A stretch of DNA of 64,000 bases from Fontisphaera persica (GTDB lineage: Bacteria; Verrucomicrobiota; Verrucomicrobiia; Limisphaerales; Fontisphaeraceae). Made by a program: the position numbers and the translations under genes. The notes below the pieces were generated by a model. That model was not told the DNA's origin. It worked only from the letters and a program-made list of their open reading frames with translations, and did no database searches. This document shows, one piece after another, positions 1 through 64,000 of the stretch (its first letter is position 1; every line of letters starts with the position of its first letter). Location: assembly GCF_024832785.1 (NCBI RefSeq), contig NZ_CP116615.1:3224001-3288000 (forward strand), given 5' to 3'.

Positions 1-2
1 GG

Positions 3-137
3 GCGCTCTACGCCGAGCTGCATCGCGCCGATGCCCGGCACGCCCGCTGGCTGGCGGTGGAGCAACCGCCGGAGGACGCCCCCTGGCAGGCCATCCACGA
101 CCGCTTGCGCCGGGCGGCACAGCAGGAAAAAACATGA
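3..137 (+). CDS. C-terminal end of a truncated gene, possibly thymidylate kinase
   Basis: Only the last 44 codons are inside the window, so the gene starts upstream. The readable tail has the pattern Y-x2-L-x3-D followed by ARWLAVEQP and a final helix ending in QQEKT. That resembles the end of bacterial dTMP kinases, where an RW-hydrophobic strand is followed by a last helix, but the match is too short to be firm. Its stop codon (135-137) overlaps an ATG at 134; the more likely start of the next gene is at 221. Confidence 0.4.
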   Translation, partial: ALYAELHRADARHARWLAVEQPPEDAPWQAIHDRLRRAAQQEKT

Positions 138-220
138 ATTTGCGGGCAGATATTGATTGCACTGCCCGAAATGCGTTACGATGGTTTGACGTTTTGGGAA
201 AAAACTTGCAAGCTCGACCA

Positions 221-1759
221 ATGACACGACTGGGAATCATCTTGGGTCTGGTGGCCGCCTGGAGCGGCATCGCCTGGGGCCAAACCAATGGCCTGACCGA
301 ACGCGCCATTTCGCTGGACGAATGCCTGGAGATGGCGCTGCAAAACAATTTCACCCTCCGCATCGAGCGCCACAACATCGAGCAGGCCCGCTTTGACCTG
401 CGCCGCGCGCAAACCGCCTATGACCCGCTGCTGGTCTTTGGCCTCACCCGCGCCGAGAATACGGGCCTGAACCAGACGTTTGACCGCTCTGGCAACCGCT
501 CCGAAAGCTCCTCCCGCAACACCGTGGACACCCTCCAATACGGTATCAGCGGCCTGGGCCCCATGGGCTTTGAATACTCCGTGCCCGTGCGATTCACCCG
601 CAGCTTTGGCGACGGCTACCGGTACAACGTCCTGGACTTGAACACCTTCACCTTTGTGCCCGTGGGCTACGATGAATATGCCGCCCGCTTAAACATCGAG
701 ATGAGGCAACCCCTCCTGCGTAACTTCGCCGTGGACGGCGTCCGCCGCACCATCCAGGTCAACCGCAAGCTGCTCAAAATGTCCGAGCACCAATACGAAG
801 CCCGCCTCATGGAAGTTATGACCCTGGTGGAGCTGGCCTATTACGAGCTGATATTCGCCCGCGAAAATGTGAAAGTCCAGGAACAGGCCCTTAAACTGGC
901 GGAAAAACTCCTGGACAACAACCGCAAGAGTTTCAACGTCGGCAGCATGGCCATCCTCGAAGTGCATCGCGCCGAATCCCTGGTGGCCAGCACGCGGGCC
1001 GATTTGCTGGCCGCCCAGCAATTGGTCAAAGTCCAGGAAAACGTCCTCAAAAACCTCATCACCAAAGATTTGCCCGAATGGAAGCAAGTCTCCTTGGCCC
1101 CCTCGGAGCCCCTGATGGCGGTCCCCCAAGCCCTCGATGTGCGCGAAAGCTGGCGTACCGGCTTGAGCAAACGCCCCGACCTGGCCCAGTTGCGCGTGGA
1201 CTTGGAACGCCAGGACATTGACATCCGCTACTTCAAAAATCAGACCCTGCCCAACTTGAACCTGGTGGGCTCCTACGGTCGCGACGCCCTGGGCACCGGT
1301 TTCGAAAATACCTGGTCCGACCTGCATTTCCGCGATAAAGCCGTGGACTACTACTACGGCATCGAACTCAGCTTTCCCTGGGGCCGCCGTGAAGCCAAAT
1401 ACCGCCTGGCTCAAGAAAAAGACCAGCGCTTGCAAAAAGAGCTTATCCTCCAAAAATTGCAGCAAGATATCCTGGTCCAAATTGACGACGCCATCGAGGC
1501 CGTCAAAACCAGCTACGACCGCATCGCCGCCACCCGCCAGGCCGCTGCCTTTGCCCAAAAAGTGCTCGAATCCGAAGAATCCCTCATGCGTGTGGGCATG
1601 AGCACCTCCTTCATGATTATGCAATATCAGCGCGACCTCACTGCCGCCCGCTCTGAGGAAGTCCGCGCCATTGTTGACTACAACAAAAACCTCGCCCGCC
1701 TCGCTCAGGCCGAAGGCAGCACCTTGGAGCGCCGCAAAATAAAACTCCAGTTCAAATAA
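221..1759 (+). CDS. TolC-family outer membrane efflux protein
   Basis: The 512-residue product has the TolC/OEP layout: a signal peptide (hydrophobic run ending AWGQ), then two related halves of long amphipathic helices with beta segments. Motifs typical of the family are SLDECLEMALQNNFTLR near the N-terminus, a PLLRNF segment about one third in, and KRPDL followed by a helix in the second half. Such proteins form trimeric channels that carry drugs, polysaccharides or proteins across the outer membrane. An in-frame ATG exists at 134, but the ATG at 221 puts the signal peptide at the very N-terminus. No membrane-fusion or RND/ABC partner is adjacent, so the substrate is unknown. It is followed by a 1-kb gene-free stretch. 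Confidence 0.9.
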   Translation: MTRLGIILGLVAAWSGIAWGQTNGLTERAISLDECLEMALQNNFTLRIERHNIEQARFDLRRAQTAYDPLLVFGLTRAENTGLNQTFDRSGNRSESSSRNTVDTLQYGISGLGPMGFEYSVPVRFTRSFGDGYRYNVLDLNTFTFVPVGYDEYAARLNIEMRQPLLRNFAVDGVRRTIQVNRKLLKMSEHQYEARLMEVMTLVELAYYELIFARENVKVQEQALKLAEKLLDNNRKSFNVGSMAILEVHRAESLVASTRADLLAAQQLVKVQENVLKNLITKDLPEWKQVSLAPSEPLMAVPQALDVRESWRTGLSKRPDLAQLRVDLERQDIDIRYFKNQTLPNLNLVGSYGRDALGTGFENTWSDLHFRDKAVDYYYGIELSFPWGRREAKYRLAQEKDQRLQKELILQKLQQDILVQIDDAIEAVKTSYDRIAATRQAAAFAQKVLESEESLMRVGMSTSFMIMQYQRDLTAARSEEVRAIVDYNKNLARLAQAEGSTLERRKIKLQFK

Positions 1760-1846
1760 CCAGGAGCAGGACAACAAATCAAATCTCCCGCCTCCCCCGA
1801 GGCCACGCCCCCACACCTGCCTTCCCTTTCCCTGGCGCAGGCCTCC

Positions 1847-1904
1847 CCGATGTAGCGCAGGCGACTCGCCTGCGGGTTCACGGAGCCTCCCGGCTCCGTG
1901 ATTA
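1847..1904 (+). repeat. Composite palindromic repeat, copy A
   Basis: Two palindromes lie side by side. The first (1856-1874) has arms CGCAGGCG/CGCCTGCG around ACT. The second (1878-1901) has 10-base arms TCACGGAGCC/GGCTCCGTGA around TCCC. The unit is preceded by CCGATGTAG. The same composite returns in reverse orientation at 2627-2680. It is non-coding and looks like a REP/BIME-type dispersed element. Confidence 0.8.
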
Positions 1905-2626
1905 CAGAAATGCCGTCGTCAAACAGACGCGCCTGTAAGCACCAAGCCGCACTTCAATCTCGCAGTAGCCATAACGCATGGCGTCCCGTCCCGCGAAGCG
2001 GGATTGAGCCTGCGTCCCCTAATTCGGTGGCAATGAATTGAAGCAGGTAAATCAATGGTATTTCTGTCCCTAACTTGTCCTCCTCGACTGACTGAACAAA
2101 CGCGCTCATGAATCATCCAAGGTACAGTAACTTTTTACCTCTCCCCGTGGGTGAAGGTCAGGGTGAGGGTGATAGCATCGTAGCTCAGACGTCCCCGATG
2201 TAGCGCAGGCGACTCGCCTGCGCTACACACCCTCACCTTGGCTTTCTGCTACGATGGGGTGGAGGGAAAAGGGGTCAGAGCGTGTGAAGGGGGGAGAGCA
2301 ACCACGAATGAACACGAATGGACACAAATTTTCAACAGAAGGAAACGAAGGGAACGAAGAGGGAGAAGAGGCCCCTCTCCCAGAGGGAGAGGGGAAATGA
2401 TACTGGGCGCTGTGGGATATTTGCCTGCCTCTGCTGGCTACAAGCCAAGATGAAGATGAGGAAACGGTAGCCGCAGAAAAAAACTCATTCATCCCTTGCC
2501 CCTGACCTGCGAGATACATGCCTAATTACGCTTTGCGATTCGTGGAAGACTGCGTTACGGCATAGGAAAGGTTGACGCACGGTCTGGTGCTTCCTTGAGC
2601 GTCCGCTTGACGTTGGCAGTTCTGCA
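1905..2626. other. Gene-free stretch made of dispersed-repeat fragments
   Basis: About 720 bases between the outer repeat copies contain no convincing gene. Recognisable pieces are a CTCTCCCCGTGGGTGAAGG type segment with GTGAGGGTGA near 2138-2170, a run of ACGAATG/ACACAAAT units near 2300-2335, and a hairpin GCCCCTCTCC/GGGAGAGGGG near 2370-2396. Similar fragments are, from memory, common non-coding repeats in unrelated bacterial genomes and often produce spurious small ORFs. I therefore call no protein here. Confidence 0.6.
2192..2227 (+). repeat. Palindromic repeat, copy B (first palindrome only)
   Basis: A perfect inverted repeat with 12-base arms GTAGCGCAGGCG (2200-2211) and CGCCTGCGCTAC (2215-2226) around ACT. 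It shares the leading CCCCGATGTAG with copy A but lacks the second palindrome. Confidence 0.8.
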
Positions 2627-2680
2627 ATCACGGAGCCGGGAGGCTCCGTGAACCCGCAGGCGAGGACGCCTGCGCTACGG
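2627..2680 (-). repeat. Composite palindromic repeat, copy C (inverted)
   Basis: Reverse-oriented copy of the element at 1847-1904. The TCACGGAGCC/GGCTCCGTGA palindrome is at 2628-2651 with loop GGGA, and the CGCAGGCG/CGCCTGCG palindrome is at 2655-2674 with loop AGGA. Loop bases differ from copy A while the arms are identical, which suggests selection on the hairpin. Confidence 0.8.
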
Positions 2681-2732
2681 GGGGGAAGGCAGGGGAAGGC
2701 GTCCGGCGAGGGTTTTCGTTATAAGAAAAATC

Positions 2733-2760
2733 GTGACAATGATGGCTTTACTATTAGAAT
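2733..2760 (+). promoter_or_regulatory. Sigma-70 type promoter of the ArsR-family gene
   Basis: GTGACA at 2733-2738, a 16-base spacer and TAGAAT at 2755-2760. Each hexamer matches the consensus at five of six positions. The predicted transcription start is near 2767, 13 bases before the ATG at 2780. Confidence 0.55.
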
Positions 2761-2775
2761 TAGCAAACATGCTAA
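2760..2775. promoter_or_regulatory. Palindromic operator TTAGC-N6-GCTAA
   Basis: Perfect 5-base arms TTAGC (2760-2764) and GCTAA (2771-2775). The site covers the end of the -10 box and the predicted start of transcription of the following ArsR-type gene. This is the expected place for an autorepressor to bind. Confidence 0.5.
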
Positions 2776-2779
2776 GACT

Positions 2780-3106
2780 ATGACGCCCCTGGCGCGACAA
2801 ATTCAGGCTGACTTCAAACGGAATGAAGCCATGTGCCAAAAGGCGCTGACCTTGTTGCATCTGCTCTCCAACAAGGCGCGTTTCCGCATCGTGTGCGTTG
2901 TCGCTCGCGGCGAGTTTTGCGTGCACGAAATCGCGGAAATTGTCGGCGGCTGCAATCTCTCCAATATTTCACAACAGCTTAAAATGCTCACGCTGGCGGG
3001 CATCATCAAAAAACGCCGGGACCAGCGGCGCATTTTGTACTCGCTGAAGGACCCGCGCATGGCGCAGCTCATTGAGTTTTTGCGCCAGATGCTCGAAGCC
3101 AGGTAA
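2780..3106 (+). CDS. ArsR-family winged-helix transcriptional regulator
   Basis: A 108-residue protein of the usual ArsR length. The N-terminal helix is followed by LLSNKARFRIVCVVARGE, the recognition helix-turn-helix around NISQQLKMLTLAGII, and a wing region KKRRDQRRILYSL. One cysteine sits where classical ArsR proteins have the first Cys of ELCVCDL (here FCVHEI), so the CxC arsenic site is not intact; other cysteines are in RIVCVV and GGCNLS. A metal, a reactive sulfur species or redox state could be the signal, but nothing settles this. The start at 2780 was chosen over an upstream frame because residues before it are repeat-derived and the promoter and operator lie just upstream. No obvious target gene is adjacent. 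Confidence 0.85.
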   Translation: MTPLARQIQADFKRNEAMCQKALTLLHLLSNKARFRIVCVVARGEFCVHEIAEIVGGCNLSNISQQLKMLTLAGIIKKRRDQRRILYSLKDPRMAQLIEFLRQMLEAR

Positions 3107-3134
3107 GGCGCCCGTCGTTCGTCGCGCTGTTTTT

Positions 3135-4319
3135 TCAGGCCCCCGCGCTGCCCACCGGCCCGTAGAATTCCTCCACCACCTGCCGGAATTGATTGTCGCC
3201 GGGTTTGACGATGCCCATTTCGCGCCGGGCATTTTCGGGGGAGTCGCTGGCATGGGCGGCATTGACCATGATGGTGGAGCCGAACTCGCGCCGGATGGAG
3301 CCGGGCGGGGCCTTGGACGGGTCGGTGGGGCCGAGGACGTCGCGGATTTTGGCCACGGCGTTGATTCCCTCATAGACCAGCGCGATGCATTTTTCCGTGC
3401 CGGGCTGATGGCGCAGGGTGACGTCGCATTCGTCCGGCGCGCGGCCGGCCATGAAGCGCACGATGGCGTCAAACTGGCTGTCGCCATACACCGGCCCCAA
3501 CAGCTCGCCCAACTGCGTGGTGACCTCGGGCGGCAAATGGCACTCCAGCTCCTTTTCCAGCACGGCCTTGGCCCGGCTGGCCACCATGCCTTTGAGCTTG
3601 TTACGCAACACCTCGCGCACCGGCCCGTAGAATTCGCAGGCCTCTGCCACGCTCATGCGATGCACCTTGATGGCCACGATGAACAGGCCCGTGCGGCTGA
3701 AATAGTCTATCATGTTGCCCGGCCGCCCCGTGGGGAAGCGGAAATTCTCGGGCTTGATGAGGACCAGTGTCCGCTCGGGTTGCTGGCCAGCGGGATATTC
3801 GATGATGTTTTCCAGCAGGCCGCCATCGCGGTCCGAGAATTGGGTCCACAACCGCAAGTCCCGCACGGCCGCCTCGGAGGTGGGCGCCGCCAGCACCGCC
3901 GGCTCAAAATATCGCAGCGAGCCGTCCTCATTCAGCAGGACATCGCCATAGGTATCGCGGATGGTTTCCCCCATCGTGCGGTTGGGTTTCAAGGTGCCCA
4001 CCACCTGATAGACCTTCTGAACGGCATCCTCGCCGCGAAAAACCAGCATCATCACCCGCCGGCGGCGCCCGCGTGGGTCTGGGCCAATCTGCTTGAGGAT
4101 GTAGTCCTGAATCCATTCCTGGACGCGGCGGTCATCGGGATTTTCCGCATTGACCACCATTGGTGCATAGGCCTCCACCAGCTCGCGGCTGGGGGCAAAC
4201 ATCCGCGCTGCCGCCAGCTCAAGCCCGGTGCGGGCGAGCAACCGGGCTAAAATGCCGCCCGTACGGGATTTATGCAGTGAATAAGGGGTGATGATGACGT
4301 AAGCCAGTTGTTCAGCCAT
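3135..4319 (-). CDS. Double-domain nucleoside diphosphate kinase
   Basis: NDKs transfer the gamma-phosphate between NTPs and NDPs through a phospho-histidine and are normally about 140 residues; this one has 394. The C-terminal half carries the family motifs: VLIKP near 187, YEGINAVAK, the GPTDPSKAPPGSIRREFG loop, and NAAHASDS with the catalytic His at about 356. The N-terminal half repeats the fold in weaker form (YVIITPYSLHK, FRGEDAVQKVYQVVG, GETIRDTYGD), but the position of the catalytic His holds proline (AAPTSE, about residue 146). It therefore looks like an inactive duplicate fused to an active domain. A 13-base palindrome (TTGAATGATTCAA, 4332-4344) lies just upstream of the ATG. Confidence 0.85.
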   Translation of the reverse strand: MAEQLAYVIITPYSLHKSRTGGILARLLARTGLELAAARMFAPSRELVEAYAPMVVNAENPDDRRVQEWIQDYILKQIGPDPRGRRRRVMMLVFRGEDAVQKVYQVVGTLKPNRTMGETIRDTYGDVLLNEDGSLRYFEPAVLAAPTSEAAVRDLRLWTQFSDRDGGLLENIIEYPAGQQPERTLVLIKPENFRFPTGRPGNMIDYFSRTGLFIVAIKVHRMSVAEACEFYGPVREVLRNKLKGMVASRAKAVLEKELECHLPPEVTTQLGELLGPVYGDSQFDAIVRFMAGRAPDECDVTLRHQPGTEKCIALVYEGINAVAKIRDVLGPTDPSKAPPGSIRREFGSTIMVNAAHASDSPENARREMGIVKPGDNQFRQVVEEFYGPVGSAGA

Positions 4320-4402
4320 AATACTTTGAAGTTGAATGATTCAATAAAAAACAAGGATGCTGTTCGGGCGCAAAAAAACTACCCCCAGATTCCCAAAGAA
4401 TT

Positions 4403-4606
4403 TCAGGCCGGCGAAGCTCCCTTGGGAGGTTCGGTCGGGGCTGCTTCCGGCGCAAGGGCGGCCTTGCCGCCTAAAATCTTGAACATGACCACGCCACAGG
4501 TAGGGCATTTGCCTTTGATTGCCTTGCGGCCATTCTTCATCACTTCTTCCACCGCGTCAGCAATCTCTTTCTTGGCTTTGCATTTAACGCAATATCCCTC
4601 GGGCAT
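4403..4606 (-). CDS. DUF5679-type zinc-ribbon mini-protein
   Basis: A 67-residue protein with two CxxC knuckles: YCVKCKAKKEI near the N-terminus and KCPTCGVVMFKI in the middle, followed by an Ala/Pro tail. The MPEGYCVKCKAKKEI opening and the GRKAIKGKCPTCG segment are the signature of the small family I know as DUF5679, whose function is unknown. A GGGAAAGGAT ribosome-binding sequence lies 5-6 bases before the ATG, and a promoter is visible upstream. It probably has its own transcript rather than being part of the NDK operon. Confidence 0.75.
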   Translation of the reverse strand: MPEGYCVKCKAKKEIADAVEEVMKNGRKAIKGKCPTCGVVMFKILGGKAALAPEAAPTEPPKGASPA

Positions 4607-4620
4607 AGAAATCCTTTCCC

Positions 4621-4643
4621 GGCGTCCTCAGACGCCGCTCTAC
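4621..4643 (-). repeat. Short palindromic repeat in the leader of the DUF5679 gene
   Basis: GGCGTC (4621-4626) and GACGCC (4631-4636) form a perfect hairpin with loop CTCA. Read on the minus strand it is preceded by GAGTAGAGC, so it has the GTAG-x2-C plus palindrome layout of the repeats at 1847-2680 and at 9398. It sits between promoter and ribosome-binding site of the downstream gene and may affect translation or RNA stability. Confidence 0.5.
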
Positions 4644-4675
4644 TCACACCCAGTATCCCAAATCAAAGCTATTTC

Positions 4676-4704
4676 AGTGTAAAAGGGCTGGATAGGGGCG
4701 TCAA
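4676..4704 (-). promoter_or_regulatory. Sigma-70 type promoter of the DUF5679 gene
   Basis: On the minus strand TTGACG (4704-4699), a 17-base spacer and TACACT (4681-4676). The -35 matches five of six and the -10 four of six consensus bases. Transcription would start near 4669, leaving a leader of about 60 bases that holds the hairpin at 4621-4636. Confidence 0.5.
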
Positions 4705-4885
4705 CGGGGAAAACACCCCCCTCCGGGAAGGGTGCTATCAGGCCAACGCACCATCCGGTGTCATCACAGCGCCGCAAGCGTCCGCCGGGCCACTGGGTGT
4801 TAATTGTCTTTGGCCGCCCCTGGCCGTCTTGGCGGCCAGGCATGGCTTTGGCCGCGTGCATGGGATGCCGTCTTGCCACCGGCGG

Positions 4886-6310
4886 TTATTCCTTCGTCAA
4901 GGTGGACAAGACCGCGCACAACAGCAAAAACAGGAACAAAATGGAATGGATTTGCAGCGGAAAATCATAAAAGGCATGCAGCAAACACCCGCCCAGCGCC
5001 GAGTACAGCAGCCAGACAAAATAGCGGTCCACTGGAATGCCTCCCGGGGCCTGCCAGCGCCACCAACAGACGCCCAAGGCCCCCAAGATTAATAAAAATC
5101 CCGCCCACCCAAAGGTGATGCGCGTTTCCAGCCAGTCGTTGTGGAGCTGCGCCGGATAATACTCATCATAGGATTTGCGATAGAGCTGGAACAAATTCTT
5201 GAAACTGCCCGGCCCGGAACCAAACACTGGATGGTCCGCCGCCATGCGTTTGGCGGTGTCAAAGGTGGCCTCCCGCCCGTAATACCCCTCGCTGAGGATT
5301 TCCATCCGGGGCCCCAGCTCCTCCCAACCCAGGAGCAACCCGCCCGCCAACACCAGCGCAAACACCCCAAAAACGCCCAGCTTCACTCCCCAGCCGCGCT
5401 GCCATTGGGCCAGCCAGAGAATCACCACCACCAGCAGGCTCAACGCCAGCATGATGAGCGCTCCACCCCGGCTGGTGGAAACCACCGGGCAAACCGCCAT
5501 CAACAGCACGCAGGACAGCAAGAGGTTATGCCGGCGCGGCCCCGCGCCCAGCGGCGAGCGCAATACCACCCGATGGTAACTCCACCACAAGGCCAGCGCC
5601 GCCGGCCAGGCCAGGTTGAAGTATTGGGCCGCATTGCCCCGATAGGCATAGGGACCAAAGAAAGTTTCGATGTCCTTGTTGACCGTAGGCTCCACCAGCC
5701 ACAAGAGCTTGGGGGTGGCGTCCACCCGTTGAATAATGCTGACCAGGGCCAGCACCGCCCCATTGAGGCTGACCACCCACAGCAAGCGCCGCAGCCGCGG
5801 CGGCAGCAGGCGGGCCTGGCCGCTGGCGCCTTGCAACTGGCGCTCCGATAGAAAATACTCCTCCTTGCCATTCCACAGCCAGCTTCGCACCGTCCAAAAC
5901 GCCAACGCCAGCCCCAGGTACATGCGGAAATACTCCCAACTGGCCTCGGCATCATAACTATGCGGCAGCCAGGGAATGATGCGATGGTAATCAAAGGCCC
6001 AGTCCGCCGGGCGGTAGGTGGCCCGCGCATTCCAGGCGCTGACCCAACAATAGAGCAAAATTAACACGGTCAGCACCCCCAGCGCCCAGTCCATGATTTT
6101 GCCCGCATCCCATCCGGGCCGGGGAACGTACTCGCCCAAGGCCCGGCTCAGCAGCCATCGCAGGCCCGTCAGCCCCCCCAGCGTGTAACCCGTGACGGTC
6201 ATGACGCGGATGGACCATTCCTGCGTGGTGCCAAAGGCCCACGGGCCAAAAATAATCATGAAATAAATGCCCGCCTCGATTAGGGCATCGAGCCAGTAGA
6301 GGACACTCAT
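4886..6310 (-). CDS. O-antigen ligase-like membrane protein (Wzy_C type)
   Basis: A 474-residue polytopic inner-membrane protein. Hydrophobic helices fill the N-terminal half and the region around MAVCPVVSTSRGGALIML, whose STSRGG motif is typical of the O-antigen ligase/polymerase family. The large periplasmic loop ends with FGSGPGSFKNLF and HNDWLETRITFGWAG, the conserved GxGxxxF and HNxxLE features of the catalytic loop. Relatives ligate or polymerise glycan chains on undecaprenyl carriers at the periplasmic face. An alternative ATG at 6328 adds six residues; I prefer 6310 because a GGGTGA sequence precedes it. No other surface-glycan genes are adjacent, so the substrate is unknown. Confidence 0.8.
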   Translation of the reverse strand: MSVLYWLDALIEAGIYFMIIFGPWAFGTTQEWSIRVMTVTGYTLGGLTGLRWLLSRALGEYVPRPGWDAGKIMDWALGVLTVLILLYCWVSAWNARATYRPADWAFDYHRIIPWLPHSYDAEASWEYFRMYLGLALAFWTVRSWLWNGKEEYFLSERQLQGASGQARLLPPRLRRLLWVVSLNGAVLALVSIIQRVDATPKLLWLVEPTVNKDIETFFGPYAYRGNAAQYFNLAWPAALALWWSYHRVVLRSPLGAGPRRHNLLLSCVLLMAVCPVVSTSRGGALIMLALSLLVVVILWLAQWQRGWGVKLGVFGVFALVLAGGLLLGWEELGPRMEILSEGYYGREATFDTAKRMAADHPVFGSGPGSFKNLFQLYRKSYDEYYPAQLHNDWLETRITFGWAGFLLILGALGVCWWRWQAPGGIPVDRYFVWLLYSALGGCLLHAFYDFPLQIHSILFLFLLLCAVLSTLTKE

Positions 6311-6522
6311 CCGTTGGTCACCCGGCATGGATGCAGAGACTTTAGCCTGAAGTTGGCTTTAAGAAAATAAAAAACCCAAGGCACTGGCGGGACGCCCGGG
6401 GGACATCTGCGCCAACAGCAAGGGCACAACGGGGAAGGGGTTCTTCCCTGCTGGACATGAGGGGGATGCTTCGCTCAGGTTTGACCCCTCGTTTGGGGTA
6501 GGAAGGAGCATTTCCTAAAAAA

Positions 6523-6553
6523 ATGGGGCTTCTGCGCGATACAGAAGCCCCAT
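6523..6553 (-). terminator. Rho-independent terminator after the parvulin gene
   Basis: Perfect 12-base stem ATGGGGCTTCTG (6523-6534) / CAGAAGCCCCAT (6542-6553) with a 7-base loop. On the minus strand it is followed by a run of seven T (complement of 6516-6522). It lies 32 bases after the stop codon of the gene at 6585. Confidence 0.9.
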
Positions 6554-6584
6554 CGTGCTGTGGCAATGCTTAAAGGGTTGACCT

Positions 6585-7691
6585 TTATTTCTTGGGCGCG
6601 GACGCCGCGGGCGGCCTGGGCGCGGCCGGAGTTTGGACCTTCAGGTTCGGGTCCAGAATTTCCACCTTGGCCTCTTCGCGGATTTTTTGCAGGTATTTCG
6701 GCATTTCCTCCTGCACTTTTTCATTGGCGAGGTAACGCTTGATGTCGTCGGCGACCTTGGCCAGCTCGACTTTTTGGGCCGGGATTTTTTCCAGCACCTT
6801 GATGACGTGGTAGCCGAAAACGGTGGTCACCAGGTCGCTGACCTGTCCCGGTGGCGTGGCAAACGCCGCCGCCTCGAATTCCGGCACCATGCGGCCCCGC
6901 GCAAAGGTGTACTCGCCGCCTTTGTCCTTGGAGCCGGGGTCATCGGAGAATTCCTTGGCCAGCTTGGCAAAGTCCTCGCCTTTTTTGGCGCGGGCCAGGA
7001 TGCTCTCGGCCAGCTTTTTCTTTTCCTCTTTTTGCGCGGCGGGCAGGTCGCGTTTGGCGCCCGGGTTGGGATTGGGGTCGGTCGGGTCCTTGAAGCTGAT
7101 GAGCACATGCGCCGCGCGCACTTGTTCCGGCTGTTCAAATTCCTTCGGGTTTTCGTCGTAGAACTTTTTGATTTCGGCCTCGGTGACCTGGTTTTTGTCG
7201 CGCACTTCGCGGTTGATGACTTCTTCGCAAATCGCCTGCTCCAGGAGCCGCTCGCGGTAGGTGGCGGGCGTCAAGCCGATGGACTTGAGCTGCAGCTCGA
7301 AAAATTCCTCGCTGGGCAGGCGTTTCTTGGTTTCGGCGATGTATTTGTCCGCGTTTTCGGCCGCTTTCTTTTTGTCCTCTTCGGTGGCGCGGGCCACCAG
7401 AAGTTTGGTGGAGATGATGCGGTCGAGCAGCATCGCCTGGTCGCGGTTGCGGTCTTCTTCGCGCACCGCGCGGCCGGAGGCGGCAACGTTGGCCTTGAAC
7501 AGGCTGTAGGCCTCGTCCACCTGGGAGCGTTTGACCTCCACGCCCTTGCCTTTGGCCACCACGGAATCAGGGAACAGCTCCTTGGCGGCGGGCTTGGGGG
7601 CCGCGGCGGCAGCGGGTTGGTCGGCAGCGCCGGCAGCAACGGCCAGGACGAGCGTGGCACAGACGGCGGTGAAGGGAATCAGTTTTTTCAT
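6585..7691 (-). CDS. Exported parvulin-type peptidyl-prolyl isomerase (SurA/PrsA-like)
   Basis: The 368-residue product starts with a clear signal peptide (MKKLIPFTAVCATLVLAVAAGAA). A SurA_N-like helical region follows (VKRSQVDEAYSLF to the QAICEEVINREV segment). The rotamase domain reads QVRAAHVLISF, then ADPGSKDKGGEY-like FSDDPGSKDKGGEYTF, GRMVPEFEAAAF and GYHVIKVLE, all parvulin hallmarks. It should assist folding of exported and outer-membrane proteins in the periplasm. An insert of about 20 charged residues (GAKRDLPAAQKEEKKK) lies between the first two parvulin strands. The start was set at 7691 because of the signal peptide. It follows serA on the same strand after 79 bases. Confidence 0.9.
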   Translation of the reverse strand: MKKLIPFTAVCATLVLAVAAGAADQPAAAAAPKPAAKELFPDSVVAKGKGVEVKRSQVDEAYSLFKANVAASGRAVREEDRNRDQAMLLDRIISTKLLVARATEEDKKKAAENADKYIAETKKRLPSEEFFELQLKSIGLTPATYRERLLEQAICEEVINREVRDKNQVTEAEIKKFYDENPKEFEQPEQVRAAHVLISFKDPTDPNPNPGAKRDLPAAQKEEKKKLAESILARAKKGEDFAKLAKEFSDDPGSKDKGGEYTFARGRMVPEFEAAAFATPPGQVSDLVTTVFGYHVIKVLEKIPAQKVELAKVADDIKRYLANEKVQEEMPKYLQKIREEAKVEILDPNLKVQTPAAPRPPAASAPKK

Positions 7692-7770
7692 GACATTTTG
7701 CCACACAATCTTGGCCGGCCGGCAAAGTGCCGGCCCGGGCGAAACTGGGGCCAGGCTGAGGTTCGGAGTT

Positions 7771-9381
7771 TTAGTGGTTTTCGTTATGGTTTTCCAGCCG
7801 GACAATCCGCACATTGGTAATGTCCGGGTCTTTTTGGATTTGGGCCACCAGTTCATCCGGCGGCACACTATCCAAATTCAATACGGTTAAAGCCCGCCCG
7901 CCCGCGGCGTCGCGGTGGAGGCTCATGCTGGCGATGTTGACCTGGTAACGGCTCATCAGGGTACCAATATAGCCCACAATGCCCGGCCGGTCTTTATTAT
8001 TAAACAGGCACAACACCCCGGAGGGCACAATCTCCACCGGCTGGCCAAACAACCGCACAATCCGCGGCTGATGCCGTTTGCCCAAAATCGTGCCCCCCGC
8101 TGAAATCTCCTGGTCGCCGGAATAGACGGCCACCTGCAACCACTCGCTGTAATCGGTTTCTTCGTTGGATTTGATTTCCTCCACCAACAACCCGCGCGAG
8201 CTGGCCACGGACTTGACGTTGACCTGGTTGACCTCGGCCCCCAGGGTCTGAGCCAGGAAGCCCACCAGCACACTTCGCGTCACGGGGTCGGTGGGCACAT
8301 CGGCGGCCTTCCCACCGAAAGTGATGGTCAGGCGGTCGTTGCGCTTGGGCGCCAGTTGCGCCACCAGCCGGCCGAGTTTCTCGCCCAGCAACAGGTAGGG
8401 ACGCACAGCCTGATACGTCTTGGCATCCAGGCTGGGCATGTTCACCGCGTTGCGGATGGTGCCGTTGACCAGAAAATCAATGATTTGGTCCGCAATCTCG
8501 ATGCCCACGTTTTCCTGCGCCTCGGCCGTGCTGGCCCCCAGGTGGGGCGTCAACACCACCGTCTCCAGCTCGCGCAACGGAAAATCCGCCGGCGGCGGCT
8601 CCGTCTCATACACATCCAGCGCCGCCCCGCCCACGTGGCCGGATTTCAGGGCCTCGTACAAATCTTTTTCATTGATGATGCCGCCCCGGGCGCAATTGAT
8701 GAGGCGCACGCCCGGTTTCATGCGGGCAATGGCCGCCGCATTAATCATATTGCGCGTTTCGTCCGTCAGCGGCATGTGCACGGTGATGAAATCCGCCTGC
8801 CGGAAAACTTCGTCCAGCTCCACCACCTCCACCTGCAGGGCCTTGGCGCGGGAGAGGGAAAGATAGGGGTCATAGGCCAGCACCCGCATGTTGAACGCCA
8901 GCGCCCGGCGGGCCACCTCCGTGCCAATGCGGCCCATGCCCAGAATGCCGAGGGTCTTGCCGTTCAATTCCATGCCAGAAAACGATTTGCGGTCCCACTT
9001 GCCCGCCTTCATGGAGGCGTGCGCCTGGGGAATCTTGCGTGCCAGGGCCATGAGCATGGAGAACGTCAGCTCCGCCGTGGAAATGGTGTTGCCGCCCGGT
9101 GTATTCATGACCACCACCCCGCGCTGGGTGGCCGCCTCGGTGTCCACATTGTCCACCCCCACGCCGGCGCGGCCCACCACTTTGAGCAGGGGCGCCGCTT
9201 CCATCACGGCCCGGGTAATCTTGGTCTCCGAACGCACCACCAGCCCCACCGCGTCCTTGACCAGCGGCAGCAGCTCCGGCTCGGAGAGGCGCTTGGAGAG
9301 CACCACCACTTCCAGCTCCGGGCATTGCTGCAACCGCTCAATCCCCTTGGGGGAAACCGGATCGCACACGATGACTTTCAT
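7771..9381 (-). CDS. serA: D-3-phosphoglycerate dehydrogenase
   Basis: Oxidises 3-phosphoglycerate to 3-phosphohydroxypyruvate with NAD+, the first step of serine synthesis. The 536-residue length fits the long (type I) form. It shows the N-terminal substrate domain (VVRSETKIT), VGRAGVGVDNVD, the NAD-binding Rossmann motif GILGMGRIGTEVARRA, INCARGGIINE, and the catalytic His in LTPHLGAST. After residue about 320 come the allosteric substrate-binding domain and a C-terminal ACT domain (GIVGYIGTLMSRYQVNIASM), so serine feedback is likely. No Shine-Dalgarno sequence is evident. A GC-rich hairpin (7717-7735) without T-run separates it from the downstream isomerase gene, which may allow partial read-through. 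Confidence 0.95.
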   Translation of the reverse strand: MKVIVCDPVSPKGIERLQQCPELEVVVLSKRLSEPELLPLVKDAVGLVVRSETKITRAVMEAAPLLKVVGRAGVGVDNVDTEAATQRGVVVMNTPGGNTISTAELTFSMLMALARKIPQAHASMKAGKWDRKSFSGMELNGKTLGILGMGRIGTEVARRALAFNMRVLAYDPYLSLSRAKALQVEVVELDEVFRQADFITVHMPLTDETRNMINAAAIARMKPGVRLINCARGGIINEKDLYEALKSGHVGGAALDVYETEPPPADFPLRELETVVLTPHLGASTAEAQENVGIEIADQIIDFLVNGTIRNAVNMPSLDAKTYQAVRPYLLLGEKLGRLVAQLAPKRNDRLTITFGGKAADVPTDPVTRSVLVGFLAQTLGAEVNQVNVKSVASSRGLLVEEIKSNEETDYSEWLQVAVYSGDQEISAGGTILGKRHQPRIVRLFGQPVEIVPSGVLCLFNNKDRPGIVGYIGTLMSRYQVNIASMSLHRDAAGGRALTVLNLDSVPPDELVAQIQKDPDITNVRIVRLENHNENH

Positions 9382-9397
9382 AAAAACGGAATCGCAA

Positions 9398-9420
9398 TGT
9401 AGAACAGCTCTCAGAGCTGG
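9398..9420. repeat. Short palindromic repeat between divergent genes
   Basis: CAGCTCT (9405-9411) and AGAGCTG (9413-9419) form a perfect palindrome around a single C, preceded by ATGTAGAA. The GTAG-x2-C plus palindrome arrangement matches the repeats at 1847-2680 and 4621. It lies between serA and the ABC ATPase gene. Confidence 0.45.
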
Positions 9421-9493
9421 TCAATGCACATTCTGCCCCGCTGCGGCGGGGGGTCGGCTTGCGCCCGGCGGTTTCCCCCGTTATGGTGGGCGC

Positions 9494-10507
9494 GTGGCGG
9501 CCGTGATTCAGGTTCATCATTTAAGCAAAAGTTTCCGCACCTACAAAAAGGAACCGGGGCTGAAAGGGGCGGTCAAAGGACTTTTCCGGCGCAAATACGA
9601 GACGGTCCAAGCCGTGCAGGACATTTCCTTTGCCATCGAAGAAGGGGAGCTGGTCGGTTTTGTCGGCCCCAACGGCGCGGGCAAAACCACCACTCTCAAA
9701 ATGCTGGCAGGCCTGCTTTACCCCACCTCGGGCACCGCCCAGGTGCTCGGCTACGTGCCCTGGGAGCGGCCCGACGGCTATCGCCGCCAGTTTGCCCTGC
9801 TGCTGGGCCAGAAAAACCAGCTCTGGTGGGATTTGCCCGCCCGCGATTCCTTCGAGCTGAACCGCCACATCTACGGCATCGAGCGCGCCCACTTCGAGCG
9901 CACCGTGCAGGAACTTTCCGCCCTGCTAGGGGTGGAAGACAAGTTATCCGTCATGGTGCGCGAGCTTTCCCTGGGCGAGCGCATGAAAATGGAGCTTATC
10001 GCCGCCCTCCTCCATCACCCCCGCGTGCTGCTGCTGGACGAGCCAACGCTGGGACTGGATGTCGTTTCCCAAAAAACCGTGCGCGACTTTCTGCGCCATC
10101 ACAACCAGACCACCCGCACCACCATCCTGCTGACCAGCCACTACATGGCGGATATTGAGGCCCTGTGCGAGCGCGTCCTCATCATTGACCACGGTCGTTT
10201 GTTTTTTGACGGGCGCCTGGCCGAGGTGCTGGAGCGGTATGCGGACGACAAGCTCATCACCATCGAGCTGGGGCCGGGCGGGCCGCCGCCTCCTTCCCAG
10301 CTTGCCCGCCATGGAGAGGTCTTGGAATTGACGGACGCCCGCGTGCGCCTGCGGGTGCGCCGCGAGCAGGTCATTCCCGTCTGCAAAGCCCTGCTGGACG
10401 AATTGCCAGTCAAGGACATTGACATTGAGGAAACCCCCATCGAGGAAATCGTCCGCCGCCTGTTCGCGCGCAACCATTCGCCGGGCCGGCCTGCGTCAAC
10501 GAATTGA
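9494..10507 (+). CDS. ABC-2 type transporter ATP-binding protein (COG4586-like)
   Basis: A 337-residue ATPase with Walker A GPNGAGKTTTLKML, the Q-loop region LLGQKNQLWWDLPARDSF, signature LSLGERMKMEL, Walker B RVLLLDEPTLGLD and switch His LLTSHYM. The N-terminal KEPGLKGAVKGLFRRKYE segment and the QLWWDLP motif are characteristic of the COG4586 branch, usually encoded with two ABC-2 permease genes. None is present: the next gene is a histidine kinase. A GTG at 9494 (or 9503) is the likely start, since the region before it overlaps serA on the other strand and does not look like protein. The C-terminal 80 residues form the extra domain seen in ABC-2 ATPases. Confidence 0.9.
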   Translation: MAAVIQVHHLSKSFRTYKKEPGLKGAVKGLFRRKYETVQAVQDISFAIEEGELVGFVGPNGAGKTTTLKMLAGLLYPTSGTAQVLGYVPWERPDGYRRQFALLLGQKNQLWWDLPARDSFELNRHIYGIERAHFERTVQELSALLGVEDKLSVMVRELSLGERMKMELIAALLHHPRVLLLDEPTLGLDVVSQKTVRDFLRHHNQTTRTTILLTSHYMADIEALCERVLIIDHGRLFFDGRLAEVLERYADDKLITIELGPGGPPPPSQLARHGEVLELTDARVRLRVRREQVIPVCKALLDELPVKDIDIEETPIEEIVRRLFARNHSPGRPASTN

Positions 10508-10626
10508 AAAAACAGCGCCACTGGCCCTGCGATGCGGAGCCGGGACCGCTCCCCCATTTTCCTGGCGAGATTTCGCGGGCGCCGGCGCAATTTCCTGCGT
10601 GTCAAGGGGCGCCCCTTCATGATTCA

Positions 10627-12378
10627 ATGGGGCGCGTGAGCGACGCGACGGATGATTGGCGGCGGCGCTTTGAACGCCTGCAACGGCTGTACCAGGTCAG
10701 CCAGGTGCTGCACTCCACCCTGGAGCCGCAGCATGCCTTGCAGCTCATTGTCGAGCAGGCCGTGCAGCTCACCAGCGCTTCCAGCGGCTCCCTGGTGCTG
10801 CTCAATCCACACACCGGTTTCCTGGAAATCGAGGCCGCCTGCGGCCTGCCCCCGGAGGCACGCCAGCTCAAGCTGCGGGCTGGCGAGGGCATCACCGGCT
10901 GGGTGGTGCGCACGGGCCAGCCGGCGCTGGTGGGGGATGTCCGCCAGGACCCCCGCTATATCATGGCCCGCCCGGAGGTGCGCTCCGAGCTGGCAGTGCC
11001 CCTGCGTCTGGGCGAGGAGGTGCGCGGCCTCTTGAATGTGGACTCCGAAAAGCTCCACGCCTTTACGGCAGAAGACCAATCCCTGCTGGAGGAGCTTTCC
11101 GCCCAGGCCGCGCTGGTCATCCAGCAGACCTGGCAGTATGAGCAGCATCGCCTCAAGGCGCGGCTCTTTGAAAGCCTGGTGGCGGTCAGTCAGTTGATTA
11201 ATTCCACCCTCAACCTGGATGAAACCCTTGCCGCCATCACCCAACAGGCCCACCAGCTCATGCAGGCCCGGCTCTGTTCCCTTTTGTTGCTCGACGACTC
11301 CGGCCGCTGGCTGGATTTGCGCGCGGCCCACGGCGCGGGACCGGACTACATCAACAAACCGCGCCTCAATGTCGAGGAAAGCCTGGTGGGGTCCGTCGTC
11401 CGGCGGCGCAAGGTGTTGCAGGTGGAAAATGTGCAAATCTCCCAGCGCTATCAGCACGTGGAAGTCGCCGCGCGCGAGGGCCTGGTTTCGCTCCTCAGCG
11501 CCCCGTTGACGTTCGGCGGGCGCTGCCTCGGTGTGCTCAACGTGTACACCAGCCATCCGCACGTGTTTTCCAACGAGGAAATTCGCATCCTGACGGCCCT
11601 GGCCGGGCTGTCCGCGGTGGCCATTGAAAAGGCGCGGCTTTACGAGCGGGTGGTGGACCTCGAGGAAGCCCTGCGCCATGCCGAGAAATTCAGCGCCCTG
11701 GGCCTGCTCGCCGGCGAGGTGGCGCATGAAATTCGCAATCCCCTCACCGTCATCAAAATGCTCTTTCACTCGCTGAACCTGCAATTCGCCCCGGAAGACC
11801 CCCGCGCCACGGATGTGCGAATCATCGGCGAAAAACTCGAGCAGCTTGACCGCACGGTGGAGCGGGTGCTGGGCTTTGCCCGCAGCGCCGAGCCGCAATT
11901 TGGACCGGTTTCCCTCCCACAAGTGCTTGATGAGCTGGGGCTCCTGGTCCGCCACAAGCTCCGCCAGCAAAACATCCACTGGCAGCCCCGGTTGGAACCC
12001 GCCCTGCCCGCCGTGTGGGGCGATGCCACGCAACTGGGGCAAGCTCTGCTGAACCTTGTGCTCAATGCGGTGCAGGCCATGCCGCAGGGCGGTGAATTGA
12101 CCCTCACCGCCCGCCGTCTGCCGCGGGACGCCGCCCGACCGCCCAGTCACGTCGTAATTGAGGTCTCCGATACCGGCGAAGGCATGAGCGAAGACCAATG
12201 CCGCCGGGCCTTTACGCCCCTGTTGAGCACCACCCGCGCCAAGGGCACCGGCCTGGGGCTGGTTTTGGTGGGGCGCATCGTCGAAGCGCATCACGGACGC
12301 ATTCAAGTCACCTCACGTCCCGGCAAAGGCACCCGCTTTCGCTTGACCCTGCCCGTGGCTCCCCAGACCAACGGATAA
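10627..12378 (+). CDS. GAF-GAF sensor histidine kinase
   Basis: A soluble 583-residue kinase. Two GAF domains (about residues 20-170 and 190-345) precede a dimerisation helix with the phospho-acceptor motif GEVAHEIRNPLTVIKML, then an HATPase domain with N-box NLVLNAVQAMP, G1 DTGEGMS and G2 GTGLGLVLVGRIVEAHHG. There is no transmembrane helix, so it senses a cytoplasmic small molecule or redox cue. The HEIRNPL motif and the absence of a fused receiver resemble NtrB-class kinases, whose partners are sigma-54 activators; the nearest such regulator is at 19092. The start at 10627 was chosen over upstream in-frame codons because the sequence upstream lacks protein character. Confidence 0.9.
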   Translation: MGRVSDATDDWRRRFERLQRLYQVSQVLHSTLEPQHALQLIVEQAVQLTSASSGSLVLLNPHTGFLEIEAACGLPPEARQLKLRAGEGITGWVVRTGQPALVGDVRQDPRYIMARPEVRSELAVPLRLGEEVRGLLNVDSEKLHAFTAEDQSLLEELSAQAALVIQQTWQYEQHRLKARLFESLVAVSQLINSTLNLDETLAAITQQAHQLMQARLCSLLLLDDSGRWLDLRAAHGAGPDYINKPRLNVEESLVGSVVRRRKVLQVENVQISQRYQHVEVAAREGLVSLLSAPLTFGGRCLGVLNVYTSHPHVFSNEEIRILTALAGLSAVAIEKARLYERVVDLEEALRHAEKFSALGLLAGEVAHEIRNPLTVIKMLFHSLNLQFAPEDPRATDVRIIGEKLEQLDRTVERVLGFARSAEPQFGPVSLPQVLDELGLLVRHKLRQQNIHWQPRLEPALPAVWGDATQLGQALLNLVLNAVQAMPQGGELTLTARRLPRDAARPPSHVVIEVSDTGEGMSEDQCRRAFTPLLSTTRAKGTGLGLVLVGRIVEAHHGRIQVTSRPGKGTRFRLTLPVAPQTNG

Positions 12379-12510
12379 ATCTGAGCGCCATGGAGGGTGT
12401 CCCTTGGGCCGCAAACCAGGGATGGCCAGTTGAGGCTGCCGGCTCACCATTCACCCAAAAGCCAGAGCCGCACAGGGTTAGACAGAAGAATTAGACAAAC
12501 TTAATAAACA

Positions 12511-12539
12511 TTGACCGTCGCCGCGCCAATCGTCATATT
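12511..12539 (+). promoter_or_regulatory. Possible promoter of the exported oxidoreductase gene
   Basis: TTGACC (12511-12516), a 17-base spacer and CATATT (12534-12539), matching the consensus at five and four positions. It lies 78 bases before the ATG at 12617 in an otherwise gene-free 238-base gap that is locally AT-richer than its surroundings. Confidence 0.4.
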
Positions 12540-12616
12540 AACCCGACAGGCCGCCCGCAGGTTGAATTGAATGTCGCGGCCCCAATTGAAGTCTGATTAA
12601 ATAGAGCGTGTAATTT

Positions 12617-13981
12617 ATGGAATCGAATAAACAAAAAACCTCGGCCGGCCCGATGACGCGCCGGAATTTTTTGCGACAAACCGCCACGGTGGCCGGCGCG
12701 GCCGCTGCGGCAAGCTGGCTGTCTGGCCCGTTGTATGGGGCGGATGGCGTGGCTGGCGCCAACAACCGCCTGGTGTTGGGCTTCATCGGCGTGGGCAACC
12801 AGGGCTATGGCAGCCATCTGCTGCCCATTTTGAAGGACAAAGATAAGTACAACGTGGCGGTGACGGCGGTCTGCGACGTCTCCAAAACCCGCCGGTTGCA
12901 GGCCCAGCAGGCAGTGGGCGAGGGCTGCAAGGAATACGAAGATTATCGCAAGCTGCTCGAGGACAAGACCATTGACGCCATCGTCTGTGCCACCGTGGAC
13001 CACTGGCATGCGCCGGTGACCATTGACGCGCTGAAGGCGGGCAAACACGTGTACGTGGAGAAGCCCATGTGCCGCTACCTGCCGGAGGCGTTCGCGATTT
13101 ACGACGCGGTCAAGAGCAGCAAGAAGGTGCTGCAGGTGGGCAGCCAGGGGTGCTCCGACCAAAAATGGCACGCCGCCGCCAAGCTCATCAAGGACGGCAA
13201 GATTGGCGCCGTGGTCATGTCCCAGGGTTCTTACATGCGGAACAACCCCAAGGGTGAATGGAATTACAACATCCAAAGCTGGGCCACCAAGGACGACATC
13301 AACTGGCAGCTCTGGCTTGGTCCCCAAATCAAGACCCGCAAGCCCGAGTTTGATGCCGACGATTATTTCCGCTGGCGCAAATATTACCGCTATTGCGCGG
13401 GGTTGCTTGGCGACTTGTTCCCGCACAAGCTGCATCCGTACATGCTTGCCACCGGCAATCCGCAATTCCCAGTGCGGGTGGCGGCCATCGGCACGCGCAA
13501 GGTCATGACCGACAAGCTGACCCCCGGCACGCCCATGCGCGACGTGCCCGAAATCATTCAGTTGATTGCCGAATTCCCGGACGGCATGGTGATGCACATC
13601 ACCAGCAGCAGCGTCAACGAACAGGGCACGCAGGAAATGATTCGCGGCCAGAAAGGCTCCCTGTACATGGCCGGCAACCGCGTCGAGCTGAAGCCGGAGA
13701 AGCCGTTCACCGAGGAAATTGACCCCGAAACGGTGGGTCCCTTCCCGGCCGAGTCCATTCCCGCGCATCATCAGAACTGGTTCGACAGCATCCGCGCCAA
13801 CAAGGAGCCGAATTGCGGCATCGAGCTGGCCGTGCGCGTCCAGACCGTGGTGTGCCTGGGCGAAATGTCCGACCGGCTGAGCACCATGTGCCTCTTCGAC
13901 GAAAAGACGCGCAAGGTGACCGACGGCATGGGCAAGGAGCTGCCCATCATCAACTACGGGTGGAAAGAAGGCGTGTCCTGA
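12617..13981 (+). CDS. Exported Gfo/Idh/MocA-family oxidoreductase
   Basis: A 454-residue protein beginning with a twin-arginine signal (MTRRNFLRQTATVAGAAAAA), followed by the Rossmann motif GFIGVGNQGYG and the family signature KHVYVEKPMC with its conserved lysine. The DHWHAP segment after the Rossmann fold is typical of the large exported Gfo/Idh/MocA clade common in Verrucomicrobia and Planctomycetes. Such enzymes use tightly bound NAD(P) to oxidise or epimerise sugars and their derivatives; the substrate here is unknown. Tat export fits a protein folded around its cofactor. ATG 12617 was kept, but ATG 12653 (directly at MTRRNFL) is an alternative. A strong terminator follows, so it is probably monocistronic. 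Confidence 0.9.
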   Translation: MESNKQKTSAGPMTRRNFLRQTATVAGAAAAASWLSGPLYGADGVAGANNRLVLGFIGVGNQGYGSHLLPILKDKDKYNVAVTAVCDVSKTRRLQAQQAVGEGCKEYEDYRKLLEDKTIDAIVCATVDHWHAPVTIDALKAGKHVYVEKPMCRYLPEAFAIYDAVKSSKKVLQVGSQGCSDQKWHAAAKLIKDGKIGAVVMSQGSYMRNNPKGEWNYNIQSWATKDDINWQLWLGPQIKTRKPEFDADDYFRWRKYYRYCAGLLGDLFPHKLHPYMLATGNPQFPVRVAAIGTRKVMTDKLTPGTPMRDVPEIIQLIAEFPDGMVMHITSSSVNEQGTQEMIRGQKGSLYMAGNRVELKPEKPFTEEIDPETVGPFPAESIPAHHQNWFDSIRANKEPNCGIELAVRVQTVVCLGEMSDRLSTMCLFDEKTRKVTDGMGKELPIINYGWKEGVS

Positions 13982-14006
13982 GATCCACCGTTGCGGGTTT
14001 GATCCA

Positions 14007-14039
14007 GGTTCCGCCGGCCGCCCCGGCGGAACCTTTTTT
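14007..14039 (+). terminator. Rho-independent terminator after the oxidoreductase gene
   Basis: An 11-base stem GGTTCCGCCGG (14007-14017) / CCGGCGGAACC (14023-14033) with a 5-base loop, followed by six T. It lies 25 bases after the stop codon and ends just before the ATG of the next gene at 14048. Confidence 0.95.
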
Positions 14040-14047
14040 ATGCCGGC

Positions 14048-15049
14048 ATGAATCCTGGGCTGTCTTATCCGGCGGTGTTGCTGGCGCGGGAGGCCATGGC
14101 CACGCGCTTCGAGCTGGTGTTGCCAGGAACCCCCTCGCCCTCGTTGCGCGCTGCCGGGGAGGAGGCCCTGGAGGAAATTGCGCGCCTGGAGCAGCTTCTG
14201 AGCCTTTACCGGCCTTCCAGTGAAATCGCGCATGTCAACGCCCGCGCCGCCTGGGAGCCAGTGCGGGTCAGCCCGCCGGTGTTTGAAGTGTTGTGGCGCG
14301 CCCGCCAATGGCATGAGCGCACTCAGGGCGCCTTTGACATCACCATCGCCCCCTTGTTGCGCTGTTGGGGATTCATGGGCGCCGAAGGCGCCATGCCCGA
14401 CCCGGTGGCGGTCCAAGCCGCCCGCGCCGTTACCGGCATGCACTGGGTGGATTTGGACCCGGCAGAAATGACGGTGCGCTTCCGCAAGCCCGGCGTGATG
14501 GTGGATTTGGGCGGCATCGGCAAAGGATATGCCCTCGATTGCGCCATCGCCATTCTCCGCGAGGCCGGCATCACCCATGCCCTGCTGCACGGCGGCACCA
14601 GCTCCGTTTATGCCTTGGGGGCGCCGCCAGATACCGGCGCCTGGCGCCTGGCCATCGAATCGCATCCGCTCCAACCCGGACAGGCCAAAATCCCGCTGGC
14701 CGTCGTGGAGTTGCGGGACCAGTCACTCACCGTCAGCACCATCTGGGGCAAACATTTCCAGAAAAACGGAAAAACCTACGGCCACATTCTGAATCCGCGC
14801 ACCGGCCAGCCCGCCGATGCCGCGCTGTTGAGCGCCGTGATGAGCACCTCGGCCACGGATGGCGACGCGCTGGCCACCGCGTTGATTGTGGATGGTAAAC
14901 AGCACCACGCCCGCCTTGGCCAGAGCCTGCCTGGACTCAAAACCCTGGTGGCGTGGGAAGCGCCCGAGGGCGGACGGCTGCAGGTCGCGGCGCGGGGGCT
15001 GCCCCTGTTGCCCGATGCCCAGGCCGAACTGGTTTATTGGGAACCTTGA
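14048..15049 (+). CDS. ApbE-like FAD:protein FMN transferase
   Basis: ApbE proteins transfer FMN from FAD to threonine residues of redox proteins such as NqrB/NqrC and RnfG. The 333-residue product has the core motifs: LYRPSSEIAHVNA, FDITIAPLL, VDLGGIGKGYALD, GGTSSVYALG, and GHILNPRTGQP followed by the Asp-containing ATDGDALATAL metal site. There is no signal peptide or lipobox; classic ApbE is a periplasmic lipoprotein, so this copy may act in the cytoplasm or use a different exporter. It directly follows a terminator, so it needs its own promoter, none of which is obvious in the few bases available. No target flavoprotein gene is nearby. Confidence 0.88.
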   Translation: MNPGLSYPAVLLAREAMATRFELVLPGTPSPSLRAAGEEALEEIARLEQLLSLYRPSSEIAHVNARAAWEPVRVSPPVFEVLWRARQWHERTQGAFDITIAPLLRCWGFMGAEGAMPDPVAVQAARAVTGMHWVDLDPAEMTVRFRKPGVMVDLGGIGKGYALDCAIAILREAGITHALLHGGTSSVYALGAPPDTGAWRLAIESHPLQPGQAKIPLAVVELRDQSLTVSTIWGKHFQKNGKTYGHILNPRTGQPADAALLSAVMSTSATDGDALATALIVDGKQHHARLGQSLPGLKTLVAWEAPEGGRLQVAARGLPLLPDAQAELVYWEP

Positions 15050-15132
15050 GCCGAGAACCTCAGGCAACAAATCGAAAACCCCGGAATGCGGCGAAATGAC
15101 CGGAAACGGATGACATTGCCGTTGCGCCAATC

Positions 15133-16350
15133 ATGAACCTCCAGCGCTTTGTGCCAACCCGGGGCCGGGCGGGCGCCGGCTTGTGGCTGGCCGCCACTCT
15201 GGCCGGCGCCAGCCTGGTGCCTGCCGCACAAAACGTGCCGGCGCCGTCCACCAACAATCCCGCTGCCACGCTGGAGGAACTGGCACGGCTGGACCCCGCT
15301 CTGGCCAAGGAGCTGGAAAGACTGAAAATCCGCCGCTGGGACCTGACCGTGAATGTGGCCGTGGGGGCGGGTTACAAGGACAATGTGCTGCTCAGCCATG
15401 ACTCCCGGCAAGGCAGTCCGTTTGTCCGGCTGGGAATGGAAGCCACCGTGCTTCGCCTGCCGGAAAAGGGTTGGAGTTTTTCGGGACTGGCCGTCTGGGA
15501 AGACTTGCGTTTTAGCCGGCATCTGGCGGTGGACAAGGAACAGACCGGCATGGCCGTGGCCGAGGTGAAAAAAACCTGGGCGGGAGGAGGCTCCCTGGCC
15601 CTGCGCGGGCAATACCTGTACTTTGACCAGGTGCTGGACTTGAGCGACGAGCAGGGCATCGCGCAACCTTTGCCCGTGCGCCTGCATGCCCTCCAGCCGC
15701 GGGTCATTGCCCGCCAGGAGCTGGGACGCAACTTCTTTGCCGAAGCCGAAGCGAGCGGCTCGTTTTATGAATATCAGGCGCCGGTGGACGACTATGCGGA
15801 AACCGGGCCCTTGGTGCGGCTGGGTTACCAGTACGGCCACCGCTCAGAAGTGAGCCTGGCCTATGAGTATAATCATCGCTGGTACGACAGCCGTCAGGTC
15901 ACCGATGCCACCGGCGCGCCTCTGGCCGGCACGCGGCTGGAGTACGCCCAACAGCGAGCCTTCTTGACCTGGCGGCATCATCTGGATGAACAGCGCCGCT
16001 GGCGCGCGGCTTTGCGGCTCCGGCTGGAGCGCTCCCTGGATAATGGCGCAGATTTTTATGGTTATTGGAAGTATGGGGTGCAGTCGCAATTGCGATACCA
16101 GCACCCCCGCTGGAGCGTTCTGGCCGGCGCAAGGTGGACCCTTTATGATTACCCGGTTCAACCTGTGGCCCCCGGTACCGGGGAACTCTACCAGCGGGCG
16201 GAGGTGGATTTGACCTTGGGCGGCGAAGTCAAGCTCGGCAAGGAAGTGCGTTTCGAGTGGGAGTACCAGTGGGAAAGAAATATGTCGAATCTCAAGTTCA
16301 CCGAGTACCAGGCGCATACGGTTTGGGCGGGAATTAAGTGGGAGTTTTGA
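15133..16350 (+). CDS. Outer-membrane beta-barrel protein of unknown function
   Basis: The 405-residue product has an N-terminal signal peptide ending near LVPAAQ. After a short helical segment (residues 45-65) it consists of alternating short strands rich in Tyr, Trp, Arg and Glu, for example LAYEYNHRWYDSRQV and EVRFEWEYQWERN, and it ends in WEF with a C-terminal phenylalanine. These are features of monomeric beta-barrels inserted by the BAM machinery. No family-specific motif is recognisable. It starts a run of five same-strand genes ending with a sigma-54 activator; the next gene follows after 193 bases, which hold nothing clear. Confidence 0.7.
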   Translation: MNLQRFVPTRGRAGAGLWLAATLAGASLVPAAQNVPAPSTNNPAATLEELARLDPALAKELERLKIRRWDLTVNVAVGAGYKDNVLLSHDSRQGSPFVRLGMEATVLRLPEKGWSFSGLAVWEDLRFSRHLAVDKEQTGMAVAEVKKTWAGGGSLALRGQYLYFDQVLDLSDEQGIAQPLPVRLHALQPRVIARQELGRNFFAEAEASGSFYEYQAPVDDYAETGPLVRLGYQYGHRSEVSLAYEYNHRWYDSRQVTDATGAPLAGTRLEYAQQRAFLTWRHHLDEQRRWRAALRLRLERSLDNGADFYGYWKYGVQSQLRYQHPRWSVLAGARWTLYDYPVQPVAPGTGELYQRAEVDLTLGGEVKLGKEVRFEWEYQWERNMSNLKFTEYQAHTVWAGIKWEF

Positions 16351-16543
16351 AATCCTTGCCGGAAAAGACCGGAAGGCGGATTGAGCAGACCGCCCCCTGA
16401 CCGCGTCGGAGGTTAATGCTTCGCCCGCCTGTTATGCTCCATCTTCTCTTTGCTTAATCCCTGTTTGCCAAAGGCTTTCGTCAGCCAGGCCGCCGTGGGC
16501 AGCGATTTCTTTTTTTCTAAAGGTTTCCGCATCCCCTGCCGAT

Positions 16544-17167
16544 ATGCCTAATGAGATATTGGGCTGCTTGTCCCTGGCAGGCAGGCTGGCCCAAGGCGTG
16601 TTGGATAAACTGGGCGATATTGTGTTGCGTAGCTGGGTCATAGTGGCCGTGAGCGTCGCTGCCGCATGGCCGGCACAGGCGGCCTATTTGCCGCTGGTGG
16701 GGCCGGGTCCCTTGCGTTATGAGCGGACGGCGCGCCTGCCCAAGACGGCGGTGAGCGTCCCTGCCGACGCCACCGCCAGTGCACCGGGCGAGGCGCCCAG
16801 TCCCGCCCCGTCCCCATCCCCCAATCCCCCTGCTCCGCCCACTATTCCACCGACAGCCGCCGTGGAGCCTCCTCCGGCTCCACCCACCAATGGCTTGCCG
16901 GCGGTGGTGGAACCTTTGCCTGCGCCCCCCGCCTCAACCACCAACCAGGTGGGGCAGGCCACCGCGCCACCGGCGCAGGAATCGGCCGAGCCGGAAATCA
17001 CTCCCCAGATGTTGGTGCAATACTTCAAAATGCCCGCGCCCACCGCGGGGACCAACTCCGCGGGAGTTATTGTGACCGTCCCTTTATTCCAGCCGCCCCA
17101 GCCCGGACGCCTTCCGCCCAGCTCGGCCCGCTACGAAACCCCTGAACCCCGCCGGAGCACACCATGA
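16544..17167 (+). CDS. Exported proline/alanine-rich protein
   Basis: A 207-residue protein with a late hydrophobic segment (WVIVAVSVAAAWPAQAAY, about residues 31-48) that can serve as a signal sequence. A 120-residue low-complexity region of Pro, Ala and Thr follows, probably a linker spanning the periplasm or cell wall. A short folded-looking stretch PQMLVQYFKMP ends the disordered part. The start is uncertain and may lie closer to the hydrophobic segment. Its stop codon overlaps the start of the next gene (ATGA at 17164-17167), so the two are translationally coupled. Function unknown. Confidence 0.6.
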   Translation: MPNEILGCLSLAGRLAQGVLDKLGDIVLRSWVIVAVSVAAAWPAQAAYLPLVGPGPLRYERTARLPKTAVSVPADATASAPGEAPSPAPSPSPNPPAPPTIPPTAAVEPPPAPPTNGLPAVVEPLPAPPASTTNQVGQATAPPAQESAEPEITPQMLVQYFKMPAPTAGTNSAGVIVTVPLFQPPQPGRLPPSSARYETPEPRRSTP

Positions 17168-18666
17168 GCCACTTTTTGCCATGGACCAGGGCCGAGGGCG
17201 TTGTTGCTCCTCCCCAGAGAGGGGCGGGGTGGGTTTTGGCCGCCGTCTTGAGTCTGACGCTGGCCGGCCACGTGGGCCGGGCGGCGACGGCCACCGCCAG
17301 CAATGCCCCGTCCCTCCCCGCGCCCGCCAGCACCTCCGCGCCTCCCGCCACCCTGCCGGGGGCCAAAATCGCGCCGGAAATCGCCACCAACAGCCCGGCC
17401 GCCGGATTGATTAACGACTACGTGCAGCGGCTGGTCAAAGCCGGGGTCTCCGGCTGGGGGGCAGGCACGCTCACCAATCCGCCGTCGCCGGGGCAGATAA
17501 CCAGCAGCAATTTGCTGACGCTCAAACTGCAAACCTCCAACCAGGTGTTCCGCGTGCGGCAATTCCAGGAGCAATTGGAGGCCGCCCGGGAGCTGCGCAA
17601 GATGCGCGACCATCGCCAGGCCGCCGCCCTGCTAATTGGCATCCTGGAGTCGGAGGCGCCGGAGGAAATCAAGCGGCCCTCCCTGTTTGAGCTGGCCCTG
17701 GTGGCCCAGCAGGAAGGCCAGCTTGGCCGGGCTCAACAGATTTTTTCCCAATACGTCAAACGCTATCATGATGACCCGGCCGTGCCGGAAATCCTGCTGC
17801 GGCAGGGCATTTTGTACCGGGAAATGGGGGTGGGAGCGCTGGCGCTCAGCAAGTTTTACGCCGTGTTGTCCAGCGCTCTTTCTTTGCGGCTGGACCAGTT
17901 TGAGTATTACCAGCGGCTGGTCCTGCTGGCGCAAACGGAAATTGCCGAAACTTATTTCAGCCGCGGACAATTCGCGGAAGCCGTCGAGTTCTACGCGCGG
18001 CTGCTCCGGCTGGATTCGCCGGAACTCAACAAGGAACGGATGCATTTCCGCTACCTCAAGTGCTTGTCCCATCTGGGCCAGGATGAGGTCCTGGTGCCGC
18101 AGGCCCAGGATTACCTGCAAAAATACGCGGGCAGCACCGACGAAGCCGAAGTCCGTTTCCTGCTGGCCACCTCGCTCAAGCACCTGGGCCGCAACCGGGA
18201 GGCGCTCCAGCAAGTCCTTGCCCTTCTGGAAAAACAGCGGCGGGATGCCGCCAAAAACCCGCAAAATTGGGCGTACTGGCAGCAACGCACCGGCAATGAA
18301 CTGGCCAACCAGCTTTATCAGGAAGGTGATTATCTGAATGCCCTGGAAATTTACCTGAGTCTGCTCAATCTGGATGCCTCCCCTCGCTGGCAGGGGCCGG
18401 TGCTTTACCAGATTGGCCTGGTCTATGAGCACATGAAACAGCCAGAGCGCGCCCGCGATTATTACCAGCAGGTGCTCGCCCTCTCGCAGAAGCTGAACGA
18501 TGCGCCCTCGCCCGGGCTCAAAGCGCTCATTGATATGGCCCAGTGGCGCATCCAGTTTTTACAATGGCGCGCGCAGGCGGAGAACCTGCTCCCTTCGCGC
18601 TCATTGCCCAAAGGCAACGCCAGCCAGCCTCCACCCGCCCCTGCGCCGCCTTCACCCGCCTCATGA
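17164..18666 (+). CDS. Exported TPR-repeat protein
   Basis: A 500-residue protein with a signal peptide (hydrophobic segment GWVLAAVLSLTLAGHVGRA), a Pro/Ala/Ser-rich linker to about residue 75, and then a helical repeat domain. Tetratricopeptide-like units are visible, such as LFELALVAQQEGQLGRAQQIF, EIAETYFSRGQFAEAVEFY, and ALEIYLSL with QIGLVYEHMKQPERARDYY. Such periplasmic TPR proteins act as scaffolds in outer-membrane assembly, secretion or polysaccharide export. It overlaps the previous gene by four bases and the following gene by four bases (18663-18666), so the three form a tight operon. The tail is again Pro/Ala-rich. Confidence 0.8.
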   Translation: MSHFLPWTRAEGVVAPPQRGAGWVLAAVLSLTLAGHVGRAATATASNAPSLPAPASTSAPPATLPGAKIAPEIATNSPAAGLINDYVQRLVKAGVSGWGAGTLTNPPSPGQITSSNLLTLKLQTSNQVFRVRQFQEQLEAARELRKMRDHRQAAALLIGILESEAPEEIKRPSLFELALVAQQEGQLGRAQQIFSQYVKRYHDDPAVPEILLRQGILYREMGVGALALSKFYAVLSSALSLRLDQFEYYQRLVLLAQTEIAETYFSRGQFAEAVEFYARLLRLDSPELNKERMHFRYLKCLSHLGQDEVLVPQAQDYLQKYAGSTDEAEVRFLLATSLKHLGRNREALQQVLALLEKQRRDAAKNPQNWAYWQQRTGNELANQLYQEGDYLNALEIYLSLLNLDASPRWQGPVLYQIGLVYEHMKQPERARDYYQQVLALSQKLNDAPSPGLKALIDMAQWRIQFLQWRAQAENLLPSRSLPKGNASQPPPAPAPPSPAS

Positions 18667-19079
18667 CGGACCCGACCCTCCATCATCTTGAGGAACACCG
18701 GAAGTTGTGCCGGGAGTTGCTGGCGGCTTTCGAGCGCGAAGCCCTCGGCCTGCAGGAGGGAAAGCTGGCGGCCCTGGCCGAGGCCGATGCCGTCCGCCGC
18801 CAACTCCTTCCACGGCTGCAGGAATTGATGCAGCACCTCCGCGCCCAACGGCAGGCCTGGGAACAATTGCCCCCGGCCCAACGCCAGCCACCCGCCGCCG
18901 TGCGCGCGCTGCTGGAGGAAAACCAGGAATTGGTCCTGCGCCTGCTGGCCCTGGACCGCGAAAACCAGCAGGCCCGCCTGCGCCTCGGCCTGGTGCCGCC
19001 CCAGCACTGGCCGGCCCCCCGCCCCGCCTCCGGTCAGGGCTACGTCTCAGAATTATATCGCCGGCATACCGCCGCCTGA
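18663..19079 (+). CDS. Small helical protein, FlgN-like in pattern
   Basis: The 138-residue product is almost all predicted helix: LEEHRKLCRELLAAFEREALGL, then KLAALAEADAVRRQLLPRLQEL, and a third helix with LLEENQELVLRLLALDREN. The heptad-like spacing and the E-x2-AL-x5-D/K-LAAL pattern resemble FlgN, the flagellar export chaperone family, but no other flagellar gene is present in this window. No signal peptide, so it is cytoplasmic, unlike the three upstream products. It is coupled to the TPR gene by an ATGA overlap and is 12 bases before the NtrC-type regulator. The role may be an adaptor in that pathway; unproven. Confidence 0.6.
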   Translation: MTDPTLHHLEEHRKLCRELLAAFEREALGLQEGKLAALAEADAVRRQLLPRLQELMQHLRAQRQAWEQLPPAQRQPPAAVRALLEENQELVLRLLALDRENQQARLRLGLVPPQHWPAPRPASGQGYVSELYRRHTAA

Positions 19080-19091
19080 TATAATTCCGCC

Positions 19092-20525
19092 ATGCCGATC
19101 GAGAAAATTATTGTTCTCGAAGACGACCTGATTGTCCGCAAAAACCTCGAGCAACAGCTTCGTTCCCGTCGGTATGACGTGGCCGCGGTGGAAACCATTG
19201 CCGCCGCCGAGGATTATCTGGCCCGCGACAATTTTGACCTGTTGATTGCCGACATCCGCCTGCCGGACGGGGACGCCACCGATTTGCTCAAGCGGCTCAA
19301 CACCCGTCCCGTGCGCCCCCTGGTGGTGATGATTTCCGGATTTGCCACGGTGGAATCCGCCGTGGAGTGCATGAAGGCCGGGGCGTTTGATTATCTCATC
19401 AAACCCTTCAGCGCCGAGCAACTGGAGGTGGTCATTCGCAAGGCCGCCGAGTTCACCCAACTGCTCCGCGTCAACCAGTTTTACGGGCGCCAGACCGAGG
19501 ACGAAGACGCCTCCCAGCTTCTCGGCCAGAGCAAGGCCATGGAAGACCTTCGCCAGCTCATTCGCCGTGTGGCGCGCACCGAGGCCACCGTCCTCATCCA
19601 GGGCGAAAGCGGCACGGGCAAGGAACTGGTGGCTCGCGCCCTGCACCAGCAAAGCCCGCGCAGCGGCGCCCCCTTCATCAAGGTCAATTGCGCCGCCATT
19701 CCCGAAAATCTCATTGAAAGCGAGTTCTTCGGCCACGAGAAAGGCGCGTTCACCGGCGCCCTGGCCAAACGCGAAGGCCGCTTCGAGCTGGCCCACGGCG
19801 GCACCATCCTCCTGGATGAAATCAGCGAAATCTCCCCCGCCGTGCAGGCCAAACTGCTGCGCGTCCTCCAGGAGCGCGAATTTGAGCGCGTGGGCGGCAA
19901 CCGCACCGTCAAGGTGGATGTGCGCGTCATCGCCACCACCAACCGCCATCTCGAGCAAAGTGTGGCCCGCAAGGAATTCCGCCAAGACTTGTTCTTCCGC
20001 CTCAACGTGGTGCCCGTGCAGGTGCCGCCACTGCGCCTGCGCAAGGAGGACATCCTGCTGCTGGCCCGCCATTTCATGCAGCGGTTCATGCGCAAACACG
20101 GCGTCAAAATCACCGGCCTCTCCCCCGCCAGTGAATCCGCGCTTCTGGAACACGATTGGCCCGGCAATGTGCGCGAGCTTCAAAACGTCATCGAACGCGC
20201 TGTCATTCTCGGCGGCGACAGCGGCATGATTGAGCCCGAGCACCTGGGGCTGATGCGCAGCCTGACCCTGCCGCCGCCCGCCCCCGCCGCCGAAGGTTCC
20301 GGCGTTGCGGCAACGCCTGCCCCCGCCCCCGCGGCGCCGCCCCCGCCGCAGGAAGTCATCCCGCTGGCGGAGCTGGAAAAGCGCCACATCCTGGCGGCCC
20401 TGGAAAAATGCGGCGGCAACCGCACCCATGCCGCCCGTTTGCTGGGCATCAGCGTGCGCACCTTGCGCAACAAACTCCATGAATACAACCCCGCCGAGGC
20501 CGACAAGGAAGGAGAAGACACTTGA
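19092..20525 (+). CDS. NtrC-family sigma-54-dependent response regulator
   Basis: A 477-residue activator with three domains. The receiver has DD near residue 11, phospho-acceptor Asp54 in DLLIADIRLPDG and the lysine in IKPF. The AAA+ domain has Walker A GESGTGKE, the sigma-54 contact loop GAFTGA and Walker B ILLDEISEIS. A Pro/Ala linker (PPPAPAAEG) leads to the Fis-type helix-turn-helix GNRTHAARLLGISVRTLRNKL. It activates sigma-54 promoters when phosphorylated. Its kinase is not adjacent; the GAF-GAF kinase at 10627 is the closest candidate. As the last gene of the envelope cluster it may control that cluster, but I saw no convincing -24/-12 element. Confidence 0.93.
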   Translation: MPIEKIIVLEDDLIVRKNLEQQLRSRRYDVAAVETIAAAEDYLARDNFDLLIADIRLPDGDATDLLKRLNTRPVRPLVVMISGFATVESAVECMKAGAFDYLIKPFSAEQLEVVIRKAAEFTQLLRVNQFYGRQTEDEDASQLLGQSKAMEDLRQLIRRVARTEATVLIQGESGTGKELVARALHQQSPRSGAPFIKVNCAAIPENLIESEFFGHEKGAFTGALAKREGRFELAHGGTILLDEISEISPAVQAKLLRVLQEREFERVGGNRTVKVDVRVIATTNRHLEQSVARKEFRQDLFFRLNVVPVQVPPLRLRKEDILLLARHFMQRFMRKHGVKITGLSPASESALLEHDWPGNVRELQNVIERAVILGGDSGMIEPEHLGLMRSLTLPPPAPAAEGSGVAATPAPAPAAPPPPQEVIPLAELEKRHILAALEKCGGNRTHAARLLGISVRTLRNKLHEYNPAEADKEGEDT

Positions 20526-20669
20526 GCCGGCCGGGGGTATGGCGCCAGCCCGGAGCAGCCGGCAGCGCCACCGGGAACGGCCCGCCTCAACGCCCCACCC
20601 CCCCGCTCCTGCTCCCGGCAAAAATTCGTGGGTAACTTTTTGTTGCCTGAATCCATCTAAACCAACGTG

Positions 20670-21926
20670 ATGACGGCCCATTTATCTTGTGCGCGCATGC
20701 GGGACACCGCCTCTGGGCGCTGCCCCCGCCGCCAGTTTCTGGCGCTTGGCCTTGGCTTGCTGGCCCTGGCCGTGACCATGGCCAGCAGCCGGGCAGGCAC
20801 GCTGGCCGAAACATTCCGTCCCGAAAAACTGGCCGAGCTGGACCAGGCGGTCACCGCTGCGATTGCCGGCGGCGACACTCCCGGCGCGGTGGTGTGGATT
20901 GAGCGGAACGGCGTCGCCTACGTCAAAGCCTATGGCCAGCGCGCCGTCACGCCGGCGCCCGAGCCTATGACCACCAACACCATCTTCGACGCCGCTTCGC
21001 TCACCAAGGTCATGGCCACCGCACCGGCCATCCTCTGGTTGCAGGAAAAGGGCAAAATCGGCCTGGATGACCCCGTCTCCAAGTACCTGCCGGAATTTAC
21101 CGGCCAGGGGCGCGAGACCATCACCGTGCGCCTGTTGCTGACCCATTACTCCGGACTGCCCTCCGGCCTGACCCGCCGCGATTTCAACGGCTATACCGGC
21201 GCCATTGCCCAGGCCGTCATGGAGCGGCCCAATCCTGCGCCGGGCACCACCTTCCGCTACAGCGACGTTAATTTCATCCTGCTGGGGGAAATCGTGCGCC
21301 GGGTTTCCGGCCAGTCGCTGGCCGACTTTGCGCGCGAAAAATTTTATGAGCCCCTGGGCATGCGCCAGACGCGCTTTCTGCCGCCGGACGACTGGCGGCC
21401 CCACATCGCCCCCACCGAGCGCGTGGGCGGCACCGTCCTGCGCGGCGTGGTCCATGACCCCACCGCCCGCCGCATGGGCGGGGTGGCTGGACATGCCGGA
21501 CTCTTCACCACCGTCGCGGATACCGCGAGATTCTGCCGCATGATGCTCGCCGAAGGCGAGCTGGAGGGACGCCGCGTCCTCCAGGCCGAAACCGTGAAGT
21601 TGATGACTTCCGTGCAGTCACCGCCCGGCGGCAACGCCCGCCGGGGCTTGGGCTGGGACATTGATTCGCCCTACGCCGGGCCGCGTGGCAAAGTGCTGCC
21701 CCTCGGCTCGTACGGGCACACCGGCTGGACCGGCACCAGCCTTTGGCTGGACCCTTTCTCGAAGACTTTTGTGCTCCTCTACTGCAACCGCAATCATCCC
21801 ACCGGCGGCAATGTGGTGAAACTGCGCTCGGTGGTGGCCACGCTGGCGGCCGAGGCGGTGGTGGGTTTTGATTTCTCCAACGTCCCGGGCGCCTTGCCGC
21901 CGCTGCCGGACGCCAACCGCCCCTGA
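20670..21926 (+). CDS. Exported serine hydrolase of the beta-lactamase / class C PBP fold
   Basis: A 418-residue protein with an RRQFLALGLGLLALAVTMASS export signal (Tat-like RR), then the serine hydrolase motifs: SxxK in ASLTKV, YxN in YSDVN, and an HTG triad in GHTGWTGTS. LLTHYSGLPSG and YEPLGMRQTRFLPP are typical of the esterase/beta-lactamase-related (COG1680) group. Members are D-aminopeptidases, esterases or peptidoglycan-related hydrolases; sequence alone does not tell which. The start is uncertain (GTG 20667, ATG 20670 or ATG 20697). It stands alone, 144 bases after the NtrC gene. Confidence 0.88.
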   Translation: MTAHLSCARMRDTASGRCPRRQFLALGLGLLALAVTMASSRAGTLAETFRPEKLAELDQAVTAAIAGGDTPGAVVWIERNGVAYVKAYGQRAVTPAPEPMTTNTIFDAASLTKVMATAPAILWLQEKGKIGLDDPVSKYLPEFTGQGRETITVRLLLTHYSGLPSGLTRRDFNGYTGAIAQAVMERPNPAPGTTFRYSDVNFILLGEIVRRVSGQSLADFAREKFYEPLGMRQTRFLPPDDWRPHIAPTERVGGTVLRGVVHDPTARRMGGVAGHAGLFTTVADTARFCRMMLAEGELEGRRVLQAETVKLMTSVQSPPGGNARRGLGWDIDSPYAGPRGKVLPLGSYGHTGWTGTSLWLDPFSKTFVLLYCNRNHPTGGNVVKLRSVVATLAAEAVVGFDFSNVPGALPPLPDANRP

Positions 21927-22178
21927 CCCGCTCTGCCTGGCATTCGCGCCTTGCCCCGGCAGCCAACGCATCCATGTTCAGGCAGGCGACATCCAGCATT
22001 TTCACCCGGGCCGCAAGGCCTTGCGCTCCGCCCACCATCCATGCGCTCCCGGCCCGGCGGGCAGAGTCTTTTTTAATTTGTCCTTCACTGCTCCCGAAGG
22101 TTATGTTGAAGTGGCAACGCGATGAATGGTAGTGGCTCATCGCCGGGCTTCAGCGTCTGGCCGCGCCGCGGGTGCGAC

Positions 22179-22184
22179 AGGAGG
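22179..22184 (+). promoter_or_regulatory. Strong Shine-Dalgarno sequence deciding the cyclase-like start
   Basis: AGGAGG five bases before the ATG at 22190. It rules out the in-frame ATG at 22172, which lies upstream of it and has no such signal. Confidence 0.7.
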
Positions 22185-22189
22185 CGCCC

Positions 22190-24046
22190 ATGATTACCTT
22201 TGACACCTTGCGCTTGCAGGAGGCCCTGCAACAGGCTGCGACCACTTTGGCGCATTCCCGTCCGCCCGCCGCCCCCTGGCCAGGCCAGCTCCCCAGCAGT
22301 CCCATGGCGGTCGCTGCCGCCACCTCGGCCCTCTTTCTGGCCGACACCGAGTGGAAAAGCGCCGAGGATACCTTGCGCCGGCTGGGGCACCAGGGCCTGG
22401 AATGGCTGGCCCACCATGTCAACGGCGACGGCGGATGGGGCGATACGCCGCGCAGCTTCAGCAACCTTGGCGCCACCGCCCTGGCCTGGGCCGCCTTTGG
22501 ACTGGCCCCGCCGCAGAATCATTTGTTTGCCGGCACCATTCAGGCCGCCGAGCGTTGGATTTGCCAGAAGGCCGGCAACACGGCCCCGGCCATTTTGGTG
22601 CCCATGATTCGCAATCATTTCCGGGGCGACCTGGCCCTGGCGGCCGGGGTCTTGATGACATGCGCGCTGGCGGGCCGCCTGGGGAGCGACATTCGCGCGT
22701 GGCGGCATGTGCCGGCTTTGCCCTTCGAGCGCGGCGCCGTCCCGCCGGAATGGTGGAGCACCGCCCGCCTGCCGGGGGCCAGTTGGGCCATGTCCTTGCT
22801 GCTGGCCGCCGGGCAGGCGCGGCATCACAACCTGGCCGACGGCTGCTTTGCCACCCGGCTGGCGCGCGAATGCTTCCGGGCTTCCACCTTGCGCCGAATC
22901 GAAGCCTTGCAAGCCGAGGACGGAAGTTTTCAGGCCTCCCCCTGGCTCACGGCCCTCACCACCATCGGTTTGCTGGCCGCCGGATATGGGCGGCATCCCG
23001 TCACCGAAAAGGGCATCCGCTATCTGGTGGCCCAAGCTCGGCCGGATGGGAGCTGGCCCATCGTGGCCAATCATGAGGTATGGCTTACGGCGCAAGCCGT
23101 GCAAGTCTCCACCGCCCCCGCGCTGGGGGCCCATCGGCTGCCCGCCTTGAATGAACTCAACATCCTGCGCCGCTGGCTGCTGGCCCGGCAACAACGCGAG
23201 GACGCCGAAGGACTCCGCCAGCCCACCGCCGGCTGGCCAGCCACTTCCCATCCCGGCGCCGCCCCCGACACGCTCAGCACCGCCGAGTCGCTGCTGGCCC
23301 TGCGCGCCCTGGGGGACCCCGGGCCGGAGGTCATCCAAGCGGTCCTTTCGGGGGTGAACTGGCTGCTGGCCGCGCAGAACCGCGATGGCGGGCTGCCCCC
23401 CTTCCGGCGGGGATGGCGCCAGCCCGCCCGAGAACACAGCGGAGCGGAAGAAACCGCGCTGGCCCTGCGCGCCTGGCTGGCCTGGCTGCATGTGCTGCCG
23501 CCCGACCAGCAACACCGCGTGCAGTCCTCCATTCACCATGCCATTCATTTCCTCATGGAGGAGCAGCGCCAGGATGGCGCCTGGTTTTCACGCCATTTTG
23601 GCAACCAATACGCCCACCAGGAGGAAAACCTGACCCTGGGCACTGCCGGCGTGCTCCTGGCCCTGCCGGAGCTGGTGGCGCGCTCTTACTTCGAGCTGGT
23701 TGAACCGCTGAACAGCGGCGTCCTGTGGCTGGTGAAAAACCAGAACAGCGATGGCAGTTGGGGCGGCGGGCATGGCGGCCCGCCCTCCGTGGAAGAAACC
23801 TCCCTGGCGGTGGAGGCGCTCGCCGAGGCGTTGTTGCAACCCGGCCCCTTGTTGTTGGAAACCCGCGAGCAGGTCCGCAATGCCGCCGCCTGGGGCGCCA
23901 ACTGGCTGGTGCGGCAGGTGGAAGGCGGCAAGTGGACCATCCCCGCCCCCCTTGGCCTGCAATGGGGGCAATTCTGGTATTACGATGACCTTTGGCCGGC
24001 TCTGGGCGTTACCCGCGCCCTGGCGAAGATGGCGCGTTTGGTTTGA
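22190..24046 (+). CDS. Squalene-hopene-cyclase-like alpha/alpha-barrel protein lacking the DxDD motif
   Basis: The 618-residue product has the length and repeat pattern of triterpene cyclases. QW-type repeats are visible: DGGWGDTPRSFSNLGATAL, AEDGSFQASPWLTALTT, ARPDGSWP, RDGGLPPF, RQDGAWFSRHFGN and NSDGSWGGGHGGPP. In squalene-hopene cyclase the proton donor lies in PDVDDTA before an LLAL helix. Here the matching segment reads PDTLSTAESLLAL with Asp360 but Leu362 and Ser363 in place of the second and third Asp. The protein therefore probably does not protonate a C=C bond as hopene synthase does. There are no other isoprenoid genes near. Its 3' end overlaps the opposite-strand gene by 38 bases. 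Confidence 0.8.
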   Translation: MITFDTLRLQEALQQAATTLAHSRPPAAPWPGQLPSSPMAVAAATSALFLADTEWKSAEDTLRRLGHQGLEWLAHHVNGDGGWGDTPRSFSNLGATALAWAAFGLAPPQNHLFAGTIQAAERWICQKAGNTAPAILVPMIRNHFRGDLALAAGVLMTCALAGRLGSDIRAWRHVPALPFERGAVPPEWWSTARLPGASWAMSLLLAAGQARHHNLADGCFATRLARECFRASTLRRIEALQAEDGSFQASPWLTALTTIGLLAAGYGRHPVTEKGIRYLVAQARPDGSWPIVANHEVWLTAQAVQVSTAPALGAHRLPALNELNILRRWLLARQQREDAEGLRQPTAGWPATSHPGAAPDTLSTAESLLALRALGDPGPEVIQAVLSGVNWLLAAQNRDGGLPPFRRGWRQPAREHSGAEETALALRAWLAWLHVLPPDQQHRVQSSIHHAIHFLMEEQRQDGAWFSRHFGNQYAHQEENLTLGTAGVLLALPELVARSYFELVEPLNSGVLWLVKNQNSDGSWGGGHGGPPSVEETSLAVEALAEALLQPGPLLLETREQVRNAAAWGANWLVRQVEGGKWTIPAPLGLQWGQFWYYDDLWPALGVTRALAKMARLV

Positions 24047-25352
24047 AGGGGGGCGCTCCCGTTTTGGCTGCTTTCGGCAGCCGGCTCACATGCCGGAAGA
24101 CGGCGCGGCTCAACGGCTTTTTGGGCGAGTAGTGAATCATCATGTCGCGCTCCCGCATCAGCACCCACGGCTCGCGCGGCGCGTAGCCGTTTTTCGTGAA
24201 AACAATGTCATCCGCCACATACACACACATGTGCACCGTCCGGACGTCCTCGCCCATCGGCTCGTAAAGCAGGATTAGGTCTCCAAACAAGTCCGCCTTG
24301 GGCACCATGCGGTATTCCGAGCGCAGGACCTGCTCCTGGAAGCGCGCGTCAATAAACCGGTCTTCCGCTTTGTCTTTGAGGAAGTTGTAGGAAGACCAGA
24401 AACAATCGGGCCATTTTCCCGCGATGGTGTTGGTGGGATGCGGGTAGGAATACAACAACAGACGCGGCACCGGCGGGAAGAACCAGGCCACGTTGATGCT
24501 GCCGCCCTGCGGCAGCCGTTTCAACGACTCCAGCAGCGGGCGCGCTTGCATCGCCCGATTGGGCAGGCCCCAGTAACTCATGAGCTGCTCCAGGTCGCTC
24601 TGCGGGGTGACGCGCAAGTTCAACATGAGGGTATGCACGCGCGCCACCGTCCGGCTGGCCTGCAAGTAATCGTCCGACGAAAACAACCGGGCCAGCGCCT
24701 GCCGGTCGGCAAAACACAGCAGCCCGTCCTTGCGATACATCATGCGCTCCATGATTTGCAAGGCACTGGCGGACAGGTTGTGATGGGCGAACCACTCGGC
24801 AAACTCGGCCCGCACGGCAAACGGATAACAATAGGCCACGTTCAGCTCATGTTCCGCCAGCACCGTATAAATCTTGCCGCGCGGCTCGGAAGGCAGGTCC
24901 CGGATAACTTCCAGCGCCGGCTCCACATAAATCCCTTCGGCCACTACCCGCCACCGTTGCGTATCCAACAAACTGACCTCCAGATTCCTTGGCAGGGCGC
25001 AGCTTTGAATGAACTCCCGCAACCGGGCGGGAGTATAACCGGCAAAAAACCAGGTGTTGGTCTCCGGTGGCGGCGGGTCATATTCAAAATATTCCACCGG
25101 CCGCTCCAACCAGATGGGAATGGTTTCCAACAGGCCCCACCGATTGGTGGCGGATTGTTCCAAAGCGGTCAGTGCGGCCTGATTCGGCTGGCTTCCGGTT
25201 GAAGTCCACAAGGAGCGCCCAAGATATTGCGCCGCCAGCGTAATCAACACCCCGGTTAACACCAACACCATGCTCTGCCACCAATGCCGGCGTGGCAAAG
25301 CGCCGTTCTGCCGGGCTTTCCGCGAAGCCGCTGCACGTCCTTTCACATTCAT
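24009..25352 (-). CDS. Membrane-anchored protein of unknown function
   Basis: A 447-residue protein with basic residues and then one N-terminal transmembrane helix (WWQSMVLVLTGVLITLAAQYLG), leaving a large domain outside the cytoplasm. The domain is mixed alpha/beta with a tryptophan- and tyrosine-rich core (WFFAGYTPARLREFI, NVAYCYPFAVRAEFAEWF, YVADDIVFTKNGY). I recognise no family. The ATG at 25352 is preceded at 6 bases by GCAGG; an ATG six bases further upstream is possible. Its end overlaps the convergent cyclase-like gene. Confidence 0.65.
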   Translation of the reverse strand: MNVKGRAAASRKARQNGALPRRHWWQSMVLVLTGVLITLAAQYLGRSLWTSTGSQPNQAALTALEQSATNRWGLLETIPIWLERPVEYFEYDPPPPETNTWFFAGYTPARLREFIQSCALPRNLEVSLLDTQRWRVVAEGIYVEPALEVIRDLPSEPRGKIYTVLAEHELNVAYCYPFAVRAEFAEWFAHHNLSASALQIMERMMYRKDGLLCFADRQALARLFSSDDYLQASRTVARVHTLMLNLRVTPQSDLEQLMSYWGLPNRAMQARPLLESLKRLPQGGSINVAWFFPPVPRLLLYSYPHPTNTIAGKWPDCFWSSYNFLKDKAEDRFIDARFQEQVLRSEYRMVPKADLFGDLILLYEPMGEDVRTVHMCVYVADDIVFTKNGYAPREPWVLMRERDMMIHYSPKKPLSRAVFRHVSRLPKAAKTGAPPFKPNAPSSPGRG

Positions 25353-25549
25353 AAGCATCCTGCTTCAGCCGGCAGCCGGCAGCGTCCTTCGGTTTTGGAA
25401 CAATAAAAAACAAGTCCACCATCCAGCCGGAAAAAGCACCTGCTGACTGCCGGACTTGAAGGACGCCCGTCCCCTGGGACGCTATACCCCTTCACCCATT
25501 CCATTCAAATAAAGAGACGGGCTTATAGCGGGTGGCGGTTACACAAACA

Positions 25550-25572
25550 ATGCATTTTTAGCGAAAAAGCAT
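25550..25572. other. AT-rich hairpin between the GH2 gene and its downstream neighbour
   Basis: ATGC/GCAT plus TTTTT/AAAAA arms close a 4-base AGCG loop. It lies in the 295-base gap after the GH2 gene and could act as a transcription end or processing signal on the minus strand. It lacks a GC-rich stem, so the call is weak. Confidence 0.3.
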
Positions 25573-25647
25573 ATTTTGCCTCACGCGGCGGCCCATGCGC
25601 GGATTCCGGCCGCGTTGAAGCCCAACAGAAGCATTTTGCGGACCTAC

Positions 25648-28600
25648 CTACCAGACGGTAACTTCCGCCAGCGACGCGAACGGCTGGCGGGTGAAGCCGC
25701 TCAGCGCCTCCAGTTTTAGATACCGTCCCCGGGCAGGGGCGGGAAACCGCAGCTCCTTCGCCGCGGCATCGTTGGACAAGGTTTGCCGCAACACCGGCGC
25801 TCCCCAGACGTCGGGGGAATCGCTCACATAAATGGCACACTCGCGAATCCAGCCATTCCGATTGTTGTCCTGCCGCGGGGCCAAAGTCACGCCCTGCAGC
25901 GCGGCCGTCTGGTTGAACTCGAGGATGAGCCAGTGCGGAAAATTCGGCGCCCCTTCCCCCCACGGGGTATGCCAGAGCGTTTGCGGGTCCCCATCCACGA
26001 CCTGCCGGGCCGGATATTCCGTGTGTTCACTGCTGACCCGCCAGACGCGCGCGCCCAGTTTTTGCGTCAGCGTGGGCGCCGCCAGCAGCGCCTGAACCTG
26101 CTCCGGGGTCCAGCGATGCGCCGGTTGGAAGTGCGGCCCGGCCATGTAATCCAATAAACTGCGCCGCATCTGCCGCGCCACCGGCCGGCGCTCCAAGTCG
26201 CTGTGCAAATCCATCGCGCAGGCCAGCAGCCGGCCCTGGCCCACCCGCATTTCGATAATGAGCCCCAGTTTGCGCGAGGTGAACCAGTCATCAATGGCAT
26301 AAACCACCGGCTGAAACGACCGCGCCGTGCCCGTCAAAATAAAAGGATGCGCCCGCGACACCAGCTCCCACCACTGCCAATTGGAATGGTATTCAGTGGG
26401 AAATTGCGCCAGCGCCGGATGTTGGGGATTGCAGTAGATGCCGAGGGTATGCGGGGCTTGGCGGCGGGTCCACGCGGTGTTCCAGAAGATGCTGGAGAAG
26501 CCCATTTGCACCCGGCCCAACGCGTCCCCGCGAATGGCTTGGGGCGGGGGATTCAACAGCACGCTGCCCCCGCGGGCCAGCACGTCCAGCGCGGCGGCGT
26601 CCAGTTCCGTGGTGAAATGCACACCCGCCGGCGGCGCGGTGCTCACTTGCGGCGGATAAACCCACAGGTCCCAGTCATTGGCGTAAGGCGTGCCTTCCAC
26701 CGCCAGCTCCAGTTTCAGTTTGGCGGGCGCGGCCGCGCCGCGCAGCGGCACCTGGATTTCCCCCACCGGACTGCATACACCGGTGGGCAGGGGGCCGGTG
26801 AACAACTTGCCGGTGGCCAGCGTCCGGCGGCCGTCCGCCAGCCTCCACCGCAAAACGCCCTGCGGCAAATCCTGGGGGGCAAACCACCCCACCTCCAGTT
26901 CCGCCTTCAGCGTCTCATCCGCGGTGTAGAGGCGTTTGGGCAGCCGCGCAATTGGCACCACGGGGCCGGAAAAGCGATGAAACTCCGCAGCGGTGATGTA
27001 GCCCTTGCTGTCCCAAAACGGGTCCAGCACCCCCACCAGCGCCGTGCCCTGGCCGGGGAAATCATGCAAATCCAGCAATTCAAAGCCGGCCATGCCCGGG
27101 GTGCGGATGGCCGATTCAATGTCCTCTTTGTAACAGAGCGCCTGCAGTTTGCCCGAGGCCAGCAGAAAGGCGCGGGCCAGCTCGTCCAGCCCGTTTTGCT
27201 GGAGGAAATCACGGAATATCTCGAAGTTTTTCGGCTTGAGCCAGCCCTTGTACTTGGGCATTTCCGCGAAATTGGGGAACACACACCATTGCCCAATTTC
27301 ATGGCTGACCACCGGTGCTGAGGCCTGCGCGATGTACTCCCGATAATCCGTCATCGTCTCCGGCGGGCGCGCGTTGATGCGCGAATTCAGGCCGCCGCCC
27401 CAGGCCTGAATGCGCGGGTCCGGGGTGATGTGGAAATCATTTTCTGGAATCATGGGCCAGCCGGCGCCGCTGGTGTACAAGCGGCGGGAATCCAGACGCT
27501 TGCAATAGTTGATGAAATCACCCAGCCAGCGTTGCTGGTTTTTGCCCGCTGGCTCGTTGCCCGCCGAAAACATGATGAATGAGGGATGATTGCCCAGCGC
27601 GCGGAAAATGCGCGCGGCCTCCTCGTGCAGCCAGGCGTCCACCTTGCGGCCATCGCCCACACTGCTGCCCTGGTTGGCCCAGACCCCGGCTTCCACGTAA
27701 TACAAAAACCCCAGCTCGTCGGCGGCCTGAAACGCGGCCGCCGGCGGGGTGTGCGAGTGAAAACGAATGTGATTCAATCCATGCGCCTGGCAGATGCGGA
27801 TGATGCGTTTCCAGGCGGCCACGTCGGTGGGCGGATAACCGGTGAGCGGAAAGATGTTGCACTCGAGGGTGCCGCGCAGAAAGAGTTTCCGGCCATTGAG
27901 CGCGATTTGTGTGCCCTGGCGTTTCACCTCGCGCAAACCAAAGGAGACGGTGCGGCTGTCCCTGAACGGGCGCTGGCCTTCGCCCCCTTCCAGCGTGGCG
28001 GTCAGGCGGTACAAGGCCGGTGCAAACTCATCCCACAACAGCGCCTCCGGCCCCAGCTCATAGTCGCATTCCACCGCGCCGCCCTGAGGCGTCCAGGACA
28101 CGGGCACCGTTTGGGGCGGCGGCCGGTGGGTGCGCGGGCTGTTGTAGCTCTGCGCCGCCAGCGTCAACATGCCGCTCCCGGAGCGGCCGGTGAGATTGCC
28201 GAGGCGAGCTTTAATCTTCACGCGGCGTTGCGCCACCTCCGGATAAACCTGCAAATCCTCCACCCATACCGGGTCGGTGGCCTGCAATTCCAGGGCGCCC
28301 ACGATGCCATTCCAATTGCCCTGGGTGTGGTCCGAAACACTGTGCGCATTGACGCCTACTTCGACGTGCAGGCGGTTGTCCACGCGCACGGTCAGGCGGT
28401 GTTTGCCCGGGGCCAGGCCCGTGCCGAGGTCATATTCGTGGGGTGTGCCTAAACTGTTGCAGGAGCCGAGGCGCTGGTCATCCACCCAGACGGTGGTTTC
28501 CCAGTGCGGCCGCTCCAGCCGGAGCACCACGCGCCGGCCCGCCCAGGCGGCGGGAATCTCCACCTCGCGCTGGTACCACGCCACCCCCACGTAATGCCGT

Positions 28601-28947
28601 TCCGGCTGCAGCCAGAACGGCACCTTGATGTTGCCCGGCTGCCGATAAGGGGCATAGCGCGGGTCGGTGAACCACGAGCGGTCCATAATGCTCCCGGTCC
28701 ATTTCGTCTCCACCGTCACCGCATCGCCAAAGCCCTGTTCCTGCAAAGAACCCGGCAGCCGCAACCGCTCCCGCAATGCGCGCCGATGCCAGCCCTCGGC
28801 CACGCCGGCATCCTGGCGGTCCAGTTCAAATCGCCAGGTCCCGGCCAGGTTGATGCGCTCCGGCCCCGTGGCTGCGGCGGCCGCAGCGGTGCAAAGGCCA
28901 GCGGCAGTGAGAGTCAACCAGAAAAAAAGGGCGCGTGGTCGAATCAT
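25648..28947 (-). CDS. Exported glycoside hydrolase family 2-like enzyme with C-terminal F5/8-type C domain
   Basis: A 1099-residue secreted enzyme with a signal peptide (FFWLTLTAAGLCTAAAAA). An N-terminal GH2 sugar-binding jelly roll (INLAGTWRFELDR, WYQREVEIPAAWAGRRVVL) is followed by an immunoglobulin-like region and a TIM barrel. The barrel has the general acid Glu465 in SAGNEP and the likely nucleophile Glu550 in SHEIGQW, 85 residues apart. The last 130 residues look like a discoidin/F5/8-type carbohydrate-binding domain (VVDGDPQTLWHT, GRYLKLEAL). GH2 members are beta-galactosidases, mannosidases or glucuronidases; the specificity here is unknown. The start at 28947 fits signal peptide and promoter. 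It is divergent from the gene at 29079 across a palindromic operator. Confidence 0.88.
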   Translation of the reverse strand: MIRPRALFFWLTLTAAGLCTAAAAAATGPERINLAGTWRFELDRQDAGVAEGWHRRALRERLRLPGSLQEQGFGDAVTVETKWTGSIMDRSWFTDPRYAPYRQPGNIKVPFWLQPERHYVGVAWYQREVEIPAAWAGRRVVLRLERPHWETTVWVDDQRLGSCNSLGTPHEYDLGTGLAPGKHRLTVRVDNRLHVEVGVNAHSVSDHTQGNWNGIVGALELQATDPVWVEDLQVYPEVAQRRVKIKARLGNLTGRSGSGMLTLAAQSYNSPRTHRPPPQTVPVSWTPQGGAVECDYELGPEALLWDEFAPALYRLTATLEGGEGQRPFRDSRTVSFGLREVKRQGTQIALNGRKLFLRGTLECNIFPLTGYPPTDVAAWKRIIRICQAHGLNHIRFHSHTPPAAAFQAADELGFLYYVEAGVWANQGSSVGDGRKVDAWLHEEAARIFRALGNHPSFIMFSAGNEPAGKNQQRWLGDFINYCKRLDSRRLYTSGAGWPMIPENDFHITPDPRIQAWGGGLNSRINARPPETMTDYREYIAQASAPVVSHEIGQWCVFPNFAEMPKYKGWLKPKNFEIFRDFLQQNGLDELARAFLLASGKLQALCYKEDIESAIRTPGMAGFELLDLHDFPGQGTALVGVLDPFWDSKGYITAAEFHRFSGPVVPIARLPKRLYTADETLKAELEVGWFAPQDLPQGVLRWRLADGRRTLATGKLFTGPLPTGVCSPVGEIQVPLRGAAAPAKLKLELAVEGTPYANDWDLWVYPPQVSTAPPAGVHFTTELDAAALDVLARGGSVLLNPPPQAIRGDALGRVQMGFSSIFWNTAWTRRQAPHTLGIYCNPQHPALAQFPTEYHSNWQWWELVSRAHPFILTGTARSFQPVVYAIDDWFTSRKLGLIIEMRVGQGRLLACAMDLHSDLERRPVARQMRRSLLDYMAGPHFQPAHRWTPEQVQALLAAPTLTQKLGARVWRVSSEHTEYPARQVVDGDPQTLWHTPWGEGAPNFPHWLILEFNQTAALQGVTLAPRQDNNRNGWIRECAIYVSDSPDVWGAPVLRQTLSNDAAAKELRFPAPARGRYLKLEALSGFTRQPFASLAEVTVW

Positions 28948-28977
28948 AAGTTTCAGCGTTGCTGATGTTGTGCGGGA

Positions 28978-29006
28978 ATTATGCTTGGAACACCCCGGGG
29001 ATTCAA
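28978..29006 (-). promoter_or_regulatory. Sigma-70 type promoter of the GH2-like gene
   Basis: On the minus strand TTGAAT (29006-29001), 17-base spacer, CATAAT (28983-28978): four and five of six consensus bases. The predicted start near 28971 leaves a 24-base leader. Confidence 0.6.
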
Positions 29007-29013
29007 CTTGAAG

Positions 29014-29031
29014 TTTGGCGGACCCGCCAAA
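29014..29031. promoter_or_regulatory. Perfect palindromic operator between two divergent promoters
   Basis: TTTGGCGG (29014-29021) and CCGCCAAA (29024-29031) around AC. It sits 7 bases from the -35 box of the GH2-like gene and 4 bases from the -35 box of the gene at 29079, so one regulator could control both. The regulator is not identifiable here. Confidence 0.6.
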
Positions 29032-29035
29032 ACAC

Positions 29036-29064
29036 TTTACACCACGGGGGGCTGCCTCAATAAT
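29036..29064 (+). promoter_or_regulatory. Sigma-70 type promoter of the concanavalin-like gene
   Basis: TTTACA (29036-29041), 17-base spacer, AATAAT (29059-29064), each five of six consensus bases. The predicted start near 29071 would leave an extremely short leader before the ATG at 29079. Confidence 0.55.
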
Positions 29065-29078
29065 TTGCGCAAACACGC

Positions 29079-30002
29079 ATGAAACGCTTCCTCGCTTGTG
29101 CCCTGCTCATGGTGGGTGGCATGGCAGCCACCGTTGCCGCTGCTGAACGTTTCCCCAATCTCGCCGCGCAAAGCCCTTTGCCCCGCGGCAACGGCCTGGC
29201 CGCGAAATTCAAGGCCGATGCTGGCATTGCAGCGCATCCGGCCGTCCTCTTCGCGGATAATTTCGAGGAGGGAGAATTGGGCGCGCGCTGGGATGAGAAG
29301 GGCGCCGGCAAGGGCAAAGCGCTCAGCCTGGTGGCGCCGCATGACCCGCGCTGCGGCCAGCGCTGCCTCAAGGTGGAAGCGCGGCTGGGCGAGAATCAGG
29401 GCGATGGCTTGACCCAATGGTACACCCCCGCCGACCCGGTGTTCATCCGGTTTTATGTGAAGTTTGACCCCAACTGCGATTATGTGCATCACTTCGTGAC
29501 CCTGCGCGCCAACCGTGGCTTGCGCGGGGCGGACCGGTGGAGCGGCTTTGGCGGGGCGGGATTAAAACCCCGCGGGGACGAGCGGTTTTCCACCGCGCTG
29601 GAGCCGTGGGGCAACTGGGGCAAGTGGCCGCCGCCGGGAAAATGGAATTTTTACAGCTACTGGCATGAAATGGAGGTCTCGCGGGACGGCAAATATTGGG
29701 GCAATTCATTTCAGGCCGAACCGCAGGACAACATCCCCAAGAACCGGTGGATTTGCGCCGAGTTCATGCTGAAGCACAACACCCCCGGCCAGCCGGACGG
29801 CGAGCAGGCGTTTTGGATTGATGGAAAACTGCTCGGCCACTGGAAGGGCATCAACTGGCGCACCTCGGCCACGCTGCAGGCCAATGCGCTGACCCTGGAA
29901 AGCTACGTGACCGACCGCTGGACCAAAAATCCCACCAACACGGTCTATTTTGACAACCTGGTCATAGCCCGCGAGTACATCGGGCCGGCCGGCGTCCCTT
30001 GA
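29079..30002 (+). CDS. Secreted concanavalin A-like (polysaccharide-lyase-like) protein
   Basis: A 307-residue protein with a signal peptide (FLACALLMVGGMAATVAAA). The mature part is beta-rich with DNFEEGELGARWDEKG at the front, a central YTPADPVFIRFYVKFD strand pair, and GEQAFWIDGKLLGHW followed by VYFDNLVIAREYIGP at the end. This jelly-roll pattern is seen in LamG/concanavalin-like domains and in polysaccharide lyase families such as PL14-like and PL20-like proteins. I cannot assign a catalytic site. Divergent transcription from the GH2-like gene with a shared palindrome suggests both act on the same polysaccharide. Confidence 0.65.
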   Translation: MKRFLACALLMVGGMAATVAAAERFPNLAAQSPLPRGNGLAAKFKADAGIAAHPAVLFADNFEEGELGARWDEKGAGKGKALSLVAPHDPRCGQRCLKVEARLGENQGDGLTQWYTPADPVFIRFYVKFDPNCDYVHHFVTLRANRGLRGADRWSGFGGAGLKPRGDERFSTALEPWGNWGKWPPPGKWNFYSYWHEMEVSRDGKYWGNSFQAEPQDNIPKNRWICAEFMLKHNTPGQPDGEQAFWIDGKLLGHWKGINWRTSATLQANALTLESYVTDRWTKNPTNTVYFDNLVIAREYIGPAGVP

Positions 30003-30010
30003 AAAAAGAA

Positions 30011-30034
30011 AGGGACGCCGTTCAAGGCGTCCCT
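30011..30034 (-). terminator. Rho-independent terminator after the HtrA gene
   Basis: Nine-base stem AGGGACGCC (30011-30019) / GGCGTCCCT (30026-30034), loop of six. On the minus strand it is followed by TTCTTTTTTC. It lies 36 bases beyond the HtrA stop codon and lacks a T-run on the plus strand. Confidence 0.85.
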
Positions 30035-30070
30035 CCTGCTCTCGCGTAACCCCGGCCGCACCTTTGCGGC

Positions 30071-31564
30071 TTACCGGTTGGCCGGCGCCTCAATCACCAC
30101 AAACCGCATGGCGCCATCCCGATACACCCGCAGGAGCAACCGTTGGCCGCGGGCCTTTTGGGCCGCTTCAAACGCCTCGTCGGCATTGGCCACGCGCTGG
30201 CGATTGATTTCCACGATGACATCGCCGGGTTGCAACGCGCCGGCCGCCGGAGAGTCAGGGGCCACGCTGAGCACCACAGCGCCCTGCACATCCAGCGGCA
30301 GGTCAAATTGCCGCCGCGTGCGGGCATCGGGATTGCCCAAATCCACGCCCCGCAGGGCATCGCTGCTGCCACGCCGGCCGGGCCAGCTCCAACCGCCACT
30401 GCGGGCCAGGCCCTCGGACGGCAGCTCGCCAAGCTTGGCGGTGAGGGTTTGCTCCTTGCCGTCGCGCACCACTTTGAGGGTCACCTTGCTGCCGGGGGCC
30501 GTCTGGGCCACCATCAGCCGCAGATGGCGGCTGTCGGTCACTTTTTTACCATTGAATTCGAGGATGACATCGCCCTCCTTCAAACCGGCCTCGGCGGCGG
30601 GTGATTTGGCGGTGACTTCGCTCACCAGCGCGCCCTGGGTATCTTTCAATTTGAACTCTTTGGCCAGCGCGTCCGTGACCGGCTGGATGAGCACCCCGAG
30701 GTAGCCGCGGGTCACTTTGCCGTCGGTAATGAGGCGGTCCATCACGTACCGCGCCAGGTTGATGGGCACGGCAAAGCCCACGCCCTGGTTGCCGCCGCTG
30801 CGGCTTAAGATGGCGGTGTTGATGCCCACCAGACGGCCTTCCGCATCCACCAGCGCGCCACCGCTGTTGCCGGGGTTGATGGAGGCATCGGTTTGGATGA
30901 AATCTTCATAGTCCACAATGCCCATGCCGCCGCGGCCCTTGGCGCTGACAATGCCGGCGGTGACTGTCTGTCCCACGCCAAAGGGATTGCCAATGGCCAG
31001 CACCAAATCGCCCACTTCGACCTTGTCACTGTCGCCCAACGTAATGGCGGGCAGTTTGCCATTCTCCACCTTCAGCACCGCAATGTCCGTCTGCGGGTCT
31101 TTGCCCACCACCTTGGCGTTAAGCACCGTCTTTTCATCCGCCAGCGCCACCTTGATTTCATCCGCGCCGTCCACCACGTGATTATTGGTCAGGATGTACC
31201 CATCCTCGGTCACAATGACCCCGCTGCCCAGGCTCTGCTCGCGCCGCTCGCGCGGCAGCCGTTCGCCACCCCACGGGTCCCCAAAGAAATGCCGGAAAAT
31301 GGGGTCATCAAAGAACGGCATGACCATCACGGGCTCCTTAACCCGCTTGGTGGTGTAAATGTTCACCACGCTGGGCGCGGCCTTCTTCACAATCGGCGCC
31401 AAACTGGTCGCCGCCTTCACCGAGGGCGACAACGGCGCGTCATTTACCACCACTTTCGGCGCGGACGCCGCCCAGGCCCGCGTCATCAACGGCGAGTGCT
31501 CCACCGCCAGCCAAACCAAAGCCGCTGCTGCCAATCCGCCTGCTGCCAACCGCCATATTTTCAT
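30071..31564 (-). CDS. Periplasmic serine protease, HtrA/DegP family
   Basis: A 497-residue protease/chaperone with an N-terminal signal anchor (LAAGGLAAAALVWLAVEHS). The trypsin-like domain has His in ILTNNHVVDGA, Asp in QTDIAVLKV and Ser in NPGNSGGAL. Two PDZ domains follow (GYLGVLIQPVTDALA with GDVILEFNGKKV, and SPAAGALQPGDVIVEINRQRV). It degrades or refolds damaged envelope proteins. The MPFFDDPIFRHFFGD segment before the protease core is the usual HtrA LA-loop-like region. GGAGGA (31571-31576) lies six bases before the ATG. Together with the Hsp20 gene upstream on the same strand it forms a protein-quality-control pair, although a terminator separates them. Confidence 0.94.
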   Translation of the reverse strand: MKIWRLAAGGLAAAALVWLAVEHSPLMTRAWAASAPKVVVNDAPLSPSVKAATSLAPIVKKAAPSVVNIYTTKRVKEPVMVMPFFDDPIFRHFFGDPWGGERLPRERREQSLGSGVIVTEDGYILTNNHVVDGADEIKVALADEKTVLNAKVVGKDPQTDIAVLKVENGKLPAITLGDSDKVEVGDLVLAIGNPFGVGQTVTAGIVSAKGRGGMGIVDYEDFIQTDASINPGNSGGALVDAEGRLVGINTAILSRSGGNQGVGFAVPINLARYVMDRLITDGKVTRGYLGVLIQPVTDALAKEFKLKDTQGALVSEVTAKSPAAEAGLKEGDVILEFNGKKVTDSRHLRLMVAQTAPGSKVTLKVVRDGKEQTLTAKLGELPSEGLARSGGWSWPGRRGSSDALRGVDLGNPDARTRRQFDLPLDVQGAVVLSVAPDSPAAGALQPGDVIVEINRQRVANADEAFEAAQKARGQRLLLRVYRDGAMRFVVIEAPANR

Positions 31565-31591
31565 AAGTCATCCTCCGTTTGCATGATTTCC

Positions 31592-31619
31592 ACCTGCGTT
31601 GTCCGCAGGTCTTTTTTTT
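31592..31619 (+). terminator. Hairpin plus T-run antisense to the HtrA leader
   Basis: ACCTGCG (31592-31598) / CGCAGGT (31604-31610) followed by C and eight T on the plus strand. There is no plus-strand gene to terminate here, so it may stop antisense transcription, or on the minus strand act as a leader hairpin upstream of the HtrA gene. Confidence 0.5.
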
Positions 31620-31715
31620 CCGTTTAGACCCTGCCCGCCTGAATTTGCTCAACGATTTGCTCCCTGCCGCCACCCAGCCTCCTCCGTCCTCGCGTAAAAT
31701 CACTGGCGGGCGGCG

Positions 31716-31753
31716 CGAAAAAGGCGGACCGCGTGGCCAGCACCCGGTCCGCC
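31716..31753 (-). terminator. Probable terminator after the Hsp20 gene
   Basis: Nine-base stem GGCGGACCG (31723-31731) / CGGTCCGCC (31745-31753) with a 13-base loop. On the minus strand it is followed by TTTTT. It lies 8 bases after the Hsp20 stop codon. Confidence 0.7.
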
Positions 31754-31761
31754 GTTCACCC

Positions 31762-32223
31762 TTAATTGACCTTGACTTCGATCTGTTTTGGACGGGCCTT
31801 CTCGCTCTTGGCCAGGTGCACCCGCAGCACCCCATCCTTGAACTCCGCCTCCACCTTGCCCTCTTCGGCGTCGCTCGGGATGATGAAGCTGCGCTCGAAC
31901 CGGCCATAGCTCCGTTCCACCCGATGGAACCGGCGCCCTTTCTCCACCTTCTCGGACTTGCGTTCACCGGAGATGGTCAGGGTGCCATCTTCCACCGTCA
32001 CCTTCACGTCGTCCTTCTGGACTTCCGGCAGCTCCACCTTGATGAGGTACTCTTTGTCGTCCTCCAGGATGTCCACCGCCGGCGCCCATTCAGGCAGCGT
32101 GAGGCTTTCCTCCGAGGCCGTCAGGGAGCTGCGACGAAAAGGCGCCAAGTCAAAGACCGAAGCCAAACGTTTCTGCAACTCCTCCATTTCTTTGAACGGA
32201 TTCCAACGAGTCAATGCAGTCAT
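31762..32223 (-). CDS. Small heat shock protein, Hsp20/alpha-crystallin family
   Basis: A 153-residue holdase chaperone that keeps unfolding proteins soluble. The N-terminal arm MTALTRWNPFKEMEELQKRLASVF is typical of bacterial class A Hsp20. The alpha-crystallin domain has EYLIKVELPEVQKDDVKVTVEDGTLTISGERK-type strands, GRFERSF, and the conserved A-x-x-x-n-G-V-L motif as FKDGVLRVHL. The C-terminal ARPKQIEVKVN contains the short I-x-V anchoring motif. GGAGGA lies seven bases before the ATG. I found no CIRCE element; heat regulation is not evident from the upstream sequence. Confidence 0.93.
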   Translation of the reverse strand: MTALTRWNPFKEMEELQKRLASVFDLAPFRRSSLTASEESLTLPEWAPAVDILEDDKEYLIKVELPEVQKDDVKVTVEDGTLTISGERKSEKVEKGRRFHRVERSYGRFERSFIIPSDAEEGKVEAEFKDGVLRVHLAKSEKARPKQIEVKVN

Positions 32224-32645
32224 AGTCTGTTCCTCCGTCTTGTCCTGGCGGATTTCATCTCAGCTACCAGACCGGCTCCGCCAAACCGATTTGGCAACCG
32301 AGCTTGCCTCCGACTTGCTCCACCCGGAGCTGCGGAGCAAGCTCGCTTGTTGCACTAACAAGAAGCATACCAACCCTATCTTCTGGTAATGTGCATACTC
32401 AAATTATTGATTATGAATAATTTACAAAAATTGACTCTTGAATTGACCAAATCAACAAAGGCCAATGTGACACAACAATGTGTTATAATGGCACGAATGT
32501 ATTTATTTTCTAGGATTCTTCAAAATGTGTCACCATGGCCATTTGAAGGGCCAACACGGCTGATATATCTCGTTGCGATATTTCATCCTGCTTCCAACAA
32601 CTTTTTACCGACCTTGGTGTATATTCAGTTGGGAACGGTCAAACC
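32224..32645. other. Gene-free, locally AT-rich region with a -10-like box inside inverted repeats
   Basis: About 420 bases without a convincing gene; base composition falls sharply between about 32380 and 32640. TATAAT at 32484-32489 is directly preceded by ACACA-ACAA-TGTGT (32470-32483), and GTGACAC (32467-32473) is mirrored by GTGTCAC (32527-32533). No good -35 box is present at the right distance, which would fit an activator-dependent promoter for the gene at 32646. A short open frame starting at 32389 has no protein-like features. Confidence 0.4.
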
Positions 32646-33566
32646 GTGCTGACTTTGCTACATAAGAAGACGTGGACCATGCTGGCCCTGGCTGGGGGAT
32701 TGATGACTGCGCTGGCGGCCAGTGAGCCGGTGATGGACCGGTTTGCCGGCATTCCGGACCGCAACGCCTTCGGCCTGCGTCCGCCGCCCCCTCCCGCGCC
32801 GCCTCCCAAAGCGGAGCCGCCTCCGCCGGCTGTCAAAGTGCAGGTCACCGGGCTGCTGGATTTCAAGGTGCGCAAGACGGCCATTTTGTTGGTGACGGAA
32901 ATGGGGAAACCGCCGGTCTCCGTGGTGCTGGGCGAAAACGAATCCGATGGACCGGTGACGGTGAAAAGCATTGACGCCGAAAACGGCAAGGTCCGCATTG
33001 CCCTGAACAACTCCGATACGGAGCTGGACATTGAAAAGGATGGCATCAAGCCCACGGCTTCCGGCGGAGGCAGGGCAGATTTGCAACTGGGGGGGTCGGC
33101 AGAAGCAGCGCCGCGTCCTTCCGCGTCCCAGATTTTTGCCGGGGCCGCGTCGGCCGGGGCTCCTAGCGTGCCGGAGGTCAACCGCGGCAACTTGGCAGCC
33201 TATTTGCGCCAGGCTTCGGAAGGCGCCAGCAAGAGCGCTGGCAGCGCGCCGGCACCGCTCCTGGGCGGTTACGGAGCGGCGCTGCCGCCCGGGCTGGCCG
33301 GGTCGCACACCTTCCGCTTTGACGGGCAGCCGAATATCGGCCCCACCCAGCCCAACTGGCCGCCCGAACAACCGGTGAGCTACGAGGAATCCATCATCCA
33401 CATGGAAATCCTGCGCACGCTCAAGGATACCGGCAAAATGGAGCTGCCACCCTTGCCGCCCACCATTTTGACCCCGGGCCACGAAGAAGAGATGCCGCCC
33501 GTGCCCGGCGGCCAGCCCCATCAAGGCCCGCCCGGCCTGCCGCCTCTGCCACCTATTCCGCGCTGA
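32646..33566 (+). CDS. Exported GspC/PilP-like protein
   Basis: A 306-residue protein starting with GTG, which gives a signal peptide with two lysines (LLHKKTWTMLALAGGLMTALA). DRNAFGLRPPPPPAPPPK is followed by an 85-residue beta-rich domain (VKVQVTGLLDFKVRKTAILL, GPVTVKSIDAENGKVRIAL). That F/LFGL-proline linker followed by a small all-beta domain with a per-strand G pattern is the layout of the GspC homology region and of PilP. The C-terminal half is disordered and rich in Gly, Ala and Pro. It may couple to a type II secretion or type IV pilus system encoded elsewhere; no other component is in the window. The 3' end overlaps the convergent AraC gene by 46 bases. Confidence 0.55.
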   Translation: MLTLLHKKTWTMLALAGGLMTALAASEPVMDRFAGIPDRNAFGLRPPPPPAPPPKAEPPPPAVKVQVTGLLDFKVRKTAILLVTEMGKPPVSVVLGENESDGPVTVKSIDAENGKVRIALNNSDTELDIEKDGIKPTASGGGRADLQLGGSAEAAPRPSASQIFAGAASAGAPSVPEVNRGNLAAYLRQASEGASKSAGSAPAPLLGGYGAALPPGLAGSHTFRFDGQPNIGPTQPNWPPEQPVSYEESIIHMEILRTLKDTGKMELPPLPPTILTPGHEEEMPPVPGGQPHQGPPGLPPLPPIPR

Positions 33567-34582
33567 TGCGGTGGTGCGGTGTCCGCAGTCTTTTGGGCCG
33601 GCGTTTGCAGGGGATACAACCCCGGGCAGCAGCCAAAACGCTCCCGAAAAGCCTGGCTGAAATGGCTGAAGCTCGAATACCCCACTTCCAGCGCCACCTC
33701 GCTGACATTGCCTTTTCTTTCGCGCAACAATTCCGCCGCGCGGTCCAGCCGCAAATCACGCAAATACTGGAATATGCCGCAGCCCATGATTTGGGCGAAA
33801 ATGCGGCTTAAATAACAGGGGCTAACCCCCACCTTCCGCCCGATTTGCTCCAGGGTCAGCGGTTCGGACAAATGCTCCCGCAAATACGCCGCCACCGCCA
33901 GGGCGCGCTCCTGATTCAAGCGCTGCAAACGCGACTGGGCCGCTTCCTGTGCTTCATGCTGTTCGGGTGACAGGAGAAACAAGCTGGCGGCTTCCAGCAC
34001 CTTGGCCAGGTACCATAAGCGTGCGGTGCCGCAGGAGGCAGGAGGCTGGCGCAATCCCGCCATGAGCCAGCGATGCGCCTCGTTCAACCGCACGGCTGGC
34101 GCAAGGGCCGTGCGGGCACGGCCGGCCATGAGCTGGCGAACCGCCGGATGCCACTGGGTTGGATCAAAACTTTGCTGCCGCAAAAAGGCCAGCGACAACT
34201 CGATGGTGATGAATTGATGCCGCTGCCCGCCGGCCCGCTCGGCCTGCAACCGCGCCCGGCGGCGTCCGTAAAACGCGGCCGTCTCGGGTTCCAATTGCAC
34301 CTCTCCGCTCCCCGAGGGCGCCCAAACCCGTCCCTGGCCGGACAGATTCAGGCAAATTTCCACGCCTTCCGCATGAAAAGCCGGCCCCCAGTTCAAGGGC
34401 TGGGTGAGGGTGAAGTCGTGCCATTCCACGCTGAAGCCCAGGCGATGGAAATTTCCGTGCAAGGGCTGCCAGTCGGCCTGGGCTTCACGCCAGACGGCGG
34501 CCTCCGAAAAGGGGCACACTGCAGGGCCGTCCGGTTGGGAGACCGGGCACGGCAGCGAATGGGGACATTGGCGCAGACCCAT
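33521..34582 (-). CDS. AraC-family transcriptional regulator
   Basis: A 353-residue regulator. The C-terminal 100 residues hold two helix-turn-helix motifs: LTLEQIGRKVGVSPCYLSRIF and VSEVALEVGYSSFSHFSQAFRERFG with the AraC signature. The N-terminal domain (FSVEWHDFTLTQPLNWGP, EVQLEPETAAFYGRRRARLQA) resembles the ligand domain of PchR-type regulators, which respond to siderophores or related ligands. ATG 34582 was preferred to one at 34639 because the extra 19 residues look non-coding. It lies 103 bases downstream of accA on the same strand. Target genes are not apparent. Confidence 0.87.
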   Translation of the reverse strand: MGLRQCPHSLPCPVSQPDGPAVCPFSEAAVWREAQADWQPLHGNFHRLGFSVEWHDFTLTQPLNWGPAFHAEGVEICLNLSGQGRVWAPSGSGEVQLEPETAAFYGRRRARLQAERAGGQRHQFITIELSLAFLRQQSFDPTQWHPAVRQLMAGRARTALAPAVRLNEAHRWLMAGLRQPPASCGTARLWYLAKVLEAASLFLLSPEQHEAQEAAQSRLQRLNQERALAVAAYLREHLSEPLTLEQIGRKVGVSPCYLSRIFAQIMGCGIFQYLRDLRLDRAAELLRERKGNVSEVALEVGYSSFSHFSQAFRERFGCCPGLYPLQTPAQKTADTAPPHQRGIGGRGGRPGGP

Positions 34583-34685
34583 GGCAGCGGGAACGATGGC
34601 ACAATTGAGATTGAGTCTCAAGTGCAAAATACACCGCAATCAATCTCCAATGGGGTCACTTCACCCTCCTCTCAGAACGGCCTCC

Positions 34686-35678
34686 TCATGCTGATTTGGC
34701 AGCGGCCTCCGCCGCGGCGGGCGCCGTGGGCTTCTCCAGGAAATGCCCGAAGGCCCGGAATTTCTCGTAGCGCTTTTTCAACAGCTCGCTGGTGGGCAGT
34801 TTCAGCAGCTCCTCCAAATGGCACACCAGCCGTTCCTTCAAGGTGGCGGCTGTGGTCGCCCAATCATTGTGTGCCCCGCCCAGCGGCTCCGGCACGATTT
34901 CATCCACCAGCTTCAATTCAAAGAGGTCTTTGGCGGTAATCTTCAGGGCCTCCGCAGCCTTGGCTGCTGCCGAGCGGTCTTTCCACAGAATCGCGGCGCA
35001 ACCTTCCGGACTGATGACCGAATAGTAGGCATTTTCCAGAATCAGCACCCGGTCGGCCACGCCAATGCCCAGCGCGCCGCCAGAGCCGCCCTCGCCAATC
35101 ACGGCGGCGATGATGGGCACCTCGAAAAGCATCATTTCCCGCAAATTGACCGCAATGGCCTCGGCAATGTGGCGTTCCTCGGCGCCGATGCCGGGATACG
35201 CGCCCGCCGTATCAATCAGGGTGATGATGGGCAGGCCAAACTTGTGGGCCATGCGCATCAGGCGCAGGGCTTTGCGGTAGCCTTCGGGATGGGCGCAGCC
35301 GAAGTTGCGCCGGATGTTTTCCTTGGTATCGCGCCCCTTTTGCGTGCCAATGACCATCACCCGATGGCCCTGAATCCGGGCAAAACCGCCCACCACCGCC
35401 CGGTCTTCGGCATAAAGCCGGTCACCGTGCAGCTCGCTAAAATCCGTGAAGGCCAGTTGAATGTAATCCAGCGTGTAAGGCCGCTTGGGATGGCGGGCCA
35501 GTTGCACCCGTTGCCAGGGGGTGAGCGAACTGAACACCTGGCGGCGGCTTTCTTCGAGCTTCTTCTCCATGCGCTCGATTTCCTCTTTGAAGGAATGCGC
35601 CTGGGGATGCTGTTTAAGCTCATCCAGTTTCCGCTGCAATTCCGCGATTGGCTTCTCGAAATCGAGCTGATGCTTCAT
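34686..35678 (-). CDS. accA: Acetyl-CoA carboxylase carboxyltransferase subunit alpha
   Basis: AccA with AccD transfers the carboxyl group from carboxybiotin to acetyl-CoA, the first committed step of fatty-acid synthesis. The 330-residue product matches the family length. Motifs include the N-terminal [16 protein letters not shown] helix, [62 protein letters not shown] and [21 protein letters not shown], with the oxyanion-forming glycines. accD is not in the window, so the two subunits are unlinked here. No Shine-Dalgarno sequence is visible. Confidence 0.95.
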
Positions 35679-35835
35679 AAGCGGGGGTCATATTAACCCA
35701 CCACCACCTCCCCGGCAATGTTGAATATAGGTTCAGGCCGCCGGCGTGCGCGTCTTCGTGCTTATCGAGCAAGGACGAGTTGCCCCAGACGCCGCCCCCG
35801 GCGCGCCCAGCCGTTGGCCCCCCTTCAACCCATCA

Positions 35836-37539
35836 TCAGGGCTTTTCCAAGACGTACAATTCAGCTTCCAAACGCCCTTTAATCTGGGCGCCGGGTTTCG
35901 TCGCGGCAGAGTCCAGATGCAAAGTTCCCACCAGAATCCCTCCCAGTTTCTGCCGTCCCTGGCCAAAAGGCGCATCCAGGAAGATGCCCAACGCGTGCGT
36001 GCCATTCAGCGGGATGCGGCCGGCGGCAAAATGTTCCGGGGGTATTAACACGGCGCCCCCGCGCAGGCGCACTTCCCAAAGATTGCCCCCCACAAACCAC
36101 ACCGCCACGCCCTCGGGGTAGCGGCCGTCATCCGAACGGTGCGCTGCCGCCCGTGCCTGGGCACGGGTGACTTGCCCGTCAGGGGAGGTCAGCGTGAGAG
36201 AAGCCGGCCCAAGGGCACGCAAATCGAAGCGCTCCCGCCACGAGGTCTCAAATTCCGCCGTCACCCTGCCCGCGGGATGGAGGCAGGGCGATTTGCGCAG
36301 CTCCAGTCCCCAGCGCGGCGCCGGGCCGTTCAATTCGGCTTCCATGGCGGAACGCCGGCCGCGAATGAAGGCGCGCAATTGAACCACCGAGGTCTGGAAG
36401 CGGCTGGGGGCAACATGCAAATGCGGCCGCACCAGCCGGCTCAAGCGGTCCACCTCCGCCAGCAGCGCCTCTTCGTTCCAAACAGAGCGCAGCAATTCCC
36501 GCAAGCGTTCCCGGTAGGCCGCACGTTCCCCGGGGATTTCATACAGGCGATGCGGCAGGAGCGTGCCGGCCATCACCGACACCGGCGCCGGGCCTTCGCG
36601 GAAGGGGTCAGGAATGCCCAGCACACTGTCGGCACCCCAGGGGATGAAAAGCATGGGGCCGTTGCCGGGCCGGAAATAAACAAAGAAATTATTGCCGCCG
36701 TTGGAGTAGGAATCCCAATGGCCCAGGAGCGATTCCATGGCCCAAAACGAGCGGAAGGCATCCAAATCCACCAGGCGGGACAAGGTTTCGAGCATCTCTG
36801 GAGCCGGCAGTTCAAGGGCTTCCTTGATGGCCTCAAGGTCACGGGTGGAAGCCTCCTCCTTATGATTCTTGCGCTCAAAAGTTTTTATCCAATCCGGCCG
36901 GAAATCACTCAACCGCCCTTCATACAAATGGCCGGCGCTGCTACCAAAGCGGCGGCGCAGGAAAACTTCGTCCACTGCCTCGACATGCGAATAGACACCC
37001 AGATACTGGCCGTTGACGGTGACCCGGGCCAGGGCGCAGCGCGGGGCGGGGACGCCGGCCTCGGCGAAGAGGCGGTACGCCAGCACCTGCCGCATTTGTG
37101 AGGGGTCTTGCAAGTTGTTGTTCAAGGACATGCGCTTTAACCCCTTGAAAAGCTGGTTTTTGTCGTAGGCATCAAACCGGATGCCCAGCGAGGGCCGGAC
37201 AGTGCTGGCCGAGCCAAGAAAACCGCGCTTGCGCAGGCCAACTTTGGCCACTGTTACCCCGTCAATGCGCACCGTGGCCGGATAGAGATGGTACGGGTCG
37301 GGCGGCTCCTTCTCCAGCCGGGCTGGTCCAAGGGCGGCCACCAAATCGTGGTGTTCCTCGCGCAATTTGTCCCAATCCCCGGGGGCCACCTCAATTTCCA
37401 CTTCCAGGAGGCGGTTGGAGGCAAACAGGAAAGCTGACTCATCCTGGGCCGGCGCGCCCCCGGCTGCGGCGCCAGGGAGCAGGCTGGCCAGCCAGGCCAC
37501 CATTGTTGCGGCAAGCCATGGGGGCACCATGCGTCTCAT
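35836..37539 (-). CDS. Exported CotH-kinase-like protein
   Basis: A 567-residue protein with a signal peptide (WLAATMVAWLASLLPGAAA). The CotH domain covers most of the protein: RLLEVEIEVAPGDWDKLR at the start, VGLRKRGFLGSAS, SLNNNLQDPSQMRQVLAYRLF, and the catalytic-loop equivalent GHWDSYSNGGNNFFVYFRP followed by LFIPWGADSVLG. CotH proteins are atypical protein kinases of spore coats; bacterial exported homologues are frequent but poorly understood. The usual CotH loop is HxDD; here GHWDSYSNGG keeps an Asp and the NN pair. The C-terminal 150 residues form a separate beta-rich domain. ATG 37539 was chosen for the signal peptide; 37581 is possible. Confidence 0.8.
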   Translation of the reverse strand: MRRMVPPWLAATMVAWLASLLPGAAAGGAPAQDESAFLFASNRLLEVEIEVAPGDWDKLREEHHDLVAALGPARLEKEPPDPYHLYPATVRIDGVTVAKVGLRKRGFLGSASTVRPSLGIRFDAYDKNQLFKGLKRMSLNNNLQDPSQMRQVLAYRLFAEAGVPAPRCALARVTVNGQYLGVYSHVEAVDEVFLRRRFGSSAGHLYEGRLSDFRPDWIKTFERKNHKEEASTRDLEAIKEALELPAPEMLETLSRLVDLDAFRSFWAMESLLGHWDSYSNGGNNFFVYFRPGNGPMLFIPWGADSVLGIPDPFREGPAPVSVMAGTLLPHRLYEIPGERAAYRERLRELLRSVWNEEALLAEVDRLSRLVRPHLHVAPSRFQTSVVQLRAFIRGRRSAMEAELNGPAPRWGLELRKSPCLHPAGRVTAEFETSWRERFDLRALGPASLTLTSPDGQVTRAQARAAAHRSDDGRYPEGVAVWFVGGNLWEVRLRGGAVLIPPEHFAAGRIPLNGTHALGIFLDAPFGQGRQKLGGILVGTLHLDSAATKPGAQIKGRLEAELYVLEKP

Positions 37540-37741
37540 GCTGGTTAAAATGACCCTGCGCCTGCGGGGCAGGTTACGCAACTTGTGCCAGCAGTCAGCC
37601 GCTTTGCCAGGCAGCAGGAAAAAGGCCCAGGCAAAAAAAATAGGTTACATGCACTCCCCAGCCATGCAGGCGCCGACTGGGAATCTCCCGCCTCCATCGG
37701 CAACAAGGTGAGACACACTTATGTGCTCGATAAGTCAGGGT

Positions 37742-37921
37742 TTATTCATCTCCCCGAATGATGACCTTGACCCCACAAAGTTGGCATAGTTGGCGGACGG
37801 CCTCGATGGCTTCGTCACTGGCCTTGGCCAGTAGGGAGGCGGGGATATGGACGGTGGTTGCGCCCATATTAATCTGGTGGTTGACGTAATCCGCCAGCCA
37901 TTGGTTTGGATCCTGGCGCAT
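37742..37921 (-). CDS. Small conserved-looking protein (59 residues), unknown
   Basis: Reads MRQDPNQWLADYVNHQ at the start and VKVIIRGDE at the end, with an amphipathic helix ASDEAIEAVRQLCQLCG in the middle. The composition is protein-like and lacks the Arg/Pro/Ala bias of frame-shadow ORFs. It starts 20 bases after the stop of the coiled-coil gene on the same strand, so they may be co-transcribed. No ribosome-binding sequence or known family is evident. Confidence 0.45.
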   Translation of the reverse strand: MRQDPNQWLADYVNHQINMGATTVHIPASLLAKASDEAIEAVRQLCQLCGVKVIIRGDE

Positions 37922-37941
37922 GGGGGAAAACTACCGCGGTT

Positions 37942-38958
37942 TTAATTCACCACCAGGTAAGGCCCGATGCGGACGACCCGCGGATGGCACACGCCAAATC
38001 CAATAATCCGGCTGCGTGACCGATAGCCTCGATCGTAGTAGGACGGCGCGCCGTAATAAGGAAAGTTGATGCCGTGAACCGGGCCGGGGAAAGGCGGCGG
38101 CAGCGGCCAAACGGCCTCGTCCACGGCCACCACTGGCGGAAACACCGGAGCCGTGCCCCAGCCTGTGTTCACCTGCACCACGGTGGCAGGCGAAGCTGGG
38201 GCGGGCGATTCCTCGGCTTGCCGGCGCGAATTCCGCAGCGCCTGGAGCGAGGCGGTTTGCTGCGCGCGCGCCGCCTGTTCATGGGCGCGAGCCAGGGCGG
38301 CTTCCATCCGGCGCAAATCGGCCTCGGCTTGTGCACGAGCTTTTTCCACTTCCTGCAGTTGTTGTGCCTGGTTTTTGCGGGCGGCGGAGCATTCCTGCTC
38401 GACCGCCTGCGCCCAACGCAGGGTCAACCAATCGGCCTGCTGCTCCAAGGCCGCCAGCTCCTGCCAGGCGCCATCCAAACGGCCGCCCAAGGTTTCCAAC
38501 TCCACCTGCCGGGTCTCGGGCAGCAGGGCTATGCCGTGCCGCAGTTTTTTCTTGGCCGCCAGGCGGGAGGTTTCCTCCGCAAATTGCCGTAAATCCGCCT
38601 CGGCACCTTCGAGTTGGGCTTTCCATCGCCGCAAAGCCAGCCGCACGCGCCCTGGGTGCATTTCCTGGGCGGCGGCGGCCGTGGTGGCCTGCAACAACTC
38701 GGCGCGCACCTCCTCCTGCAGGAGCAGGGCCGTGCCCAGGCGGCGGTCCACCTTCCCCAGCACCCGTTCACAGGCGGCAAGGGCCTCCCGCCGGGCGGCC
38801 TCCTGCCGCTGGCGCTCCGCGAGGCCATGCCAGGCGGAAAAAATTAGCGCGCCCAAAAGACAACCGTTGAGCAGCCAGAGGACATTTTTAAGGAAACGAC
38901 GGGCCGGAAGTGGCGCGGTTGATGCTGCCGGTGCCGCGGTTGAAGCAGAGGCGTCCAT
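37942..38958 (-). CDS. Membrane-anchored coiled-coil protein of unknown function
   Basis: A 338-residue protein with an Ala/Pro-rich N-terminus, one transmembrane helix (FLKNVLWLLNGCLLGALIFSAWHGL) and about 200 residues of strongly charged helix with heptad patterns (AQQLQEVEKARAQAEADLRR). The last 80 residues are Pro, Gly and Tyr-rich with PYYGAPSYYDRGYRSRSR and end in VVRIGPYLVVN. The topology suggests a periplasmic coiled-coil rod with a sticky C-terminal tail. I know no family with this layout. A 364-base gap precedes it. Confidence 0.65.
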   Translation of the reverse strand: MDASASTAAPAASTAPLPARRFLKNVLWLLNGCLLGALIFSAWHGLAERQRQEAARREALAACERVLGKVDRRLGTALLLQEEVRAELLQATTAAAAQEMHPGRVRLALRRWKAQLEGAEADLRQFAEETSRLAAKKKLRHGIALLPETRQVELETLGGRLDGAWQELAALEQQADWLTLRWAQAVEQECSAARKNQAQQLQEVEKARAQAEADLRRMEAALARAHEQAARAQQTASLQALRNSRRQAEESPAPASPATVVQVNTGWGTAPVFPPVVAVDEAVWPLPPPFPGPVHGINFPYYGAPSYYDRGYRSRSRIIGFGVCHPRVVRIGPYLVVN

Positions 38959-39322
38959 AATGGTGTTGAATCATGGTTAAACCGCCACAACCCTGAATAC
39001 CCCACCTACCTTCCCCCTCGGCCACGATAGAGCCGATGGGGATTGCTTAAAACTAGGCCTTCATGCTTAGGACGTCAATGCGGCCTCGTTTGTTCAAACC
39101 ATGCCCTGATTATTTTTTGAACCACGCGGCGCCATAAGCGCAATGCACCGTGCGGGGGGCTTTCGCCGCCCTTCGCGGTGCTGTACCGCAGCACATGAGA
39201 AGGGAGGCATCTTGCGGATACGGCTTGACAAGGCTGGGAGGCTGCCGCATGAAGCGCAGCATGCATTCCGAAGTCGCCACATGGGTGGTGGGCGCCCAAG
39301 CGCTGGGTGAAGGGTTGTTCTT
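38959..39322. other. Intergenic region between divergent genes, with one stable hairpin
   Basis: The only clear structure is a hairpin at 39013-39041: CCCC/GGGG and TCGGC/GCCGA arms with one mismatch and a 9-base loop. A TTGACA near 39221 has no acceptable -10 box at the right distance. A short open frame from about 39145 is arginine-rich and probably not coding. The region should hold the promoters for the permease (plus) and the coiled-coil gene (minus). Confidence 0.4.
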
Positions 39323-40786
39323 ATGAGTCTTTTCCGCCGGAAAAACATCCGCGACATGCAGGCTGAAGCGCTGGGCAGCCAACATTTGCGCCGGGCGCTC
39401 GGGCCGGTCAATCTGGTGATGCTGGGCATCGGCGCCATTATTGGCACGGGCATCTTCGTGCTGACGGGCACGGTGGCGGCGGTCAACGCGGGGCCGGCAG
39501 TGGTTCTTTCCTTTGTGCTGGCGGGCATCGCTGCGGTGTTTGCGGCGTTTTGTTATAGCGAATTCGCCAGCCTGGTGCCGATGTCGGGCAGCGCCTACGC
39601 TTATGGGTACGCCACCCTGGGCGAGTTTTTTGCCTGGATTATCGGCTGGGACCTCATCCTGGAATATGCCGTGGGGGCGGTGACCGTGGCCATCGGCTGG
39701 TCCGGCTATGTGGTGTCGTTTCTGAAGGATATTGGGGTGAATTTGCCGCCGCAGCTCATCGCCGCCACCGGCACCACTGTGACCCTGGCCAATGGCCAGG
39801 TGGTGACGGCGTGGTTCAATCTGCCCGCGGTATTCATCGTGGCGGTCATCACCACGTTGCTGGTGGTGGGCATTAAAGAGTCCGCCGGCTTCAACAACTT
39901 CATTGTCATCATCAAACTGGCGGTCATTCTGATTTTCATTGGCGGGGCCATTTGGGCCATCAACCCCTCGAATTGGACGCCCTTCATCCCGGAATATGAA
40001 AGCCCGCGCCATTTTGGCTGGTCCGGGGTGCTGGCGGGCGCGCAAATCGTTTTCTTCGCCTACATCGGTTTTGACGCGGTCAGCACCGCCGCGCAGGAGG
40101 CGCGGAACCCCCAGCGGGACATGCCGATTGGCATCATCGGCTCGCTGCTGGTTTGCACGGTGCTTTATATTCTGGTCTCCGGCATTGCCACCGGCGTGGT
40201 GCACTACAAGGACTTGAACGTGGCTGATCCCATCGCCCTGGTGGCCGATCGCGCCAACCTTGGCTGGATGGCGGACTTGATCAAAGTGGGGGCCATTGCC
40301 GGGCTGTCTTCGGTGATTTTGGTGATGCTTTATGGCCAGTCGCGTGTTTTTTGGGCCATGTCCAATGACGGTTTGCTGCCGCCGTTTGTGAACAAGGTGC
40401 ATCCCCGGTTTCGCACGCCGTGGCTTACCTCCATTTTTACCGGCCTGGGCGTGGCCTTCTTTGCGGGGGTCTTGACGGTGCGCGAGGCGAGCGAGCTGTG
40501 CTCCATCGGCACGCTGCTGGCGTTTGTGATTGTTTCGGTGGGCATTGTGGTGTTGCGCATTCGCGAGCCGCATCTGCCCCGCGCCTTCAAGTGCCCGGCC
40601 GTCTGGTTTGTGGGGCCGATGGGGGCGCTTACGGCCGGCACGCTCATGGCCTTTGCTTCAGCCACCACCTGGAAGCGGCTGATTATCTGGCTCATCATCG
40701 GCCTGATTATTTATTTCTCCTACAGCCGCCATCGGAGCAAGCTGGCTCACGGGCAGCAACCCAACGGCAGCATGCCGCCGCCTTGA
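39323..40786 (+). CDS. APC-superfamily amino-acid permease (cationic amino-acid transporter group)
   Basis: A 487-residue inner-membrane protein with about 12 transmembrane helices. The first helix carries the APC substrate motif VMLGIGAIIGTGIFVLTG, and the second segment has FVLAGIAAVFAAFCYSEFASLVPMSGSAYAY. FFAYIGFDAVSTAAQEARNPQRDMP in TM6 is typical of the YfnA/CAT group, and LYGQSRVFWAMSNDGLLPP follows TM8. It imports or exchanges amino acids driven by the ion gradient; the specificity is not readable. It stands alone, convergent with rsmB 31 bases downstream. Confidence 0.92.
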   Translation: MSLFRRKNIRDMQAEALGSQHLRRALGPVNLVMLGIGAIIGTGIFVLTGTVAAVNAGPAVVLSFVLAGIAAVFAAFCYSEFASLVPMSGSAYAYGYATLGEFFAWIIGWDLILEYAVGAVTVAIGWSGYVVSFLKDIGVNLPPQLIAATGTTVTLANGQVVTAWFNLPAVFIVAVITTLLVVGIKESAGFNNFIVIIKLAVILIFIGGAIWAINPSNWTPFIPEYESPRHFGWSGVLAGAQIVFFAYIGFDAVSTAAQEARNPQRDMPIGIIGSLLVCTVLYILVSGIATGVVHYKDLNVADPIALVADRANLGWMADLIKVGAIAGLSSVILVMLYGQSRVFWAMSNDGLLPPFVNKVHPRFRTPWLTSIFTGLGVAFFAGVLTVREASELCSIGTLLAFVIVSVGIVVLRIREPHLPRAFKCPAVWFVGPMGALTAGTLMAFASATTWKRLIIWLIIGLIIYFSYSRHRSKLAHGQQPNGSMPPP

Positions 40787-40817
40787 CGGGGGCAGGGCGA
40801 GAGATTGCAGGGGGGAT

Positions 40818-42113
40818 TCAGGCGTGCGTCAGGACCGCGATATAAGCCCCATCCACATGGTCCTTAAACGGTAACAACGTTTTCTCTGACAAGCACTTCC
40901 ATTGGGGATTCTCCAATAAAAAGGCGTGGACCACCCCTTGATTTTCCTCTGGCTCAACGCTGCAGGTGCTGTACACCAGACGGCCGCCCGGGCGCAACCT
41001 GCGGGCTGCCCGGTTGAGCAGTTGACTCTGCTGGCGGGCCAGGCGCTGGATTTCTTGGGGTTGCAAGCGCCAGCGCAGCTCGACGCGCCGCCGCATCACG
41101 CCCGTGTTGCTGCACGGGACGTCGAGGAGAATGCGGTCATAAACGGCTTCAGGGGCAGCGTCCCAATCGGCGGCTGCCACGGTGACTTTGGCAGCGCCGA
41201 GCCGCTCCAGGTTCTCCCGCAAGCGCTGGAGCCGCTCTGGGCTGGCATCCCAGGCAGTCATTATGGCCTCATTACGGACGAGCTGGGCGATGAACGTGGT
41301 TTTGCCGCCCGGGGCCGCGCAGGCATCCAGAATAGTCTGACCAGGCTGCGGCTCCAGCGCCAGCGGCGCCAGCAAGGTGCTGGGGTCCTGCACATAAAAA
41401 CCGCCCGTGGCAAAGCTCACCAGCGAGGACAACGGCGGGTGCTCCTTCAACCGGAAGACCCAACCTTCGGGCAGCCAGTCCGCTTGAAACGGCTCAAATT
41501 CCACTCCTTCCTGCCGCCAGCGGGCCTGCAAATCCGCAACCGTCCATTTCAAAGTGTTCACGCGCACCCACAGGGGCGGGGGGGTGTTGTTCCAATCCAG
41601 GAAGCGACGGACGTCCTCCTCACCCCAGCGGGCCAGCCATCGGTCCACCAGCCATTGGGGATGGGAATAACCCAGGGCCGGTCGGTTTTGCTTCAGCTCG
41701 GCGAGGTATTGGCGGGTGGACTCTTTTTGCCGGGCAAAAGCCCGCAAGACCGCATTGAGAAAGCCGGCGCCTGAGTCGCAGCCCAACCGCCGGGCGAGGG
41801 AGACCGTTTCATGGACCGCCGCGTGGTCGGGGATGCGGTCCAACCAGAACATCTGGTAAAGGCCCAGGCGCAGGAGCTGGCGGAGGCGCGGCTCGGGTTT
41901 GCGGCGGGAGACCTGGCGGTCAATGAGATGGTCAAGGGTGGCCTGCCAGCGGATGACCCCATAAACCAGCTCCATGACCAGGCGCTGGTCCGGCGCCACC
42001 AGCGCGTGCCGGGCCAGTTCGGATTCCAACCGGTTTTCAACAAATCCCGCTCCCCGGGTGCTGCCCAGCAAAATCCGGGCCGCAATTTCTCTTGGATTTT
42101 GCGCCTTCACCAA
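40818..42113 (-). CDS. rsmB: 16S rRNA (cytosine-967 C5)-methyltransferase
   Basis: RsmB methylates C967 of 16S rRNA using S-adenosylmethionine. The 431-residue protein has the N-terminal NusB-like RNA-binding domain (VMELVYGVIRWQATLDHLID, AVHETVSLARRLG) and a Rossmann methyltransferase domain with AACAAPGG-type SAM motif ILDACAAPGGKTTFIAQL. Motif IV is LLDVPCSNTGV and motif VI is LVYSTCSVEPEEN; both contain the two catalytic cysteines of m5C enzymes. The gene is divergent from greA, and only 89 bases separate the two starts. Confidence 0.94.
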   Translation of the reverse strand: MVKAQNPREIAARILLGSTRGAGFVENRLESELARHALVAPDQRLVMELVYGVIRWQATLDHLIDRQVSRRKPEPRLRQLLRLGLYQMFWLDRIPDHAAVHETVSLARRLGCDSGAGFLNAVLRAFARQKESTRQYLAELKQNRPALGYSHPQWLVDRWLARWGEEDVRRFLDWNNTPPPLWVRVNTLKWTVADLQARWRQEGVEFEPFQADWLPEGWVFRLKEHPPLSSLVSFATGGFYVQDPSTLLAPLALEPQPGQTILDACAAPGGKTTFIAQLVRNEAIMTAWDASPERLQRLRENLERLGAAKVTVAAADWDAAPEAVYDRILLDVPCSNTGVMRRRVELRWRLQPQEIQRLARQQSQLLNRAARRLRPGGRLVYSTCSVEPEENQGVVHAFLLENPQWKCLSEKTLLPFKDHVDGAYIAVLTHA

Positions 42114-42202
42114 TTATTAATTAGAGATACTCGGTTGCCGTTGACGGATTGTGACGGGCCGAGGGGCGGTTGACGATAGCAAAGTGGAAAGGCGTTGAGG
42201 GC

Positions 42203-44182
42203 ATGTCAGAAACGAACTTACGCGCTGAATTTGAAAAACTGGCCATACAGGGCAAGATTTTAACCAAGCATGTGGAGCCTTTGGTGGCGCTGACCGAGAA
42301 CCGGTATTGCTACCACAAGCACTGGGGCTTTGGCAAAATCACGACGGTGGACACCGTCTTTGCGCGTTTTGCCATTGATTTCAAAGACCGCCCCAATCAC
42401 CAGATGGACCTCAACTTCGCGGCGGAAACGTTAAAGCCCATCCCGCCCACCCATATCCTGGCCCGCAAGGCCATGAATCTGGAGGAATTGCGCCAAATGG
42501 CGGCCTTGCACCACCTGGAGCTGATTAAACTGGTGCTCAACAGCTTTGGCGGCAAGGCCAGCCTCGACCAGATTCAACAGCTTCTGGTGCCGGATGTCAT
42601 CAACGCGGACTGGCGCAAATGGTGGGAGGCGGCCCGTGCCGAGATGAAAAAGGACGGCCACTTCATCATCCCCGTTAAAAAGACCGACCCCATTATCTAC
42701 AAAGAGGAAACCGTCTCCCCGCGGGAGCGGCTGTTACAAGAGTTTCGGACGGCCAAGGGCCTCAAGGCGCGCAATGCCGTCGCGCAACAAATGCTCCGCT
42801 CCCTGTCCGACCTGCCGGAGCCGGAAGCCCTGGTCAAGGAAGTGTGTGCCGCGTTGAATGCTGAGATTGTCAATTACCAGCGCACCCAGCCGGCCACGGC
42901 GCTGGACGCCATTTTTACCCGGGACGATTTGCGCAAGGCGGTGAACCTGCCCGCTGAGCCGGGCGAGGTGACCGAGGCCGCCATATGGAATCAATCGGAA
43001 GCGCAGGTGGCGGCGGTATTGGAGGCGGCCCCGGCCCCCCGGCATCGCCGCATGTTGCAATCCTTCCAGGCCGCGCACCCGGAAACGTGGGCGCAGGACT
43101 TGCTGGCGGCCATCAACGGCGTGTCCGTCAAGCTGGTGACAGAGCTGGCCCATATCCTCTTGCATGAGCACAAGCTGGATGAATTGAAGATGTGCCTCTC
43201 CCGGCTTATCAGCCAGCATCAGGCCAGCAGCGACCTGCTGCTCTGGCTGGCCAAGGAGCGCTCGGATACTTTTGCCGACATCCTGGGCCCGGAAGTCTTC
43301 CGGGCCATGCTCTCGGCCATCGAGCGCGACCAGTTCAGCGAGCGCAAGAGCAACCGGCTCCGGGATTACATCGTGGATGACCAGGAGTTGCTGGTGGAGC
43401 TGATTAGCTCGGCGGACATTGAGGTCATCAAAGACCTCACGCGCGCCTTGCAGCTTAGTCCCTGCTTTGACGACATGGACAAGCGCTCGCTGCTCGCCCG
43501 GATTGTCAAGAGCTACCCGGACATGCAATCCCTGATTACGGGCGAACAGACCCGGCAGGACAATTACTTTCTGGTGTCGTGGGAAAGCCTGGAGCGCCGC
43601 CGCAATGAATACAATGAGCTGGTGCAGAAGAAAATCCCGGCCAATGCCCGTGAAATTGCCATCGCCCGCAGTTACGGCGACCTGCGCGAAAACCACGAAT
43701 ACAAGGCGGCCAAGGAAATGCAAAAGCTCCTCATGCGCCGCAAGGCCGAGCTGGAGCACCAGATTCAACATGCCCGCGGCACCGATTTTGCCAATGCCTC
43801 CACCGAGGCGGTCAGCATCGGCACCCGCGTGACCGTCACGGACCTCGAAACCCAGCACGTCGAGACTTACACCATCCTGGGCGCATGGGATACCGATGCC
43901 GACCGCGGCATCGTCAGCTATCTCTCCCCCATTGGCAAGGCCCTCATCGGCAAAAAAGTGGGCGAGGAAGCGGAAATCGAGGGTGAACACCATCACAACC
44001 GCCGCTTCCGCATCGAGTCCATTACCCGCGCTTTTGAGCCAGAGGCGGAGCCGGCCACCGCACCCCTTGCGGCGCCGGTCATCCCCGCTTCCCCGCCGGC
44101 GGAGGCCGCCCCCGCCGGAACCGACGCGGCCTTGCCAGACAAGGCGTCGGCCATGTCGGCCCCGCAAACGCAAAACGCCTGA
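42203..44182 (+). CDS. greA: GreA-type transcript cleavage factor with long N-terminal extension
   Basis: GreA rescues backtracked RNA polymerase by stimulating transcript cleavage and is normally about 158 residues. This 659-residue protein has the GreA coiled-coil (IPANAREIAIARSYG) with the functional acidic tip DLRENHEYKAAKE (Asp493, Glu496). The C-terminal FKBP-like domain reads VSIGTRVTVTDLETQ through SPIGKALIGKKVGEEAEIE. About 460 residues precede it: a small beta domain (NRYCYHKHWGFGKITTVDT) followed by helical repeats. Chlamydial GreA has a similar length and layout, so this looks like a PVC-superphylum form. Ala/Pro-rich tail. ATG 42203 was chosen over one at 42170. Confidence 0.88.
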   Translation: MSETNLRAEFEKLAIQGKILTKHVEPLVALTENRYCYHKHWGFGKITTVDTVFARFAIDFKDRPNHQMDLNFAAETLKPIPPTHILARKAMNLEELRQMAALHHLELIKLVLNSFGGKASLDQIQQLLVPDVINADWRKWWEAARAEMKKDGHFIIPVKKTDPIIYKEETVSPRERLLQEFRTAKGLKARNAVAQQMLRSLSDLPEPEALVKEVCAALNAEIVNYQRTQPATALDAIFTRDDLRKAVNLPAEPGEVTEAAIWNQSEAQVAAVLEAAPAPRHRRMLQSFQAAHPETWAQDLLAAINGVSVKLVTELAHILLHEHKLDELKMCLSRLISQHQASSDLLLWLAKERSDTFADILGPEVFRAMLSAIERDQFSERKSNRLRDYIVDDQELLVELISSADIEVIKDLTRALQLSPCFDDMDKRSLLARIVKSYPDMQSLITGEQTRQDNYFLVSWESLERRRNEYNELVQKKIPANAREIAIARSYGDLRENHEYKAAKEMQKLLMRRKAELEHQIQHARGTDFANASTEAVSIGTRVTVTDLETQHVETYTILGAWDTDADRGIVSYLSPIGKALIGKKVGEEAEIEGEHHHNRRFRIESITRAFEPEAEPATAPLAAPVIPASPPAEAAPAGTDAALPDKASAMSAPQTQNA

Positions 44183-44310
44183 CCTTCGGCGGCCTATGAC
44201 GCTGCGCCGGCCCTGCGCCGCTCCCCCGGGCGCAAGGCGCACCGGATGACGTGACATTTTGTCTCGGCGCGGGATTGCCATTTTCTCCGGCTCATGATTT
44301 TCTGAGCGGC

Positions 44311-45636
44311 ATGAAAACCCTTTGCTGCGCGCTCCTCGGCGGGCTGGCTTTCGCACTGTTTGCAGGTGAAACCGTGGTTTTCCAGGCCCGTGATTTTGAT
44401 TCTCCCCCCGAAGCGGCCGGCTGGCGTCCTTTCAGTCCACGCGACGAAACCCGGCCCCTCTGCACCGTGGCCAGGCGCGGCGGCCGCAGTGGCAGCGCCC
44501 TCCAAATCGCCAGCGGCGGCAACCTCGCGGCCTTTGGCGGATGGCGCACGGAAATCCAAGGGCTGACCGGCGGCGCCGTGTATCAGTTCTCCGCCTGGTG
44601 CCGCACCACCGGCGTGCCCCTCGAACGCCGTTCGGTCATCGCCCGGCTCGAATGGCAGGACGCCCGCGGCCGCCAGGCACGTCCCCCGGATTATGCCATT
44701 GACACGGCGCGTGAGGGCCGCTGGATGCGGATGGAATACACCACCCGCATCCCTACCAACGCCACCGCCGTCAAACTTGAGCTGGCGCTGGCCTTTGCGC
44801 CAAACGGCGTGGTGTGGTGGGACGATGTGGAGCTGCGCCAACTGCCCGCCATGCCGCAGCGGCCGGTGCGCCTGCTCACCGTTTATCTCCGCCCCCGGAA
44901 CACGGGCGGCCCGGCGCAAAGCGTGGAAGAGTTTTGCCGGCTGGTGGAAGCGGCCAAGCCTCCCTTGGATTTGGTGTGCCTGCCGGAGGGCATCACCGTC
45001 ATTGGCACCGGCAAAACTTATGCGGAGGTGAGCGAAACCGTGCCCGGCCCCACCACGGAGCGGCTGGGACGCCTGGCCCAGAAACTCCGGTGCTATGTGG
45101 TGGCCGGCCTGTATGAGCGGGTGGGCCATGTCGTGTACAACACCGCCGTCCTGGTCAACCGGGAGGGGCGCCTGGTGGGCAAATATCGCAAAACCCATCT
45201 CCCACGCGAGGAATGGGAAGCGGGCATCACACCGGGAAACGAGTACCCGGTTTTCACCACCGACTTCGGCCGGGTGGGCTTGATTATTTGTTACGACTTG
45301 CAATTCCCCGAGCCTTCGCGGGCCATGGCGGCCCGGGGCGCGGAAATTCTGGTCCTGCCCATCTGGGGTGGCAGTGACGTGCTGGCCCGGGCGCGCGCCA
45401 TTGAAAACAGTGTGTACCTGATTTCCGCGACGTATGACATGCGCAGCTTCATCGTGGACCCCACCGGCGCCATTCTCGCCGAAGCCACGCCAGAGCAGCC
45501 CGTGGCCCGCGCGGACATTGATTTGGAGGCCCAGTTCTTCCTGCCGTGGAATGGCAACATGAAAACCCGCACGTGGAAAGAATGGCGGCCCGATTTGCCC
45601 ATCACCCCGCCCCCGCCAGACGCGCGGGGACGTTGA
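44311..45636 (+). CDS. Exported nitrilase-fold amidohydrolase with N-terminal beta-sandwich domain
   Basis: The 441-residue protein has a signal peptide (LCCALLGGLAFALFAGE), an N-terminal beta domain of about 170 residues (GRSGSALQIASGGNLAAF, VWWDDVELRQLP) like carbohydrate-binding modules, and a carbon-nitrogen hydrolase domain. The catalytic triad is intact: Glu226 in CLPEGI, Lys294 in KYRKTHLP and Cys327 in LIICYDLQFPE. Most nitrilase-superfamily enzymes are cytoplasmic; the export signal and CBM-like domain point to a substrate outside the cell, perhaps an amide or an amino sugar derivative. The start at 44311 is supported by the signal peptide. Confidence 0.85.
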   Translation: MKTLCCALLGGLAFALFAGETVVFQARDFDSPPEAAGWRPFSPRDETRPLCTVARRGGRSGSALQIASGGNLAAFGGWRTEIQGLTGGAVYQFSAWCRTTGVPLERRSVIARLEWQDARGRQARPPDYAIDTAREGRWMRMEYTTRIPTNATAVKLELALAFAPNGVVWWDDVELRQLPAMPQRPVRLLTVYLRPRNTGGPAQSVEEFCRLVEAAKPPLDLVCLPEGITVIGTGKTYAEVSETVPGPTTERLGRLAQKLRCYVVAGLYERVGHVVYNTAVLVNREGRLVGKYRKTHLPREEWEAGITPGNEYPVFTTDFGRVGLIICYDLQFPEPSRAMAARGAEILVLPIWGGSDVLARARAIENSVYLISATYDMRSFIVDPTGAILAEATPEQPVARADIDLEAQFFLPWNGNMKTRTWKEWRPDLPITPPPPDARGR

Positions 45637-45947
45637 AGCCCGGGGAGACACCCGGCATGGAGCCGGCGAAAACGGTTGGCGCAGAAACCCGTACCCCCTG
45701 GCCATTGCTCCCACCGGGGTTGGGAGTTACGGGCGGGGAATGGTTTGCTTGTCTCCCTTGACTTCTGCCGAAGTGAGGCAACTTTTGGGCATGATGCCCG
45801 CTGCCTGCTCCTTGCGCCCGCACACCTTTGGGCGGGCTGGTTTCCATGCCAGCCCCTCAGAATCCCTGCGGCGTCTCACCTCGCCAACGGGCGGCGTGGC
45901 TGTTCAGCGCCCATGCAAATCGTCGCCATAATCCACCACCGTTGCTT
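45637..45947 (+). other. Potentially structured leader upstream of the core-MetE gene
   Basis: A 311-base gap with nested hairpins: AGGCA/TGCCT (45776-45780/45802-45806) enclosing GGGCAT/ATGCCC (45787-45792/45794-45799), then GGGCTGG/CCAGCCC (45834-45840/45849-45855). A competing pairing GCCCG/CGGGC (45816-45820/45833-45837) overlaps the last stem. This could be a regulatory leader, but it does not fit the consensus of SAM, SAH or cobalamin riboswitches that I know. TTGACT at 45758 lacks a matching -10 box. Confidence 0.35.
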
Positions 45948-47138
45948 ATGTTCACTGTAACGCAAAACCTGATGATTCCCTCCACCGTCACCGGCTCATG
46001 GCCGCGCCCGCGCTGGTTTGATATGAGCATGTGGGGCAAGCCGCTGGACTCCTGCATGATGGACGTGCGCTATCGCGAAAAATTTCAAGATGCGTTGGCG
46101 GTGGTCATCAGCGACCAGCAACGCGCCGGGCTGGACATCCTGACCAACGGCGACTACCACCTCGATGAGGACATGGCCGGGCGGGCCTGGCATCACTACC
46201 CCCTGCAACGCTGGACGGGCCTGGAGGGCGATTACATGCAAGCTGCTGAAACGCGCTCGGCCTGGTTGCGCTATCCGCCCGGCACGTTGCTGCATGAGAT
46301 TTACACCGGCTGGCGCTGGCCGCGGGTGGTGGACAAGATTGAGCATCGCCCGCTCGACTACGCCAAGCTCTGGCGCATGGCGCAGGCCAAGACCGCCAAA
46401 CCGGTGCGTTTTGGCACGTGCTGCTCGCAGGTCATGTCCCTGTTTCTGGACATCCACACCCCCAAATACAAGGACATGCGGCAGGTAATCTGGGATTTGG
46501 CCGAGGCCATGAACAAAGAGCTGTTGGCGCTGCGCGACGCCGGCTGCAAGTGCATCCAAATCGAGGAGCCCTGCCTCCACTTCCTGGCCAATACCTACGG
46601 GCCGGACCATGAAAAGGTGAAATTCATGCTCGAGGCCTACAACCGCGAGGTGCAGGGGCTGGACGATGTGGAAATCTGGATTCACACCTGCTGGGGCAAT
46701 CCCAACATGCAGCGCGTGATGGAAAACACCAGTTACGCCGCCTCCATGGAGTTGTACCTGAACCAATGCCGGGGCGATGTGTGGACAGTGGAGATGCGCG
46801 ACCGCAATCTGCAGGACCTGGAGCTGTTTGAGCGCTTCAAGGACAGCAAGAAAAAGGTGTGCATTGGCGTGGTCAGTCATCGCACCCTGCAGGCCGACCG
46901 CCCGGAGGAAGTGGCCGAAGTCATCCGCAAGGCGCTCAAATACATTCCGCCGGAACGGCTGATTGTGTCGAGCGACTGCGGCTTTGGCCGGCAGGGCTGC
47001 AACCGGGAAATTGCGTTCTACAAGGCCTCTGCCATCGCGCAGGGCGCCAATATCATCCGCCGGGAACTGGGGCTGCCCACCACCTACGTGCCCGCCGCGG
47101 ACCCGGCGCTGCAAATAGACGTGGTGCCCAAGGACTGA
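45948..47138 (+). CDS. Cobalamin-independent methionine synthase-like protein (catalytic domain only)
   Basis: A 396-residue protein equivalent to the C-terminal barrel of MetE; the N-terminal half of full MetE (about 750 residues) is absent. The zinc ligands are all present in order: His246 and Cys248 (IHTCWG), Glu282 (VWTVEMRDR) and Cys344 (SSDCGFG). The N-terminus has STVTGSWPRP, the entry to the barrel. Core-MetE proteins transfer methyl groups to thiols, in some archaea from methylcobamide proteins, so homocysteine methylation is plausible but the methyl donor is unknown. The start at 45948 was chosen because upstream in-frame sequence is not protein-like. Confidence 0.82.
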   Translation: MFTVTQNLMIPSTVTGSWPRPRWFDMSMWGKPLDSCMMDVRYREKFQDALAVVISDQQRAGLDILTNGDYHLDEDMAGRAWHHYPLQRWTGLEGDYMQAAETRSAWLRYPPGTLLHEIYTGWRWPRVVDKIEHRPLDYAKLWRMAQAKTAKPVRFGTCCSQVMSLFLDIHTPKYKDMRQVIWDLAEAMNKELLALRDAGCKCIQIEEPCLHFLANTYGPDHEKVKFMLEAYNREVQGLDDVEIWIHTCWGNPNMQRVMENTSYAASMELYLNQCRGDVWTVEMRDRNLQDLELFERFKDSKKKVCIGVVSHRTLQADRPEEVAEVIRKALKYIPPERLIVSSDCGFGRQGCNREIAFYKASAIAQGANIIRRELGLPTTYVPAADPALQIDVVPKD

Positions 47139-47180
47139 GCTGGCGCGGGCGCCACGGTCTCAGGCCCGCCCTGCCGCGCC

Positions 47181-48236
47181 TCACTCAAACAAATCTTTGT
47201 GCGCGTGAATGCGCGCCTGCATGTATTTGACAATCGGCAGGGCGCGCGCGAGCAGATTTTTTTCCGTCTGCCCCCAAAAGGTGTCCAGGGTCACCCGGGC
47301 CACCGCCACCACGTCGCCGTTGCGGTCGCGCAACGGCATGAACACCGTGGCATCGTCCTTGCCCCACTGATGGTAAATCGTGCCCCGGGCCAGAATGTCA
47401 GCCACGGCCTTGCTGCCGGGTTGCCCCCGCTCTTTGGGGTCCGTGGAGGCAATCACCTGCGGCTCCTGCTGGCCGGGCGGCGTGGCGCAAATTTGCAGTC
47501 CCAGCAGCCGCGGGTATTTCTGCATGGTCTCCCGGAGGATGACGTCCGCGAGCGCCTCGCGCGGGCTGTAAATGACCACGGCGTCGGCAAAATAACTGAC
47601 GGAATCGGACATGGTCCAGAAACCCACCTTGCCGCTCTTGAAGGTGTTGTCGGTGATGAAATTGCCCAGGGGCTGGCCGTTGAAGGAGCACACGAAGCGG
47701 TTGCCTTTGGCCTCCACTTTCAGCTCGTGCCATTGTTGAAGCGGCACAGGCACATTGTTGCCCACCGGCGGCGTGCGGCGGCCGTCCACCACCGCGTAGA
47801 ACCGCACATTGCCATCCTTGGCGTTGGCGCGCAGCACGTACATGTTTTTCTCGTCCTGCGCCCGGAACACAATGCCTGCCATCTGCTCCTCCTCACCGCC
47901 CACCACCTTGAAACGCACCCGGAAGGTGAAATCCTCAAAAGTCTCGCCCTCATAAAGCAGCACTGGAAACCGCTCCTCGCCTTTGATGCGGGACATCTGG
48001 CCCAGCACCGGCCGCGTGCCGCCGGCCGCCGCGCCCGTCGGCGTGAGCTTTTCCGCGTCCGGGCCGGCATCGCGCACAATCTCCCACTGGCCGGGCGCGC
48101 CCTGGCCCACCACCACACTGCGGAAACCCTTGGGGGTTTCCCCGACCAGCGTGCCGGCAAAATCAAACTTAAGCTCTGCGCCGGGAAGCAGGTGCGCGAT
48201 TCCCAGTGCCACAGCCATTGTGCAAAACCATTTCAT
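47181..48236 (-). CDS. Secreted protein with LamG/3-keto-glycoside-hydrolase-like domain and a sensor-like C-terminal domain
   Basis: A 351-residue protein with a short signal peptide (CTMAVALGIAHLLPGAE). Residues 25-225 look like a DUF1080/LamG-type jelly roll (FEDFTFRVRFKVVGGEEEQMAGIVFRA, VPVPLQQWHELKVEAKGNRF, SGKVGFWTMSDSVSYFADAVV). The last 125 residues differ: ALADVILRETMQKYPRLLGLQI, then TIYHQWGKDDATVFMPLRDRNGDVVAVARVTLD resembles a small PAS/Cache-like ligand domain, unusual after a jelly roll. It has no neighbour on the same strand and is convergent with the MetE-like gene. Confidence 0.6.
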   Translation of the reverse strand: MKWFCTMAVALGIAHLLPGAELKFDFAGTLVGETPKGFRSVVVGQGAPGQWEIVRDAGPDAEKLTPTGAAAGGTRPVLGQMSRIKGEERFPVLLYEGETFEDFTFRVRFKVVGGEEEQMAGIVFRAQDEKNMYVLRANAKDGNVRFYAVVDGRRTPPVGNNVPVPLQQWHELKVEAKGNRFVCSFNGQPLGNFITDNTFKSGKVGFWTMSDSVSYFADAVVIYSPREALADVILRETMQKYPRLLGLQICATPPGQQEPQVIASTDPKERGQPGSKAVADILARGTIYHQWGKDDATVFMPLRDRNGDVVAVARVTLDTFWGQTEKNLLARALPIVKYMQARIHAHKDLFE

Positions 48237-48434
48237 CGGCGGCCAACATAGCAAAATACCCGCAGCGGACAAGGGATGATTGTGTCCGTGAAGCGGGTCC
48301 GCCATGGGTGGGCATGACCAAAAATTGCGCTTTTAAGGCCGGGCCGCCTGTGTTACAAACAGGCTACCAATGCCAGCAGCCCCTCGCTGCTCGAGCGCGG
48401 GCAGTCCCGCGAGACGTCCTTGGTTGACCGGGCC

Positions 48435-50012
48435 ATGTATATCATCTGCAGCACCTGTGGCAGTGCCAATCCGGCCACCAGCACCACCTGCTGGAAGTGC
48501 AGCATGCCGCTGGCGCCCCGCGAGGAGCCGCCCCAGACCAACGCTCCCCACCCCGCCACCCCGCGCCCGCCCACCGCCGCGCCGGCCTCGACGGACAAAC
48601 CTTCCTCCACGGGCGGCGTGGGCCCGGCCATGGTCACGGCCGAAACCCTGCAGTTCACCACCGCCTCCTACACCACCCGCACCCGGGTGGCCGGCGAAGC
48701 CCCCCTCAGCCTGGCTTTGAATTTCCCCGCCCCGCTGTGGATGGGCGAACCCGCCACCTTGCAACTGGAACTGCGCAACCTCATCAGCAAACCCATTGAA
48801 AATGTGGAGGTCAGCCTGCTCTCGCGGGCCTTTCGCGAAACGCTCAGCGAATCTTTTCCCCTCCTGCCGGGACGCGAAATGCTGCGTTTCCCGCTCAAAG
48901 CCATCCCGGCCGCCACCGGCCAATTCCTGCTTACGTGCACCGTCAAGCTGCGCAGCGGCGGACAGGTGAAGAATTACATTGGCGCCCGCGTAATCTGGGT
49001 CAATCCCGTTCCTGCCCCAGAGCAGTACCCGCTGCTGCCCGAGCGGGTGAAGGTCAACCGCGGCGCCACGGGCACGCATCTTCGCGCCGTATGCGAGGCC
49101 ACCCCGGCCGCCGCGCCGCCCGTCCTGGCGAATTGGGACGCCGTGCAGGCCGTGACCCTGCCGGAGATGTACGAGCCGTTGGAGCTGGGGCTGGACTACC
49201 AGCTCAGCGTTTCGGCCCTGGAGGAAGGCTCGCAACGGCAGGAGCTTTACATTCCCCGCCTGTTCATCACCAACGCCCAAACCGGCACCAAACTCAAACT
49301 CAATCCCGCCAATCCCGACGAAGGCAAGGGCATTCATCTGGTGGCGCGGCCCACGTTCAAAATCGGCCGCTCCCGGCTGGACAGCGACTACGTCACCTGG
49401 TTCTGGCCGCGCAGCCACGCCAATGATGAGCGCACCCGCCACATCAGCCGCGTCCATGTCATCCTGGAAATCCGCGACGGCCGCCCCATGCTGCGAGACG
49501 GCGGCAGCGTGGCCGGGTCCAATTACGACGGCCAGCCGCTGAGCGTGGAAAAATGGGAGCCGATTCTGCGCCGGGCCACGCTGGTGCTGGCCGGAGAATA
49601 TTACCTGGAAATCCACCCCACCCCGGGAGCGTCCACCGGCCCGCTGGTCATTAAAAACCTGCAGCTTTGGAACGGCCCGCATGATGCGCCGCCGCCCCCG
49701 TTGCGGGGGGCCATCCACTTCACCCCCATGAACACCCAGGTGGCCCATCATGACGCGATTTGGCTGTTCAGCGACGCCTCCTTTGGAACCAGCCGCTCCA
49801 ATGCGCTGGTGCTGCCGGACACCCAGGGGGTGGGAGAAATCCAGGGCCGGTTTCATTACGCCTGCGGGGCGTTCTGGCTGGAGAACGTGGCCCGGAATGA
49901 GATGGTGCGGGTGAATTATTATGCGCTTAAACCCGGAGAAGTAGCTCCACTTATCAATGGCCAGTTGGTGCAATTAGGCAAAGTCAATTATCACGTGGAA
50001 ATTCTGACGTGA
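48435..50012 (+). CDS. Zinc-ribbon and FHA-domain protein
   Basis: The 525-residue protein opens with a double-knuckle zinc ribbon (ICSTCGSANPATSTTCWKC), then a Pro/Ala linker. A beta-rich domain follows with VEVSLLSRAFRETLSESF, and then a forkhead-associated domain around residues 310-400: FKIGRSRLDSDY, HISRVHVILEIRDGRPMLRDG and SNYDGQPL. FHA domains bind phosphothreonine, so it may be read by a Ser/Thr kinase pathway. No kinase is nearby. ATG 48435 starts directly at the zinc ribbon. Unknown role; it heads a run of five plus-strand genes. Confidence 0.75.
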   Translation: MYIICSTCGSANPATSTTCWKCSMPLAPREEPPQTNAPHPATPRPPTAAPASTDKPSSTGGVGPAMVTAETLQFTTASYTTRTRVAGEAPLSLALNFPAPLWMGEPATLQLELRNLISKPIENVEVSLLSRAFRETLSESFPLLPGREMLRFPLKAIPAATGQFLLTCTVKLRSGGQVKNYIGARVIWVNPVPAPEQYPLLPERVKVNRGATGTHLRAVCEATPAAAPPVLANWDAVQAVTLPEMYEPLELGLDYQLSVSALEEGSQRQELYIPRLFITNAQTGTKLKLNPANPDEGKGIHLVARPTFKIGRSRLDSDYVTWFWPRSHANDERTRHISRVHVILEIRDGRPMLRDGGSVAGSNYDGQPLSVEKWEPILRRATLVLAGEYYLEIHPTPGASTGPLVIKNLQLWNGPHDAPPPPLRGAIHFTPMNTQVAHHDAIWLFSDASFGTSRSNALVLPDTQGVGEIQGRFHYACGAFWLENVARNEMVRVNYYALKPGEVAPLINGQLVQLGKVNYHVEILT

Positions 50013-50119
50013 GCCGCGCTTTGGCGTTGAAGCGGAGGGAGAAAACTGCTAACGTCTTCCTGAACACGCAGGCGGCTGCAGACGTCAAAACTGTGGCCTC
50101 CTGAGGGGAAGCCCAAACG

Positions 50120-50887
50120 ATGACGCAGGGCGATGAAACACTGTTCTGGCTGGTGGTGGCGCTTCTGGCCACGGTGGTAATGTTTGGCACCGTGTGCTCT
50201 TACCTGCTGGCGCGCCATCTCTGGCAGCGGCGGCGGGAGAAGGTGGAGCCGGTGTTTTTCTTTCATCCCTTCAAGTCGGCGACGGCGTCCTTTCCTTTTC
50301 CGGGAGATTATCCCTGCCGCTGGCTGGCCATCAAAACCCGGTACCCGGCGGCGGTGTTGGAGGCGCTGCCCATCACGCGGGCCACGCCCTGCTCATGGGA
50401 GGAAGGATTGGCGCGGACGTTTGACCGCAAGCTGTTTGTGTCCCCCCCGATTAACGGCTGGATTCTGGTGCTGGGAGGGGCGCTGCCGGACCCGGCGACG
50501 GACATTGACCAATGTTATCTTTTCCTGACCAACCTCAGCCGCAAACTGGGTCACGTGCAGTTTTTTAACATGAACCGCACGCTGCAACATCATGCCTGGG
50601 CGATGGTGGACAAAGGGCAGGTCCTGCGCGCCTACGCCTGGAGCGGGCAAACGGTTTGGAATGAAGGCCAGATGACCCCCGCTGAACTTGACCTTGAGCT
50701 GGCCTGTTACGATTACGGCGAATCTCCCCGGCCCCGCCGTGACCGGCAAAACCCGCTGGCCGCCACCACCGAGCGGGTGCCCCTGCTGGCCGCCCGCTGG
50801 GGCATGGACCCGGCGGCGCTCAGCCGCTGTCTGACCGAAGACCGGGTGGGGCTGGCGGGAGAATTGCGCCTGTTCAACCAGGATTAA
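50120..50887 (+). CDS. Membrane-anchored protein of unknown family
   Basis: A 255-residue protein with one N-terminal transmembrane helix (TLFWLVVALLATVVMFGTVCSYLLA) and a soluble domain. Conserved-looking segments are GWILVLGGALPDPATD, LSRKLGHVQFFNMNRTLQHHAWAMVDKG and RAYAWSGQTVWNEGQMTPAE. I believe I have seen this domain in other uncharacterised bacterial proteins but cannot name it. GAGGGGAA precedes the ATG by about 8 bases. It is 3 bases from the next gene, so the two are co-transcribed. Confidence 0.7.
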   Translation: MTQGDETLFWLVVALLATVVMFGTVCSYLLARHLWQRRREKVEPVFFFHPFKSATASFPFPGDYPCRWLAIKTRYPAAVLEALPITRATPCSWEEGLARTFDRKLFVSPPINGWILVLGGALPDPATDIDQCYLFLTNLSRKLGHVQFFNMNRTLQHHAWAMVDKGQVLRAYAWSGQTVWNEGQMTPAELDLELACYDYGESPRPRRDRQNPLAATTERVPLLAARWGMDPAALSRCLTEDRVGLAGELRLFNQD

Positions 50888-50890
50888 ATT

Positions 50891-51472
50891 ATGTCATTGG
50901 AATCCGCACTCGAATCCTATCCCAAGACCCTGAAAACCAAAGCCGGTTTGAAAATTGTGGTGCGTCCGCTGGTGGCCGCTGATGCGCGGGCGTTGGCGGA
51001 ATTTTTCCGGGCGCTGCCGCAGGAGGAGCTGATGTTTCTCAAGGAGCGGCTGCATGACCCGGCGGTGCTTAAAACGTGGTGCAAACGCCTCGACTACCAT
51101 CAAAACCTTCCCCTGCTTGCCTTTCAGGACAAGCAACTGGTGGGGGTGGTCATCCTGCACCAGGAACAAGGCGGCTGGAAACGCCACATTGGCCACATCA
51201 ATGTGTATGTGCATCCGCAACAACGCGGCCAGGGCATCGGTCGGCTGCTGATTTCCGAGATTATTGACCTGGCCCGCCGCGCCGGCCTGGAGCGGCTGGA
51301 GGCGGAGTTCTTCGGCGCCCAGGAGAATGCCATGAAGTTGTTTGGCCTGATGGGATTCAGCAACCTGCTTTCCCTGCCGGAGTACGTCAAGGACATGCAG
51401 GCCAACCCGCATGATTACATCATGATGGGCATCAAGCTGAGCACCGAGGAAGAATACGCCGGCATGGGTTGA
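50891..51472 (+). CDS. GNAT-family N-acetyltransferase
   Basis: A 193-residue enzyme with the GNAT fold: IVVRPLVAADARALAEFFRAL at the start and the acetyl-CoA-binding motif A VYVHPQQRGQGIGRLLISEI with its Q/RGxGIG core. The C-terminal NAMKLFGLMGFSN is also typical. It transfers acetyl groups from acetyl-CoA to an amine; the acceptor is unknown. The gene starts 3 bases after the previous stop. Confidence 0.88.
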   Translation: MSLESALESYPKTLKTKAGLKIVVRPLVAADARALAEFFRALPQEELMFLKERLHDPAVLKTWCKRLDYHQNLPLLAFQDKQLVGVVILHQEQGGWKRHIGHINVYVHPQQRGQGIGRLLISEIIDLARRAGLERLEAEFFGAQENAMKLFGLMGFSNLLSLPEYVKDMQANPHDYIMMGIKLSTEEEYAGMG

Positions 51473-51488
51473 GGCCGGCCCCCGCGAC

Positions 51489-51764
51489 ATGGCCCCGGAA
51501 ATTTGCCCCGAGTGCGGCGCCGTGGTTCCTCCCGGCGCCGCCTGCTGCCCGGAGTGTGGCGCGGATGAACAAACCGGCTGGAGCGCGCGAGCCCAGGCTC
51601 AGCGCCTGGGCATCCCGGACGAGGAATTCGATTACGATGCCTACGTCCAAGAGGAGTTTGGGCGGGAAGAGGAATCCAAGGTGCGCCCGCGGGGCATTGC
51701 GTGGTACTGGTGGGCGGTGGCCATTGTCCTGATTCTGGTGTTGCTCAGCCGGCTTTTTGCCTGA
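51489..51764 (+). CDS. Small tail-anchored zinc-ribbon protein
   Basis: A 91-residue protein with two zinc knuckles (EICPECGAVVPPG and CCPECGADEQTGW), a short acidic linker (DEEFDYDAYVQEEF) and a C-terminal transmembrane helix (WYWWAVAIVLILVLLSRLF). The architecture is common in bacteria as an adaptor in membrane-associated regulation. It is 16 bases from the GNAT gene and probably part of the same operon. The function is unknown. Confidence 0.75.
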   Translation: MAPEICPECGAVVPPGAACCPECGADEQTGWSARAQAQRLGIPDEEFDYDAYVQEEFGREEESKVRPRGIAWYWWAVAIVLILVLLSRLFA

Positions 51765-51838
51765 ACCGGCACAGCGGTAATATTATTGGCGGCGCAGGGC
51801 CCGCCGCCCCACCGCGGCCAACAGTCAATGGATTGCGC

Positions 51839-52786
51839 ATGGGCTTGATGCGATGGTTCTGGCTGGGCTTCTGGCAGGCGTGGGAAGCCCTGCGTCGGAA
51901 GGGGCGCCGCTCCGCGCGCGAAGCCGCCCCGCGTCCGGCGCCTGATTCAGGCACTTCCGATGCGGAAATCAAGGATGTCGTGGTGCTCAAACTCAAGGCG
52001 GCCGCCGAGCGCGGCGATGCCCAGGCCCAAGTGGATTTGGGTATTTGCTACTTCAACGGTGACGGAGTCCCCGTGAATTACCGCGAGGCCGCCCAATGGT
52101 TTCGCCGCGCCGCCGAGCAGGGGCATCCGGTGGGCGAGGTTAACCTGGGCATTTGCTACGCCAACGGCCAGGGGGTGCGCCAGGATTACGCCGAGGCCGT
52201 CGCCTGGTTCCGCCGGGCCGCGGTGCAGGGTGATACCCGGGCCATGGTCAGCCTGGGGGTATGTTACCAGAATGGCCAGGGTGTATTGCGGAATGAAACC
52301 GAGGCCGTCCAATGGTTTCAGGCGGCGGCCGCCAGGAATTATCCCCCCGGCCTGGTCAGCCTGGCGGCGTGTTACCAGGCCGGCCGCGGCGTGCCGGTGA
52401 ATGAAACGCGCGCTTTTGAATTGTTTTTACAGGCGGCTGAAACCGGTCAGGCGGTGGCGCAGTATGAAGTGAGCCGCTGTTGGGAAACCGGCAGCGGCAC
52501 GCGCAAAGACCCTGCTCAGGCCGCGCAATGGTGTCTCAAAGCGGCCCTGCAAGGGTTGGGGCAGGCCCAGCATCAAATCGGCCTCTGGTACTGGGAGGGC
52601 TGGGGCGTGCCGCAGGACCTTGTCGAGGCCGCCCGCTGGCTCATGGTGGCCGCTGAGCATGGCGACCCCGCCGCCGTGGCGGATTGGGAAGCGTTGAAAT
52701 CCCAGCTTACCGCCGAGCAAAAGGAAGAAGCCCTCCGCCGGAAGACCGTCTGGCAACAAACAGTGGCCGGGCCGGCCTCTCCTTAA
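51839..52786 (+). CDS. Sel1-repeat protein
   Basis: The 315-residue protein has at least six Sel1-like (SLR) repeats of 36 residues, for example AQVDLGICYFNGDGVPVNYREAAQWFRRAAEQG and the next unit starting VNLGICYANGQGV. Sel1 repeats form solenoids for protein-protein contacts and often act in signalling or envelope processes. The N-terminus MGLMRWFWLGFWQAW could be a short membrane-associated helix. ATG 51839 avoids an upstream frame that overlaps the zinc-ribbon gene. It is the last gene of this plus-strand run. Confidence 0.85.
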   Translation: MGLMRWFWLGFWQAWEALRRKGRRSAREAAPRPAPDSGTSDAEIKDVVVLKLKAAAERGDAQAQVDLGICYFNGDGVPVNYREAAQWFRRAAEQGHPVGEVNLGICYANGQGVRQDYAEAVAWFRRAAVQGDTRAMVSLGVCYQNGQGVLRNETEAVQWFQAAAARNYPPGLVSLAACYQAGRGVPVNETRAFELFLQAAETGQAVAQYEVSRCWETGSGTRKDPAQAAQWCLKAALQGLGQAQHQIGLWYWEGWGVPQDLVEAARWLMVAAEHGDPAAVADWEALKSQLTAEQKEEALRRKTVWQQTVAGPASP

Positions 52787-52820
52787 GTCACCACGAAGGC
52801 CTGGCTCAAATCAACATCCT

Positions 52821-54254
52821 TTATTTTACCACCAGCTCGGCTTCGTGAAACTCCTTCTCCGTAGCCGGTTGGGGCCAGACCCAATCCGGGGCATGTTCAA
52901 GCGAGCGCTCGCCGGAGCGTCCCCCGTCATCCCTGCCATCTGCGCCAATCGAGTAAAGCGTGAATCGGCCGTCGGCCTCCAGACGGTAGCGGAGCGGTTG
53001 TCTATCCACCGGGTCCAGCGGCACGGCTGGCAAAAATGCCGGGGTCAACTCGGCCAGCGAGCGAGGATAGGCGCCGTATTTGCGCTGGTAACGTGCCAGC
53101 GCCAGGGCGGCTACCGTCAGCCGCCGTTGCGCCTCCACCTGCACCACGGTGGTTAAAATTTTCTGATAGGCTTTGTGCAAAAAGAGGCCATATTGATGGG
53201 AAGGTAAAATGCAACGCTGTTTGGCGCCGGCCTGCTTTTCGCCCAAGGCCAGCCAGGGCGGGCTGGCCTCCTGCCAGGACTGCCCGTTCTGCATTTTCTG
53301 GAGGGCATCCCGAGCGCCCTCCGCCAGTTTCAATTCCGCCAGTTCCATGGTATAAGAGGAGAACAGCGGCCAATAAATACCTGTGTCCAACGCGATGACT
53401 GGCCTGCTAAAGTGGAGATACTCACTAAAATCGCAACAAATAAATCCTTGGCGTCGCTCGCGAAGCTGGGCGTATAGCAAGGGATTAAAAGCCATTCCGG
53501 CTGAGAAAGCCTGAAGCGCCGGACGCAGGACTTCCACTTTTTCCCATTGCGCCTGCCAGGCGGATAACTCGTCGTAGGTGGTTTCGGGGTGTTGAATGCC
53601 ATCCCAGGTCAGCCCTTGCAAAAGGGCCAGGAGGTTCAGGCGAACCTGTTGGGAGACTATCAGGCGTTCTTCGCGCAAGGATTCAACCAGTTGCCACAAC
53701 GCCAGGAGGTTGGTGTGGGCCAGATGCATCTGTTGCCTGCACCAGGCGCGCTCGGTATCCAAACAAAAACCTTCAAACACTCTTTTTACGCGCGACAAAT
53801 GAGTCAATTCCACGAGATAAGTATTGGTGCGCAGCGGAAAGTTCAGCTCGCTCGAGAGCAGGATTTGTCGCAATTGGGCAAGGGTGACTTCGTTGCTGGC
53901 CAGCTCGCTGCACGCGGCCTCCCAGTCGCTCTCGGTGCGTTGCCCAATCCATTCCGCGTATCGCCACACCGGCACGGCCCGGCCGTTGCTCAAGTCACCG
54001 CGAGGCACCCAATAGAACACAGGGGGGTCGAATCTCCATGCCAAATTCAGGAAAGCGGAAGCAGCATTGGAGGTTCCAGACGGGGGCGAGGCATGGTCCC
54101 GCCAAAAGTCCAGTCGTTCGCCTTTCTCACGGAGCAGGGCATAATAAGCGGCCACTTTATGTTTCAAATGGAAATGAATCCCGACCGGTACCCCGAGGAA
54201 GACCAGCACCAAAACGAGGGAGGCCAAACTCCAGCGAGTAAGTCGTACTTTCAT
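52821..54254 (-). CDS. Membrane-anchored protein with C-terminal prepilin-like segment, unknown
   Basis: A 477-residue protein with an N-terminal transmembrane helix (LTRWSLASLVLVLVFLGVPVGIHFHL) and a large extracytoplasmic helical domain. The C-terminal 80 residues read AALALARYQRKYGAYPRSLAELTPAFLPAVPLDP and YRLEADGRFTLYSIGADGRDDGG. This is a motif widespread in Planctomycetes and Verrucomicrobia proteins and resembles the C-terminal region of GspG-type pseudopilins. ATG 54254 puts the membrane helix at the N-terminus; a longer frame upstream is not protein-like. It follows the pectate lyase gene on the same strand by 83 bases. Function unknown. Confidence 0.7.
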   Translation of the reverse strand: MKVRLTRWSLASLVLVLVFLGVPVGIHFHLKHKVAAYYALLREKGERLDFWRDHASPPSGTSNAASAFLNLAWRFDPPVFYWVPRGDLSNGRAVPVWRYAEWIGQRTESDWEAACSELASNEVTLAQLRQILLSSELNFPLRTNTYLVELTHLSRVKRVFEGFCLDTERAWCRQQMHLAHTNLLALWQLVESLREERLIVSQQVRLNLLALLQGLTWDGIQHPETTYDELSAWQAQWEKVEVLRPALQAFSAGMAFNPLLYAQLRERRQGFICCDFSEYLHFSRPVIALDTGIYWPLFSSYTMELAELKLAEGARDALQKMQNGQSWQEASPPWLALGEKQAGAKQRCILPSHQYGLFLHKAYQKILTTVVQVEAQRRLTVAALALARYQRKYGAYPRSLAELTPAFLPAVPLDPVDRQPLRYRLEADGRFTLYSIGADGRDDGGRSGERSLEHAPDWVWPQPATEKEFHEAELVVK

Positions 54255-54337
54255 GCCCTCATAAATAAACCTACTGCTAGCGGCGCCTGCAGTCGAGTAA
54301 AAACAGCCAGACCCACCCGGCCCGATGGGGCGGAGGG

Positions 54338-55393
54338 TTACCTTCCCAACCGTTTTTTCCAGGCCGGGTATTCGTCTTTGAGGAGTTTTTGCGGCCAGGT
54401 GCCGTACCAGGCGTAGCCATTGCGCCGCTCGTGGCCAATTTCCGCCAGCGTGTATTTCACCACGCCATCGCGATCGCAGAAAATGGGGCGGTCGGTGCCC
54501 AGCTCGTAAAACCGCGCCCACAAGGGCGGCGCTGACGGGTCCGTCTGCACCACACGGTCTTTTCCGCCGGGCTGGGAGGGGTCTTTGATTTCCACCACCT
54601 TGAGGCCGCGGATTTGCACCTTCTCCAGCCACGCCACCGCGGCATCCACGGCGCGAATCACCTCCGGCGGCGGTTTCTCCAAACTCATCAGCAGCCGCAC
54701 CAAACCCACCGATTCGCAGCCGCTGAGCGAAACCGGCTCAAAGCTGCGCGCCGGGCGCGGCTGAAAATCCACCTCGTCATGCTGGGCGCACCAGGCCGTC
54801 AACTCACCGTTCACCCGTACCTGGCATTGGAGGATGCACTGGATGCCGCGGTCAAACGCAGCGCGGGCGGCCTGGCGGCGTGATTCATCGAGAAAGCCAT
54901 ACTGCGGCGCCGTCCAGGTTTCGCGCAGAAATTCCATGAGCCGCACCATGGCATGGTCATTGAAGGTAATGTGCCGGTGGTATTGCGGACCGGGCGGATA
55001 AAACTGCGGCCATCCGCCGTTCGGGTATTGGGCCTTGAGGAGGTAATCCAGTCCGCGCTCGAAGGCCTGGCGGCAGGCAGGCTCGCCGGTGGCGGCCACC
55101 CTCCGCGCCAGAAAGCGCAGTTCATCCGTGGTGGCGCCGTTGTCGAAGGTGGGCTTCAGGCTTTCCGGCTTGCCGGTGTATTTCTTGGCAGCCGTGGCGG
55201 TGTTTTTGGGCCAGCCCCCCAGCGGGGATTGATACGAAAGGATGTTCGCGGTCACCCGGTCGGCCTCTTCACTTTTCCACCACTCGGGAGGGCGTTGGAG
55301 AAAATTCGCGGCACGCTGGGCCGGCGAAGGGAAGGCCCAAAACAGCCACAACATCGCCGACAGCCAAAGGCCCGTTGCAAACGTTGGTGTCAT
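54338..55393 (-). CDS. Secreted pectate lyase, family PL10 type
   Basis: A 351-residue protein with a signal peptide (WLSAMLWLFWAFPSPAQ). The alpha/alpha-toroid of PL10 is recognisable by SPLGGWPKNTATA, TFDNGATTDELRFLAR, LLKAQYPNGGWPQFYPPG, ITFNDHAMVRLMEFL, LTAWCAQHDEV and PLWARFYELGTDRPIF; the DHAM Asp and the RFYE Arg correspond to catalytic-site positions in Pel10A. It cleaves polygalacturonate by beta-elimination. The start at 55393 fits the signal peptide. It is divergent from thiD. Confidence 0.88.
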   Translation of the reverse strand: MTPTFATGLWLSAMLWLFWAFPSPAQRAANFLQRPPEWWKSEEADRVTANILSYQSPLGGWPKNTATAAKKYTGKPESLKPTFDNGATTDELRFLARRVAATGEPACRQAFERGLDYLLKAQYPNGGWPQFYPPGPQYHRHITFNDHAMVRLMEFLRETWTAPQYGFLDESRRQAARAAFDRGIQCILQCQVRVNGELTAWCAQHDEVDFQPRPARSFEPVSLSGCESVGLVRLLMSLEKPPPEVIRAVDAAVAWLEKVQIRGLKVVEIKDPSQPGGKDRVVQTDPSAPPLWARFYELGTDRPIFCDRDGVVKYTLAEIGHERRNGYAWYGTWPQKLLKDEYPAWKKRLGR

Positions 55394-55485
55394 TACGCAG
55401 GAAGATAAAACAAACTGGGCAATAAATCCATGCCCTTTCCTCGCCCGTGCTTGCCGGGCGGGCAGGGGCCGCTTATCTTGCGCGC

Positions 55486-56364
55486 ATGACTGCACGACAA
55501 CGTGTGCCGGTGGCGCTGACCATTGCCGGCTCGGACAGCGGGGGTGGGGCGGGCATTCAGGCGGATTTGCACACTTTTGCCGCCCTGGGGGTGCATGGCA
55601 CCACGGCCATCACCTGCTTGACGGCTCAAAATCCGCGGGAAGTCAAAGGCGTGCATCCCGTGCCTGCCGCCTTTTTGCAGCAACAGCTCGCCGCGGTGTT
55701 TGCGGAGCTGCGGCCGGCCGCCATCAAAACCGGCATGCTTTATTCCCGCCCGTTAATCGAAGCGGCGGTGGAGTTTCTGGCGGCGCAAAAAAATCGCCCG
55801 CCGCTGGTGGTGGACCCGGTCATGATTGCCACTTCCGGCGCGGCGCTGCTGCGGCCGGAGGCGGTCCGCGCCTTGCAGGAGCATTTGTTGCCGCTGGCGC
55901 AGGTCATCACCCCCAACGCCCCGGAGGCGGCGGCGCTGGCGGGCGTGCCGGTGGAATCGGTGGAGGACCTCCGGGCAGTGGCGCGCCGGTTGCAGGAGCG
56001 CCACGGCTGCGCGGTGCTGGTCAAAGGCGGCCACCTGCGCGGATTGAAAGTGGCGGTGGACGTGTTGTTTGACGGGCGGGAGGAGTGGTTGCTGGAGGCG
56101 CCCCGTGTGCCCGGCGTGTCCACCCACGGCACCGGCTGCACGTATTCCGCTGCCATCACGGCGGGGTTGGCGCGGGGTTTGCCGTTGCTGGAAGCGGTGG
56201 GGCAGGCCAAGCAATTCATTTCGCAGGCCATCGCGCACAGCCGGCGCATTGGGCGGCATCAGGCGCTGGCGTGGGGGGCGGCGCGTGGCGGGCTTCGCCC
56301 GCGGGCCGCGCGCTGCGGATGCGCACACCCGGCTTGTCATTGCGGCCAAGGTGGGGTTTATTAG
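55486..56364 (+). CDS. thiD: Hydroxymethylpyrimidine/phosphomethylpyrimidine kinase
   Basis: ThiD phosphorylates HMP and HMP-P in thiamine synthesis. The 292-residue ribokinase-fold protein has LTIAGSDSGGGAGIQADLHTF at the start, VVDPVMIATSG, ITPNAPEAAALAG and the C-terminal active-site motif THGTGCTYSAAITAGLARG. After FISQAIAHSRRIG the usual short ending (GPVNHF-like) is missing; an arginine- and cysteine-rich tail of about 40 residues continues instead, perhaps a relic of a frameshift. Its TAG stop overlaps the AGGAGG ribosome-binding site of the next gene, so the two are translationally linked. No other thi genes are near. Confidence 0.9.
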   Translation: MTARQRVPVALTIAGSDSGGGAGIQADLHTFAALGVHGTTAITCLTAQNPREVKGVHPVPAAFLQQQLAAVFAELRPAAIKTGMLYSRPLIEAAVEFLAAQKNRPPLVVDPVMIATSGAALLRPEAVRALQEHLLPLAQVITPNAPEAAALAGVPVESVEDLRAVARRLQERHGCAVLVKGGHLRGLKVAVDVLFDGREEWLLEAPRVPGVSTHGTGCTYSAAITAGLARGLPLLEAVGQAKQFISQAIAHSRRIGRHQALAWGAARGGLRPRAARCGCAHPACHCGQGGVY

Positions 56365-56368
56365 GAGG
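56363..56368 (+). promoter_or_regulatory. Strong Shine-Dalgarno sequence overlapping the thiD stop codon
   Basis: AGGAGG five bases before the ATG at 56374; its first two bases belong to the thiD TAG. This couples translation of the first cysteine-motif gene to thiD. Confidence 0.7.
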
Positions 56369-56373
56369 GTCAA

Positions 56374-57066
56374 ATGAACGTCGAATACACATTCACCATG
56401 AGCGATGGCGCGACCCATCGCTTCACGGTGAACGTGGACCGTCCCTGCGCCCAGGCCGACCCCGCCAAGCCGCCCCCGGCATGGACGGCGCTGGAATATC
56501 ACCAATGCCGCAACTGCCCGTTGCGCCGCGAAACCCATCCGCATTGTCCGGTGGCGCTGGATTTGCAGGAAATCACCGAGCGTTTCCAGGCCGTGCATGC
56601 GCTGGACTCTGTGACCGTGGAGGTGCGCACGCCGGAACGCACTTACATCAAGTACTGTGACGTTCAGACGGGACTGCGGGCGCTGCTGGGGCTGGTCATG
56701 GCCTCCAGCGGCTGCCCCATCACCAGCCGGCTCAAAGCGCTCAGCTATTATCACCTGCCTTTTGCCAACGCCGAGGAAACGCTCTTTCGCGCCGTGGCCG
56801 CCCACTTGTTGCAGCAGTATTTCGTCCAAAAAGCCGGCGGGAAACCGGACCTCGAACTGAAGTCCCTCCGCCAGCTCTACGAGGACCTCCGGCTGGTCAA
56901 CACCGATTTCGAGGCGCGCCTGCGCGCCGCCAATCATCAGGACTCGAACCTGGCCGCCATCATTGCGCTCAACTTCCTCAGCGCCGCAGTCACCTGCTCG
57001 CTGGATGAGGCGCTGGCCCGGCTCAAGCCCCGTTTTGCGGGGGTGTTCGAGCCGGCGAAGCCATGA
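56374..57066 (+). CDS. Cysteine-motif protein, first of a tandem paralogous pair, unknown family
   Basis: A 230-residue cytoplasmic protein. The N-terminal beta hairpin (VEYTFTMSDGATHRFTVNV) is followed by a Cx2Cx9C motif (QCRNCPLRRETHPHCPVALDL), then VEVRTPERTYIKYCDVQTG and a helical domain with LRALLGLVMASSGCP, HLPFANAEETLFRAVAAHLL and ALNFLSAAVTCSLDEAL. Five cysteines are conserved with the next gene, which suggests a metal or disulfide site. A database name such as DUF6901 might apply but I am not certain. Starts five bases after AGGAGG and is linked to thiD. Confidence 0.75.
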   Translation: MNVEYTFTMSDGATHRFTVNVDRPCAQADPAKPPPAWTALEYHQCRNCPLRRETHPHCPVALDLQEITERFQAVHALDSVTVEVRTPERTYIKYCDVQTGLRALLGLVMASSGCPITSRLKALSYYHLPFANAEETLFRAVAAHLLQQYFVQKAGGKPDLELKSLRQLYEDLRLVNTDFEARLRAANHQDSNLAAIIALNFLSAAVTCSLDEALARLKPRFAGVFEPAKP

Positions 57067-57740
57067 CCATCACCTACACCTTCACCCTGCAGAGCGGCGA
57101 AGTGCATCAATTTGACGTGCACCTCGAGCGCGGCATGCCACCGGCCCATCCGAACCGCGCTTATGCCCCGTGGACGCGCCTGGAGTTCCAGCAATGCACC
57201 AACTGCCCGCTCAAAAGCGACCGTTTTCCCTACTGTCCCACCGCGGTGGATTTGGAGCAAATCGCCCACCGTTTCAGCAGCATCAAGTCCTTTGAAAAAG
57301 CGCGGGTGGAAGTGCGCACACCCGACCGCACCTACACCAAGCATTGCGATGTGCAAACCGGCCTGCGCGCCCTGTTGGGCCTGATTATGGCCACCAGCGC
57401 CTGCCCCATCTCCTCCCAGCTCAAGGGCCTGGCCCATTACCACCTGCCGTTTGCGAGCATTGAGGAAACGCTCTTTCGCGTCGTCGGCGCTTATCTCATC
57501 AAACAGTATTTCGTCCAGCAGGCCGGCGGCCAGCCGGATTGGACGCTGGCCAGCCTGGACCGTTATTACCGCGACCTGCAGGAACTCAACACCTGCTTCA
57601 AAGGCCGTCTGGATGCCGCCAGCGATAAAGATGCCAACCTCAACGCGATTTGTTCGCTGAATTTCCTGTCCATCGCCGTGGCCAGCGGCGTGGAAGACCA
57701 GCTCGACCGCCTCCAACCGCGCTTTTTTGGGGGCGGTTGA
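57063..57740 (+). CDS. Cysteine-motif protein, second of the tandem pair
   Basis: A 225-residue paralogue of the previous product, colinear along its whole length: ITYTFTLQSGEVHQFDVHL, QCTNCPLKSDRFPYCPTAVDL (Cx2Cx9C), VEVRTPDRTYTKHCDVQTG, LRALLGLIMATSACP and HLPFASIEETLFRVVGAYLI. It overlaps the first gene by the ATGA at 57063-57066, so translation is coupled. A recent tandem duplication with moderate divergence suggests the two proteins have distinct but related jobs, perhaps as a heterodimer. A 231-base gap follows with no clear element. Confidence 0.75.
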   Translation: MTITYTFTLQSGEVHQFDVHLERGMPPAHPNRAYAPWTRLEFQQCTNCPLKSDRFPYCPTAVDLEQIAHRFSSIKSFEKARVEVRTPDRTYTKHCDVQTGLRALLGLIMATSACPISSQLKGLAHYHLPFASIEETLFRVVGAYLIKQYFVQQAGGQPDWTLASLDRYYRDLQELNTCFKGRLDAASDKDANLNAICSLNFLSIAVASGVEDQLDRLQPRFFGGG

Positions 57741-57971
57741 CTATTCATCTTTCCCCCTAACGGTGCTGGGGAAGCGCACCTTGGGAAACAGCAGCGTAGG
57801 CCCATGGTTTTCCCTGAACGGCTGCTTATTCCGGCTTTTCGTCATATTGTCTTCTAACCAGGCTGGGTGAAGCAAAGAAAAGGAAAAAAACGCGCCGCAG
57901 TTGCGGCCGACAAACCGGGCGGGCTGAAGGGTGGGAAAGCGTAATGCGGCAAGTGGACAGCTAGGCATGAG

Positions 57972-58289
57972 ATGACAACCTCTCTTGCCAGCGGGGGTGC
58001 CGAATCACGGGTTTTCGTGGAAGTGCGGGATTTGATTTTAGCGGCGCGCCAGACCGTGGCTCGGGGGGTGAACGCCGCGCTGGTGCTCCTTTATTGGAAA
58101 GTTGGCGACCGAATCCGAAGGGAAATCTTGAAAGAGAAGCGGGCCGAAGAAAAGCTGACGCCCGACCTGGTTTTCCGCGACCCTTGCTTTCTCGATTTCC
58201 TCGGGCGGAGGGGCGCTTATTCGGAGAAGGACCTGGAAACGGCCATTCACAGGAAGAGCATCAGCTTAAAGGGCGCACCGGATTTTTGA
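57972..58289 (+). pseudogene. Remnant of a DUF1016/YhcG-type PD-(D/E)XK nuclease gene
   Basis: The 105-codon frame joins two separate pieces of DUF1016 proteins: the N-terminal helical part (RDLILAARQTVARGV, LLYWKVGDRIRREILKEKRAEEK) and the start of the nuclease part (FRDPCFLDFLGRRGAYSEKDLETAI). Roughly 90 residues that lie between these pieces in intact members are missing, and the nuclease active site that should follow is replaced by ISLKGAPDF and a stop. Full-length members have about 350 residues. It looks like a decayed gene with an internal deletion; such genes often travel with mobile or defence islands. Confidence 0.7.
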
Positions 58290-58354
58290 ACGGTGGTGGC
58301 AAGCTCCCTCTCCCCCCTCTTGCTCCTCCCTCACCGTTATGCTCCAATAACCCC

Positions 58355-60160
58355 ATGAAAATCCTCCCGCTATGTTGCGGCATCTTGGCGTGTCTTTCCG
58401 CCATGCCGGCCTCCGCCGCGCTGACTCTTGCTTCTCGCGGCAAGGCCCACGTCCCAATTATTCAGCAAGCCGGCGCCACGGCGCCGGAGCGCCACGCGGC
58501 GCGCGAATTGCAAGACGCCTTGCAGCGCATCACCGGCGCCGCTTTCTCGCTCGTTGAAGCCTCCAACACGGCGCCCGCCAACGCCATCATCATTGGAGCG
58601 GGGCCGTTGGCGCGCAGGTATTTCCCGGAAGTGCCGCTCGAATCTTTTGGCGCGGAAGAGATGGTCATCAAAACCAAAGGCGGGCGGCTGCTGCTGGCGG
58701 GCGGGCGTCCGCGCGGGACGTTGTACGCGGTGAGCCAGTTTTTGCAACAGCATTGCGGCGTGCGCTGGTGGACGCCCTGGGCCGCGGATTATCCGCCGCG
58801 CAAGGAGCTGAAGCTGGGGGCGCTGAATCAGCGTTATGCGCCGGTGTTTGAGTCGCGCGACCCGTACTGGTACGTGGCTTTCAACAAGGAATGGGCGGTG
58901 CGCAATTTCTCCAACAGCCAGAGCGCGGGGATTCCTGACGAACTGGGCGGCAGCATTCGGTACAAGGGTTTTGTGCACACGTTCTATCCGCTCATCCCGC
59001 CCGAAAAGTATTTTGCGCAGCATCCGGAGTGGTTCAGCATGGTCAAAGGCCAGCGCACCAATGTGCATGGCCAGTTATGCCTCACCAACCCCCAGTTGCG
59101 CGAGGAGGTGGTGGCCCGCGTGCGTCAGTGGCTCAAAGAATCGCCCCAGGCCCGCATTGTGTCCATCTCGCAAAATGACTGGTACGGCTACTGTGAATGC
59201 CCGGAGTGCAAGGCGCTGGACGAAGCCGAAGGCAGCCCCGCCGGCACGCTGCTGGCGTTTATCAACTACATCGCTGAAAAGCTGGAGCCGGAATTTCCGC
59301 AGGTGGCTTTCGACACGCTGGCCTATCAATACACCCGCAAACCGCCGCGCACGTTGAAACCGCGCCCCAATGTGATCATCCGGCTGTGCTCCATCGAATG
59401 CAATTTCCGCGAGCCGCTGGACCATCCCTCCAACGCCTCCTTTGCGGCGGACATCCAGGGCTGGGCCAAAATCTGCAACCGGCTTTACATTTGGGATTAT
59501 ACCACGGATTTTGCGCATTATGTGCAGCCGCATCCCAACTGGTTTGTGCTGGGTCCCAACGTGCGGTTCTTTGCGCGGCACAACGTCAAGGGCCTGTTTG
59601 AGCAGGGGGCCTACCAAAGCCACGGCTCCGAAATGGCCGAGTTGCGCGCCTGGGTGCTGGCGCAGTTGCTGTGGAATCCGTTTCAGGATGACCGGGCGCT
59701 CATCCGCGAATTTCTGCATGGGTATTACGGGGACGCCGCCATTCCCATTGAGATGTATCTCAACCTGATGCACCAGGCTTCGCAGGGGTACAACCTCACC
59801 TGCTTCTCGCGCACCGACACTCCCTTCCACCATTTCCGCTATTTATCGCAGGCGCAGAAGTTATGGGACGAAGCCCTGGTGCGCGTGCGCGGCAACCGCG
59901 AGCTGGAGCGGCGCGTGGAAGTGGGGCGGCTGCCGCTGGGCTATGTCTGGCTGAGCCGCTGGGAGAAACTGCGCAAAGAATGCGCCGACATGGGCGCCGA
60001 CTGGCCGCTGCCGGCCTCGCGCAAGGCGTATGCCGAGCAGTGGGTGGAAAAAGCCAAAGGCGACCCCGCCGCGCCGTGGACGCAGGTGCGCTTGCTGAAC
60101 GAAAGCGGCCTGACCCCGCAAAAATTCCTCGAACGCTTCGCCCAGGACCCGCCGCCATGA
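58355..60160 (+). CDS. Exported DUF4838 protein (glycoside-hydrolase-like)
   Basis: A 601-residue protein with a signal peptide (LPLCCGILACLSAMPASA). An N-terminal alpha-glucuronidase-like domain follows (ERHAARELQDALQRITGAAF, GTLYAVSQFLQQHCGVRWW). The DUF4838 core has SISQNDWYGYCECPECKALDEAEGS with its CxCxxC knuckle and LWDYTTDF-like YIWDYTTDFAHYVQPHPNW. The family is related to GH67/GH115-type enzymes that act on hemicellulose or glucuronic-acid-containing glycans, but the chemistry is not established. The start at 58355 fits the signal peptide; the frame extends upstream through the DUF1016 remnant without coding meaning. Confidence 0.82.
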   Translation: MKILPLCCGILACLSAMPASAALTLASRGKAHVPIIQQAGATAPERHAARELQDALQRITGAAFSLVEASNTAPANAIIIGAGPLARRYFPEVPLESFGAEEMVIKTKGGRLLLAGGRPRGTLYAVSQFLQQHCGVRWWTPWAADYPPRKELKLGALNQRYAPVFESRDPYWYVAFNKEWAVRNFSNSQSAGIPDELGGSIRYKGFVHTFYPLIPPEKYFAQHPEWFSMVKGQRTNVHGQLCLTNPQLREEVVARVRQWLKESPQARIVSISQNDWYGYCECPECKALDEAEGSPAGTLLAFINYIAEKLEPEFPQVAFDTLAYQYTRKPPRTLKPRPNVIIRLCSIECNFREPLDHPSNASFAADIQGWAKICNRLYIWDYTTDFAHYVQPHPNWFVLGPNVRFFARHNVKGLFEQGAYQSHGSEMAELRAWVLAQLLWNPFQDDRALIREFLHGYYGDAAIPIEMYLNLMHQASQGYNLTCFSRTDTPFHHFRYLSQAQKLWDEALVRVRGNRELERRVEVGRLPLGYVWLSRWEKLRKECADMGADWPLPASRKAYAEQWVEKAKGDPAAPWTQVRLLNESGLTPQKFLERFAQDPPP

Positions 60161-60171
60161 GCCAAGGAAAA

Positions 60172-61209
60172 TCAGCCGCCGGACGGGGGCTGCCCCGGCT
60201 CCGCGGGGGGAGCGGGGGAGACGCCCACCGTGTCCAGAATTCGGCGCGCCAGAGTCTCATAATCGCGGCGCGCCTCCTGCACTGCCAAGGCATGGGCGCC
60301 AATGGCACCATCAGCAACTGTTAAGTGGAAGATAGGCTTGCGGGCCTCATGGGCCATGGGCATAAGGCTGTGAAAATGCTTCAAGGTGGCAAGGCAATAA
60401 ACATCATCCCGCAGCGGGGGGGCGGCAGCGGAGGCCTCGGCCAGCACACTTTGGCGATATTCTCCCGGCATGCGTTCCAGCCAGCGCTCATAGGCGCGCA
60501 CCGGACGGTCCAACCTGACACTTTGTTGTTGGGCGACATAACCCGCAGGTTGCATCCGACCATGCGGCAATTCAAACTGCGGCGCCTTCCATCTTTCCAG
60601 GCGGTCCTGCCATTCCTTGCGCCAGCGCCGCAAGGTGGGACCAAGGTTGCGCAGTCCCTGGAGTGAGTACAAATCCGGCGCCAGCGGGATGACCACATAA
60701 TCCGTGGCAATCAAAGCTGAGCGATTAATCGCGCCAAGGTTGGGGCCGATATCCACCACCACCAAATCGGCTTTCATCTGTGACACCCCCAGTTGCATGA
60801 CCTGCCAGAAGGCGCTCAGCACTCGAAACGGACGATAAAAATTCTGACTGCCCAAAGCATGGGGCCATTCGGCCGAGAGGTTTTCCTCAAAGCCGGATAG
60901 ATTCAAATCGCCCGGCAGCAGCGCCAGCTTGGGGGCAATATGCTGCAGGGCGGGGGAACGGAGGTCGCCCACTTCGGTTAAAGGCTGCACACAGCCAAAG
61001 ATGGTGGCAGGGGTGGAAACCGGTCCGTCCCAAAGCTGTTCCACCTCTTCGTCAGGGAGGAAAGCCGCCGTCAGATTGGCTTGGGGATCCAAATCCACCG
61101 CCAGCACCCGCAGCCCCAATTCGGCGAACATCCAGGAAAGGTGGTAGGCCAGGGAGGTTTTGCCCACTCCCCCCTTGTTGTTAAAAAAGGTTAATACCGG
61201 CGCCTTCAT
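60172..61209 (-). CDS. ParA/Soj-like P-loop ATPase
   Basis: A 345-residue protein with the deviant Walker A motif NNKGGVGKTSLAYHL, Walker A-prime VLAVDLDPQANLT and Walker B DLVVVDIGPNLGAINRSAL. An extra basic/tryptophan-rich segment (RRWRKEWQDRLERW) and a C-terminal extension of about 120 residues are not found in typical chromosomal ParA. No ParB gene or parS-like site is adjacent. Its start overlaps the stop of the AlbA_2/HATPase gene (ATGA, 61206-61209), so the two proteins are made together and probably act together rather than in plasmid-style segregation. Confidence 0.9.
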   Translation of the reverse strand: MKAPVLTFFNNKGGVGKTSLAYHLSWMFAELGLRVLAVDLDPQANLTAAFLPDEEVEQLWDGPVSTPATIFGCVQPLTEVGDLRSPALQHIAPKLALLPGDLNLSGFEENLSAEWPHALGSQNFYRPFRVLSAFWQVMQLGVSQMKADLVVVDIGPNLGAINRSALIATDYVVIPLAPDLYSLQGLRNLGPTLRRWRKEWQDRLERWKAPQFELPHGRMQPAGYVAQQQSVRLDRPVRAYERWLERMPGEYRQSVLAEASAAAPPLRDDVYCLATLKHFHSLMPMAHEARKPIFHLTVADGAIGAHALAVQEARRDYETLARRILDTVGVSPAPPAEPGQPPSGG

Positions 61210-62405
61210 GCACTTTTTCTTATTTCGACATGCACGTGCGCTGGCGTGGGAGTAAAGCGGGCCGGAGGATTGCCATTTTTTCTCAAGCTGTCCTGCGCGA
61301 GCGCAATGCCCACTCCAAAACGCTGCACGTAACCCAGGACCTTCAAGGACTCGGCCAGATGCGGATTCCGGTAATCGGTGATGCCCGGCTGGCCAAAATT
61401 CTGGCAGGTAACCTGGCCATAAGGCCCGCCCGGATTTTGGATTTCAATGCGGTCGTTGAACCAGGTCACCCGCACCGGCGCATGGGTGGCTTCGTAACTG
61501 CGATGCATGATGGCATTGCGGGTCAATTGTTGCAGCGCCGCCAGCGGATAATCAGGTTTGCGTCTTTCCACCGAGCCGGATTGGATGTCAATCTGCGTCT
61601 GGATGTTGGCCTTCATCTTTTCATCCAGCCGGTCCAACATCTGATGCAGGGGGCCGTCTATGGTTTCGGCGTCTTTGATGGGCTCGGACAAGGTTACCCC
61701 GTCAATCCGCAGGAATTGCACATAAGCACAGGGCAGATAATCACGCGCTCGCTTGCCCAGCGTCAACATGCCATTCACGGTGGGATACGGCTCGGAGGGG
61801 GTGAAAATCATCCGGCAGGCCGCCAGCCGTTCCACCAGCGAGCGCTCGTTGGTTTCGAGCACATCGGGGGCAAAAGCGCGGGGCAAATAATCCCGCAAAA
61901 AAAAGCTGCTGTCCAAGTCCTCCAACGCCGCCTGCCGCAGGGGATGCAGGTCAAAGGGCAAATCCCGATAACGGCGTTTTTCGTTCAGAATGCGTTCATC
62001 TTGCGCGGTGGCAATGGCGCGCCGCGGCCCGGTACGCACCCAGATGCGTCCCTTGAAACGGACGGGCGGCGAGTCTGACGGCAGCACGCTGACTACAGCC
62101 ATCTCTGCGCCCCGCAGCACCCGTTTTTCCACGCTCAGGCTGGGAGGAGGCAGGAGGTTGCCATCGGTTTTCATGTCTGCCAGGGTGCGCAGTAATTCAT
62201 CCGTGATGGGCAGGCCTGCGGGTGAGCCATCGTCCCTGGCCCCAATGAATAAAACCCCCGGCTGCCTGGTATCCTCCAGATCATTGGCGAACGCACAAAT
62301 GGCCTCGCGCACCTTGTCCCCATCCGACAAGGACGCCTTGCGCTCCACCCGCTGAGATTCCAAGTCCCGGAGCAGTGCTTCCAGTTCTGCATCCGTCCAG
62401 TTCAT
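61206..62405 (-). CDS. AlbA_2 (Schlafen-type) plus HATPase_c_4 regulator-like protein
   Basis: A 399-residue protein. The N-terminal AlbA_2 domain reads ESQRVERKASLSDGDKVREAICAFAND and VLFIGARDDGSPAGLP. The C-terminal half has a HATPase_c_4-like fold: ALQQLTRNAIMHRSYE (N-box with HRxY), DRIEIQNPGGPYG and RNPHLAESLKVLGYVQRFGVGI. Such proteins bind nucleotide and nucleic acid; some act as transcription regulators, others occur in phage-defence contexts. It is the first gene of the cassette with the ParA-like gene. A 6-base inverted repeat TATCTT-N11-AAGATA (62487-62509) lies 82 bases upstream of the start. Confidence 0.85.
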   Translation of the reverse strand: MNWTDAELEALLRDLESQRVERKASLSDGDKVREAICAFANDLEDTRQPGVLFIGARDDGSPAGLPITDELLRTLADMKTDGNLLPPPSLSVEKRVLRGAEMAVVSVLPSDSPPVRFKGRIWVRTGPRRAIATAQDERILNEKRRYRDLPFDLHPLRQAALEDLDSSFFLRDYLPRAFAPDVLETNERSLVERLAACRMIFTPSEPYPTVNGMLTLGKRARDYLPCAYVQFLRIDGVTLSEPIKDAETIDGPLHQMLDRLDEKMKANIQTQIDIQSGSVERRKPDYPLAALQQLTRNAIMHRSYEATHAPVRVTWFNDRIEIQNPGGPYGQVTCQNFGQPGITDYRNPHLAESLKVLGYVQRFGVGIALAQDSLRKNGNPPARFTPTPAHVHVEIRKSA

Positions 62406-62486
62406 ACCCTCAACGCCTCAACCCAGCTCGCGGGCGGTGGGCCCCTTGGCGCATCCGCCCGTCAGTGTGCTTGAGCGCATTCAATC

Positions 62487-62509
62487 TATCTTACCCCCTC
62501 GTGAAGATA
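62487..62509. promoter_or_regulatory. Inverted repeat upstream of the AlbA_2/ParA cassette
   Basis: TATCTT (62487-62492) and AAGATA (62504-62509) separated by 11 bases, in the 135-base gap before the cassette. It could be an operator for autoregulation. No clear promoter hexamers were found with it. Confidence 0.3.
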
Positions 62510-62540
62510 CAAGCTTTGCCGGGGGATAAATTCGCCTAGC

Positions 62541-63203
62541 TCATGGCTCGTCGCGCTGCGGTTGGAGGGCGGCGATGGCGGCCATAATTTGATCGGCCAC
62601 TTCCTGGTAGATTGCCTTCAGGCGGTCTTTCGAGGCTGTCGGCGCTTCGGCCCGCAAGGCTTCAAAATTCAAGGGCTGGCCATACTTGACTTGCAACCGC
62701 CGCGGGCGGGGCAGTTTCATGTGCCGATTCCATGCCTCGTAGGAGCCAAAGATGCGCACCGGCACCACCGGCGCGCCAGACTTGATGACAATCAAGCCAA
62801 TGCCGGGCCGGGCGCGCTGTAACTGCCCATCCGGGCTGCGCGTGCCTTCGGGAAAGAGGGTGATGGCATGGCCCTGGGCGAGAATGTCCATGATTTGGAG
62901 CAATCCTTTCATGCCGCCGCCGTCGCGGTCCACCGGCACGGCATTGACGCGAGGCAAAAGGAAGGAGAGCGGAAAGCGGAAGGCGGACGAGCGCGCCAGA
63001 AAATACAATTCGCGGCGCACCTCGGCGCCGAGGCAAAACGGGTCAAAGTAACTGGCATGATTGGCCGCCACAATGCATGGTCCGCGGGCGGGCACACGCT
63101 CCGGGTGATAGGCGGTCAGGCCAAAATAACCGTGGCTGACCAGGCGGGTCAGGCTCCAGCCCAGCCAGTACCACGGCTTCATGGGGGCAGGCGGCTCCGG
63201 CAT
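62541..63203 (-). CDS. plsC: 1-acylglycerol-3-phosphate O-acyltransferase (PlsC-like)
   Basis: A 220-residue membrane-associated acyltransferase that makes phosphatidic acid. Motif I is NHASYFDPF (catalytic HxxxxD), motif II region ELYFLARSSAFRFP, and motif III FPEGTRSPDG. The C-terminal PVVPVRIFGSYEAW is typical. It starts five bases after the cmk stop codon, so the two are co-transcribed; the cmk-plsC order is common in bacteria. Confidence 0.93.
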   Translation of the reverse strand: MPEPPAPMKPWYWLGWSLTRLVSHGYFGLTAYHPERVPARGPCIVAANHASYFDPFCLGAEVRRELYFLARSSAFRFPLSFLLPRVNAVPVDRDGGGMKGLLQIMDILAQGHAITLFPEGTRSPDGQLQRARPGIGLIVIKSGAPVVPVRIFGSYEAWNRHMKLPRPRRLQVKYGQPLNFEALRAEAPTASKDRLKAIYQEVADQIMAAIAALQPQRDEP

Positions 63204-63208
63204 GGCGC

Positions 63209-63871
63209 TTACTCCCTGGCGCCGCGGCGGCGCTCGAATTCGGCGATGATGCGGGCGGAGGTTTGCTCCGGAGTTTCGCCGGAGTTGTCAATCACCACCG
63301 CGCCCAGCGGCACCATCAAAGGGGCCGCGGACCGCTGGCTGTCCCGCTGGTCGCGGGCGGCCAGATTTTCCTGCACGCCGTCGGCGTTGCGGCGGCGGGT
63401 GCGCTCGGCCAGCGAGGCGTCGAGGTAGAATTTGTAGTCGGTGTCCGGAAAAACGTTGGAGCCAATATCCCGCCCTTCCATGACCAATGGCCCGAAACGG
63501 GCGCATGACCGCTGCGTTTTTTTCATCCATTCCCGCACTTTGGGCACGGCAGCCACATGGGGCACGGCGGCGCTGGTTTCGGCAGTGCGGATTTCCCGCT
63601 CGGGGTAATACCCGTTGACCAGCAGGCGCACGGCGCGCAAGCCGTCCTGCTCCACGCATTCGAGGGTGGTTTTCCAGCGGCGGCAGGCCTCGGCCACGGC
63701 CTTGGGGTCCTGCACATCCACGCCGTGCTGCAAACAATACCAGGCCAGTGTGCGATACATGGCCCCGGTGTCCACATAAACAAAGCCCAGTTTCCGCGCC
63801 ACCAGGCGGGCATTAGTGCTCTTGCCGCTGGCGCTGGTGCCGTCAATGGCAATGACAATCGGTGTTTTCAA
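63209..63871 (-). CDS. cmk: Cytidylate kinase
   Basis: Phosphorylates CMP and dCMP. The 220-residue protein has P-loop AIDGTSASGKSTNARLVA, the CMP-binding YVDTGAMYRTLAWY, an NMP-binding insert (REIRTAETSAAVPHVAAVPKVREWM) and the lid GPLVMEGRDIGSNVFPD followed by KFYLDASLAERTRRR. All key residues appear intact, and the length is standard. It is the first visible gene of a minus-strand run that continues upstream past the window end. Confidence 0.95.
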   Translation of the reverse strand: MKTPIVIAIDGTSASGKSTNARLVARKLGFVYVDTGAMYRTLAWYCLQHGVDVQDPKAVAEACRRWKTTLECVEQDGLRAVRLLVNGYYPEREIRTAETSAAVPHVAAVPKVREWMKKTQRSCARFGPLVMEGRDIGSNVFPDTDYKFYLDASLAERTRRRNADGVQENLAARDQRDSQRSAAPLMVPLGAVVIDNSGETPEQTSARIIAEFERRRGARE

Positions 63872-63916
63872 AGTTGCTTGTTCCTTGGCCGCTTTCGTTG
63901 CGGCCGTTGCGCCGGG

Positions 63917-64000
63917 CTATTCTGCCGTCAATTCTTCCGGTGGCAAGACCCGCCCGCTCCGGGCATCCCGCAGCACTGCGCCCAATCCCGCCGGCGGCGG
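63917..64000 (-). CDS. C-terminal end of a gene entering from beyond the window
   Basis: Twenty-seven codons and a TAG stop are visible, ending LRDARSGRVLPPEELTAE. This frame has the most protein-like composition of the possible ones. In many genomes aroA lies directly upstream of cmk, but this tail is too short to identify. It is co-directional with cmk with a 45-base gap. Confidence 0.35.
   Translation of the reverse strand, partial: PPPAGLGAVLRDARSGRVLPPEELTAE

Follow-up and report, generated by a model that had tools for sequence, protein, structure and literature searches.

Ordinary divergent sigma-70 promoter pairs of bacteria consist of two full promoters on opposite strands of a short gap. 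Gaps that are shared by divergent genes are also where the operators of LacI, TetR, MarR, and similar dimeric repressors are located. A different layout is that of the bidirectional promoters described by Warman et al. 2026 (PMC12825309), which share a pseudo-symmetric -10 element; separate divergent promoters are, according to that paper, not categorized as bidirectional. For the Verrucomicrobia, our literature search found no paper on a divergent promoter with a palindrome.

Here, we analyzed a stretch of 64,000 nucleotides from Fontisphaera persica (the window), in which a GH2 gene and a gene encoding a protein with a predicted lectin fold point away from each other across a short gap (Table 1). 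The arrangement as such is ordinary and represents a known kind of divergent promoter pair. As in other divergent sigma-70 pairs, there are two full promoters on opposite strands of a short gap, here with 17-base spacers; the locus differs from such pairs in that the sister species lacks the pairing. The presence of an inverted repeat between two divergent promoters resembles the operators of LacI/TetR/MarR-type regulators, but in this case there is no adjacent regulator gene and no second close site, and the repeat does not occur in the sister species. With the bidirectional promoters, the locus has in common that divergent transcription would issue from one short region, whereas the -10 element that those promoters share is replaced here by separate -10 boxes, with 75 bases between them, and by -35 boxes that stand back to back, with 29 bp between them. 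Our preferred reading, to which we assign a probability of roughly 0.63, is that two independent promoters were set back to back by a rearrangement and that the palindrome between them is probably incidental.

Table 1. Positions of the divergent genes, their putative promoters, the inverted repeat, and the closest regulator genes discussed in the text (window coordinates).
Feature	Position	Strand	Description	Basis
NtrC-type response regulator gene	19092-20525			
GH2 gene	25648-28947	minus	product probably secreted, C-terminal F5/8 type C domain	domain matches, signal-peptide-like start
Gap between GH2 gene and lectin-fold gene	28948-29078		131 bp, at synteny breakpoint relative to the sister species	
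GH2-gene promoter	28978-29006	minus	TTGAAT (29006-29001), 17 bases, CATAAT (28983-28978)	promoter scan
Inverted repeat	29014-29031		TTTGGCGG-AC-CCGCCAAA, arms 8, spacer 2; function doubtful	
Lectin-fold-gene promoter	29036-29064	plus	TTTACA (29036-29041), 17 bases, AATAAT (29059-29064)	promoter scan
Lectin-fold gene	29079-30002	plus	product probably secreted, predicted jelly-roll (concanavalin-like) fold	AlphaFold2 model
AraC-family regulator gene	33521-34639	minus	4.5 kb from the palindrome	

Each strand of the gap carries a -35 and a -10 hexamer of sigma-70 type. The 17-base spacers of both promoters, as well as the distances of 7 and 4 bases between the inverted repeat and the -35 boxes of the minus and the plus promoter, respectively, are as read in the original prediction. 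Its wording "near-consensus hexamers" is fair for the plus promoter, which matches 10 of 12 consensus bases, and generous for the minus promoter, which matches nine of 12. The "perfect 18-bp palindrome" that it described is, strictly, an inverted repeat of 8 + 2 + 8 bases and not perfect over 18 bp, the central AC being asymmetric. In simulations of the gap (n = 5,000), a promoter match of at least nine of 12 bases was obtained on either strand in 5.5% of cases and on both strands in 0.12%.

The GH2 frame is open upstream as far as a GTG at 29076, and a codon-based gene caller starts the gene at this codon, so that the inverted repeat falls inside an over-long GH2 frame. We set the GH2 start at 28947, because a signal-peptide-like N terminus, recognized by eye, begins there; the inverted repeat is therefore counted as intergenic, against the gene caller, and the gap as coding sequence was set aside on the same ground. 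An RNA element was rejected as well, the only Rfam match with an E value of up to 1 in the region 28600-29400 having a score of 19.2 bits, compared with a gathering threshold of 34.5, and falling outside the gap. A phage origin of the gap was dropped upon a search of the phage collection, which gave no match.

Both gene products look secreted and are probably carbohydrate-active. For the GH2 protein, the nearest NCBIfam model is exo-beta-1,4-galactosidase BT4151 (1157.5 bits, below the cut-off of 1500), and among solved structures, the best match by sequence is the GH2 protein 8u01 (E = 2.6e-286, residues 30-948). The lectin-fold protein has no Pfam or NCBIfam match at an E value of 0.001, and sequence searches gave no convincing solved relative. 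Its AlphaFold2 model, made from 23 sequences (mean pLDDT 86.3, pTM 0.86), has alginate and glucuronan lyases as its nearest solved folds. These lyases occupy all of rows 1-8 of the structure list, with many other jelly-roll proteins lower down, and the match to 5gmt_A has an E value of 7.1e-12 and a TM score of 0.55 by query and 0.62 by target. Because the predicted model matches these lyases and other jelly-roll proteins, the earlier label "concanavalin-like" is fair at the level of the fold. Among 28 records of relatives of this protein, 25 are labeled as Verrucomicrobia or its subgroups and three as Planctomycetes groups.

The sister species (G001), the only genome of the same genus that was compared, has orthologues of both proteins, with identities of 85% (lectin-fold) and 83% (GH2). 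The promoter of its GH2 gene (L036) reads TTGAAT-17-CATAAT, with hexamers and spacing identical to those in F. persica, and that of its lectin-fold gene (L006) reads TTTACA-16-CATAAT, i.e., with a spacer of 16 bases. This retention of both promoters in the sister species is the main support for the claim of two divergent promoters, belonging to two secreted and probably carbohydrate-active proteins; the promoters are probably real. The same two regions, each scanned over the promoter to slightly beyond its -10 box and over the 150 bases that precede its -35 box, lack inverted repeats with arms of 6 or more bases and a spacer of at most 8. Since the promoters are kept and the repeat is absent, each promoter goes with its own gene, and the palindrome, in that species, with neither. 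With one same-genus genome for comparison, the absence is compatible with loss as well as with gain. What comes closest there is a near half-site, CCGCAAAA, with one mismatch in 8 bases, about 85 bases before the -35 box of the sister GH2 gene; being a single half-site, it is a weak argument against an incidental palindrome.

In the sister species, the GH2 and lectin-fold genes are not neighbors. They are found on separate contigs, each with different immediate upstream neighbors, which places the 131-bp gap at a synteny breakpoint. The sister GH2 gene lies in contig C27, at least 68 kb from either end, and the sister lectin-fold gene in contig C51, at least 8.4 kb from either end and with 36 kb on the upstream side. 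Directly upstream of the latter is a sulfatase gene, of which F. persica has no close orthologue, the best-scoring match being 42% identical. The two genes directly upstream of the sister GH2 gene are ones that we take to encode HypE and HypD; HypE/HypD-like genes in F. persica are located 44.6 kb further right than the GH2 gene, and the breakpoint stretch, from 28948 to L076:9545, puts this distance between the GH2 gene and the genes that precede it in the sister species. To the left of the gap, the genes at 22172-28947 are collinear with C27, and to the right, those at 29079-32358 are collinear with C51. The right side is a mosaic, in which pieces at approximately 32.7-44 kb match C27, C55, C67, and C56.

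Outgroup loci gave no decision on the direction of the rearrangement; in our reading, the rearranged genome would be that of F. persica and not that of the sister species. No GH2 relative was detected in 28 loci of lectin-fold homologues, which had flanks of up to 4 kb, several of them shorter. Among the matches listed for 58 genomes, the two genes share a contig in one other genome (G006), where they are 35 kb apart; this is a weak count, because many contigs are short and the matches are listed in part.

One idea suggested by this position is that the palindrome is a scar or the trigger of the rearrangement, either as the end of a mobile element or as a hairpin where the junction formed. Its location inside the gap where synteny with the sister species breaks is consistent with this, as is the mosaic of matches to several sister contigs in the right-hand stretch; however, searches with the 131-bp gap gave no further match in its own genome and none in the phage collection, and we regard a scar or trigger as very improbable.

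Repeats of this kind are common in the window. Those that are perfect, with arms of 8 or more bases and a spacer of at most 8, occur 35 times, whereas 20 first-order Markov simulations of the window gave 16.3 on average; those with a spacer of at most 2 occur 12 times, compared with a mean of 6.7. By the gene caller, 12 of the 35 are intergenic, and TTTGGCGG-AC-CCGCCAAA makes thirteen. The probability that a random 131-bp gap of like composition holds such a repeat is 0.026 (0.009 for a spacer of at most 2), and the approximately 8,500 intergenic bases of the window lead to an expectation of one or two. For the 29 bp between the -35 boxes, the probability is 0.0021 (0.0009 for a spacer of at most 2), a value that was computed after the place had been seen; this is the best argument for a function of the palindrome, and it is post hoc. 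Elsewhere in the window, an intergenic cluster of inverted repeats extends over 1856-2674, in which TCACGGAGCC...GGCTCCGTGA occurs twice (1878-1901 and 2628-2651), alongside a repeat with 14-bp arms at 2199-2227; this cluster resembles a repeated extragenic palindrome or the ends of mobile elements.

The function that the palindrome might have is that of a private operator, at which a dimeric regulator would bind between the promoters and repress or activate both genes, for this pair only. The layout points in this direction, with 8-bp arms between divergent promoters, both -35 boxes within a few bases (7 and 4), and a place that chance would fill in about 0.2% of cases (post hoc). The repeat is centered approximately 50 bp upstream of both inferred transcription starts, from where it could host a regulator, and the probable roles of both products as secreted, carbohydrate-active proteins, as well as the AraC-family gene 4.5 kb away, are in keeping with such control. 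Moreover, a lineage-specific gain would leave exactly the pattern that is observed.

The search for further sites argues against a private operator. The check proposed with the original prediction, whether the palindrome also lies before other polysaccharide genes, had a negative outcome in a scan of the genome (4,726,914 bases), which gave one exact occurrence, none with one mismatch, and seven with two mismatches, compared with nine sites for a reversed control; all seven two-mismatch sites are inside called genes. Six of these seven genes match Pfam families, namely class II (alanyl-type) tRNA synthetase, dihydrouridine synthase, pyruvate:ferredoxin oxidoreductase, dihydroxy-acid/6-phosphogluconate dehydratase, class-V aminotransferase, and AsmA; none of these families is one of polysaccharide breakdown, and the seventh gene has only weak coiled-coil matches. 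In the alanyl-type tRNA synthetase frame (L106:3-2870), residues 306-387 match the IS200-like transposase family PF01797 as well (25.6 bits, cut-off 23), possibly reflecting a domain insertion or a weak chance match.

Looser patterns were no more common in the genome than their reversed controls, with two sites compared with five for TGGCGGNNCCGCCA without mismatch and two compared with two for TTGGCGG-N0-14-CCGCCAA; the second site of both patterns is inside a pyruvate:ferredoxin oxidoreductase-type gene. Within the window, sites with at most three mismatches number four, compared with 1.09 expected, and six of 100 shuffles reach four. The other three of these sites are all in one called gene (14048-15049), where three three-mismatch versions of the palindrome lie within 340 bases (14292-14631).

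Comparison with other genomes gave a similar picture. The exact palindrome is present in one of 320 genomes of the order, F. persica itself, and the reversed control in two of 320; 154 of these genomes reach 90% completeness with no more than 5% contamination. In a smaller set, the palindrome and the reversed control were each found in one of 58 genomes. For 27 lectin-fold homologues (the 28 loci minus the fragment L104), the 300 bases that precede the start of the match were scanned; the best palindrome match there has 5-7 mismatches of 16, and two of the 27 stretches have an inverted repeat of another kind, unrelated to the palindrome, with arms of 8 or more bases and a spacer of at most 4. 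An exact 33-base search of a genome contig collection gave no match, which carries little weight, since the collection may omit the F. persica genome itself.

Thus, the claim of the original prediction that one dimeric regulator acts on both genes through the palindrome is not supported. In the genome, no second site comes within one mismatch of the motif, and none of the other 319 genomes of the order that were searched has an exact copy. No such site precedes either of the non-adjacent orthologues in the sister species or the 27 lectin-fold homologues, and neither further close sites nor an adjacent regulator gene were found. Because the genome holds no other copy, and because the palindrome is absent from a sister species in which the genes are apart, there is probably no shared control switch.

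The accompanying statement that the regulator is not encoded nearby holds for the flanking genes, which are not regulators, and has to be qualified in view of the AraC-family gene and an NtrC-type response regulator gene (Table 1), for neither of which we found a tie to the palindrome. A single-target regulator is usually encoded beside its operator, and the genes on either side of this repeat do not encode one. AraC proteins usually bind direct, not inverted, repeats, and the sister match of the AraC-family gene (70% DNA identity) lies on yet another contig, C55. Taken with the repeat-free promoter regions of the sister species, these observations make a private operator unlikely. It is also conceivable, if rather improbable in our view, that the rearrangement joined unrelated secreted-enzyme genes and that a new operator at the junction couples both in this lineage alone; if true, such a junction operator would represent regulatory coupling born at a breakpoint.

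According to the preferred reading of two independent promoters, each gene would have inherited its own sigma-70-type promoter together with the gene itself. A rearrangement at the gap would separate this genome from the sister species and would have brought the genes back to back here, leaving two ordinary promoters that point in opposite directions, with 29 bp separating their -35 boxes. The repeat would then sit in sequence that is not shared with the sister species, most likely without a dedicated regulator. Both promoters would be active, each gene being transcribed from its own housekeeping-type promoter; assuming a distance of 7 bases from the -10 box, the starts would fall near 28971 on the minus strand and 29071 on the plus strand. 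As these starts would be only about 100 bp apart, two bound polymerases could touch at their upstream edges, and a mild mutual effect of this kind would need no regulator.

The locus calls for caution, in that a textbook-looking operator between promoters can be missing in a sister species while both promoters stay. The two promoters, each conserved across two species of the genus, could help define the promoter rules of the group.
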